Shown here: piece by piece, positions 1-34,569 of the stretch
Layout: each line of letters begins with the position of its first letter
How positions within the stretch are numbered: the first letter of the stretch is position 1
Virus record (IMG/VR): IMGVR_UViG_3300017963_000531
Location: 1 to 34,569 of that record
From: a virus
Direction: 5' to 3' (one strand)
Length of the DNA stretch: 34,569 nucleotides
Translations under genes and position numbers: made by a program
Notes under the pieces: model-generated
Told to the model about the DNA's origin: nothing
What the model saw: the letters and a program-made list of their open reading frames with translations, nothing else
Database searches by the model: none

Positions 1-37
1 GCTAAAAGCTGCTGAGATATTGGAGGGAGAGATATGA
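1..37 (+). CDS. 3' end of the 34142-34483 gene, duplicated by the contig overlap
   Basis: Partial. It encodes the last residues (A-K-A-A-E-I-L-E-G-E-I, stop) of the 113-residue protein whose full copy is at the right end. It is a consequence of the end overlap, not an independent gene. Confidence 0.9.
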   Translation, partial: LKAAEILEGEI

Positions 38-114
38 GATTAAAAATAGCATGGATGATACTTTATTTTTTTATTTTTGTATTTTTAATATTTATATGGC
101 AGATGAAATCTTAA
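34..114 (+). CDS. 26-residue single-pass membrane peptide
   Basis: ATG overlaps the stop of the preceding gene (ATATGA) and follows a good GGAGGGAGA ribosome binding site. The peptide starts MRLKIAWMIL, is almost entirely one hydrophobic helix (residues about 5-23) and ends QMKS. The function is not recognisable. A peptide of the same size and style occurs at 30469-30552. Such peptides in phage early operons are often inhibitors or modulators of host membrane proteins, which here is only a guess. The same ORF appears again at 34480-34560 in the duplicated end. Confidence 0.6.
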   Translation: MRLKIAWMILYFFIFVFLIFIWQMKS

Positions 115-126
115 AGGAGCAAAGCA

Positions 127-309
127 ATGAGTGAATTAACAGATATGATAGCAAAGTTAAGAGATACAGCATTTATCAATAATAAAACTTATTTTAGTGT
201 TCGCTATGTGCATGATTTAAATAAAATCCTTGAACTAATGGCAAAGGAATTGAAAAAACATGATAAGGATATTGATAATTTATATGAAATTAAAAATCAT
301 AAAGGTTGA
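127..309 (+). CDS. Small hypothetical early protein, 60 aa
   Basis: Starts MSELTDMIAKLRD behind an AAGGAG ribosome binding site 8 bases upstream. The sequence is charged and mostly helical, with a heptad-like stretch (LNKILELMAKELKKHDKDI) suggesting a short coiled coil. No family recognised. Its translation-start segment (AAGGAGCAAAGCAATGAGTG) is identical to that of the 33640 gene, about 930 bp upstream across the circular junction, which points to local duplication. The next gene starts 3 bases after its stop. Confidence 0.65.
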   Translation: MSELTDMIAKLRDTAFINNKTYFSVRYVHDLNKILELMAKELKKHDKDIDNLYEIKNHKG

Positions 310-312
310 GAT

Positions 313-564
313 ATGTCATATTATTGTAAGAAACATGAAATACAAGCAAATTATATTACCTGTTATCATTGTTATGCTGAACTCAAAAAGCGTGTTGAGG
401 AATTGGAATGTCTTGAAAATAAATACAAGGCAGATATTAATAAATGGTATGATGAAAACCAGCGATTGAAAGAAGCAATAGGGGAGATAATATTATATAT
501 AAGAAAGTATCAAAATTTCACGAAAGCATTAGAAATAGCACAAAAAGCAAAGGACCATAAATGA
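313..564 (+). CDS. Small protein with zinc-binding Cys/His pattern and coiled coil, 83 aa
   Basis: The N-terminus shows C5-x2-H8 and C17-x2-C20 (in CKKHE and CYHC), a pattern fitting a small zinc knuckle. This is followed by a long heptad-rich helix (residues about 22-60) typical of a coiled coil. The family was not identified; DNA/RNA binding or protein-protein contact are both possible. It lies in a tight early operon: it begins 3 bases after the previous stop, and the next ATG overlaps its stop (ATGA). Confidence 0.65.
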   Translation: MSYYCKKHEIQANYITCYHCYAELKKRVEELECLENKYKADINKWYDENQRLKEAIGEIILYIRKYQNFTKALEIAQKAKDHK

Positions 565-869
565 CTTATTGGCAATTATTAATATTCATCGTTATATGGG
601 GTGTTACTGACCGGATCCGGGAGATAGCAGTATTCCCTGGATGGAAATCTATATTCGGCGAATGGTTTGATAGATATTTTACTCCTGAGTGTCCTTACTG
701 GAATCCCTTCAGAGATGGATATCATACATTCAAAATAATTCCTGTTTTATATATCACGTGTATAATTTATATAAATAATACCTGGCAACATGCTTTTCTG
801 ATCTTATTGATTTGGGCGGTCAGCCAGGGTATGGGTTTAATTTTTAAAAAGGAGAAATACCATGGCTAA
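561..869 (+). CDS. Predicted polytopic inner-membrane protein, 102 aa
   Basis: Three hydrophobic segments are visible: residues about 4-17, 57-72 and 76-92. A Trp/Pro-rich loop (PECPYWNPF) lies between the first two. The C-terminus is basic (KKEKYHG). No family recognised. Position among small early genes, far from the lysis cassette, argues against its being the holin. ATGA overlap with the upstream gene and an 8-base overlap with the downstream one indicate translational coupling. Confidence 0.6.
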   Translation: MTYWQLLIFIVIWGVTDRIREIAVFPGWKSIFGEWFDRYFTPECPYWNPFRDGYHTFKIIPVLYITCIIYINNTWQHAFLILLIWAVSQGMGLIFKKEKYHG

Positions 870-1149
870 GAATTTTTTTATTGTTGGGCTTAAGAAACGA
901 AGGAATCGTGGCAATAGTTTCCCAACTGTTATTAAGAGAACAATCAAGGCAGACAGTGAAGGTAAGGCTAAAGAATTGTTCGAGAAGGAAAATTCTTTTT
1001 ATGATGCAGTAAAGATTGAGACTGAGGATTTTGAAGTAGTGGCAAAGAAAGAATCTGATGTTGAAACCGAAGAAGTTGAATCAATCCCAGAAGAGAAAGA
1101 AGTAAAACCAATGAAGGATCCTAAAGATGGCCACACAAAAACTAGATAG
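862..1149 (+). CDS. Small acidic/basic hypothetical protein, 95 aa
   Basis: ATG follows AAAAGGAG with good spacing. Residues 1-60 look like a small alpha/beta fold rich in Lys and Arg (FFIVGLKKRRNRGNSF near the start; GKAKELFEKENSFYDAVKIE). The tail from about residue 60 is a low-complexity Glu/Lys/Val linker (VETEEVESIPEEKEVK). The function is unknown. It overlaps the GpZ-like gene by 23 bases, so the two are probably co-translated; its basic N-terminus would be compatible with a nucleic-acid or assembly role. Confidence 0.6.
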   Translation: MAKNFFIVGLKKRRNRGNSFPTVIKRTIKADSEGKAKELFEKENSFYDAVKIETEDFEVVAKKESDVETEEVESIPEEKEVKPMKDPKDGHTKTR

Positions 1150-1624
1150 TGCTTTTCAAAAAGCAATCGTTAGGACTGCAAACAAATTGCTGGTGAGGGG
1201 TCGCAAAGTTACTACACAAGAAGTAAGGAAAGTATACAATATAAAGGCATCTCTTCTTAAAGATCGGATAGTTATGAAGCGTGCCTCGAAGAATAATTTG
1301 TTTGCTTATCTTGCCATCAAGGGCAGAAAATTAAGGCTTATTCTTTTCGGAGCCAAGCAAACAAGCAAAGGCGTTACTGTACGCGTGAAAAAAACCGAGG
1401 GGCGTAAATTAATACGCAGCGCCTTTATTCGTGCACGTGGTAGCAAAGAACATGTCTGGAGGAGATTAGGAAAGGAACGGCTGCCGATTGAACCACTCTT
1501 CACAGTATCGCCGGCTAAGATGTTTGAGAAAGAAGGAGAGAGGGCATTTAGACAGATGGTCGAGAAAGAATTTGGGCCAATGTTTAAACATGAGTTGGAC
1601 TTTTATTTGGGGAAATTATCATGA
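1127..1624 (+). CDS. Prophage minor tail protein Z-like (tail completion), 165 aa
   Basis: The protein resembles the lambda/Gifsy GpZ family (Prophage minor tail protein Z). It has a very basic N-terminal half (MATQKLDSAFQKAIVRTANK, then repeated R/K clusters), a central V.VKKTEGRKLIRSAFI block, and the diagnostic ending RLPIEPLFTVSPAKMF followed by a helical C-terminus. In lambda, Z acts at tail completion with U, giving tails competent for DNA ejection. Length is slightly under the family's usual 180-200 aa. It is oddly placed at the end of the early segment, upstream of the packaging genes, away from the other tail genes. Family assignment is by recall of motif order. Confidence 0.7.
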   Translation: MATQKLDSAFQKAIVRTANKLLVRGRKVTTQEVRKVYNIKASLLKDRIVMKRASKNNLFAYLAIKGRKLRLILFGAKQTSKGVTVRVKKTEGRKLIRSAFIRARGSKEHVWRRLGKERLPIEPLFTVSPAKMFEKEGERAFRQMVEKEFGPMFKHELDFYLGKLS

Positions 1625-2007
1625 AAAAACTTTTATTTTTATTAATCTTATTTCTATCTGTTAATATCGGATGCGCGCAGACAATTAAAGTGCCATTGTC
1701 TATTGTGTGGGATTACGATTATAATCCCGGAGATAATTCAACCAATATTTATTTTGAAATTTTTCAAAACATTACTAAAAATGATACAAATTATGTGAGG
1801 ATAGATTCCACTTATCAAAAGGAATTAAGATTGCTAAACTATGATAACCTTTATACGGGAGATATCAGATATATATACTGCAGAGCGCATAGAACTTACG
1901 ATGATGCAATTAGTTTTAATTCCGATACAATTGAATCAAGATTCCCTGTCATATTGACTAATCAGCCTTATGAATTTATTGAAAAGTATATCATTCTGAA
2001 GAAATAA
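1621..2007 (+). CDS. Exported protein with signal peptide (possible lipoprotein), 128 aa
   Basis: N-terminus MKKLLFLLILFLSVNIGC is a classic Sec signal. C18 could be lipidated (NIGC is a poor lipobox because of Asn at -3), or cleavage may be just before AQT. The mature part resembles a single fibronectin-III/Ig-like beta sandwich (residues about 22-115: VWDYDYNPGDNSTNIYFEIF ... YIYCRAHRTYDD). Its start overlaps the stop of the Z-like gene (ATGA), and it is the last gene before a 118-base gap. It could be a virion surface protein or an envelope protein acting on host or competitor. Unknown family. Confidence 0.65.
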   Translation: MKKLLFLLILFLSVNIGCAQTIKVPLSIVWDYDYNPGDNSTNIYFEIFQNITKNDTNYVRIDSTYQKELRLLNYDNLYTGDIRYIYCRAHRTYDDAISFNSDTIESRFPVILTNQPYEFIEKYIILKK

Positions 2008-2028
2008 ACTTGAAAAATATAAAATTAA

Positions 2029-2098
2029 GGGGCTTCGAAGGGGCTTCCAAGCCCCCCAGGTATAGTAATAGTATAGTACTAGTATAGTATAGTAAAGG
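2029..2098. repeat. GC hairpin and TATAGTA repeats in the gap before the packaging operon
   Basis: The 118-base gap 2008-2125 holds two copies of GGGGCTTC (2029-2036 and 2040-2047). The second forms a hairpin with AAGCCCC (2040-2055). About 38 bases built from AGTATAGTA/TATAGTA units follow (2060-2098), including TAGTACTA and ACTAGT palindromes. There is no T tract on the + strand, so it is a poor intrinsic terminator in the gene direction. As the gap between the early operon and the packaging operon it may hold a promoter (many TATAGT hexamers) or terminase-binding/cos elements. Role unproven. Confidence 0.5.
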
Positions 2099-2125
2099 TA
2101 TAGGTAAGAGTAATAAGGAATTGTA

Positions 2126-2305
2126 ATGGATAAAATCAATAAAATTTCTATGGAAGATTTTTATAAATTAAAATTACATGAACACATATCCCTTACTGGA
2201 AGCATTGCTATTATGAGGGTACCTGGTGGCTGGATATATTATTGGGAAGGTACAAGTTGCTTTGTTCCGTATAGCGGTGAATTCGATGAGAGATTTGGTC
2301 CATGA
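2126..2305 (+). CDS. Small conserved-looking phage protein, 59 aa
   Basis: ATG preceded by AAGGA. The protein runs MDKINKISMEDFYKLK and then a beta-rich stretch with MRVPGGWIYYWE and CFVPYSGEFD. This Gly-Gly-Trp-Ile-Tyr pattern is seen in small phage proteins of unknown function. It opens the packaging-region operon after the 2008-2125 gap. Its stop overlaps the next start. Confidence 0.6.
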   Translation: MDKINKISMEDFYKLKLHEHISLTGSIAIMRVPGGWIYYWEGTSCFVPYSGEFDERFGP

Positions 2306-2418
2306 TGATCTTCATTCAGAGTGAAAATTGCTTAGGTTCTTCCCAGAGCATCGCCGTGAGGATACACCTGATCGCAAGAATTCATCAATTACTGAGGTTT
2401 GAAAAGTGGTTGCATTAA
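2302..2418 (+). CDS. Possible 38-residue protein
   Basis: ATGATG overlaps the stop of the previous gene and the ORF ends one base before the next ATG, so it fills the gap exactly as a coupled gene would. The product begins MMIFIQSENCLGSS and ends LRFEKWLH, with a helical Ile/Leu/His/Arg stretch between. No family recognised. Its base composition is more GC-rich than its neighbours, and some stems can be drawn, so a small RNA was considered; the coding reading fits the operon packing better. Confidence 0.4.
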   Translation: MMIFIQSENCLGSSQSIAVRIHLIARIHQLLRFEKWLH

Positions 2419-2419
2419 A

Positions 2420-2683
2420 ATGAAAAAAAATAAATTAATTTCTGAAAATAGGATTGGAAGATTTTATATCTCAGAGAATTTAATAAAGACTGAAAATGTT
2501 CATTATGATATTTTCTCAAAAGTAATCATAATTAAATGTGAATATATTTTTCATAATAAAATATTTGAATATATGGGATATTCAAAATTATTTGATCAAA
2601 TTGAACCTGGGCATAAAGTACCAAAATATATTTTTTCAGTTAAATATAATGGTCAAGTAATAGCAGAAAGATTACATGAATAA
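2420..2683 (+). CDS. Hypothetical protein, 87 aa
   Basis: The ATG at 2420 (MKKNKLISENRIG) is preferred over an in-frame TTG 21 bases upstream, because the upstream extension overlaps the preceding ORF. The sequence alternates hydrophobic and polar residues (KVIIIKCEYIFHNKIFEYMG; KYIFSVKYNGQVIAERL), suggesting a small beta-rich domain. No signal or membrane segment. Family unknown. It overlaps the next small gene by 8 bases. Confidence 0.55.
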   Translation: MKKNKLISENRIGRFYISENLIKTENVHYDIFSKVIIIKCEYIFHNKIFEYMGYSKLFDQIEPGHKVPKYIFSVKYNGQVIAERLHE

Positions 2684-2831
2684 AAATCAATTAATCGAAA
2701 TTTTAAAAGAAATAGAATCTGGCAAAGATGGTCAAATGATTCCATATGATATTATTTTAAAAATTGAGAATATCAGAAAAGCATATCTTTTGGAAGATCT
2801 GATTTATATCCTGGAGCGCTTAGATGATTAA
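2676..2831 (+). CDS. Small helical protein, 51 aa
   Basis: Begins MNKNQLIEILKEIESG inside the end of the preceding gene and ends LERLDD, overlapping the start of the ASCH-like gene by 8 bases. It is predicted as two or three amphipathic helices. Length and tight coupling on both sides are the main evidence that it is real. Function unknown. Confidence 0.5.
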   Translation: MNKNQLIEILKEIESGKDGQMIPYDIILKIENIRKAYLLEDLIYILERLDD

Positions 2832-3426
2832 AGAAAAACCAATAATATTTTCTACTCCAATGGTCCAGGCAATTCTTGAAGATAGAAAAACTCAGACCAG
2901 AAGAATAATTAAACCACAACCTTTTGGACTATGTTTGGATGTTAAATTTAAAATGCATCCAGATGCTTTCCCTTTACTAACAAATGTAGATCCACAAAAA
3001 TTTGAAGCTAAATATTGTCCATTTGGGAAAAAGAACGACACACTCTATGTAAAAGAAACATTTAGAGATTTTCCAGAAAAAGGAGATATTTATTATAAAG
3101 CGGGAATGGCTCAAGATTTAGAAATTAATTTCAAATGGAAACCATCAATCTATATGCCAAAATGGGCAGCAAGAATATTTTTAAAAATAAAAGATATCTT
3201 TATTGAGTCATTACAGGACATAACTTCAATTGAGGCAATTAAAGAAGGTATTTTTTATGATGAAAAATTAGAGGGCTATGTCGCCGACCAGGAAGGAAGG
3301 TGCTATCATGGATCTGATCCTATAATTTCTTTTGCTAATTATTGGGATATGTTGAATAAAAAAAGAGGTTATCCCTGGGATTCAAACCCTTGGGTATGGG
3401 TAATTGAATTTGAGAGAATAATATGA
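2824..3426 (+). CDS. ASCH/PUA-like phage protein, 200 aa
   Basis: This matches a widespread phage/prophage family related to the ASCH (PUA-like) RNA-binding fold. Diagnostic blocks in order are PIIFSTPMVQAILEDRKTQT with RRIIKP (residues 6-31), LYVKETF (74-80), a W-x-PSI-x-MP-x-WAARI block (107-118), SLQDITSIEAIKEG (130-143) and a C-terminal NKKRGYPWDSNPWVWVIEFE. ASCH domains are thought to bind RNA or modified nucleotides. The job in phages is not established. It is encoded just before an HNH endonuclease with ATGA overlap, in the packaging-side accessory cluster. Confidence 0.75.
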   Translation: MIKEKPIIFSTPMVQAILEDRKTQTRRIIKPQPFGLCLDVKFKMHPDAFPLLTNVDPQKFEAKYCPFGKKNDTLYVKETFRDFPEKGDIYYKAGMAQDLEINFKWKPSIYMPKWAARIFLKIKDIFIESLQDITSIEAIKEGIFYDEKLEGYVADQEGRCYHGSDPIISFANYWDMLNKKRGYPWDSNPWVWVIEFERII

Positions 3427-4043
3427 ACAATGGTTGTTTCAAAAAAGGGGTCCGTCACAACCCGGAGACAGAATTCAAAAAAGGACATATCCCATGGAAT
3501 GTTCGGCACCATGAAGAATTTTTGGAAAAACTAAAAAGCCCAAGAGCGCATCGAATGAAACTTACACAATTTAAAAAAGGGAATCAACCTCATAATTGGA
3601 AACCTGTCGGTACAATATCGATACGTAAACATGATTACAAAGAATCAAAACCTGCATACAAATATATTAAAATAAAAGAACCAAATGTTTGGATGAAATA
3701 TCACAATTATATCTGGGAAAAAGAGAACGGCAAAATATCCAAAAGCCATATTATAAGATTTATTAACGGCGATTCTATGGATTGCAGATTGGAGAATTTA
3801 CGCTTGATAGACAGAGCCCAAAATGCCAGGTTAAATTCAAATTACAATACCGATAAGTATATTGCCACAATAATGGCCAGAAAAAGAGGAAAATTTAACG
3901 GAGAAATAGACAAGAAATTAAGAAACCATATTATGAAGTATCCTGAATTAATTGAATTTAAAAGAACGCAATTAAAGATAAAGAGAACTTTAAATGACCG
4001 AAAAAGAAATAAATCATATCAAGATCAAAAAAGCCTTAAATGA
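3423..4043 (+). CDS. HNH endonuclease, 206 aa
   Basis: The N-terminal part carries two or three F-K-K-G-H-x-P-x-N-like DNA-binding repeats (FKKGVRHNP, FKKGHIPWN, FKKGNQPHNWKPVGT), common in phage HNH homing-type nucleases. The HNH core follows with H94 (YHNYIWEKENG), H109 (SHIIRFINGD) and N125 (LENLRLI). The C-terminus is very basic. The protein may be a free-standing homing endonuclease or assist packaging, as HNH proteins near terminases do in several phages. It overlaps the upstream gene by 4 bases and the downstream one by 50. Confidence 0.85.
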   Translation: MNNGCFKKGVRHNPETEFKKGHIPWNVRHHEEFLEKLKSPRAHRMKLTQFKKGNQPHNWKPVGTISIRKHDYKESKPAYKYIKIKEPNVWMKYHNYIWEKENGKISKSHIIRFINGDSMDCRLENLRLIDRAQNARLNSNYNTDKYIATIMARKRGKFNGEIDKKLRNHIMKYPELIEFKRTQLKIKRTLNDRKRNKSYQDQKSLK

Positions 4044-4410
4044 TCTGATTGGGAAGAAAATTCTATATAACACACGTGAATACAGTATTAAAGACTGGCG
4101 ATCAAAAGAAGGAATTATAATTATTGTAGCCGAGCCTGAATGGATAGAATTAATTGAAACAACAGCATTTGGTAAAATAAAAAAAGAGTTTTTGCCGATT
4201 GAAGATGATAAAACATATGATTTATCATTGCTGCCATCTAATGGTGCTTCTAAACAATTAAAGGAAATCCTCCTGGAGAATATAAAAAGCGTTACAAAAG
4301 ATCCGGAATATGTTAATCAGGCAAATGCAATCAATAAATCGGCTCAGGCATTGATAAATCTGGTGAGATTAGAATTAGAAATGGTGAAATTAAAATCGAA
4401 AATTGATTAA
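3994..4410 (+). CDS. Hypothetical protein next to small terminase, 138 aa
   Basis: Starts inside the 3' end of the HNH gene and stops just before the small terminase ATG. Residues about 15-70 look like a small beta domain (KKILYNTREYSIKDWRSKEG, then IIIIVAEPEWIELIE). Residues 80-138 are helical and heptad-like (YVNQANAINKSAQALINLVR). This pattern of a beta domain plus a helical tail ending just before terminase is common in phage genomes, but no function is assigned. Confidence 0.6.
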   Translation: MTEKEINHIKIKKALNDLIGKKILYNTREYSIKDWRSKEGIIIIVAEPEWIELIETTAFGKIKKEFLPIEDDKTYDLSLLPSNGASKQLKEILLENIKSVTKDPEYVNQANAINKSAQALINLVRLELEMVKLKSKID

Positions 4411-4411
4411 T

Positions 4412-4861
4412 ATGAAATTAGTATCTAAATCAGATTTCGCCAGGGAAATGAATATCTCTCCTCAGAGAGTACATTCTCTGATCAAGAAAGGCATGATCTA
4501 TGTCCGGAAAGATGGTAAAATCAATTTAGATAAAGCGAAAAAAATCCTTGAAGATAACCGGAGTTTACTCCCTCAAAAAGATACTAAATATATTGATGCC
4601 AGAGCGCAACATGAAATAATAAAACTCAAAATAGCAGAGCTTGAATTGAAACAGAAAAAAGGTGAATTGATCGAAAAAGAAAAAGTTATAAAATATTGCC
4701 AGGATATAATTTCAATTTCTAAATCTAAAATATTATCTATCCCGGTTAAAGTCGCTCCATTAATTGTTGGAATGACATCGATTAAAAAAATAAAAATCAT
4801 ACTTGAGAAAGAAATCCATCAGGCATTAAATGAATTAGCGAGGCTTAAGAATGTTGCTTAA
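4412..4861 (+). CDS. Terminase small subunit, Nu1-like, 149 aa
   Basis: Predicted DNA-recognition subunit of the packaging terminase. The N-terminal winged helix-turn-helix (residues 3-48, SKSDFAREMNISPQRVHSLI) resembles lambda gpNu1. A central charged helix (65-95, AQHEIIKLKIAELELKQKKG) suits oligomerisation, and the C-terminal helix pattern is family-like. ATG 4412 is preferred; a TTG 9 bases upstream overlaps the previous stop. It lies two small genes upstream of the large subunit. Lambda-type terminases cut at cos, so cohesive ends are expected. Confidence 0.8.
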   Translation: MKLVSKSDFAREMNISPQRVHSLIKKGMIYVRKDGKINLDKAKKILEDNRSLLPQKDTKYIDARAQHEIIKLKIAELELKQKKGELIEKEKVIKYCQDIISISKSKILSIPVKVAPLIVGMTSIKKIKIILEKEIHQALNELARLKNVA

Positions 4862-5285
4862 AAATAAATTCCAAGTATTATTTATCCATGACAAGAATGA
4901 AATAATCGGGCATGTTATAAAAGAAGACAGATCTCTAATTGGATGTATCCCCCATGGTTTGGATGCGTCGAATTGTCTATCTATAAGCATTATTGGAAAA
5001 ATATTAGAATTTAAAAAAGTGAAAGATAAAACATTAATTACTAGATTTGAAATAGCAGGTTTTCAAGGAGGTAATATGGATCATTTTGAAATAGATAATT
5101 ATTTTACTTATCACCAACCGAAAGATGATCAGGCAGCTAGATATCAAGCGATAAGAGAAGCTGCAAAACAGCTTGGTTATGCTATAATTGATCATACTCC
5201 ACAGTGCGCTGATCAGACTGCAGCGATCAGAAAGATACGCGAAGCAGTAATGACAGCAAATGCTGCCATAGCATGCAATGAATAA
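4851..5285 (+). CDS. Beta domain fused in frame to Acb2/Tad1-type hairpin domain, 144 aa
   Basis: The full ORF begins inside the small terminase 3' end. Residues 1-75 are beta-rich (FQVLFIHDKNEIIGHVIKED; LSISIIGKILEFKKVKD) with no recognised family. Residues 82-144 match the Acb2/Tad1 hairpin domain: F-T-Y-H-x-P-K-x-D-Q, then RYQAIREAAKQLG, and the ending REAVMTANAAIACNE. Known relatives are phage sponges that sequester cyclic oligonucleotide or gcADPR signals, blocking CBASS and Thoeris defence. A strong internal start at 5076 could yield the hairpin domain alone, so two products are possible. The total length is near that of two-domain Tad1 proteins, but I cannot confirm that the first domain is homologous. 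Confidence 0.7.
   Translation: MLLKNKFQVLFIHDKNEIIGHVIKEDRSLIGCIPHGLDASNCLSISIIGKILEFKKVKDKTLITRFEIAGFQGGNMDHFEIDNYFTYHQPKDDQAARYQAIREAAKQLGYAIIDHTPQCADQTAAIRKIREAVMTANAAIACNE
5076..5285 (+). CDS. Stand-alone Acb2/Tad1-hairpin protein from internal start (anti-CBASS/Thoeris candidate), 69 aa
   Basis: ATG 5076 (MDHFEIDNYFTYHQPKDDQ) is preceded by AAGGAGG at 5065-5071, the strongest ribosome binding site in this area, 4 bases before the start. The resulting 69-residue protein has the length and complete motif set of stand-alone phage proteins with this domain: YHxPK near the N-terminus, then two long helices ending V-M-T-A-N-A-A-I-A-C-N-E. Related Acb2 proteins form hexamers that bind cyclic di- and trinucleotides in the cytoplasm. 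Ligand specificity here cannot be read from the sequence. Whether this or the 144-residue form dominates is undecided. Confidence 0.75.
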   Translation: MDHFEIDNYFTYHQPKDDQAARYQAIREAAKQLGYAIIDHTPQCADQTAAIRKIREAVMTANAAIACNE

Positions 5286-5430
5286 AATAAAATGTCCAAA
5301 CTGTAAATCACATAAAATTACAATTATGAAAGATCCAAATTTTATAATTATTCAATGCAAAAAATGTGGATTTATGATCAATAAAAAAGTAAAAATATAC
5401 GGCAATAACTTTATTATAATTAGGGAATAA
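5278..5430 (+). CDS. Zinc-ribbon mini-protein, 50 aa
   Basis: Starts at an ATG overlapping the end of the hairpin gene and ends TAATG, sharing its last base with the large terminase start. It contains C6-x2-C9 (KCPNCKSH) and C27-x2-C30 (QCKKCGFM), a textbook small zinc ribbon. Likely a nucleic-acid or protein-binding adaptor. Its coupling to terminase suggests packaging or late regulation, by position only. Confidence 0.65.
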   Translation: MNKIKCPNCKSHKITIMKDPNFIIIQCKKCGFMINKKVKIYGNNFIIIRE

Positions 5431-7250
5431 TGTTATCAGAAATAATGAAATCCTGGTCTCCTCCTCCACTACTTAAAGTAAGTACATGGGCTGATAAATA
5501 TCGAATGCTATCTCCGGAGGCATCAGCTGAGCCAGGCAAATGGAACACAGAACGTGCAGCATATCAAAAAGGCATCATGGATGCCGTTAATGATCCGGAT
5601 ATTGAGACTATCGTATTTATGAAAAGTGCCCAGGTAGGAGCGACAGAAATCCTGAATAATATTTGCGGATATTTCATCGATGTGGATCCTGCTCCTATTT
5701 TGGTTGTGCAGCCAACTATGGAAATGAGAGATACCTGGTCCAAAGATAGATTTTCTCCAATGATCCGGGATTCTGAAAGAATAAGGCATAAAATAAAGGA
5801 TCCTAAATCGAGGGATTCAAACAATACGATAAAACATAAAGTATTTACTGGCGGTCATTTAACAATTGCTATTTCCAATTCTCCTGCTTCATTATCATCT
5901 AGGCCTATTAGAATTGTATTACTCGATGAAATAGATCGCTATCCTGCATCAGCCGGAGCCGAAGGTGATCCGGTTGGCCTGGCAATTAAACGAAGTGAAA
6001 CATTTTGGAACCGGTTCAAACTTTATACATCAACTCCCACCGTAAAAAATCTTAGTCGTATTGAATCAGCCTGGAATGAGACTGATCAGAAAAAATATTT
6101 TGTTAAATGCTGGAAATGTAAAACTTATCAGGTTATGATCTGGGGGCAGGTGAAATGGGATAAAAATGAGAATGGAAATCATCTTCCTGACACTGCTTAT
6201 TATGAATGTGAAAAATGCCAGGCCAGATGGAATGATGTTCAGAAATTAGAAGCTGTCAGAAAAGGAGAATGGAGGGCTACAGCAGTAGCGAAAAGAAAAG
6301 ATATGACTGGCTTTCATATTTGGGAAGCTTATTCTCCCTGGTCTACTTTCTCAAAAATGGTTACAGATTTCCTTGAGAAAAAAGACAATCCGGAACAATT
6401 GAAAACTTTTGTTAACCTTACTCTCGGCGAACTTTGGGAAGAGGAAGGCGAAAAAGTTGAATCAAACATTTTGTATTCCAGACGTGAAAAATATACTGCT
6501 CAGATACCGGCAGGAGGTTTAGTTTTAACCGCAGGGGTGGATGTGCAAGATGATCGTGTTGAAATCGAAGTAAAAGCCTGGGGGAAAGGGGAAGAATCCT
6601 GGAGTGTTGACTATGTAATTCTTCATGGCGATCTATCTTCTGAAAAATTCTGGAAAGATCTGGATCAGAAGTTGCAGACTAATTATCAACATGAGGATGG
6701 AATAAATTTGGCTATTTCTTGCACGTGCGTGGATTCCGGAGGTCATTTTACAGAGCAGGTATATAAATTTTGCAAAGGCAAAGAATTAAGTAGAATTTAT
6801 GCAATAAAAGGATCCAATGTTGTAGGGAGACCGCTGGTCTCAAGGCCATCGAAGTCGAATAAGGGCAATGTAAAATTGTTTTCAATCGGAACCGATACAG
6901 CAAAACAGATCATTTATTCACGTTTAAAAATGGATGAAACCGGATCCGGATATATGCATTTTCCTCTAAAATACGATGAAGAATATTTCAATCAATTGAC
7001 TGCTGAGCGTGCAACCACAAGATACACCAGAGGATTCCCTCATAGAGTATGGGTAAAGGATCGGGCAAGAAATGAGGTGCTCGATGCTACGGTATATTGC
7101 ATGGCAGCATTAGCAATTTTGAATCCTAACTTTGAAAAAATCGCGCAGAGTTTTAAAAAAATCAAAAATGAAATTGGCAATGTAGAAAAAGAAACTCATG
7201 TCGAACGAAAACAAAGAAAAAAAGGGTGGGTAAATAATTGGAAAAAATGA
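5430..7250 (+). CDS. Terminase large subunit, GpA-like, 606 aa
   Basis: Packaging ATPase-nuclease of the lambda GpA family. The ATPase domain has a Walker A-type motif MKSAQVGATE (64-73), Walker B IVLLDEID (162-169), and coupling motif STPTV (201-205). A zinc ribbon (C227-x2-C230 and C260-x2-C263) follows. The nuclease domain starts LTAGVDVQDDRVEIEVKAWG, with D371 as the likely metal ligand, and further acidic residues downstream (CVDSGGH, NEVLDATVY). Length fits the family (about 600-640). The start is fixed by TAATG overlap with the zinc-ribbon gene. It implies cos-type packaging into the capsid through the portal at 8300-9736. Confidence 0.93.
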   Translation: MLSEIMKSWSPPPLLKVSTWADKYRMLSPEASAEPGKWNTERAAYQKGIMDAVNDPDIETIVFMKSAQVGATEILNNICGYFIDVDPAPILVVQPTMEMRDTWSKDRFSPMIRDSERIRHKIKDPKSRDSNNTIKHKVFTGGHLTIAISNSPASLSSRPIRIVLLDEIDRYPASAGAEGDPVGLAIKRSETFWNRFKLYTSTPTVKNLSRIESAWNETDQKKYFVKCWKCKTYQVMIWGQVKWDKNENGNHLPDTAYYECEKCQARWNDVQKLEAVRKGEWRATAVAKRKDMTGFHIWEAYSPWSTFSKMVTDFLEKKDNPEQLKTFVNLTLGELWEEEGEKVESNILYSRREKYTAQIPAGGLVLTAGVDVQDDRVEIEVKAWGKGEESWSVDYVILHGDLSSEKFWKDLDQKLQTNYQHEDGINLAISCTCVDSGGHFTEQVYKFCKGKELSRIYAIKGSNVVGRPLVSRPSKSNKGNVKLFSIGTDTAKQIIYSRLKMDETGSGYMHFPLKYDEEYFNQLTAERATTRYTRGFPHRVWVKDRARNEVLDATVYCMAALAILNPNFEKIAQSFKKIKNEIGNVEKETHVERKQRKKGWVNNWKK

Positions 7251-7447
7251 TTAATGGTCGTACTGGCCGGCCTAAACAACATTTTAAAAAAGTACATCCA
7301 CCCAGAATAAAACTTTACGAAGATACAATTGAAAAATTAAAAATTATCGCAGAAGAATCTAACAGAAGTCAATCAGATATTTATCAAGAGGCTTTAGATC
7401 AGTTTATTCTTAATCGCGCGAGAGTTAAAAATATTATAAGCTTATAA
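7247..7447 (+). CDS. Ribbon-helix-helix DNA-binding protein, 66 aa
   Basis: ATG 7247 overlaps the terminase stop (ATGA) and is preferred to a TTG 9 bases upstream. After a basic N-terminus (RTGRPKQHFKK), the core PPRIKLYEDTIEKLKIIAEE followed by SNRSQSDIYQEALDQFI fits a ribbon-helix-helix (CopG/MetJ-like) fold: a beta strand, a helix, a Ser-x-Ser/Asp turn and a second helix. Such dimers bind operator DNA. Its place between terminase and connector genes suggests autoregulation or late-gene control. Confidence 0.7.
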   Translation: MINGRTGRPKQHFKKVHPPRIKLYEDTIEKLKIIAEESNRSQSDIYQEALDQFILNRARVKNIISL

Positions 7448-7456
7448 GGAGATCAA

Positions 7457-7825
7457 ATGGAATCAATTAAAACTTTATTAAATGAGAAAAAAACTTCTCA
7501 ATTCAGATATTGTAAAAAGTGTGAATTATATTGGATTAGCGGCGAATGCGGCACAGAGGAATGTCCTCATTATTTAATAAAATCCACTTTAAAATTTGTT
7601 GATGTGGAATTTAATACAAATCTTCTAAAATATGGAAAGAGTATAACAGAAATAACCTCCGATATAAATGACATTAATATTAAAATTAATAAAATGTCTG
7701 ATCAAATCGGTCAAATAAATTCTAAATTAAAAAATAAAACAAATGAAAAAACGGATAAGGAAACGTTAAAAATAAAAGACAAAACAGAAAAGGGTACCCC
7801 AAAAGTAAAAAAAATAAAAAAATAA
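7457..7825 (+). CDS. Small protein with Cys cluster, coiled coil and Lys-rich tail, 122 aa
   Basis: Good AAGGAG ribosome binding site. C19-x2-C22 and C31, C36 (YCKKCELYW, GECGTEECPHY) look like a zinc site. Residues 55-92 are a heptad-rich helix (SITEITSDINDINIKINKM), and the last 30 residues are a Lys/Thr/Glu low-complexity tail ending KVKKIKK. Family not recognised. It is the last gene before a 226-base gap with a terminator-like hairpin, so it probably ends the packaging transcription unit. Confidence 0.6.
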   Translation: MESIKTLLNEKKTSQFRYCKKCELYWISGECGTEECPHYLIKSTLKFVDVEFNTNLLKYGKSITEITSDINDINIKINKMSDQIGQINSKLKNKTNEKTDKETLKIKDKTEKGTPKVKKIKK

Positions 7826-7971
7826 TAATCACTTAAGCGTATAAATAATACATATTTATAAAAAATAGCAATTTTGCAAAATCCCCGGTAACCTAACAAA
7901 ATCACATTTTTTTTAATTATTTTTTAGTTAGTTATCTTTATAAAAAACAATCCTTTATTAACCATTCCATA

Positions 7972-7998
7972 ATCCCAAAGACTTTTGGGGTCTCTTTA
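7972..7998 (+). terminator. Candidate intrinsic terminator after the packaging genes
   Basis: ATCCCAAA (7972-7979) pairs with TTTGGGGT (7984-7991, one G-T) around the loop GACT, followed by CTCTTTATT. The stem is short and the U tract interrupted, so strength is uncertain. It is the only such structure in the 226-base gap 7826-8051, which is otherwise AT-rich with an ATTTTGCAAAAT palindrome (about 7870-7881) and no convincing gene. A promoter for the head genes is expected in the remainder but I cannot pick one out. Confidence 0.45.
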
Positions 7999-8051
7999 TT
8001 ATCGAAATTTTTAGTTTGTAACTTCTAGACGAACTATGTCTTGGACATTTT

Positions 8052-8282
8052 ATGGCTTCACATGCTAAAACAATGTTAGATGCTATCGAAGCTGTTCTTG
8101 AAGGCAGAATCGATTCTGATGTTGAATCCTACTCTATTGCCGGCAGGCAGATAACTAAAATACCCATCACTGAATTATTAACAATCCGGGAAAAATACAA
8201 AGCAGAAGTAAAAAAAGAAGAAGATGCTGATAACCTGGCATTAGGACTAGGCAACAAGAAAAAAATACAGGTGCGCTTTTGA
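8052..8282 (+). CDS. Head-completion/connector protein, gpW-like, 76 aa
   Basis: The pattern matches lambda gpW, a small alpha+beta protein that joins the filled head at the portal and allows tail attachment. It has a leading helix (MASHAKTMLDAIEAVLEGR), a beta hairpin (VESYSIAGRQITKIPI), a second helix (TELLTIREKYKAEVKKEE) and a Lys/Arg-rich end KKKIQVRF. Length (76 versus 68 aa in lambda) and position between GpA-like terminase and GpB-like portal are as in lambda. Its stop overlaps the portal's possible TTG start. Confidence 0.75.
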   Translation: MASHAKTMLDAIEAVLEGRIDSDVESYSIAGRQITKIPITELLTIREKYKAEVKKEEDADNLALGLGNKKKIQVRF

Positions 8283-8299
8283 TATTTGAAAAATATTTT

Positions 8300-9736
8300 A
8301 TGCGCCTAATGAAAAAAATAATGAAAAGGCAAAGTTATTCCGGGGCGAGTACAGGCAGGCTTTATTCTTCCTGGGCTTCTGCAAATTATTCTGCCGATTC
8401 GGAAATCAGAGCAAATCTTTCAACCTTACGCGGTAGAAGCCGGGAGCTTGAGCGGAATAATGATTACGCTAAAAAATTTATCCGCATGGTAAAAACAAAT
8501 GTAATAGGATCAAAAGGCATTATGCTCCAGAGCAGAGTAAAAGACAATAACGGATCTTCTGATGTTCCGGCAAATAATCGAATAGAAGAAGGTTTTAGAA
8601 GATGGGCTAAAAAAGGCAATTGTGATGTAACCGAAAGTTATTCATTTCTTGATATTCAGGATATTGCAATGAGTTCAATTGCCCGCGATGGAGAAGTTCT
8701 GATAAGATTAATCAAAGGATTTGATAACGATTTTAAATTTGCGGTTCAGCTTATAGAAGCAGACCATCTTGATGAAAAATATAATTATGTTATTTCAAAT
8801 GGCAATCATATCAAAATGGGGATTGAATTTAACACCTGGGGGAAAGCTGTTGCCTATCATATTTTTGAGAAACATCCCGGAGACGTTCCATTTGGGTACA
8901 GCTATGGTCAGAGAATAAGAATTAATGCTGATGAGATTCTTCATCTTTTCATCCCGGAAAGAATTAGTCAATCCAGAGGTATCCCATGGATGCACGCCGC
9001 AATGACCAGGCTTAATATGCTTGGTGGTTATGAGGAAGCGGAATTAACCGCAGCCAGAGTGGCATCTGCAAAAGGCGGGTTCTATACTAATAGGGCAGGC
9101 GAAGAATATACCGGTGATGATACTTCTTCTGAAGGGAATCCGATTCAGGAAGTAGAACCAGGGACATTTGAAACGCTTCCTGAGGGATGGGATTTTAAGC
9201 CATGGGATCCGCAGCATCCTACAAGTCAATTTGAATTTTTTGTCAAGGCGTGCCTTAGAGGAATTTCTTCGGGCCTCGATGTAAGCTATAATTATCTGGC
9301 CAATGATCTTGAAGGGGTCAATTATTCTTCCATCAGAGCCGGCGTACTTGATGAACGTGATGTATGGCGAAAGATTCAAACATGGGCCATTAATCATTTT
9401 ATGCAACCTATTTTTGAAAATTGGCTTGAAATGGCTCTCCTTACTCAGCAAGTCAATCTCCCCTTATCGAAATATGATAAGTTTAATGCGGCATCCTGGA
9501 TAGCCAGAGGCTGGCCCTGGGTGGATCCGAAATCCGATATGATTGCTGCGATTTCAGCCATAAAAATGGGGCTTAACACAGCAAGCAATATTGTCGGTGA
9601 GCAGGGAAGAGACCTTGAAGAAATATATCAGATGCTTGCGGAAGAGCAGAAATTGCGCGAGAAGTGGGGCGTAAAGACTGAATGGGATTTGAAAATGCTC
9701 GAAACATTATTGTTAGAAGAAAAAACAGAGGCATAA
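8300..9736 (+). CDS. Portal protein, lambda GpB-like, 478 aa
   Basis: Dodecameric ring at the capsid vertex through which DNA passes. Recognisable lambda-portal blocks are YSSWASANYSADSEIRANLS with LRGRSRELERNNDYAKKFIR (early), NVIGSKGIMLQSR, IARDGEVLIRLI, the VQLIEADHLDE strand, GIEFNTWGKAVAYHIFEKHP, ADEILHLFIPERISQSRGIP and DLEGVNYSSIRAG. ATG 8300 (MRLMKKIMKRQSY) is chosen; an in-frame TTG at 8279 overlapping the gpW stop would add 7 residues. No internal protease (lambda C) is fused to it; that function lies in the next gene. Confidence 0.9.
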   Translation: MRLMKKIMKRQSYSGASTGRLYSSWASANYSADSEIRANLSTLRGRSRELERNNDYAKKFIRMVKTNVIGSKGIMLQSRVKDNNGSSDVPANNRIEEGFRRWAKKGNCDVTESYSFLDIQDIAMSSIARDGEVLIRLIKGFDNDFKFAVQLIEADHLDEKYNYVISNGNHIKMGIEFNTWGKAVAYHIFEKHPGDVPFGYSYGQRIRINADEILHLFIPERISQSRGIPWMHAAMTRLNMLGGYEEAELTAARVASAKGGFYTNRAGEEYTGDDTSSEGNPIQEVEPGTFETLPEGWDFKPWDPQHPTSQFEFFVKACLRGISSGLDVSYNYLANDLEGVNYSSIRAGVLDERDVWRKIQTWAINHFMQPIFENWLEMALLTQQVNLPLSKYDKFNAASWIARGWPWVDPKSDMIAAISAIKMGLNTASNIVGEQGRDLEEIYQMLAEEQKLREKWGVKTEWDLKMLETLLLEEKTEA

Positions 9737-9739
9737 AAA

Positions 9740-11620
9740 ATGAAAGAAAAATTAAAATTATATCGCGATTTTCAAATCAGGAAAGAAGATATAGACGAAG
9801 ATAAACGAATTGTAAAATTAACATTCTCAAGTGAATTTCCGGTCGATCGCTATTGGTTTATTGAGATACTAGACCATAAACCTGATTCTGTTATGCTTGA
9901 TAGATTGAAAGCAGCGGGGCCGTTGCTCGTTATGCATGACAGAGCCAAGCAGGTAGGTGTAATCGAAAATGCCAGTATTGGCAAGGATAAAAGGGGTTAT
10001 GCCGAGGCCAGGTTTGGCAGATCTGTCTTTGCGGAGGAAATCTTTCAGGACGTAAAAGATGGAATCAGGCAAACTGTATCAGTGGGCTATATGCTCCATG
10101 AAGCGATACTTGAAAAAGAAACCGATAAAGGTCCAGATGAATACAGGGTTACGAAATGGGAACCTTTTGAGATTTCACTTGAACCGACACCGGCAGATTA
10201 TACGATTGGTGTTAACCGGAATGTCGATTTAAAAAAATTTGATTTAAATATTATTAAGAACAGGAGTTTTGATATGAACGAAGAAGAAAAGAAAATATAT
10301 GAGGAAGAAGCCAAAAGAAAAGCCAAGTCAGAAGAGGAGGCGCGGGAGATCAGAGTGAAAGCGGAAAAAGATGCCGATGAAATTCGGGTCAATGCACGCA
10401 AAGAGGAAACTGAGCGCGTAAAGGAAATAATGGCAATTGGAGAAAGATTTAATATGATCTCTGAATCGCAAACAGCCATAAAAGAGGGCACGAGCGTGAA
10501 TGATTTTCGCAAACTGGCAATGGACAAACTGGATAATGTCAAGCATATTGATGCAAAAGTTTCTGACATCGGTATGAGCGAAAAGGAGATTGAAGAATTT
10601 AGTATCCAGAGGGCGATACAAAACATTTTAAACGGCACATGGAAAAACGGATCCCACGAAAAAGATGCATCAGATGCAGTGGCGAAAAAGAACGGAGTGG
10701 AGCCAAGAGGATTTTTTGTGCCTTCAGATGTTCTGCTGAAAAGAAAAATAGAACCCAAAGAACAATTCTATGCGGAGGCAGTGAGAAATCTGTTCCAGCG
10801 CGATATTCTTTCCTCTGCCGCATCCGGATTGATAGCAACCGATCATCTTGCCGGCAGTTTTATTGACCTGCTTCGAAATCGATCAAGAATAATTGAATTG
10901 GGCGCTGTTACTCTGGCCGGTCTCCAGGGAAATGTAAGTATTCCAAAACAAACCGGCGCGGCTACTGCCTACTGGATTAATAACGAAACAACGGATACTA
11001 CAGAAAGCACTCCTACATTCGGCGCGCTGACAATGGGACCGAAGACAGTGTCCGCAAGGGTAGATTATACAAGAAAGATGCTTTTGCAATCTAATCCCGG
11101 GATTGAAATGCTTATCACCAACGATCTGATCAATGTCCTGGGATCAGCAATTGATTTAGCCGCCATTGACGGAGCCGGGACGGCGGAGCCTACAGGAATT
11201 CTCAATACGGATGGCATAGGCGATGTTGTTGGTACATCGTTAGATTGGGCTGCTATTGTAGAATTTGAAACCGATGTTGCTGCCGCAAACGGCGATATCG
11301 GAACAATGGCCTATCTCACGAATGCTACAATCAGAGGAATGATGAAAACGCGTGAGAAAGCAACAAGCACTGCTCAATTTCTATGCACGCAGAATGAATG
11401 CAATGGATATCCTCTGGCAGTTTCAAATCAGGTCCCCGAATCCACATTAATATTTGGTGTTTTCGCTCAAATCATCATGGGATTCTGGTCTGGACTGGAT
11501 ATTAAACTTGATGAGGTAACATTAGGCGATCGGGGTGGTATTGTAATTCGTGCTTTTCAGGATTGCGATATAGGAATCAGACAAGCTGTTGCTTTCTCTG
11601 CTTCCGATGAAGTGGATTAA
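9740..11620 (+). CDS. Fused prohead protease and HK97-fold major capsid protein, 626 aa
   Basis: One ORF holds three parts. Residues 1 to about 165 resemble HK97-type prohead serine protease, with candidate H66 (LLVMHDRAKQVG) and S114 (QTVSVGYMLHEA) and a terminal FEISLEPTPADY block. Residues about 175-300 are a charged coiled coil (EEEAKRKAKSEEEAREIRVK), acting as scaffold/delta domain. Residues about 310-626 are the HK97-fold capsid protein, including NNETTDTTESTPTFGALTMG, a YTRKMLLQSNPGIEML helix and AAIDGAGTAEPTGILNTDG. Self-cleavage should release the scaffold and mature coat protein. Fusions of this kind are known but uncommon. Confidence 0.9.
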   Translation: MKEKLKLYRDFQIRKEDIDEDKRIVKLTFSSEFPVDRYWFIEILDHKPDSVMLDRLKAAGPLLVMHDRAKQVGVIENASIGKDKRGYAEARFGRSVFAEEIFQDVKDGIRQTVSVGYMLHEAILEKETDKGPDEYRVTKWEPFEISLEPTPADYTIGVNRNVDLKKFDLNIIKNRSFDMNEEEKKIYEEEAKRKAKSEEEAREIRVKAEKDADEIRVNARKEETERVKEIMAIGERFNMISESQTAIKEGTSVNDFRKLAMDKLDNVKHIDAKVSDIGMSEKEIEEFSIQRAIQNILNGTWKNGSHEKDASDAVAKKNGVEPRGFFVPSDVLLKRKIEPKEQFYAEAVRNLFQRDILSSAASGLIATDHLAGSFIDLLRNRSRIIELGAVTLAGLQGNVSIPKQTGAATAYWINNETTDTTESTPTFGALTMGPKTVSARVDYTRKMLLQSNPGIEMLITNDLINVLGSAIDLAAIDGAGTAEPTGILNTDGIGDVVGTSLDWAAIVEFETDVAAANGDIGTMAYLTNATIRGMMKTREKATSTAQFLCTQNECNGYPLAVSNQVPESTLIFGVFAQIIMGFWSGLDIKLDEVTLGDRGGIVIRAFQDCDIGIRQAVAFSASDEVD

Positions 11621-11657
11621 TTGAAAGAAATCTAAAACTAAATAGGAGAATAGATTT

Positions 11658-12191
11658 ATGAAATTCTTAAATAAAAGTGCAATCTCTTTTGCTGTGATTC
11701 TTTTGCTGATGTTGCCTCTTTTTGCTGCTGAAACTAATTATGATGAAACAGCGGTCGGTGTGGATTATGCTGGCGTTTTGCTCTATAAAGGGACCATTAC
11801 TTTTTCAGATTCCGGATCAGGAGATGCCTATTATACTCAGGGCATGTATACCGGTGGCAGTAATGTAGCCAATGGTTTGCTATATGCTATCTGTAGTGAA
11901 GTAGGGACAGAGGACGTAAATGTTCTTACTGAATATTCGTTCGATGGCGAAACCTGGATCACCGGCGAAACAATGGCCAATCTTGATGCATTAGGCACAA
12001 CAGCCGTTGTGGATACTGTTGGTGTGGAAGCCGGAACTGTTTCTGCATTATTTGATGTAGCTCCATATACAAGATTAAAATTCGTAGCCGGTCAAGCTAT
12101 TAATGCAACGACAGTTACCTGGGCCTTAATGCTGAAAAAAGATGCAGGTCTTGAAACTCAAAGATTACGAAAATCGGTAGATACACAATAA
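11658..12191 (+). CDS. Exported beta-sandwich protein next to the capsid gene, 177 aa
   Basis: Strong ribosome binding site (TAGGAGAATA). N-terminus MKFLNKSAISFAVILLLMLP followed by LFAAE reads as a Sec signal peptide cleaved near residue 24. The mature part is Gly/Ser/Thr/Val-rich beta structure (YKGTITFSDSGSGDAYYTQG; VLTEYSFDGETWITGE). It sits directly between the capsid gene and a strong terminator, a place expected of a highly made virion or decoration protein, which makes the signal peptide odd. The 19452 product is similar in style (exported, single beta domain). No named family. Confidence 0.6.
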   Translation: MKFLNKSAISFAVILLLMLPLFAAETNYDETAVGVDYAGVLLYKGTITFSDSGSGDAYYTQGMYTGGSNVANGLLYAICSEVGTEDVNVLTEYSFDGETWITGETMANLDALGTTAVVDTVGVEAGTVSALFDVAPYTRLKFVAGQAINATTVTWALMLKKDAGLETQRLRKSVDTQ

Positions 12192-12210
12192 TTGATAACT
12201 TCAAAAGATG

Positions 12211-12237
12211 GCTCCGGTTTAATTGCCGGAGCTTTTT
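12211..12237 (+). terminator. Strong Rho-independent terminator after the capsid genes
   Basis: GCTCCGG (12211-12217) and CCGGAGC (12226-12232) form a perfect 7-bp GC-rich stem with an 8-base loop, followed at once by TTTTT (12233-12237). It sits 19 bases after the 12191 stop and before a fresh ribosome binding site at 12243. It likely reduces read-through from abundant capsid transcripts into the connector and tail genes. Confidence 0.9.
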
Positions 12238-12257
12238 CTAATAAGGAGAAAAATAAA

Positions 12258-12443
12258 ATGCCAGAAAAACAAGTAAAAGCAACAGTAACAAGACCGTTCA
12301 GATATAATGGAAAAAGATTGGATCTAGGTTTCCAGGGAGAATTTTCTGAAGGTTTTGCTCGTGAAATGCTGGCTGCAAATAAAATTAAGTTAGGTAGTGC
12401 AAAAATTGATCAAAAAAAAGAAAATCCTTCTGAAAAGAAATGA
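12258..12443 (+). CDS. Small protein after capsid terminator, 61 aa
   Basis: ATG 12258 with AAGGAG at 12243 is the real start; the frame upstream runs through the terminator. The sequence, MPEKQVKATVTRPFRYNGKR then LDLGFQGEFSEGFAREMLAA, resembles the small phage proteins of head-tail regions with a beta hairpin then helix, and a Lys/Glu tail. Possible head-decoration or connector accessory. No firm family. The next gene begins by ATGA overlap. Confidence 0.55.
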   Translation: MPEKQVKATVTRPFRYNGKRLDLGFQGEFSEGFAREMLAANKIKLGSAKIDQKKENPSEKK

Positions 12444-12772
12444 CGATAAAACAGCAAATTTTAGATGATATCGATGCTGTTTTTGATGCAGGATTGACTT
12501 TAAGTATTACTCACACTTATGGAATAACTGAAGAAGAACCAGATGGAACAGATGAAACATTAAAAGCCTTTTTAGATATGCCTTATGAAAGAGCTTTGAG
12601 TAATACAGAAATTGAATCTGCCAGCCCATCAATTCTGCTTAAAACTTCCGATATTGGCAATATCGATTCAGATAGCGAATTTACAATAAATGGAACTACT
12701 TATTATTATGCTGAAAAAGAAACAAACCAGGAGGGGGTGACAAGGATTTATATTAGTGAGGACCAGATATGA
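12440..12772 (+). CDS. Head-tail connector, lambda gpFII-like, 110 aa
   Basis: Resembles lambda gpFII (head-tail attachment) across its length: an N-terminal helix (MTIKQQILDDIDAVFDAGLT), then AFLDMPYERALSNTEIESAS, the signature SPSILLKTSDIGNIDSDSEF (lambda has SPSLFVRTDEV in the same place), TINGTTYYYAEKE and a final strand TRIYIS. FII forms the ring between the connector and the tail. Placed after head and before tail terminator genes, as in lambda. Confidence 0.8.
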   Translation: MTIKQQILDDIDAVFDAGLTLSITHTYGITEEEPDGTDETLKAFLDMPYERALSNTEIESASPSILLKTSDIGNIDSDSEFTINGTTYYYAEKETNQEGVTRIYISEDQI

Positions 12773-13206
12773 GCACAATCAGGCAGGATATAATTGATGA
12801 AATAGATACTTTATTAAATGCAATCAGTATTGCTAACGGTTATAGTTTTGATGTTGATGGCAAAGTATTTGAATGGCGCGATATTCCAATAAGTGAAGAT
12901 GATTATCCCTGCATTATTTTCAGAGATGTACGCGATTATTTTAGTGAGGACTCTGAATCAGAGCATGTGTTGGAAATTGAAATCGCTGTTATACCAACAC
13001 CTGGCAGCACTTCTACTGCTGCATTAAGAGATATGCTCCAGGATGTATTAACTGCATTTAGTGCGCTTGAAGAATCAAGTAATGTCGATGTTTCCGGATC
13101 TCAATATATGGGATCCGAAATGGAAGTTGAGCATCTTAAAAAGATATATGCCGGTGCCTCGATGCTTTTTAATGTTGAATATGTAACGGACCGGTGGGAG
13201 ATATAA
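12769..13206 (+). CDS. Tail terminator/completion protein (lambda gpU-type), 145 aa
   Basis: Alpha/beta protein with N-terminal helix (MSTIRQDIIDEIDTLLNAIS), a WRDIPISEDDYPCIIFRDVR block, a central HVLEIEIAVIPTPGSTSTAA strand-turn-helix and a long helix (LRDMLQDVLTAFSALEE). Order and length fit tail terminators of the gpU / Gp17-like type, which cap the tail tube and bind the connector. ATGA-coupled to the FII-like gene. Assignment rests on position and pattern. Confidence 0.6.
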   Translation: MSTIRQDIIDEIDTLLNAISIANGYSFDVDGKVFEWRDIPISEDDYPCIIFRDVRDYFSEDSESEHVLEIEIAVIPTPGSTSTAALRDMLQDVLTAFSALEESSNVDVSGSQYMGSEMEVEHLKKIYAGASMLFNVEYVTDRWEI

Positions 13207-13241
13207 AATAAATGAAAATTTTTCCAAATAGGAGGTTAGTT

Positions 13242-13592
13242 ATGAGGTTTTTTAAACCTAATTATTTATTCCTTTTTATTTTTTTAATTCTGCTCCCATT
13301 AGCAGTTTATGCTCAGGTTAATTTAGAAGATCCAATGGATTGGGGAGCATTGGGAGTAAATGTTGGTATTATAGGAGCAATTATCGCTCTTACCCAGATA
13401 GTTAAGGGATTCATCCCTGCTAAATTTGTTGTTTGGGTACCTATTGTATTGGCAGTGGCAGCATATTTCGCGACAGGTGCGGTAGAAGGACATCCTGAAT
13501 ATGCTCTCTACTGGGCTGCAGCAGCTGCGTATATGTGGAAGGTCGCTAATGTTGTGACTGGGAGCAAAGCACTATTCAAATCAAAGGAATAA
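13242..13592 (+). CDS. Holin-like membrane protein, 116 aa
   Basis: ATG 13242 is chosen because GGAGG lies at 13231-13235; an ATG at 13212 precedes this site and would place it inside the gene. A hydrophobic N-terminus (MRFFKPNYLFLFIFLILLPL then AVYAQ) reads as a signal peptide or first membrane helix. Three more hydrophobic helices follow (about 42-58, 69-87, 90-108), with a basic tail LFKSKE. Small size, 3-4 helices and location just upstream of an endolysin suggest the holin. A signal-arrest or signal-peptide start would be unusual for a holin. Confidence 0.6.
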   Translation: MRFFKPNYLFLFIFLILLPLAVYAQVNLEDPMDWGALGVNVGIIGAIIALTQIVKGFIPAKFVVWVPIVLAVAAYFATGAVEGHPEYALYWAAAAAYMWKVANVVTGSKALFKSKE

Positions 13593-13597
13593 TTAAA

Positions 13598-13882
13598 ATG
13601 GCAGAATATGCTATTTTCAAACCTGCTCTGGAAACAATAAAAAGGCTGAAGGCAAATATAAATCCTTCAGCCAATCCTATTGAACTTAAAAAACTTCCGA
13701 ATAATGATGAAAATATCATAGATGCCTTATTAAGAGCGGCGCCTTATTACATTTTTAAATATGGAGACAAGGGACTTGAATATCTCAAGAACGTGACGGG
13801 AACCGCGTTTCCTATGAATGTTTTTTATGCAGGATTAAGATATGGTTTTAAATATATCAATAAGAGGCTACGGATAAAATAA
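13598..13882 (+). CDS. Hypothetical protein in the lysis cassette, 94 aa
   Basis: Basic and helical (MAEYAIFKPALETIKRLKAN, ... NVFYAGLRYGFKYINKRLRI), with a weakly amphipathic C-terminal helix but no clear membrane span or signal. Encoded 5 bases after the holin-like gene and TAATG-coupled to the next. A role in lysis is likely by location only. Confidence 0.55.
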   Translation: MAEYAIFKPALETIKRLKANINPSANPIELKKLPNNDENIIDALLRAAPYYIFKYGDKGLEYLKNVTGTAFPMNVFYAGLRYGFKYINKRLRIK

Positions 13883-14214
13883 TGATTGCTCCTAAAAAAA
13901 GATCAAACGATGAGGAAGGTGACAGAAGTTACAAGCGTAGATCATTAATAGATTTCAAAACCGCTATGTTAATTGTTGCTGCACTTTTTGGTGGGGGAGC
14001 AACTGATCTGGGAGTAAGTATCGTTAAAGAGAAAATCGCTGAAGAAAATAAGATCAGAATAGAAAAGAATGAAACACGCATGGAAGGATATATCATTAGT
14101 CATGACAGAGAAGAAACACTAAGGGATTTAAATCTTTCTAATATACTTGAAACTATCAAGGATGACATAAAAGAAATTAAACAGGATGTCAAAAAAATTA
14201 AAAATGGTAATTAA
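13882..14214 (+). CDS. Single-pass membrane coiled-coil protein of the lysis cassette, 110 aa
   Basis: Basic cytoplasmic N-terminus (about 1-24, with SYKRRSLIDFK), one short membrane helix (about 27-48, TAMLIVAALFGGGATDLGVS), then a charged helix with heptads to the C-terminus (KEKIAEENKIRIEKNETRM, IKDDIKEIKQDVKKIKNGN). This topology fits an inner-membrane spanin-like protein or a haemolysin XhlA-type holin partner. No separate outer-membrane spanin was found overlapping it. Confidence 0.6.
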   Translation: MIAPKKRSNDEEGDRSYKRRSLIDFKTAMLIVAALFGGGATDLGVSIVKEKIAEENKIRIEKNETRMEGYIISHDREETLRDLNLSNILETIKDDIKEIKQDVKKIKNGN

Positions 14215-14221
14215 AAAATAA

Positions 14222-14650
14222 ATGATACCCAGACATTTGGCTGTAGCCTTAAAGGAAATTGGTATTATGGAAGTAGAAGGGAATAATTCAAATCCCAGAA
14301 TAAATGAATATCTTGAATCTGTAGGAATGAGGGGTGATGACGAGATTCCCTGGTGTGCTGCATTTGTTAACTGGGCTTTAGAACAGGTTGATGTTCTAGG
14401 TACAAAAAGTCCGGCTGCCAGATCATTTTTAACATGGGGATATCGAATTAATGATCCTATGCTTGGTTGTATTGTTGTACTTAAAAGAGGATCAGGATCC
14501 TGGCAAGGTCATGTGGGAATATTTCTTGATGACTATAAAGGCTATATCAGGATTTTAGGTGGGAATCAATTAAACAGAGTAGGCATAAATGCTTATCCTA
14601 AAATTAAATTATTAGGATTCAGGTGGCACAACGATATTCAAAATTTGTAA
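14222..14650 (+). CDS. Endolysin, TIGR02594/NlpC-P60-type peptidase, 142 aa
   Basis: Matches the TIGR02594 family of phage cell-wall peptidases. Catalytic C45 lies in IPWCAAFVNWAL, the general-base H97 in WQGHVGIFL, followed by the ILGGNQLNRVGI strand. The N-terminal helix-turn (ALKEIGIMEVEGNNSNPRIN) and the RSFLTWGYRI segment are typical. It should cut peptide bonds in peptidoglycan after reaching the periplasm. There is no signal peptide, so release by the upstream holin-like protein is expected. Lysis genes lying between head and tail genes are unusual. Confidence 0.85.
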   Translation: MIPRHLAVALKEIGIMEVEGNNSNPRINEYLESVGMRGDDEIPWCAAFVNWALEQVDVLGTKSPAARSFLTWGYRINDPMLGCIVVLKRGSGSWQGHVGIFLDDYKGYIRILGGNQLNRVGINAYPKIKLLGFRWHNDIQNL

Positions 14651-14675
14651 TTATTTTATTTAGAAATTTTATTTA

Positions 14676-14768
14676 ATGACAACAAGAAAACCAATAATTA
14701 CTTTTACATGCAGGATGCCTATTGCATTTAGTTCAAAAGCACCAAGCATAACTTTTACAGAAGGTTAA
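14676..14768 (+). CDS. Possible 30-residue protein
   Basis: A short ORF, MTTRKPIITFTCRMPIAFSS then KAPSITFTEG, fills the gap between endolysin and the next gene, ending one base before the following ATG. It has an internal repeat of sense (P-I-I-T-F-T / P-S-I-T-F-T), suggesting a beta hairpin. No clear ribosome binding site. Unknown function. Confidence 0.4.
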   Translation: MTTRKPIITFTCRMPIAFSSKAPSITFTEG

Positions 14769-14769
14769 A

Positions 14770-15105
14770 ATGCCGAGCACATTAGACACACATGCTGTTG
14801 AAGAATCTACTTATATTATCACTGCAAATTTTTTTGATGAAGATGGGGTAGCGGTTATTCCTGATGCCGGTTTGAAATGGTCGCTCGCCGATCGGGATGG
14901 CACTGTCATCAATTCAAGAGAAGATGTTGTGATTTCTGTACCGGCTGCTTCAGTAGATATTGTGCTTTCCGGAGATGACCTGGCATTGGATGATATAAAC
15001 GATAATTTAAGGATCCTTACTATAGAGGGAACTTATGGGGATGACGATTATCCAATTAAGGATGAAGTAAGATTTTACATTGATAATTTAGTTAAGGTCA
15101 CATAA
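14770..15105 (+). CDS. Ig-like/beta-sandwich virion protein, 111 aa
   Basis: Reads as one Ig-like domain: STYIITANFFDEDGVAVIPD, GLKWSLADRDGTVINSRED, VVISVPAASVDIVLSGDDLA, ILTIEGTYGDDDYPIKDEVR and a closing strand FYIDNLVKV. This order of strands is common in small phage structural proteins and head/tail decorations. Located just before the tail-tube gene. No signal peptide. Confidence 0.6.
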   Translation: MPSTLDTHAVEESTYIITANFFDEDGVAVIPDAGLKWSLADRDGTVINSREDVVISVPAASVDIVLSGDDLALDDINDNLRILTIEGTYGDDDYPIKDEVRFYIDNLVKVT

Positions 15106-15125
15106 TTAATTTAAGGAGTTATTAA

Positions 15126-15599
15126 ATGGCACGTACTTTAGCAAATATTCAGAAACGTCATTATCGTGTATTACATCGTACTCCGGAAGCGTATTCGGAA
15201 CCGGCAGACGCAGCAGCATTCGCAACGTTTTTGGCAACATTTACGGAATTGGGATACTGCAGAGATAAGACAATTAAAGCTACGCTTGAATCGAGTGAGC
15301 AAGAACCTTTGGATGATGGCAAGAAAAAACACATGGGCTGGAATGGGCATTTGGAAGGGATTTTAATTCAGAGCGAAGTCGGAGATTATACTGCATATGA
15401 AACAATTGAAAATATTGAACAGGATATTCTTTTTTATAGTGAAGTAACTGGTATGTGCATATTTTTTCCAGAAGCTATTCTTGTTTTTAATGAATCAATA
15501 TCTTCAGGCGATGTTGAGACTATTCCTTTTGCTTATGATGCAGAAGATTTGGCTACCAAGGCTGCTTTCCGATCCAGATTTGAAGAACCTCTTGTTTAA
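15126..15599 (+). CDS. Probable major tail (tube) protein, 157 aa
   Basis: AAGGAG ribosome binding site. Position (after head-tail joining and terminator genes, upstream of chaperones and tape measure), size and mixed beta content fit a tail tube protein: TFTELGYCRDKTIKATLESS, KKHMGWNGHLEGILIQSEVG, DILFYSEVTGMCIFFPEAIL, then VFNESISSGDVETIPFAYDA. The SFD/KEATV-type strands resemble tail tube folds but no specific family is recognised. The alternative is another structural protein; no better tube candidate exists here. Confidence 0.55.
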   Translation: MARTLANIQKRHYRVLHRTPEAYSEPADAAAFATFLATFTELGYCRDKTIKATLESSEQEPLDDGKKKHMGWNGHLEGILIQSEVGDYTAYETIENIEQDILFYSEVTGMCIFFPEAILVFNESISSGDVETIPFAYDAEDLATKAAFRSRFEEPLV

Positions 15600-15611
15600 G
15601 GTAGGGGGCTC

Positions 15612-15887
15612 ATGAGTCTGCATGCTGATTATATAAGACTCAGGAATAAAACAACAGATGCAAAAGAATCTGGCCATACTATTCAGTTATTGCCTGAAGG
15701 CGGATCTGCTCCTGGGGATCTTATTACCTGTCCTTCCGATGGAGGAATCTCCTGGCAATATAATTTTCCTGCTGAAGTAACCAATGGCCAATATACCGTT
15801 TATTTGAATGGCAACTCATTAATGAATGATGGTGAAGAAGTAGTTATAAAGGTGCAAAGAGATGTATTTAAACCGTGGAATGATTAA
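15612..15887 (+). CDS. Small beta-rich structural-type protein, 91 aa
   Basis: Starts MSLHADYIRLRNKTTDAKES with a purine-rich ribosome binding site. Contains HTIQLLPEGGSAPGDLITCP, ISWQYNFPAEVTNGQYTVYL and ending VVIKVQRDVFKPWND, a small beta domain. Encoded between tail tube and spike genes; the spike start overlaps its stop. Possibly a tail or spike adaptor. Unknown. Confidence 0.5.
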   Translation: MSLHADYIRLRNKTTDAKESGHTIQLLPEGGSAPGDLITCPSDGGISWQYNFPAEVTNGQYTVYLNGNSLMNDGEEVVIKVQRDVFKPWND

Positions 15888-18603
15888 AATAATATTTTTT
15901 ATATGCCTTTGTGCATCTTTGCTTTTTGCTCAATTCAGAGCAGACAGTATAAGGGTTGATTATAAATTATATCTTGGCGATACAGAGGTAACGGCGATCA
16001 TAGGTGATTCTATTAGTTCTGTAATTGATACTACACATCTAAAAAATAATAACATGCCTCTTAACCGGATGTGCCATCTAAAACAATATTCATCAACAAA
16101 TACTGGTGGCGGTGGATGGTGGATGGTAATTGAATCCAATTCTTCAACAAATCCCAACATCGTTACATATTTAGATCATCCCAATCCAGCATATGTTTGG
16201 GCAAGAGTAGAGTGGCATGTTAGGAAGAATATACAATTGGAATCATGGATGGGCAATAACGAAGTACAAAAAGTTTTTGATTTATCGAAAAACAATTGGA
16301 ATATGGACATTTCTGCAAAAGCTGAAACATTATCAACTAACTCTGATTTTTATATTTATGAAGGTGATAATATTTCAATAGATTTATCGGGTATGACCTG
16401 GAATTTAAATAATCATAGTATAAAAATAACAAGCCAGGATTCTTTGCGTTTTTCATTGGGGACAGCAGCACAATTTGTAGATAGCAATATATTACCATCT
16501 ATGTTTAAAGATGACATACATGCTGATTCATTTAGAATCGAAATCAATGATAGCATGGATTTTAAACCGATATATTATGGTGATTTAATAATGTTTGCTG
16601 ATAGTTTAAATTCTTCTGGTACAAGATATAGTGTTTTAAATTTCTTTTCACATTTTGGGGTTTCTAGTGGTAATCAATATATGTATTTTACAAATAGATG
16701 CGTTTTTAATGTAGATGTTGATTCGATATGGCAGCATAATATATATAAAATTAATTTTGGAGAAAGAATTACATTAAAAAATATAAATATTATTGATGGA
16801 GATATACGTGCATATGGTTTTAAAAATATGTTTGTTGACAAAAGCTCATTTACAAATTCTCTTTTTAATAGTGCTTCTGCTGTAACTGGTGGCCTGCAAT
16901 TACATTTTGCTAAAAATATATTTGTAACCTCAGTTTCAGGTGAAAACTGGATGGAAAACGGGCAGGGATATCTAATTAATCCAAAATACTTTGATTTTTG
17001 TCACGTTGATAAAGCAAGAGGAGAAAATGTAAGACATGTAATGACCACAGGAACAGCTATAGATGGTTACAATAGAGTGTTATTAGTGACAAATAGCTCT
17101 GCATATTATAATGGTGAATATGTAGGATCCTATAATCCTTTTGATAGTCATGCAGGTACAATTTATATCATTTATAATCATTGTTATGTTGAAAATGCAG
17201 AAAGTGCTTTTTATCATAGATCGAGGAATTTATATATTACTAATTGTGAGATTCGAGATTGTTCAAGAGGAGTTTGGATAGAAAATCAATCGGAACCGGA
17301 TAATCAAAGGGAATTTTATATAATCGATGGTTTTGTTGGTGAAAATACACCAGTTCTGATAAATACAGATCAAAATCAGGATGATTATGTTGATAAAATA
17401 GTGCTTAAAAATATTGAATGGAATTCTCAGGATATACCTTCAAATAATTTTATTTTATATAGAAATATAGATGCAGATACTTCAATATTCCAAAATATAA
17501 ATGCACATTTTAAATATGGTGATTATGCAGTTTTTTTTGATGGCACAGCGCAAGAATTTTCAGGTGATTCATATGGGACTATTAGAAGTGAGTATATTCT
17601 TTTGGATAATGTTAATTTATGGAATTGTTTTGCTTTATTTGAACAGCCAAGATCAATTAAGAGAATAGATATAAAAAACAGTAAAATAATTAATTTTCAA
17701 TCCAGCTTTGAAATTGATTATGATAAATATGCACAATTAAATTTGGAATTTTATATCTATAATACAAGCTTTATAAATGGCAGGGCTATAACAGAAACCA
17801 ATAACGATTCTGTCTCTTTCAAAAGAATGTATTTTAAAGGTTGTACATTTCAAAATATAGGTAGATTTATTAGGGCCGGAACAGAATTGGGTAAATATAG
17901 GATTGATAAAATTGATGTTGTTAATTGTACAATTGATAATAGTTTTTACAGGGAGCCTTATGTTTTTGAAATGGATAAAATATATTTTACCAATTTAAAT
18001 ATTATCGGCAATTCTATTCTCCCTCCGGACACTACCGAATTGAGAATAATTCTTAATGGACTTCATAATAACTATAAATATTCAGATATAAATACAGATC
18101 AAGGGTTTCTTTATACTTCAGGAACGGAAATTATTTCTAAAATAGATGTTGATGGAAACACAATTAATAGATGGGGTGATAATTATTTTGTTTTAGTTGA
18201 TTCAGTCAATATAAATATTAAAAATAATAAAATGTTAACTGAAGATTTAATTGATTTTGCTGTAATAAAATTAACAGATAGTGAATATATCATAGCTAAT
18301 AATACCATAGAACATGGGGGGATAAATGGTTTAAATGCAATTGATATAAAAGGTAATTTATCGAGTGGAGATATTTATGGTAATTGGATGAGATTAAAAG
18401 GGCCATCGGCAAACAGGGATTGGCTTTATGCAGAGGGATCGCTTTATTTGGGCTGGAATTTTGCAATGGGATATGATTCATTATTCCATGACAATACAAC
18501 ATCTTTAAATTATGCATCAATGAATTTAGGAAATTATAAAATAACTGTCTTAAATGATTCTCTTGTCGTTATGAATATAGATACTTTAAAAATAGGTGAA
18601 TAA
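15880..18603 (+). CDS. Secreted-type right-handed beta-helix tail spike/fibre, 907 aa
   Basis: ATG 15880 overlaps the previous stop and puts a signal peptide (MIKIIFFICLCASLLFAQ) at the very N-terminus; an ATG at 15862 would add six residues. From about residue 150 to 880 the protein is a run of short strands and Asn/Asp turns typical of a parallel beta-helix: NHCYVENAESAFYHRSRNLY, ITNCEIRDCSRGVWIENQSE, YFVLVDSVNINIKNNKM. Such proteins bind or degrade surface polysaccharide. Catalytic residues could not be assigned. A Sec signal on a tail spike is unusual; it might instead be a secreted host-surface protein. Confidence 0.7.
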   Translation: MIKIIFFICLCASLLFAQFRADSIRVDYKLYLGDTEVTAIIGDSISSVIDTTHLKNNNMPLNRMCHLKQYSSTNTGGGGWWMVIESNSSTNPNIVTYLDHPNPAYVWARVEWHVRKNIQLESWMGNNEVQKVFDLSKNNWNMDISAKAETLSTNSDFYIYEGDNISIDLSGMTWNLNNHSIKITSQDSLRFSLGTAAQFVDSNILPSMFKDDIHADSFRIEINDSMDFKPIYYGDLIMFADSLNSSGTRYSVLNFFSHFGVSSGNQYMYFTNRCVFNVDVDSIWQHNIYKINFGERITLKNINIIDGDIRAYGFKNMFVDKSSFTNSLFNSASAVTGGLQLHFAKNIFVTSVSGENWMENGQGYLINPKYFDFCHVDKARGENVRHVMTTGTAIDGYNRVLLVTNSSAYYNGEYVGSYNPFDSHAGTIYIIYNHCYVENAESAFYHRSRNLYITNCEIRDCSRGVWIENQSEPDNQREFYIIDGFVGENTPVLINTDQNQDDYVDKIVLKNIEWNSQDIPSNNFILYRNIDADTSIFQNINAHFKYGDYAVFFDGTAQEFSGDSYGTIRSEYILLDNVNLWNCFALFEQPRSIKRIDIKNSKIINFQSSFEIDYDKYAQLNLEFYIYNTSFINGRAITETNNDSVSFKRMYFKGCTFQNIGRFIRAGTELGKYRIDKIDVVNCTIDNSFYREPYVFEMDKIYFTNLNIIGNSILPPDTTELRIILNGLHNNYKYSDINTDQGFLYTSGTEIISKIDVDGNTINRWGDNYFVLVDSVNINIKNNKMLTEDLIDFAVIKLTDSEYIIANNTIEHGGINGLNAIDIKGNLSSGDIYGNWMRLKGPSANRDWLYAEGSLYLGWNFAMGYDSLFHDNTTSLNYASMNLGNYKITVLNDSLVVMNIDTLKIGE

Positions 18604-19434
18604 ATGAAAATATTAATTTTTCTTTTTATACCTTTTTTATTTTCCGGATTAGGTTTGAAGAGCCCACTATATGCCTCTGAAACGAAACCAAATAATATCG
18701 ATTCCCTTAAATCTTGGTGGTGTGCAGATTATGGAATAACAAAAGACGGTTCAGATGACATAAGTGCCTGGTTGGATAAAACAGGAAATTATAATGCAAC
18801 GACATCCAATAAGCCTCATTGGCACGATAAACAAATTAATGGATATCCGGCAATAGGTTTTAGTGGCAATGGTGAATATTTGACAGCAAATAATTTATCT
18901 TCATTATTTACAGGATCGGATAAACCATTTACCATGATTATAGTTATGGCTCATAATGATGGGATAGGCAATGAGGTTGTTTTGGGGTTTGGTGGGGATG
19001 GTCCAAGTCCAAGGCACCATATAGATATAAATTCAAATAATTATAGATTATTAAGGAGAGACGATTCAAACGTCTTAAAAAGTATTAGTGGTGGGTCAAC
19101 AAATACATCATGGATAATAAGAAGCCATATTTTTTCAGGCACAACAATTACAGAATATATTAACGGCGAAACTATTATAAATAATCAAGATCTTGATGTT
19201 GGGATTGCAACATTTACGAAATTTGCGATTGGATGTATACATTATGCTACTACATATACTGCCTATTTTTATGGATTTATATCTGAAATCGTAATCTATA
19301 ATAGAGTAATAACCGATTTCGAAAGATTGGAGATAGAAACATATCTAGCTTTAAAATATAATATTGAAATAGAAAGATATATAAGAGACAATCCAATATT
19401 TTATGAATGGGATAAATTCCCAGAATGGAAATAA
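18604..19434 (+). CDS. Exported LamG/concanavalin-like protein, 276 aa
   Basis: Signal peptide (MKILIFLFIPFLFSGLGLKS then PLYASE). The mature protein is one laminin-G/ConA-like jelly roll: SLKSWWCADYGITKDGSDDI, GYPAIGFSGNGEYLTANNLS, FTMIIVMAHNDG, and the characteristic ending ISEIVIYNRVITDFERLEIE followed by TYLALKYNI. Such domains bind carbohydrate or protein. Immediate coupling (TAAATG) to the beta-helix gene suggests they work together in surface recognition. No catalytic signature seen. Confidence 0.7.
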   Translation: MKILIFLFIPFLFSGLGLKSPLYASETKPNNIDSLKSWWCADYGITKDGSDDISAWLDKTGNYNATTSNKPHWHDKQINGYPAIGFSGNGEYLTANNLSSLFTGSDKPFTMIIVMAHNDGIGNEVVLGFGGDGPSPRHHIDINSNNYRLLRRDDSNVLKSISGGSTNTSWIIRSHIFSGTTITEYINGETIINNQDLDVGIATFTKFAIGCIHYATTYTAYFYGFISEIVIYNRVITDFERLEIETYLALKYNIEIERYIRDNPIFYEWDKFPEWK

Positions 19435-19451
19435 AACACAGGAGAATCACA

Positions 19452-19898
19452 ATGATCAAAAAATTAATTTTACTTTTAATCTTTCTACCCATTCTGGCTC
19501 ATGCTCAAGCATATGATCGTGGTGTCTTTGGTACTGAATCGGTGATTGCTGAATATGATACTTTGGGAGCTTCAGACGACAGTGTTGCATCCAGGATAGT
19601 ATACTGGCGTGGTAATCAATCGATGAGAGGATCCCTCACAGTATGGGGTAAGATGTGGCTCTTATCTGGTGATGCCAGAACTATGACTGTCAAATTTTCT
19701 CCACTTTATGAAAATTCTACATCATCCTTAGGCGCTCAGCAGACATTGGGAACTGTTACAGTAACTGATTCAGCAAATTATGAATATAATGTTGCTGGCC
19801 AATCCTGGTGGAGATATTGTATCGGTTACAAATTAGATTATGTGCCTGATGCGACCGGTTCTCAGATTCGTATAAGAGGCAGGGAGCTTGCTAAATGA
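19452..19898 (+). CDS. Exported beta-sandwich protein, 148 aa
   Basis: ATG 19452 follows AGGAGAATCACA and gives a clean signal peptide (MIKKLILLLIFLPILAHAQ). The mature part is a single beta domain: SRIVYWRGNQSMRGSLTVWG, ARTMTVKFSPLYENSTSSLG, and WWRYCIGYKLDYVPDATGSQ followed by IRIRGREL. Comparable in size and style to the 11658 product. Its stop overlaps the chaperone start (ATGA), so it is translated with the tail-assembly genes. Virion or envelope location undecided. Confidence 0.6.
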   Translation: MIKKLILLLIFLPILAHAQAYDRGVFGTESVIAEYDTLGASDDSVASRIVYWRGNQSMRGSLTVWGKMWLLSGDARTMTVKFSPLYENSTSSLGAQQTLGTVTVTDSANYEYNVAGQSWWRYCIGYKLDYVPDATGSQIRIRGRELAK

Positions 19899-20392
19899 GC
19901 ATTGATAATGCAAAGGATCGGACAGAATATAAAATAGGTCGATTAATTTATATTCAAAAGGAATTGACCTGGGCAGATGATAAAAAACTTGTGAAATTAT
20001 ACAATTCTGTCAGCGGAATTGCCTTCAGGAACGAAGAAATTAAACTTAGTGACCTCCAACCCTTACTTTCAAAATATAATCTTTTAGATGCCTTTTTTGG
20101 CATCATTTTAAGCCCAAAAATAACAGCATTGTATTTGATAAGTTTTAAATGGATTGATTATCTCTTCAGAAAAAAGATATCGATTAACAAGGCAACAAAT
20201 ACCCAGATCGGACAAATATTCTCCGATTTTTTTTTACTCAACAGGAAATTCGTGAACAAATTGAACGACTTGCTGAAATCCTTGGACTTAATAGCCAGCA
20301 CTCACGAGAAGACGGAGAAAAAGAAGATCGTAAAGTTATCCGAGAATCTTTCTACATTGAAGAGCCAGGAGAAAGTTTCGAGCACTGGTTAG
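19895..20392 (+). CDS. Tail assembly chaperone, zero-frame product (gpG-like), 165 aa
   Basis: The helical protein upstream of the tape measure is where siphoviruses encode tail assembly chaperones. Residues 1-114 (MSIDNAKDRTEYKIGRLIYI; LLDAFFGIILSPKITALYL) precede a U-rich slippery site. After it the zero frame continues for 51 residues of Lys/Ser-rich, less protein-like sequence to a stop at 20392. Chaperones coat the tape measure while the tail tube assembles and are absent from the virion. Confidence 0.65.
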   Translation: MSIDNAKDRTEYKIGRLIYIQKELTWADDKKLVKLYNSVSGIAFRNEEIKLSDLQPLLSKYNLLDAFFGIILSPKITALYLISFKWIDYLFRKKISINKATNTQIGQIFSDFFLLNRKFVNKLNDLLKSLDLIASTHEKTEKKKIVKLSENLSTLKSQEKVSSTG

Positions 20393-20514
20393 ATCGGGAG
20401 ATGTTAGAATTGGATGCATTAAACGGCGATTTCACGAAAAAGAAAAAACTTGATAAACTGCCAATAATAAACGTGTATTTAATGGCATTTCATAATGTCA
20501 GAAAGAAAATGTAA
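19895..20514 (+). CDS. Tail assembly chaperone, -1 frameshift product (gpGT-like), about 206 aa
   Basis: Translation is predicted to shift -1 at T TTT TTA (20230-20236), join(19895..20236, 20236..20514). The -1 frame then reads TQQEIREQIERLAEILGLNS, EEPGESFEHWLDREMLELDA and ends VYLMAFHNVRKKM; it is more protein-like than the zero frame. It stops at TAATG, shared with the tape-measure start at 20514, as expected of a genuine coupled gene. This copies the G/GT arrangement of lambda. The alternative is a one-base assembly error in the 9-T run, which would make it a single ORF; either way the second frame is coding. Confidence 0.75.
20230..20236 (+). promoter_or_regulatory. Programmed -1 ribosomal frameshift site UUUUUUA
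   Basis: Zero-frame codons are gat-ttt-ttt-tta, so the heptamer reads T TTT TTA in the X-XXY-YYZ phase, the same slippery sequence as HIV-1 gag-pol. It lies at the end of a run of nine T (20227-20235). A second register, T TTT TTT at 20227-20233, is also possible. No downstream stem was clearly identified. Confidence 0.7.
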
Positions 20515-22637
20515 TGGCTATATCTGGAAAAGCAATTGATTTAATTCTTGGAATGAAACTGAACGATTTTTTTAACTCTTCTAAAAGAGCACAGGCAGAA
20601 TATGTCAAGATGAAGGGTAGTATTGAAAAAAATCCTATTAAGATAAAAGAGAGCGGTACGAAGCTTATTCTTCAAAGAATCACACAATTATCAGGTGCTT
20701 ATCTTGTAATAACCAGGCTCATTCCTGATTTTATCAGAGCATCAAATGTTCAGGAACAAGCAAACAATAGATTGGCAACAGCATTAAAAAACGCAGGAGA
20801 TGCTACAGAAGAAACATATAAGAAGCAGCGCGAATTTTCATCCTGGATCCAAAAAGTTACAACAGTAGGAGATGAACAGGCCGAAATGCTTCAGGCTATG
20901 GCTTTAAATATGCAGGCTCCTATTGATAAAACAAAAGAAGTTGTTCAAAATGCTATTGCGCTTTCAAAAGCATTTGAGCTTGACATGAATGTTGCTATAA
21001 GGGCTGCTGTTTCTGCCTTAGATGATAATTATTCAATGCTAACCAGATATATTCCAGCCTTAAGGACAGCAAATAGTGAAGCCGAAAAAGCTGCTATATA
21101 TCAAAGAACTGTTGCGGATGGCTGGAAAACTGCAACGGAAGAACTAAAAACAGGTGCTGGTGCTCTTGAAGATTTTAATAATACTATCGGTGATTTTAAA
21201 GAAGTTGCCGGTGATTTAATAAAAAATATTTTAATTCCTCTTGTCAAAACTGCTAATCCTGTAATAAAAGCACTAAATGATATGGATACAGGAACGAGAA
21301 ACGCTGCTTTAGGCACTACAGCACTTTTAATCGTTGTACCTAAATTGGTAATTGCTATAAGGGGTTTATATGCTGCTATGGGCCCTGCAGGATGGTTGAT
21401 TTTAGGTGTCGGGGCTGCAGCGACAGCAATGGGTATCTATGCAGCGAATACAGTGGAAGCAGCAGAGGCAACGGAAAGATTTGAAGCCAGTACATCTAAT
21501 GTAGAAGAGAGGTTAAAATTACTGGATAAGAATCTCGGTGATATCGGAATGAAATCGATTCAAGAATTAGCTGTGATCCAGGAAAGACTTGCATTTAGAA
21601 TGCAACAAGCACAGGAAAAAGGAAATTTTACATTATATGAGGGCTACAAAAAACATTATGACAATGTAACAAAATTAATAAGAGAAAAAACAGATTTTAT
21701 AGCAAGAAATGCTCCAATAAGGGCATCAGCTTCAATATTTTCTCCGGAAGATATAGAAAATCTTCAAGCTAATTTAGATCAAACATTTGATAGAATTGAG
21801 GATTTTTATTTTAATTTCGATGAAATAAATACTGAATTCACAGATACAATATATGAGGATCTAGATAATCAATTTTTATATAGAACTTTTTTGCTTGAGT
21901 CACAATTAGATCAGGTAAAAAAATATGCAGGAGAGGAATCTAAAGAATATGAGAAATTGTCTAGAAAAAAATGGGCAATTGAACTTAATTATCAAAAGCG
22001 TAAAAAACAATTAGAATTAGAAGGGCTTGAAAGTTCGCTAGAACTAGCTGCACAGTTTTTTACTGCTTTCCAGGGGCAGAGTAGAAATTTATTTATCTTA
22101 GGTAAAACTGCTGCAATTGCACAAGCGATTGTGAATACATATGAGGGTGCATCCAAAGCGGTGGCTACTTATCCTCCACCATTTAGTTATATTATGGCTG
22201 CAGCACAAATTGCTTTAGGTTATGCCCAGGTAGATAAAATCAGGGCAACAGAATTCAAGGGGAAAGCCAGAGGTGGCTTAATATCAGATTCAGATGTTGC
22301 CAGTTTTGCTTTCACCCCTGCAGGGGAAGATGGTATCCTGGCAGCCCAGATCGGAGAGTATGTAGTTAATCGCGCAGCTACCAGGCAATATTATCCACTG
22401 CTTGAACAAATCAATAAGATGGGCTTGAAAGGATATCAGCAAGGTGGCAGGGTGGATCAAGTACAAGGTGGAGTTTTAGATTTATCCGGCTTAAATGCTG
22501 CAGTCCAGGATGCAATAATTGATGGCTTTGATAATTCGCAATTAAAAGTGATAGGTCGAATAAATATAAATGGCAATCAAATACAGATTATTCTTGATAA
22601 AACAGATGCATTAAAAACTCAGATAGCGGAATCTTAA
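20514..22637 (+). CDS. Tape measure protein, 707 aa
   Basis: Sets tail length. Long helical N-terminal half (FNSSKRAQAEYVKMKGSIEK; a TAALKNAG-type motif in NRLATALKNAGDATEETYKK). A hydrophobic central region (about 265-310, ALGTTALLIVVPKLVIAIRG, then AAMGPAGWLILGVGAAATAM) is typical of tape measures and thought to contact or cross the host membrane. Coiled coils come next. The C-terminal FAFTPAGEDGILAAQIGEYV then VNRAATRQYYPLLEQINKMG segment is seen in many tape measure proteins. At about 0.15 nm per residue the tail would be near 100 nm (inference). Its start overlaps the chaperone stop. Confidence 0.88.
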   Translation: MAISGKAIDLILGMKLNDFFNSSKRAQAEYVKMKGSIEKNPIKIKESGTKLILQRITQLSGAYLVITRLIPDFIRASNVQEQANNRLATALKNAGDATEETYKKQREFSSWIQKVTTVGDEQAEMLQAMALNMQAPIDKTKEVVQNAIALSKAFELDMNVAIRAAVSALDDNYSMLTRYIPALRTANSEAEKAAIYQRTVADGWKTATEELKTGAGALEDFNNTIGDFKEVAGDLIKNILIPLVKTANPVIKALNDMDTGTRNAALGTTALLIVVPKLVIAIRGLYAAMGPAGWLILGVGAAATAMGIYAANTVEAAEATERFEASTSNVEERLKLLDKNLGDIGMKSIQELAVIQERLAFRMQQAQEKGNFTLYEGYKKHYDNVTKLIREKTDFIARNAPIRASASIFSPEDIENLQANLDQTFDRIEDFYFNFDEINTEFTDTIYEDLDNQFLYRTFLLESQLDQVKKYAGEESKEYEKLSRKKWAIELNYQKRKKQLELEGLESSLELAAQFFTAFQGQSRNLFILGKTAAIAQAIVNTYEGASKAVATYPPPFSYIMAAAQIALGYAQVDKIRATEFKGKARGGLISDSDVASFAFTPAGEDGILAAQIGEYVVNRAATRQYYPLLEQINKMGLKGYQQGGRVDQVQGGVLDLSGLNAAVQDAIIDGFDNSQLKVIGRININGNQIQIILDKTDALKTQIAES

Positions 22638-22639
22638 TT

Positions 22640-24106
22640 ATGGCTTTTATATTTAAAATATATGATGATATTACAGATGATTATCTTGATATTGCGAATA
22701 AAATCAAAAATGAATCTTTTATGTCGGTCAGTGTGGATTTTATCAAAGAACATTTAGCAGAATATTCAGGCATACATTTACAAATACCAAAATTAGGCAT
22801 TGAGCCTAAACATGAAACTTTTGCCTGGATAGAAGAAAATGGAATAGTTATTTGGTCAGGATATGTGAAAAATATTTTGGAGACTAAGATAAATTGGGAA
22901 TTCGATATTTTAAGCGAAATTGATTATATAAATAATTTTGATACAATCAGTTGGGCTGGCTCTACACCCAGAGATAAATTGGAAGATGCTTTAAAAACTA
23001 TTTTGGTTGAACACGATTTTGAATCAGATACATTATGGCTGCCTCCATCTGGATTTACAAGTCCTTCCGGAAACAGATTTTGGGTTACAAACAGTCATGC
23101 TTACAGTGGAACCAAGGCCGTTTCATCTCATTATGTTGCAAATAATACAGATGAACAACGAGCGTTTACAAGGCAAACATCTGGAAAGATGTCATTTGAT
23201 TTTAGATTTTTTATTGAGGAAGATGGTAATACACAATATGCAATGAAGGTATATATTAAAGATGGTTCCAATATTTTGGCAGCATGTTCAATACAAAATA
23301 CAGGAAATAAATTTGTGTATTGGAAAAGTGCTGCATGGAATGATTCAGGCAAAACTTTTAATTTGGAAGCCTGGAACAAAGTCACATTTGAGTTGGATTT
23401 GGACGTAGAAACTTATTCACTATATATCAATAGAGTGTTGGCCCATTCTGACGATTTAGTAACACTTTCTTCAGGGGGATGTGATACAATACTATTCGAA
23501 CACGATAGAAGCAGTGGTGCGGATAGAAATTTTTACATGGATGATTTATATATTTTTGATGAATGGACTGGTACAAAGCCTTATGAAATCGTAAAAGGTA
23601 TGGATAGCGGAGCAGATACTCTATTAGATACGACCGTGGGAGGGTTATCAAGTTTAAGTTACACTGCAAAAAAGCAGGGCGATTTACTTCATGATATGCT
23701 AATGATTATGGCTGCTATACACAATGGGAATAATGAATTTTTATTATGTTTACCAATTGATAAGGAATTAAGATTTTATACAGAGTTTGATACAAATGTT
23801 TTGACTGCTGCAGATATTATAGATTTTGAATGGGCTGACTCAGAAGATAAGGAATTAATTGAAAAGATATCCACAACTGCAGAAATAAACAGCAATCTTA
23901 AAGCAGCATCAGGAACAATTACGGAAAGTATTTCTGGTGGTTATTTAATATATCAAATTAAGCATAAATTCAGGTCCATCAATAGGTATGATCTCGGGGA
24001 TTTTATAGAATATCCCTCAGGTACTGACCGAGGAATTATAACTGGTATTGAAAAAGAAGGACCTATCTATACGTATGAATTAACAGATTTAGCATATGGG
24101 TTATAA
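22640..24106 (+). CDS. Tail hub/minor tail protein with inserted lectin-like domain, 488 aa
   Basis: Residues 1-140 (IFKIYDDITDDYLDIANKIK, WIEENGIVIWSGYVKNILET) and 320-488 (LSSLSYTAKKQGDLLHDMLM; YDLGDFIEYPSG; a final ELTDLAYGL) look like the two halves of a tail-hub protein. Between them, about 145-312, lies a jelly-roll resembling LamG/ConA (SGTKAVSSHYVANNTDEQRA, GKMSFDFRFFIEEDGNTQYA, WNKVTFELDLDVETYSLYIN, FYMDDLYIFDEW). The insertion probably projects from the tail tip and binds host glycans. Family assignment of the hub is by order and fold pattern. Confidence 0.65.
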   Translation: MAFIFKIYDDITDDYLDIANKIKNESFMSVSVDFIKEHLAEYSGIHLQIPKLGIEPKHETFAWIEENGIVIWSGYVKNILETKINWEFDILSEIDYINNFDTISWAGSTPRDKLEDALKTILVEHDFESDTLWLPPSGFTSPSGNRFWVTNSHAYSGTKAVSSHYVANNTDEQRAFTRQTSGKMSFDFRFFIEEDGNTQYAMKVYIKDGSNILAACSIQNTGNKFVYWKSAAWNDSGKTFNLEAWNKVTFELDLDVETYSLYINRVLAHSDDLVTLSSGGCDTILFEHDRSSGADRNFYMDDLYIFDEWTGTKPYEIVKGMDSGADTLLDTTVGGLSSLSYTAKKQGDLLHDMLMIMAAIHNGNNEFLLCLPIDKELRFYTEFDTNVLTAADIIDFEWADSEDKELIEKISTTAEINSNLKAASGTITESISGGYLIYQIKHKFRSINRYDLGDFIEYPSGTDRGIITGIEKEGPIYTYELTDLAYGL

Positions 24107-24108
24107 TA

Positions 24109-24435
24109 ATGGAAACAGTTGAATTCAAAAATCAGTCAGGAGATTCATACACGGAATTTAATGCCATTGCAGTAATTCCAGAGTATGATCTTGATATCAC
24201 ACAATTTTCAGATCTTAATTTTGATTTGCAGGATGTAATTAATGCAAAAAGAAAAATGTGGACAATTGAATTTGGTATGCTGGCAGAGAGCGCTCAGGAT
24301 TTTTTTCTTGCCTTGAATTCCCAGGCAGATCCCTGGTTCCAATATGAGAGTACACAATATCAGATTAGAGTTAAATCTGTAAATATGAAACATACAGGTG
24401 GTAAAATTGTGATTATAAATCGGGAAGCGGAATAA
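24109..24435 (+). CDS. Small tail-tip protein, 108 aa
   Basis: Beta-rich (YTEFNAIAVIPEYDLDITQF; KMWTIEFGMLAESAQDFFLA; YQIRVKSVNMKHTGGKIVII). Placed two bases after the hub gene and directly before a duplicated pair of tail-tip genes. No signal or membrane segment. Possible baseplate or distal-tail accessory; no named family. Confidence 0.55.
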   Translation: METVEFKNQSGDSYTEFNAIAVIPEYDLDITQFSDLNFDLQDVINAKRKMWTIEFGMLAESAQDFFLALNSQADPWFQYESTQYQIRVKSVNMKHTGGKIVIINREAE

Positions 24436-24828
24436 ATGAAAGGATTACTCCAATTTTGCGCAACAGAAAATGGCAGCTATTTGAATGTAGGCACATTAAG
24501 ATCAAGAAAAAGAAAAGCGTATACTGTTGATCCAATTATCGGAAAAAACAGGATCGAACAAGCTGAAATAGTCGGATTCAGAGTAAGAGCAACAGCGCTG
24601 GCCTTAACATTACATGCAAGTTTTTTAGATGAAATTCAATGGTATTTCAGAGTAAAATTTCCAGATGATTCTTTAATGATCAAACTTGGTCAACATTATT
24701 ATACGATTGATTATGATGGCTTAGTTGTTTTAAATGAAATCGAATATCATCAGGTAGATTTAGATTTTACAATTGATATAGATGATTATTCTGATTATTC
24801 CACTCCTATAACTTTGGTAGAAGCATAA
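24436..24828 (+). CDS. Tail-tip protein, first of a tandem duplicated pair, 130 aa
   Basis: Shares with the next gene the blocks GTLRSRKRK (about 20-28), GFRVRATALALTLHASFLDE, QWYFRVKFPDDS, KLGQHYYTIDYDGLVVLNEI and EYHQVDLDFTI. The proteins align end to end, so this is gene duplication. The first copy has the shorter C-terminus. Likely a virion protein at the tail end. Function unknown. Confidence 0.65.
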   Translation: MKGLLQFCATENGSYLNVGTLRSRKRKAYTVDPIIGKNRIEQAEIVGFRVRATALALTLHASFLDEIQWYFRVKFPDDSLMIKLGQHYYTIDYDGLVVLNEIEYHQVDLDFTIDIDDYSDYSTPITLVEA

Positions 24829-24832
24829 AAAT

Positions 24833-25255
24833 ATGAAGGGTGTACTACAATACTGTGATACAGACGATGGTTCATATAAAGATGTTGGAACCTTACGTTC
24901 GAGAAAACGTAAATCTTTCAAAATTGAAAATCTTTCTGATGTTAGCAGGGAAGATGAAAGGGAGCCAGTAGGTTATCGTGTACGAGTAACAGAACTTGCC
25001 TTAGAATTAAACACAGATTTTTTAGATCAGGATCAATGGTACTTCAGAGTTTATTTCCCCGACGATGTAAAAGCAATCAAACTTGGCCAGCACCATTATT
25101 TACTTCATTATGATGGATTGGTCACAATAAATGGGATTGAATATCACCAGGTTGAACTGGACTTTACGATAGGTGGAGATGAATACAATAATTATTCGGA
25201 TCCGATCGATCCTGGGGATATAATTCTTGAAGATGATGCTATTTATATTGAATGA
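24833..25255 (+). CDS. Tail-tip protein, second of a tandem duplicated pair, 140 aa
   Basis: Paralogue of the 24436 gene, separated from it by 4 bases. Conserved: MKGVLQYCDT, GTLRSRKRK, GYRVRVTELALELN, DQWYFRVYFPDD, IKLGQHHYLLHYDGLVTING, EYHQVELDFTI. The N-terminal third after RSRKRK and the acidic C-terminal tail (IILEDDAIYIE) have diverged. It is the last gene of the rightward late operon and its stop abuts the stop of the leftward 25256-25843 gene, with no terminator between. Confidence 0.65.
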   Translation: MKGVLQYCDTDDGSYKDVGTLRSRKRKSFKIENLSDVSREDEREPVGYRVRVTELALELNTDFLDQDQWYFRVYFPDDVKAIKLGQHHYLLHYDGLVTINGIEYHQVELDFTIGGDEYNNYSDPIDPGDIILEDDAIYIE

Positions 25256-25843
25256 TTAGAATTTAAAACTAAGATTTAATTTATTCTCCTCAGAATTAAT
25301 TTCAAATTTTCTTAAAGCAATAACAGTGTTTAAAGTACCACAGATTAAATAAACGGTTCCTAATATATAATATTTTGTTCTTTCTCTCTTTAGTCTATTA
25401 ATCTCTTTTTCTGGAAAATCATCATAAACATAATCTTCAATCGTTTCATTCAAATCTAATATATTATCAATCGAATCATATATTAATCCTGCAGCAATAA
25501 AGGAAATTGGCAATAAATATAAATTAGATTGTATTTGGGAGGATCTTTTTTCTAAAGATTCAAATTGTTTATTCCAGGCAATATTTATAGGATCCATACG
25601 AATACAATCGCCTTTTAATAGAGATTTTTGGTAGGCTATTATTTCTTTTTTTTCAATATTTTTAATACGTGGATTCTTGAAGGATATAATTTGGCCATCA
25701 GTGGTTTTCACTGTTAATAATTTTTCGGCATGTATTAAAACCTCAACATTTTTTATTACGCATCCTCCATAAAAAAAGATATCATCTGAATAACTTTGTT
25801 TAAAAAATAAGGACATGTAAATAAATAGATATATTAATTTCAT
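25256..25843 (-). CDS. Exported/membrane protein co-transcribed with the repressor, 195 aa
   Basis: N-terminal signal or anchor (MKLIYLFIYMSLFFKQSYSD). A beta-rich part follows (VEVLIHAEKLLTVKTTDGQI, GDCIRMDPINIAWNKQFE), then two hydrophobic helices (about 106-122 and 155-172) flanking an acidic loop. ATGA overlap with the repressor gene shows it is translated from the same leftward message, so it should be made in the lysogen. Genes in this place are often superinfection-exclusion or lysogenic-conversion factors; the role here is inference. No named family. Confidence 0.65.
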   Translation of the reverse strand: MKLIYLFIYMSLFFKQSYSDDIFFYGGCVIKNVEVLIHAEKLLTVKTTDGQIISFKNPRIKNIEKKEIIAYQKSLLKGDCIRMDPINIAWNKQFESLEKRSSQIQSNLYLLPISFIAAGLIYDSIDNILDLNETIEDYVYDDFPEKEINRLKRERTKYYILGTVYLICGTLNTVIALRKFEINSEENKLNLSFKF

Positions 25844-26217
25844 TTTTCTTCAACATGTTTCTCAATTAATTTATTAAGCAACTCAGGATTGCCATTAATC
25901 ATCCTGGTAAAGTGTGTCATAAAATTATCGAATATTATTTTATCAGTTTCTCTTCTAAAGCCATTGCCGTTTTTGTCTTGACCATTGCCAGTTAAAAGCC
26001 ATTCAATTGATACATCAAAATATTTCGCTATTGCAAATATTTTATAAACACTTGGTTCTTTATTGGAATTTATTATTTCATTTAATGTAGATTTAGGAAT
26101 GCCTGTCTTTTCAGCCAAATCCGTTTGTTTAACAGATTTCTTCTCCATAATAGATCTTATTCTAGAACCTAATTCTTTTTTAATAATTTCGCTATTTAGT
26201 ATTTTTTTACTTGACAT
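25840..26217 (-). CDS. XRE-family phage repressor, 125 aa
   Basis: HTH_XRE domain at residues about 15-70: RIRSIMEKKSVKQTDLAEKT, then GIPKSTLNEIINSNKEPSVY and KIFAIAKYFDVSIEWLLTG. The C-terminal part (about 82-125) is short and helical; there is no LexA/S24 peptidase, so induction by RecA-mediated self-cleavage is not expected. It faces divergently away from the Cro-like gene and is probably the CI-type repressor. The start codon directly follows the overlapping divergent promoters, leaving a leader of only a few bases, as in lambda cI. Confidence 0.85.
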   Translation of the reverse strand: MSSKKILNSEIIKKELGSRIRSIMEKKSVKQTDLAEKTGIPKSTLNEIINSNKEPSVYKIFAIAKYFDVSIEWLLTGNGQDKNGNGFRRETDKIIFDNFMTHFTRMINGNPELLNKLIEKHVEEK

Positions 26218-26239
26218 ATTCTATATTACGAATTATATT
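26211..26239 (+). promoter_or_regulatory. Predicted rightward early promoter (PR-like)
   Basis: TTGACA at 26211-26216, a 17-base spacer and TATATT at 26234-26239: an almost perfect sigma70-type promoter. It reads rightward, with transcription expected from about 26246. Its -35 box overlaps the repressor start codon on the opposite strand, so repressor bound here could block it. The transcript would carry a leader of about 500 bases before the Cro-like gene. Confidence 0.7.
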
Positions 26240-26261
26240 TACTCCATCAATTAACAAAGAT
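26232..26261 (-). promoter_or_regulatory. Predicted repressor promoter (PRM-like) overlapping PR
   Basis: On the minus strand a perfect TATAAT lies at 26237-26232, placing the start about 8 bases before the repressor ATG, close to leaderless. No good -35 box is visible at the right distance, as in activator-dependent PRM promoters. It shares bases with the PR -10, so the two promoters should be mutually exclusive. Confidence 0.5.
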
Positions 26262-26372
26262 CACAATTTTAAATTATCATTTATTGAAGGATAGTATGTG
26301 ATACAAATCAGAAAAATGTGTTCAATTATTTTTTCCATGATTAATAGAATATTAATAATCTTTAAAAATAAC

Positions 26373-26722
26373 GCCGACAGGGAAGTCTTTACTACTCTTA
26401 ATCTAGAAGTTTCCCGAACCTTCGGGATTTCAGGCATCACGCACTTGGATGCTTTTCAATTAAGTAATTCTGATAAACATTCCCAATCTCTATCTCTGTG
26501 GAAGAGCCCATGGTGTACCATTAATGCACCATGGGAGGCTTCCAATGGCTCGTCCTTCCTAGAACGTTGGCCGTTAAAAGGCTCACTTAAGATACTGTCG
26601 GCTTTCGGAGCTCGTCTTGTCAGATTATCTACGGTTAATGGCCATAGAGTAAAGGACGAACGCTCAACATTTTTACTAACATGTCGAACTCCTCCTTTTA
26701 TGATGGGCTTAATTACCCATCT
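26373..26722 (+). ncRNA. Large structured RNA in the early leader between repressor and Cro-like gene
   Basis: This stretch is about 45-50% GC in the sampled lines against about 20% just upstream, and carries no credible gene. Pairings: GGGAA 26380-26384/TTCCC 26480-26484 enclosing CTTAAT 26397-26402/ATTAAG 26459-26464, which encloses hairpins 26412-26427 and 26432-26454. Then comes a hairpin with CCCATGGTG 26507-26515/CACCATGGG 26527-26535, extended by GGAAG/CTTCC. TCGTCCTT 26550-26557/AAGGACGA 26652-26659 encloses TGGCCGTTAA 26568-26577/TTAATGGCCA 26635-26644 (one G-U). GATGGG/CCCATC 26702-26721 closes it. GCCGACAG 26373-26380 could pair with CTGTCGGC 26595-26602 as a pseudoknot. No known class matched by eye. 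Confidence 0.75.
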
Positions 26723-26748
26723 TTACATGAAATTTAAAGGACTTTTTT

Positions 26749-26979
26749 ATGGATATTAACATCATTCAACAATTTAAAATCGCTTTAATCCTTGCCAATA
26801 TGGATTACAAGAAATTTGCCGACCAGCATGGCGTGTGCAAGCAGCATGTATCGCAAACTGTTGCAGGTTTATCCGTTGGTCTCAGAAAATCCAGCCGTAT
26901 AGAAAATGCGATTAAAGAATTTACCAATTCCCAGATGATCGTTTTAAGAACAATCCTGAATAAAAAAGCAGCTGCTTAA
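26749..26979 (+). CDS. Cro-like helix-turn-helix regulator, 76 aa
   Basis: Small HTH protein: FKIALILANMDYKKFADQHG then VCKQHVSQTVAGLSVGLRKS fits an XRE-type helix-turn-helix (residues about 8-50), with a helical C-terminus. It is the first protein gene of the rightward early transcript, divergent from the XRE repressor, so Cro is the natural analogue. AAAGGA ribosome binding site 8 bases upstream. Its target is probably the 26211-26240 promoter region and/or the palindrome at 27001. Confidence 0.7.
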   Translation: MDINIIQQFKIALILANMDYKKFADQHGVCKQHVSQTVAGLSVGLRKSSRIENAIKEFTNSQMIVLRTILNKKAAA

Positions 26980-27000
26980 ACAATCAAATATATAAAAATA

Positions 27001-27017
27001 TGTTTACAATGTAAACA
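27001..27017. promoter_or_regulatory. Perfect 17-bp palindromic operator TGTTTACAATGTAAACA
   Basis: Two exact 8-base arms (TGTTTACA and TGTAAACA) around a central A, in the 58-base gap between the Cro-like gene and the 27038 gene. A TATAAA box lies just upstream (about 26990-26996). The form is that of an HTH-dimer operator. No second copy was found in the repressor promoter region; only the core ACAATGTA recurs, near 27875 in the loop before the 27905 gene. The protein that binds it is unknown. Confidence 0.65.
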
Positions 27018-27037
27018 ACATAGAATAGTTTTATTCA

Positions 27038-27688
27038 ATGATAGCAAAATATAATTTCATATCATTAAACAATGAACTGCATTTGGCACCTACCGAGATC
27101 GAGAAATTGATTGAAGTCGGTTTACTTCTTCCGGAAGGGTGGAAAGAGACCAATCATCTAAAAAAGATGGGAATTATAAAAAATGATTTCCAGGATTGCC
27201 GGTGGGACAGGGAAGAGGTCGAACGATATAAAATCATTAGAGATCTTATCAGAGATAAACATGTGCATTTTTACAAGGCTGTAAGCCATCAGATTAATGA
27301 GATCAGCATCGAGATAAACAATAAGCTGAATGGCCTTAATGAAAAAATTAACAGCCTCAGATTTGATTTTATTTCATTAAGGACTCGTCTGGATCGGCAG
27401 GAATTAATGCTGGATTCAAAAAAATTCTGTGAGATTACTGGCTATAAGATTCAGACTTTCCGCAATAATATGATTAAGATCGACAAAGAAAATAGAGTTG
27501 GCCGGTTGAACATTAAATTCTACGATCGATTAATCTGGCATAAGATTGGAAACAGATGGTTTACACCTTTAATGGATTTTGAAGAACTTCGTTCTGGATT
27601 TCATTATGAGCTTTGGCTTGAAGAAAAAAAGCGCAAAAAAGAATTTCAACCTAAACCAAAGATAGATTTAAATAAAAGAGAAGTATGA
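27038..27688 (+). CDS. Early protein with central coiled coil, 216 aa
   Basis: N-terminal helical domain (FISLNNELHLAPTEIEKLIE, with LKKMGIIKNDFQDCRWDREE). A central coiled coil spans about residues 85-120 (INEISIEINNKLNGLNEKIN). A C-terminal domain follows with possible HTH character (KKFCEITGYKIQTFRNNMIK) and a basic end. It lies right after the 17-bp palindrome, so it may be under operator control. The look is of a DNA-binding early regulator with MerR/HTH-17-like parts, but no family can be named. Strong helical content; no membrane segments. Confidence 0.55.
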   Translation: MIAKYNFISLNNELHLAPTEIEKLIEVGLLLPEGWKETNHLKKMGIIKNDFQDCRWDREEVERYKIIRDLIRDKHVHFYKAVSHQINEISIEINNKLNGLNEKINSLRFDFISLRTRLDRQELMLDSKKFCEITGYKIQTFRNNMIKIDKENRVGRLNIKFYDRLIWHKIGNRWFTPLMDFEELRSGFHYELWLEEKKRKKEFQPKPKIDLNKREV

Positions 27689-27690
27689 AC

Positions 27691-27837
27691 CGGTATGTTA
27701 AAGATACTTTTAAAATTTAAAAATTGAGAGGATTGTTAAAAATGGCTAGGATTCACCCATACAATTGTTACATAATATATAATACATATCTAGTCAATAA
27801 CTACTCCTCTAAGTTCTTCTATTTTAAGCACATACCG
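27691..27837. repeat. Large imperfect inverted repeat in the 216-base gap
   Basis: CGGTATGT 27691-27698 pairs with ACATACCG 27830-27837. Nested inside are TTAAAAT 27710-27716/ATTTTAA 27821-27827 and AGAGGA 27727-27732/TCCTCT 27805-27810, all in consistent order. The gap 27689-27904 has no gene. This could be a structured leader RNA, attenuator or regulatory DNA. AT richness makes the middle stem weak evidence; the outer and inner ones are better. Confidence 0.4.
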
Positions 27838-27852
27838 TAGTTAATTCCATAC

Positions 27853-27897
27853 TTCTCCATATTACAATATTAAACAATGTACTTTCAATATGGAGAA
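27853..27897 (+). promoter_or_regulatory. Hairpin burying the ribosome binding site of the 27905 gene
   Basis: TTCTCCATATT (27853-27863) and AATATGGAGAA (27887-27897) are perfect 11-base complements with a 23-base loop. The 3' arm contains GGAG (27892-27895), the ribosome binding site for ATG 27905. In RNA this would block initiation unless opened; in DNA it could be an operator half-site pair. Confidence 0.55.
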
Positions 27898-27904
27898 ATA
27901 TTAC

Positions 27905-28141
27905 ATGGAAACCATTTATTTACCTATCGACATGGATCAGAAAGATTCTGCCGAAGCAAAAAGACTTTTCATTCATACAATCGAACAAATCAACCAAAAC
28001 AACATTTCTCTCACCAAATTACACGAAGATAAGCTCGGGTTTTTAGTCAGATCATTCAATAGCGGAAATCTGAACGTCACCAATCTAAAAAAGGCGCTAA
28101 TATTTGTAATTAACGAATCCATAAACCACAAAATTAATTGA
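27905..28141 (+). CDS. Hypothetical early protein, 78 aa
   Basis: ATG 27905 (METIYLPIDMDQKDSAEAKR) has GGAG 9 bases upstream; an in-frame ATG at 27890 lies inside the hairpin arm and before that site. The protein is mostly helical (LFIHTIEQINQNNISLTKLH; LKKALIFVINESINHK). No family known. First gene after a gap with two structured segments, so it may be translationally regulated. Confidence 0.55.
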   Translation: METIYLPIDMDQKDSAEAKRLFIHTIEQINQNNISLTKLHEDKLGFLVRSFNSGNLNVTNLKKALIFVINESINHKIN

Positions 28142-28148
28142 GGATATT

Positions 28149-28361
28149 ATGGAAAAGTTACAAGCAAAATTTCTTGGCCTGCAGGAAATGCCAGGGAATA
28201 AATATGCTCCTCAGGTAAATATCCGGACTGGTAGTATTGTGCATACTAATACCTATAATCCAAAGAAACATGATTTAAACGCTGATGAAATGCAGAAAAT
28301 ATCAGATATGATGCGCAAATACGGTATATCAGCAAAACAAATTATCATCGATGAAAATTAA
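28149..28361 (+). CDS. Hypothetical early protein, 70 aa
   Basis: Starts MEKLQAKFLGLQEMPGNKYA 7 bases after the previous stop with GAGGA upstream. A beta part (VNIRTGSIVHTNTYNPK) precedes a helical end (DEMQKISDMMRKYGISAKQI). No Cys, signal or membrane segment. Not recognised. The 99-base gap that follows (28362-28460) holds a small GGCC-ATTC-GGCC hairpin and otherwise AT-rich sequence. Confidence 0.55.
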   Translation: MEKLQAKFLGLQEMPGNKYAPQVNIRTGSIVHTNTYNPKKHDLNADEMQKISDMMRKYGISAKQIIIDEN

Positions 28362-28460
28362 TTCATTATCGATCTATACCGGCCATTCGGCCTGTAAAGT
28401 TATTTGGCTTCATTTGAAAGCAAAGATAAAAATAAAACTTAAAATATTTTATAAGGCGAT

Positions 28461-28688
28461 ATGGAAGAAGCATTAAAACTAACAATCTGCCCTAAATGTA
28501 TCGGCTGCTCTAATCAAAGATGTCTACATCTTGGTGCAACCATGGTAACGTTCAGAGCAGAGCAATTAGTAGGGTACCCACTTAATAAATGCAATACAAA
28601 AGTTAAATATCCTTCTTTAAAACCTTTGCAAAATCATCTTAAAAAAATAAGAAATTTAAAATCTATAGGAGAATTAATAGATGGATAA
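28461..28688 (+). CDS. Small cysteine-rich protein, 75 aa
   Basis: C10-x2-C13-x2-C16-x4-C21 at the N-terminus (ICPKCIGCSNQRCLHLG) plus C44 could hold zinc or an iron-sulfur cluster. The remainder is basic and helical (LKPLQNHLKKIRNLKSIGEL). It overlaps the putative annealing-protein gene by 8 bases, so it may belong to the recombination unit. No named family. Confidence 0.55.
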   Translation: MEEALKLTICPKCIGCSNQRCLHLGATMVTFRAEQLVGYPLNKCNTKVKYPSLKPLQNHLKKIRNLKSIGELIDG

Positions 28689-29550
28689 AGAAGAAGTTAT
28701 CATTGATGAACCTCAGCAAGATTTAGTTGCTTATTCTGAATCCGAGGTAGATAATATTCTGGTTATTGCTGAGAAACGTCTACAATCAATAAAAAGAATT
28801 AAGGAATTCGCGCTTTCACTTACAAATGAATCAAATTGGCTCGAAATGGGTGGAAAGCCTTATCTGGATGCAGCCGGCTGTGAAAAAGTAGCCAGGCCTT
28901 TTGGAGTGAAAATTAAATTTGCAGATCCTAATAATCCTTACAGAAAAATTACCGGCAGTGATGAATTAGGTGAATATTACATTTATATATTTTTCGGGAA
29001 AGCCTTAATGGAAGGGGGTAGGGATGAAATCGATGTAATAGGGAAATGTTCATCCCGGGATAAATTCTTTGCCCAGGTTGATGGCCAATTAAAACCGATC
29101 AGCGAAGTAGATGAACCTAATATTATGATGAAGGCCTATAACAATATGTTTATGAACGGAGTGAAGAGGCTTTTAGGACTTAGGAATATGACCTGGGAAG
29201 AAGTCAAAAGGGGAACCACAAAGGAGAAATCGGCAAAAATAGATTATCACTCCAGGAAAGCTGAAACTGATCCGGACATAGAAAATAAAAAGAAAGAGAT
29301 TATTGCCAAGATTGAAAAATTATTAAATGAAAACGCTGACGTGGCCAGGCATCAGGAAATCTTAGAGAAACTTACAAAATATAAAGATCTGCCTAAAGCA
29401 AAATCTACAAATGATTTAAAAAAATTTACCCTTGCAAGATGCACTGTTTTATATGGCAAACTGAAGAGAGAATTTGATATTAAAAATGGTAATGGAAAAC
29501 CAAAAGAGGAAAAATCGAAAGAAAATGAAACAGGAGAATTACCATTATGA
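28681..29550 (+). CDS. Putative single-strand annealing/recombination protein, 289 aa
   Basis: Not a clear RecT/Erf/Bet match. It has a helical N-terminus with LALTNESNW-type sequence (KEFALSLTNESNWLEMGGKP then YLDAAGCEKVARPFGVKIKF), a mixed core (GEYYIYIFFGKALMEGG; FMNGVKRLLGLRNMTWEEVK) and a basic low-complexity tail. Phage proteins with this GGKPYL-x-A-G-x-E/C-K-x-A pattern commonly lie beside exonucleases. Here it is ATGA-coupled to a Cas4/RecB-like nuclease, the usual annealase-exonuclease pairing. Function is inferred mainly from this context. Confidence 0.5.
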   Translation: MDKEEVIIDEPQQDLVAYSESEVDNILVIAEKRLQSIKRIKEFALSLTNESNWLEMGGKPYLDAAGCEKVARPFGVKIKFADPNNPYRKITGSDELGEYYIYIFFGKALMEGGRDEIDVIGKCSSRDKFFAQVDGQLKPISEVDEPNIMMKAYNNMFMNGVKRLLGLRNMTWEEVKRGTTKEKSAKIDYHSRKAETDPDIENKKKEIIAKIEKLLNENADVARHQEILEKLTKYKDLPKAKSTNDLKKFTLARCTVLYGKLKREFDIKNGNGKPKEEKSKENETGELPL

Positions 29551-30461
29551 TCATCGAAAAAATCTATGAAGAAAAAGCTAAAAAAATAAAGGCTTATCCC
29601 TGTCATGTAAACAGAGCATCAAATCTTGGAGATCCTTGTATCAGGCGATTGGTTTATGAGCGTACTCACTGGCAGGAAAGATTATTGCATGATGTTCATT
29701 TACAACTTCTTTTCGATGAAGGAAATAACCAGGAAAAAATTGTTGTACGCGATTTGCAGGATGCTGGTTTTGAAATCTATGAACAACAGAGATCATTTGA
29801 GATTAAAGATCTTCAAATTACCGGACACATGGATCTGAAATTAAAAATTTCTGGAGATGAAACATTATATCCAACCGAAATAAAGTCCATGGCTCCTCAT
29901 ATCTTCCAAAAAGTAAATCAGGTATTAGATTTTTACAACAAGTCATATCCATGGCTGCAAAAATACCCTCCTCAATTACTTCTTTATATGTATGCCTCAG
30001 ATGAAGAAAGAGGAGTCTGGATTTTAAAAAATAAATCCACCGGTGCCTTGAAAGAAATATGGGTTGATTTTGATTATGACCTGGTGGATGAAATTTTCTG
30101 TAAAGCCCAAGTAATTAATGAGCACATAGAAAATAAAACTATGCCGGACCGGATAGAAGATCTTGAATTATGTGCCAGGTGTCCTTTCAGGCATATCTGT
30201 TTGCCGGAAAGAGATTTTGGTAAGGGAATTATAATCGAAGATGATGAAACATTGACTGAGATGATCGATCGCCTCGAGGATCTAAAAGAATCTTATTCTG
30301 AATACATTTCATTAAATAAGAAGATTACAGAATCGGTAAAAGAGAAAGACAATTTTATTGTAGGCAATAGATATCATATAACCGGCAAGTGGATTGACGT
30401 AAAAGAACGGATCCAGTATGCCTATAAATATTGGAAGAAAAATATCATTAAAATAGCCTGA
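29547..30461 (+). CDS. Cas4/RecB-like PD-(D/E)XK exonuclease with 4-Cys cluster, 304 aa
   Basis: Nuclease core: D96 in TGHMDLKL, E111-x-K113 in YPTEIKSM, and motif PPQLLLYMYA (Q143, Y147). C31 (GDPCIRRLVYER) together with C209-x2-C212-x5-C218 (LCARCPFRHIC) matches the iron-staple [4Fe-4S] arrangement of Cas4 and AddB. It likely resects DNA ends to single strands for the adjacent annealing protein, in recombination-dependent replication. There are no cas genes nearby, so this is not part of a CRISPR adaptation set. Confidence 0.82.
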   Translation: MIIEKIYEEKAKKIKAYPCHVNRASNLGDPCIRRLVYERTHWQERLLHDVHLQLLFDEGNNQEKIVVRDLQDAGFEIYEQQRSFEIKDLQITGHMDLKLKISGDETLYPTEIKSMAPHIFQKVNQVLDFYNKSYPWLQKYPPQLLLYMYASDEERGVWILKNKSTGALKEIWVDFDYDLVDEIFCKAQVINEHIENKTMPDRIEDLELCARCPFRHICLPERDFGKGIIIEDDETLTEMIDRLEDLKESYSEYISLNKKITESVKEKDNFIVGNRYHITGKWIDVKERIQYAYKYWKKNIIKIA

Positions 30462-30468
30462 GGGAATC

Positions 30469-30552
30469 ATGAGTAAAAATCTATTTTGGTTAGGGGCATG
30501 GTTCTTTGCTTTAGCAATAATTGCCTTTATAATTCTAATATCTCAATGTTAA
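30469..30552 (+). CDS. 27-residue single-pass membrane peptide
   Basis: Starts MSKNLFWLGAWFFALAIIAF and ends ILISQC. TGAGGG upstream serves as ribosome binding site, 7 bases after the nuclease stop. One hydrophobic helix from residue 5 to 24. Its size and nature mirror the 34-114 peptide. The following gene starts within its end. Confidence 0.55.
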   Translation: MSKNLFWLGAWFFALAIIAFIILISQC

Positions 30553-30761
30553 CATTATCTGAGCATCTCAAAAATAGCACAATAGATTGGTTTAATGCAC
30601 CATATAATAAATCCAGGATTATATCTATCTATGAAATAAAAAAGAATGTAGAAGAATATAACCAAAATATAAATGACTTAACTGAGACAATGGAAACAAA
30701 GCAAAATTATAAAATAATGGAATTCCTATTTTGGAACGTCAGAATAATATCAATGAGATAA
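30546..30761 (+). CDS. Hypothetical helical protein, 71 aa
   Basis: ATG 30546 (MLTLSEHLKNSTIDWFNAPY) overlaps the stop of the membrane peptide and is preferred to an upstream non-ATG start inside that gene. Middle section is a charged heptad-like helix (EIKKNVEEYNQNINDLTETM). Family unknown. It overlaps the next ORF by 31 bases. Confidence 0.5.
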   Translation: MLTLSEHLKNSTIDWFNAPYNKSRIISIYEIKKNVEEYNQNINDLTETMETKQNYKIMEFLFWNVRIISMR

Positions 30762-30925
30762 TTGAAAAATATGAATCTGATCTGGTTCATTATAAGATAA
30801 TTGACCATGGAAAAGCATTATTGGTAAGAGAATTTTTAAAAGATTTATATAAAATAAAAAGGAAAATTGAAGCATTGGAAGCCATAATTAACAATAAACA
30901 AATAGATCTTTTTGGAGGTTTTTAA
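30731..30925 (+). CDS. Hypothetical helical protein with TTG start, 64 aa
   Basis: No ATG is available in this frame, so the TTG at 30731 (giving MERQNNINEIIEKYESDLVH) is the probable start, with only a weak purine-rich site upstream. Mostly a charged helix or coiled coil (LKDLYKIKRKIEALEAIINN), ending QIDLFGGF. It sits exactly against the next start at 30926, whose GGAGG lies in its final codons, as expected of a real operon gene. Confidence 0.45.
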   Translation: MERQNNINEIIEKYESDLVHYKIIDHGKALLVREFLKDLYKIKRKIEALEAIINNKQIDLFGGF

Positions 30926-31417
30926 ATGCAAATAGAAAAAATCAAGATCAACAAAGATAGCTCTATCGCTGTCGAATTCAGCGAAATTATTGCTGAGAAA
31001 GAAGAAGGCGATATCTACAGGAAAATCCGGATCAGGTCCAATAGTCCTGCTCACAAAGGTTTTTATGACGTGCTCACAAAATTAAAACCTTATGCCTGTT
31101 CAATGATCGAATTACCGGAGAAAGAAGAAAAAAGAATTTCCGTAAAAGGGATTACTTTTAACCGGACCAAGGAAGGAATTTTGGGAGTAGTATTACATCT
31201 AGAAAGGAAATTAGATTATACTGATATTCCAATTGTTATAAAAACACCTTGTAATATTGAAGAACCATATAGTAACAATGGCGGTTATGCTGGTAATGTT
31301 TTGGATCCTGGATGTGCATCTTTTTTATATACCCTTATGGAAGAGGCAGAAAAATATGTTTCCGGATTCAGAGAACAGGCAGAATTGAATCTCAAGCAGG
31401 AATCTGTTTTATTATGA
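30926..31417 (+). CDS. Conserved-type phage protein, 163 aa
   Basis: Beta-rich N-terminus (MQIEKIKINKDSSIAVEFSE), then RIRSNSPAHKGFYDVLTKLK, ISVKGITFNRTKEGILGVVL, HLERKLDYTDIPIVIKTPC and a C-terminal helix (LYTLMEEAEKYVSGFREQAE). The layout resembles a family of phage early proteins of about 130-165 aa found in replication/recombination modules, without known function. GGAGG site 4 bases upstream. Coupled to the next gene by ATGA. Confidence 0.6.
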   Translation: MQIEKIKINKDSSIAVEFSEIIAEKEEGDIYRKIRIRSNSPAHKGFYDVLTKLKPYACSMIELPEKEEKRISVKGITFNRTKEGILGVVLHLERKLDYTDIPIVIKTPCNIEEPYSNNGGYAGNVLDPGCASFLYTLMEEAEKYVSGFREQAELNLKQESVLL

Positions 31418-31674
31418 CAAATTTCTTTTATCATTTAACGAAAAATAATTGGGGATTTCCTTGGCATATTATTTTAGCCTGGGCAGGTTTTATGTTTGGG
31501 ATAGGGATAACCGGAAACAGTCATCAAGGCATTGTTTTGGTTTCGTTTGTGATTATAACAATTGGAATATTGTACGAAAAAAAACAGGATTTTAAACCAG
31601 ATTGGTGGCAGGATATGATAGCAAATTTTTCAGGGATAATTTTGGGAATTTTATCAATTTTATGGGTTTTGTGA
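31414..31674 (+). CDS. Small three-helix membrane protein, 86 aa
   Basis: ATG 31414 overlaps the previous stop and is chosen over an upstream in-frame start. Hydrophobic helices at about 17-33 (WHIILAWAGFMFGIGI), 37-53 (HQGIVLVSFVIITIGILYE) and 68-86 (MIANFSGIILGILSILWVL). Short charged loop KKQDFKPDWWQD between helices 2 and 3. Phage genomes often hold such proteins; their role is usually unknown. TGATG overlap with the next gene. Confidence 0.6.
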   Translation: MTNFFYHLTKNNWGFPWHIILAWAGFMFGIGITGNSHQGIVLVSFVIITIGILYEKKQDFKPDWWQDMIANFSGIILGILSILWVL

Positions 31675-31919
31675 TGTATACATTTGCATCTGCCTCTCAG
31701 AGATTAAGATATGAAATACGCTCAAGAGTCAATATATGCCAGATCCAGATGAATATATGTACTTGGGAAAAGTTTTTTAAAACCGTAATGAGTGAAAAAG
31801 ATTATATCAAAAATATCCGCGACCAATATCATAAACCAATTAAAAAACGAAAAAAAATAATCTTATTTACTGCTGATGATTATAAAATAGAATCTAGAAA
31901 TGGCAAATCCACAAATTGA
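31674..31919 (+). CDS. Basic hypothetical protein before the replication initiator, 81 aa
   Basis: ATG 31674 (MYTFASASQRLRYEIRSRVN) overlaps the preceding stop; earlier starts would lie inside the membrane-protein gene. Basic and helical (FFKTVMSEKDYIKNIRDQYH, KKRKKIILFTADDYKIE). It overlaps the O-like gene by 20 bases. Possibly nucleic-acid binding. Not recognised. Confidence 0.5.
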   Translation: MYTFASASQRLRYEIRSRVNICQIQMNICTWEKFFKTVMSEKDYIKNIRDQYHKPIKKRKKIILFTADDYKIESRNGKSTN

Positions 31920-32643
31920 AAATGGTTACACTAGGATAGCTAATTCGATATTAGGCGCTTTAGCGAATATTAGAATACCAGGAGAATCAAGACAATGTTT
32001 AGACTTTATAATAAGGAAAACTTATGGATATGGTAAAAAAAAAGATTCGATTTCGCTTTCCCAGTTCGTCGACGCAACTAGTATCCCTAAGAATAGAATA
32101 TGCAGGGCTTTAGGCAAATTAAAAGATATGAACTTAATCGTTACCCAAAAAGAGAACGCCATCCATACAACTTATTGTTTTAACAAGGATTATGATGCCT
32201 GGAAGCCATTACCCAAAAAGAGAACGTTACCCAAAAAGAGAATGACCATTACCCAAAAAGAGAATAATCGTTACCCAAAAAGAGACACACAAAAGAAAGA
32301 AAGAAAATATACAAAAGAAAGATGGTCAAAATTTCCAAAGGAAATATTTGACCTTTACAATTTTTTTATTTCAATCTTAAACGAAAAAGAAAAAAAAATA
32401 TATGAACCTAAAACTGATAATCAAAAATGGGAGTGGTTAGATACTCTCGATAAATGTCATAGGATAGATAGATATGAATATTGGCAGATTAAAGATGTCA
32501 TCGAGCATTATCGCGAAGATGAATTTTGGAGCAAGAATTTCTACTCCGTTAAAAAATTAAGAGAAAAAAATAAAGATGGCGTAAAACGTATAGATGAATG
32601 GTATATGAAAATAGAAGATTTATTGGAGGCTCCGCATGCCTAA
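31900..32643 (+). CDS. Replication initiator, lambda O-like N-terminal domain, 247 aa
   Basis: Residues 4-78 match the phage replication protein O N-terminal (winged-helix) domain: ENGYTRIANSILGALANIRI, QCLDFIIRKTYGYGKKKDSI, SLSQFVDATSIPKNRICRAL, GKLKDMNLIVTQKE. Residues about 105-140 are a basic segment encoded by the iterons. The C-terminal domain (about 150-247) is helical with W-rich blocks (QKWEWLDTLDKCHRIDRYEY) and probably recruits host helicase or loader. As in lambda, the protein should bind iterons inside its own gene. No DnaB or DnaC homologue is encoded, so host helicase is needed. Confidence 0.85.
   Translation: MANPQIENGYTRIANSILGALANIRIPGESRQCLDFIIRKTYGYGKKKDSISLSQFVDATSIPKNRICRALGKLKDMNLIVTQKENAIHTTYCFNKDYDAWKPLPKKRTLPKKRMTITQKENNRYPKRDTQKKERKYTKERWSKFPKEIFDLYNFFISILNEKEKKIYEPKTDNQKWEWLDTLDKCHRIDRYEYWQIKDVIEHYREDEFWSKNFYSVKKLREKNKDGVKRIDEWYMKIEDLLEAPHA
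32141..32286 (+). repeat. Five iterons inside the O-like gene: likely replication origin
   Basis: TTACCCAAAAAGAGAA occurs at 32141, 32209, 32227 and 32249, and as TTACCCAAAAAGAGAC at 32271; spacings are 68, 18, 22 and 22 bases. The copies fall in three different reading frames (giving TQKEN, PKKR and YPKRD peptides), so the repeat is kept as DNA, not as protein. A purine-rich A tract (about 32286-32322) follows and could be the unwinding element. Layout mirrors ori-lambda inside gene O. Confidence 0.88.
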
Positions 32644-32947
32644 GAAATCAGAAACTGAAAAATTAACTCCAAGAGAATTTTATTTAAAAAAACTCCATGA
32701 GATAAAAGAACGATTGAGCAGAGATGAAATTGTGCAAAGAAAAGAATTCGATATTACTGTATACTATGCTGAGAATCATAGGTGTTTGTCTTGTGGAAAT
32801 CCAAAGGATTTAATTTCACCAAATGAGTGCAAAAGATGTATGACCGAAAGAAAAAGTGAAGAGTATGTTAATTGGTATGTTAAATCAAAAGATAAAGTTA
32901 AAACAAAAATAAAATTTAGTGATTCTGATTACGAATTACCATTTTAA
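32636..32947 (+). CDS. Zinc-finger-type protein after the initiator, 103 aa
   Basis: Overlaps the initiator gene by 8 bases. Charged N-terminal helix (LTPREFYLKKLHEIKERLSR), then C56-x2-C59 (HRCLSCGNP) and C69-x2-C72 (NECKRCMTE) forming a probable zinc site, and a basic tail. Its place behind the O-like gene is where lambda has P, but there is no helicase-loader similarity. May assist replication or act as a DNA-binding factor. Confidence 0.55.
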   Translation: MPKKSETEKLTPREFYLKKLHEIKERLSRDEIVQRKEFDITVYYAENHRCLSCGNPKDLISPNECKRCMTERKSEEYVNWYVKSKDKVKTKIKFSDSDYELPF

Positions 32948-32965
32948 AAATCAGGGTTTGGGGCA

Positions 32966-33118
32966 ATGGAGGAAATGTTAAGAATCGTGCTCTTTGAAAT
33001 ATTTCGGCAAGAATATTTTAAGCACCTTAAATCTATTCTTAACACATATGAATCAAAAGTCAGACTGAATAGTTTGATTTTCTGGTTAGCTAATAAAAAC
33101 GTGGTGTACGTTCCCTGA
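32966..33118 (+). CDS. Possible 50-residue protein
   Basis: ORF in the 193-base gap between the zinc-finger gene and RusA: MEEMLRIVLFEIFRQEYFKH then LKSILNTYESKVRLNSLIFW and ending NVVYVP. Helical and amphipathic. A weak GGGGC site precedes the ATG; another ATG at 32975 is in frame. Reading is uncertain. Confidence 0.4.
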   Translation: MEEMLRIVLFEIFRQEYFKHLKSILNTYESKVRLNSLIFWLANKNVVYVP

Positions 33119-33140
33119 TTTTATTTAAAGGCAAAATATT

Positions 33141-33647
33141 ATGACATTAAAATTATTTTTCCCAGGCATACCATTCAGCAAGCAATCGGTAAGGGCTAAT
33201 CCTGTCTACAATCGAAAAACAGGAGAACCGGTGATTTATAAAGACAAATTAACTGGCAAGAAAAGAGTTTTAATAAGCTTCCATCAGCCAAAGAAAGTTG
33301 TAGAGCAGGAAAAATCTATAAAGGCAATGACAGCAAAACAAATTCCTAAGAATTTTACTCCCTTCAGGGGACCGGTTATTGTAAAAGAATTGTTATTTGT
33401 ATTTCCTCCTCTTTCAACCTGGCCGAAATATAAACTTTATGATTTAGCCCAGGGGAAAGTATTCTACAAAGACACAAAACCAGATATCACCGATAATCTG
33501 TGTAAAGGCTTATTCGATGCCATGGAAGGAATTATTTACATGAATGATTCGCAGATTTGCGAACAAGGCTTAACCAGAAAGATCTATGGTCTTAAGCCTG
33601 GGATATATTTAACGATTGAAGGGAATAAGGAGCAAAGCAATGAGTGA
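33141..33647 (+). CDS. RusA-family Holliday junction resolvase, 168 aa
   Basis: Begins LFFPGIPFSKQSVRANPVYN, as RusA proteins do. The signature KPDITDNLCKGLFDAMEGII followed by YMNDSQICEQ holds the metal-binding aspartates (D of KPD, D of TDN, D of NDSQ), with one extra residue compared with the common KPDxDN. Length is above E. coli RusA (120 aa) because of an insertion around residues 22-60. It cuts four-way junctions left by recombination-dependent replication so that genomes can be packaged. Acts with the annealase and exonuclease at 28.7-30.5 kb. Confidence 0.88.
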   Translation: MTLKLFFPGIPFSKQSVRANPVYNRKTGEPVIYKDKLTGKKRVLISFHQPKKVVEQEKSIKAMTAKQIPKNFTPFRGPVIVKELLFVFPPLSTWPKYKLYDLAQGKVFYKDTKPDITDNLCKGLFDAMEGIIYMNDSQICEQGLTRKIYGLKPGIYLTIEGNKEQSNE

Positions 33648-33987
33648 TGATTCAATAACAATCGATGAATTACGTTATGAAATTATTAACTGCAAAACTA
33701 AAGAATATCGTGAAAAATGTCTTGATGAATTACAAAACAGACTCCAAGTACGAATTAAGGAATTAAAAAAAAAGAAAGTTGATATAGAGTTAAGATATGT
33801 TAAAAAGTGTCATGATGCTATCTCTATGCTTGAAGGTTGGGAGGGACAAGAACAAGAAAACAAGCAATTAAAATCTGTACTTGAGGAGATAATAAAAAGA
33901 ATTAAGAAGGCTGGTTATTACGACCTTGATAAAGCATGTGCAGATTTGGAAGCAATAAAAGAAATAGCATTAAAGGAGATTAAATAA
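33640..33987 (+). CDS. Coiled-coil protein, 115 aa
   Basis: ATG 33640 follows AAGGAG; the segment from AAGGAG through ATGAGTG is the same as at the 127 gene. A long charged helix (CLDELQNRLQVRIKELKKKK; ENKQLKSVLEEIIKRIKKAG) dominates, so a coiled-coil dimer is likely. Overlaps the RusA stop by 8 bases and the next start by TAATG. Function unknown. Confidence 0.6.
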   Translation: MSDDSITIDELRYEIINCKTKEYREKCLDELQNRLQVRIKELKKKKVDIELRYVKKCHDAISMLEGWEGQEQENKQLKSVLEEIIKRIKKAGYYDLDKACADLEAIKEIALKEIK

Positions 33988-34142
33988 TGGAAATAAACGA
34001 GCAAGAAGTAATTGAAAAAATGGATGAATTAGAAAAAATTGCGAAAGTAATAGGTTATCATTTTTGGAAATGTGAAACAGATCAACAGGCAATAAGATTG
34101 GGAATGGATTGTGCCATAGAAATAGTGAGGGAGATAAAATAA
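33987..34142 (+). CDS. Small helical protein, 51 aa
   Basis: Starts MEINEQEVIEKMDELEKIAK at a TAATG overlap and ends EIVREIK, with its own stop shared with the next ATG (TAATG). One Cys in FWKCETD and one in MDCAIE. Coupling on both sides supports it. Not recognised. Confidence 0.55.
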   Translation: MEINEQEVIEKMDELEKIAKVIGYHFWKCETDQQAIRLGMDCAIEIVREIK

Positions 34143-34483
34143 TGTTATACTTTTTTAAACAACTGGCAAAGTATCCGAAGGTTGAGAAGGCTATATTTAT
34201 TTATATTACTAATGATTTTGAATATGAATTTCAAATAAAAAAGTATGGGAACATGGATATAAATAGATGTGGAGATTATTTTGATTACCGCACATTATCA
34301 GGCTGGATAGATGCATTTTTTCGGGAGCATTATATATTTTTTGAAATATTTGCAGCACCTAATCCAAGAGAATTTTGGTTTGAAATTAACAGGCGATATA
34401 GAATGGCACATTACAGGAACTACCAACAAGCCCATATCGCTGCATGGCTAAAAGCTGCTGAGATATTGGAGGGAGAGATATGA
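34142..34483 (+). CDS. Hypothetical aromatic-rich protein, 113 aa
   Basis: ATG 34142 is the natural start (MLYFFKQLAKYPKVEKAIFI), TAATG-coupled to the previous gene. Rich in Phe/Tyr/Trp (DYFDYRTLSGWIDAFFREHY, FFEIFAAPNPREFWFEINRR) and ends with a helix (QQAHIAAWLKAAEILEGEI). Not obviously a membrane protein because charges are spread evenly. Its last 37 bases are in the terminal repeat, so the gene continues the operon into position 1 on the circle. Confidence 0.6.
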   Translation: MLYFFKQLAKYPKVEKAIFIYITNDFEYEFQIKKYGNMDINRCGDYFDYRTLSGWIDAFFREHYIFFEIFAAPNPREFWFEINRRYRMAHYRNYQQAHIAAWLKAAEILEGEI

Positions 34484-34569
34484 GATTAAAAATAGCATGG
34501 ATGATACTTTATTTTTTTATTTTTGTATTTTTAATATTTATATGGCAGATGAAATCTTAAAGGAGCAAA
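34447..34569. repeat. Terminal direct repeat, copy 2
   Basis: Identical to 1-123. On the circular map this is the same segment, so the early operon runs without a break from RusA and its followers into the genes at 34-2007. Confidence 0.95.
34480..34560 (+). CDS. 26-residue membrane peptide (second copy, contig overlap)
   Basis: Same ORF as 34-114, repeated only because the contig ends overlap. ATG overlaps the stop of the 34142-34483 gene. Confidence 0.6.
   Translation: MRLKIAWMILYFFIFVFLIFIWQMKS

Follow-up and report, generated by a model that had tools for sequence, protein, structure and literature searches.

A folded, GC-rich segment in the longest intergenic gap

Between the repressor gene and the first early gene of a phage known only from metagenome sequence lies a real and unusual segment, and its position, composition and predicted folding make a fair but unproven case that it is a structured RNA with a regulatory role, belonging to no known family. 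It is best read as a putative locus for a non-coding regulatory RNA within the lysis-lysogeny switch. It is a single sequence for which no relative was found in the collections searched, which makes it a good candidate rather than an established element.

The window analysed here takes in a complete IMG/VR virus record (34,569 bases). Its head genes are similar to their counterparts in phages of the VP882 and ep3 types (37-38% identity for the capsid); it encodes a lambda-type portal and a GpA-type terminase, as well as an O-like replication initiator, a RusA resolvase and a Cas4-type exonuclease, and ARAGORN detects no tRNA or tmRNA genes in it. The CI-like repressor (25840-26217, minus strand, 125 aa) matches Pfam HTH_3 (1.6e-13) and Phage_CI_repr (7.6e-9) and falls among the PHROG transcriptional repressors. 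Its gene has no preceding Shine-Dalgarno sequence, as in leaderless lambda cI. After the repressor comes a 195-aa protein (25256-25843, minus strand) that matches no family and has a hydrophobic N-terminus, possibly a membrane or exported protein expressed in lysogeny. The first early gene (26749-26979, plus strand) encodes a small protein of 76 aa that we call Cro-like only by its position and a weak structure model: the model is all-helical and of low confidence, and no Pfam, PHROG or NCBIfam family was matched.

The gap between these two genes measures 531 nt (26218-26748) and is the longest intergenic gap in the window, the next being 226 nt. At its repressor end stands a putative PR-like plus-strand promoter, TTGACA-17-TATATT (26211-26239), with 11 of the 12 consensus bases; its -35 box overlaps the repressor start codon. 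The first-pass annotation of this DNA had placed such a promoter about 500 nt ahead of the first early gene, and with a near-consensus site here and an ATG at 26749 this holds. As predicted from the sequence, transcription would start near 26247 and give a leader of ~500 nt.

The first 155 bases of the gap (26218-26372) are AT-rich, with 19% GC, and contain a 17-bp AT palindrome (26340-26356). We rejected an operator role for the palindrome: it is not repeated elsewhere, and its near-matches are at chance level. From 26373 to 26722 the GC content is 44%, against 34% for the phage genome, and 3.5% of the 350-nt stretches of the window are equally GC-rich. The GC jump reported earlier for this interval is therefore present, as a step from 19% to 44%, although the measured level falls short of the 45-50% given there.

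No family of Rfam 15 matches the window anywhere along its length at gathering cut-offs, with the ROOL, GOLLD and OLE models included in the search, and the earlier impression that the segment matches no familiar class is supported. A relaxed threshold brought up only sau-5971, at chance level (E 3.6; it scores 16 bits where the cut-off is 90).

The segment folds beyond chance on both strands

The minimum free energy of 26365-26724 is -104.4 kcal/mol on the plus strand and -113.8 kcal/mol on the minus strand, and in both cases (z -4.1 and -5.0, respectively) the energy lies below that of every one of 600 dinucleotide shuffles. In a scan of the window by 360-nt segments (384 strand-segments), the gap segment ranks first on the minus strand (z -5.3) and fifth on the plus strand. 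In a 150-nt scan the gap region is among the better segments and is not outstanding, a weaker result than at 360 nt, so that the fold signal stems partly from long-range pairing. Ranks 2 and 3 of the 360-nt scan are taken by the two strands of 5041-5400 (z -4.7 and -4.4), which falls within coding sequence, between a pair of short genes that precede the terminase. Since this coding segment folds nearly as strongly, folding alone is no proof of a functional RNA.

More than seven helices are predicted over ~350 nt, in line with the count of at least seven made in the first pass, and they are arranged in two domains. Domain 1 (26373-26602; z -4.8 plus, -3.9 minus; unmatched by any of 300 shuffles, whichever the strand) is closed by an 8-bp pairing, 26373-26380/26595-26602, with a mean probability of 0.99 on the plus and 0.96 on the minus strand. 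This pairing had been thought to create a pseudoknot. It is firmly predicted, but on either strand the minimum-energy fold has it as a nested pairing that closes a multi-branched domain; the pseudoknot is not necessary and arises only if a competing pairing, 26550-26557/26652-26659, forms. By plus-strand pair probabilities, domain 1 further comprises the helices 26381-26388/26536-26543, 26412-26417/26422-26427, 26432-26438/26448-26454, 26507-26517/26525-26535 and 26544-26553/26564-26575, and two of its helix junctions on this strand have zero nucleotides (between 26380 and 26381, and between 26543 and 26544). Domain 2 (26603-26724; z -5.0 minus, -1.9 plus) is predicted to fold on the minus strand into three hairpins: 26721-26715/26708-26702, 26698-26681/26670-26651 (one interrupted stem) and 26648-26642/26634-26628.

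A possible leader of the early mRNA, or an RNA of the opposite strand

We tentatively take 26373-26722 to be the main part of a folded, non-coding, cis-acting leader of ~500 nt on the early (Cro-like) mRNA, a reading that we prefer to its rivals while holding it to be somewhat short of probable. We infer transcription of the plus strand, action in cis and a regulatory step: transcription would start at the PR-like promoter and cross 26373-26722, the leader would fold as two domains while being transcribed, and it would then tune either the completion of the early mRNA or the translation of the Cro-like gene. Several observations favour this reading. The segment sits in the longest gap of the window, between a near-consensus plus-strand promoter and the first early gene. 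Its plus-strand fold lies below all shuffles, and domain 1, with its zero-nucleotide junctions, folds still further beyond chance on that strand. The codon scores of its open frames (given below) do not rise above the lower edge of the coding range, and it forms a GC-rich island, as is common for structured RNAs in AT-rich genomes. Against the leader stand the much better folding of domain 2 on the minus strand and the failure to find a homologue.

At its downstream end, the last hairpin of the leader, together with a UCCUUU/AAAGGA pairing, would lie directly at the Cro-like ribosome-binding site. The Shine-Dalgarno-like TAAAGGAC of the Cro-like gene (26735-26742, plus strand) is an octamer repeated at 26650-26657, and the pairing of UCCUUU (26693-26698) with AAAGGA (26736-26741) has a predicted probability of about 0.4-0.47. 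The Shine-Dalgarno is about equally covered without the leader; its burial is therefore not leader-specific and is a hint only. A search for a terminator-type attenuator inside the leader found none.

The plus-strand preference that had been drawn from G-U pairs is not supported. Well-supported helices contain 8 G-U pairs on the plus and 7 on the minus strand, and the strand difference in folding energy over the whole segment, being reached by 17% of shuffles, does not discriminate. Taken separately, 26373-26602 folds slightly better on the plus strand (difference reached by 23% of shuffles) and 26603-26724 much better on the minus strand (0.2% of shuffles, a somewhat optimistic figure, as the split at the closing helix was chosen after the fold was seen). 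Genomic context, with a strong plus-strand promoter and a plus-strand gene downstream, and fold energies point different ways.

An RNA from the minus strand, folded from 26724 to 26373, is nearly as likely as the plus-strand leader, and we regard it as possible. It could be a free RNA, antisense to the early leader, or else the long leader of a PRE-like repressor transcript that starts near the Cro-like gene. In lambda, the PRE-type repressor leader and the OOP-type antisense RNA start near cro and run toward cI, antisense to the early leader, and a minus-strand RNA would resemble them in this; neither is known for a large folded domain, and no CII-like protein or clear minus-strand promoter was found here. 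What speaks for the minus strand is that the gap segment is, on this strand, the best-folding strand-segment of the whole window, that domain 2 shows the strand bias just described, and that the strand offers a long-range closing helix and then GTTATTTTT. There is also a weak promoter-like site at 26798-26771 on the minus strand, although such sites occur at the chance rate (39 against 37 expected in 26700-34569, both strands). No terminator-like site was found for this RNA, the strand difference over the whole segment is not significant, and the bias of domain 2 carries the caveat of a split made after the data were seen.

Both strands might also contribute. That the segment represents a new class of large (~350 nt) phage RNA, one that sits at the lysis-lysogeny switch, controls entry into the early programme and may fold from either strand, is distinctly unlikely; in the both-strand version, domain 1 would fold on the plus and domain 2 on the minus strand, in RNAs that overlap or adjoin. 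If a large folded RNA does lie in this decision region of a temperate phage, a switch that is usually described via two proteins would have RNA as one of its chief actors, and the segment would offer a defined target for deletion and test.

Open reading frames and a possible foreign origin

Across the folded region the plus strand is stop-free for 154 codons, an open length with a chance probability of about 0.001 by shuffling. The corresponding 153-codon frame (26298-26759) begins with a GTG at 26298, has AAGGA six nt upstream and stops 11 nt inside the Cro-like gene, overlapping its start. Its codon score of -0.07 is below the minimum of 67 segments of real genes (-0.006) and resembles the scores of wrong frames, which average -0.155 when stop-free (n=26). 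GC by codon position in the GC-rich part of the frame is 0.44, 0.49 and 0.38, with the second position the richest, and is atypical of window genes; the translation has few acidic residues, and it yielded a structure model of low confidence, no family match and no homologue. On the minus strand, 88 codons are stop-free (26459-26722) and lack a usual start codon; here the codon score is 0.015, the low edge of coding, and GC by position (0.51, 0.43, 0.35) is coding-like, with no protein family or homologue matched. We judge both open frames to be non-coding, and a protein-coding gene at the folded region is not supported, given codon usage unlike that of the phage genes and the lack of homologues.

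A decayed gene stays a live rival. The segment could be a foreign DNA remnant, from a decayed gene or a mobile element, that became inserted in the immunity region, does nothing as an RNA and owes its GC content and open frames to its origin. The sharp border of the GC step, the long open plus-strand frame and the coding-like composition of the minus-strand frame would all suit such an origin. We nevertheless consider it unlikely: neither frame has a protein family or a homologue, no flanking direct repeat is seen, and the folding exceeds that of dinucleotide shuffles. Very unlikely, in our view, is a translated 153-codon leader frame that would couple translation to the Cro-like gene; its open length, the AAGGA before the GTG and the 11-nt overlap with the Cro-like start are weighed against by the codon score, the GC-rich second codon position, the few acidic residues and the lack of a confident fold or homologues.

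Antitermination and comparison with known phage RNAs

An RNA antitermination or immunity role had been suggested for the segment. PHROG matching of the scanned proteins brought up no N- or Q-like antiterminator, which lends the antitermination role weak contextual support. However, a simple terminator scan of the 7.9 kb downstream gave one site on the plus strand (two on both strands, against 3.9 expected), and with only one plus-strand terminator-like site there is no clear need for antitermination, which lacks independent support. An immunity role as an antisense RNA like P4 CI finds no support in the window, where complementarity to the leader does not go beyond chance: the longest inverted match elsewhere is 12 nt, and shuffled leaders average 11.7 nt (direct matches).

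The put RNA of HK022 promotes terminator read-through by binding the beta' zinc-binding domain. It is about 70 nt long and consists of two stem-loops, with putR some 270 nt past the start site of PR (PMC9378689). The gap RNA, if transcribed from the plus strand, would be like putL and putR in being a structured early-leader RNA of a temperate phage, but it has many helices spread over ~350 nt, precedes the first early gene and has no evident put-like sequence. ROOL and GOLLD, which are often near tRNA islands, are likewise phage- or prophage-encoded, large and multi-helix, and their function is unknown (PMC12286853); the gap RNA is shorter, matches no Rfam model, has no tRNA genes nearby and has a structure that is predicted only. 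It is most improbable that the segment is an antiterminator like put or an autonomous ornate RNA like ROOL or GOLLD, despite a leader position as for put and a size and complexity between the two. The P4 CI RNA/SeqA and the Gifsy-1 IsrK RNA come from operon leaders of a satellite or prophage and act via complementarity to nearby targets (PMC4825925); the gap segment would also lie in a leader, but it is much longer and shows no complementarity beyond chance.

Relatives of the phage and of the segment

No DNA similarity in phages or plasmids covers the folded segment, and the weak phage DNA matches that were obtained fall on the AT-rich stretch or on the start of the Cro-like gene, outside the folded part. 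The Cro-like protein and the next protein, of 216 aa, have no relatives in IMG/VR or phage records. Six-pattern searches found neither open frame in IMG/VR, nor the minus-strand frame in GTDB representatives; these IMG/VR and GTDB searches used short patterns, which diverged relatives would escape. A 16-nt pattern of the closing helix gave three IMG/VR matches that we judged to be chance, there being no similarity beyond the pattern.

The collections searched contain no close relative of the whole record. Relatives that share the Cas4-type exonuclease (33-47% identity) or the terminase (50%) lack any counterpart to the leader or the Cro-like protein, and their repressors are not closely related to this one; these phages do not share the immunity region. 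Directly preceding the Cas4-type exonuclease (29547-30461) in the window is a 289-aa protein (28681-29550) with no Pfam or PHROG match, which has a homologue of 28-40% identity in all of the Cas4-bearing relatives and adjoins Cas4 wherever this was looked at. The two proteins are likely a recombination pair, an annealing protein plus an exonuclease.
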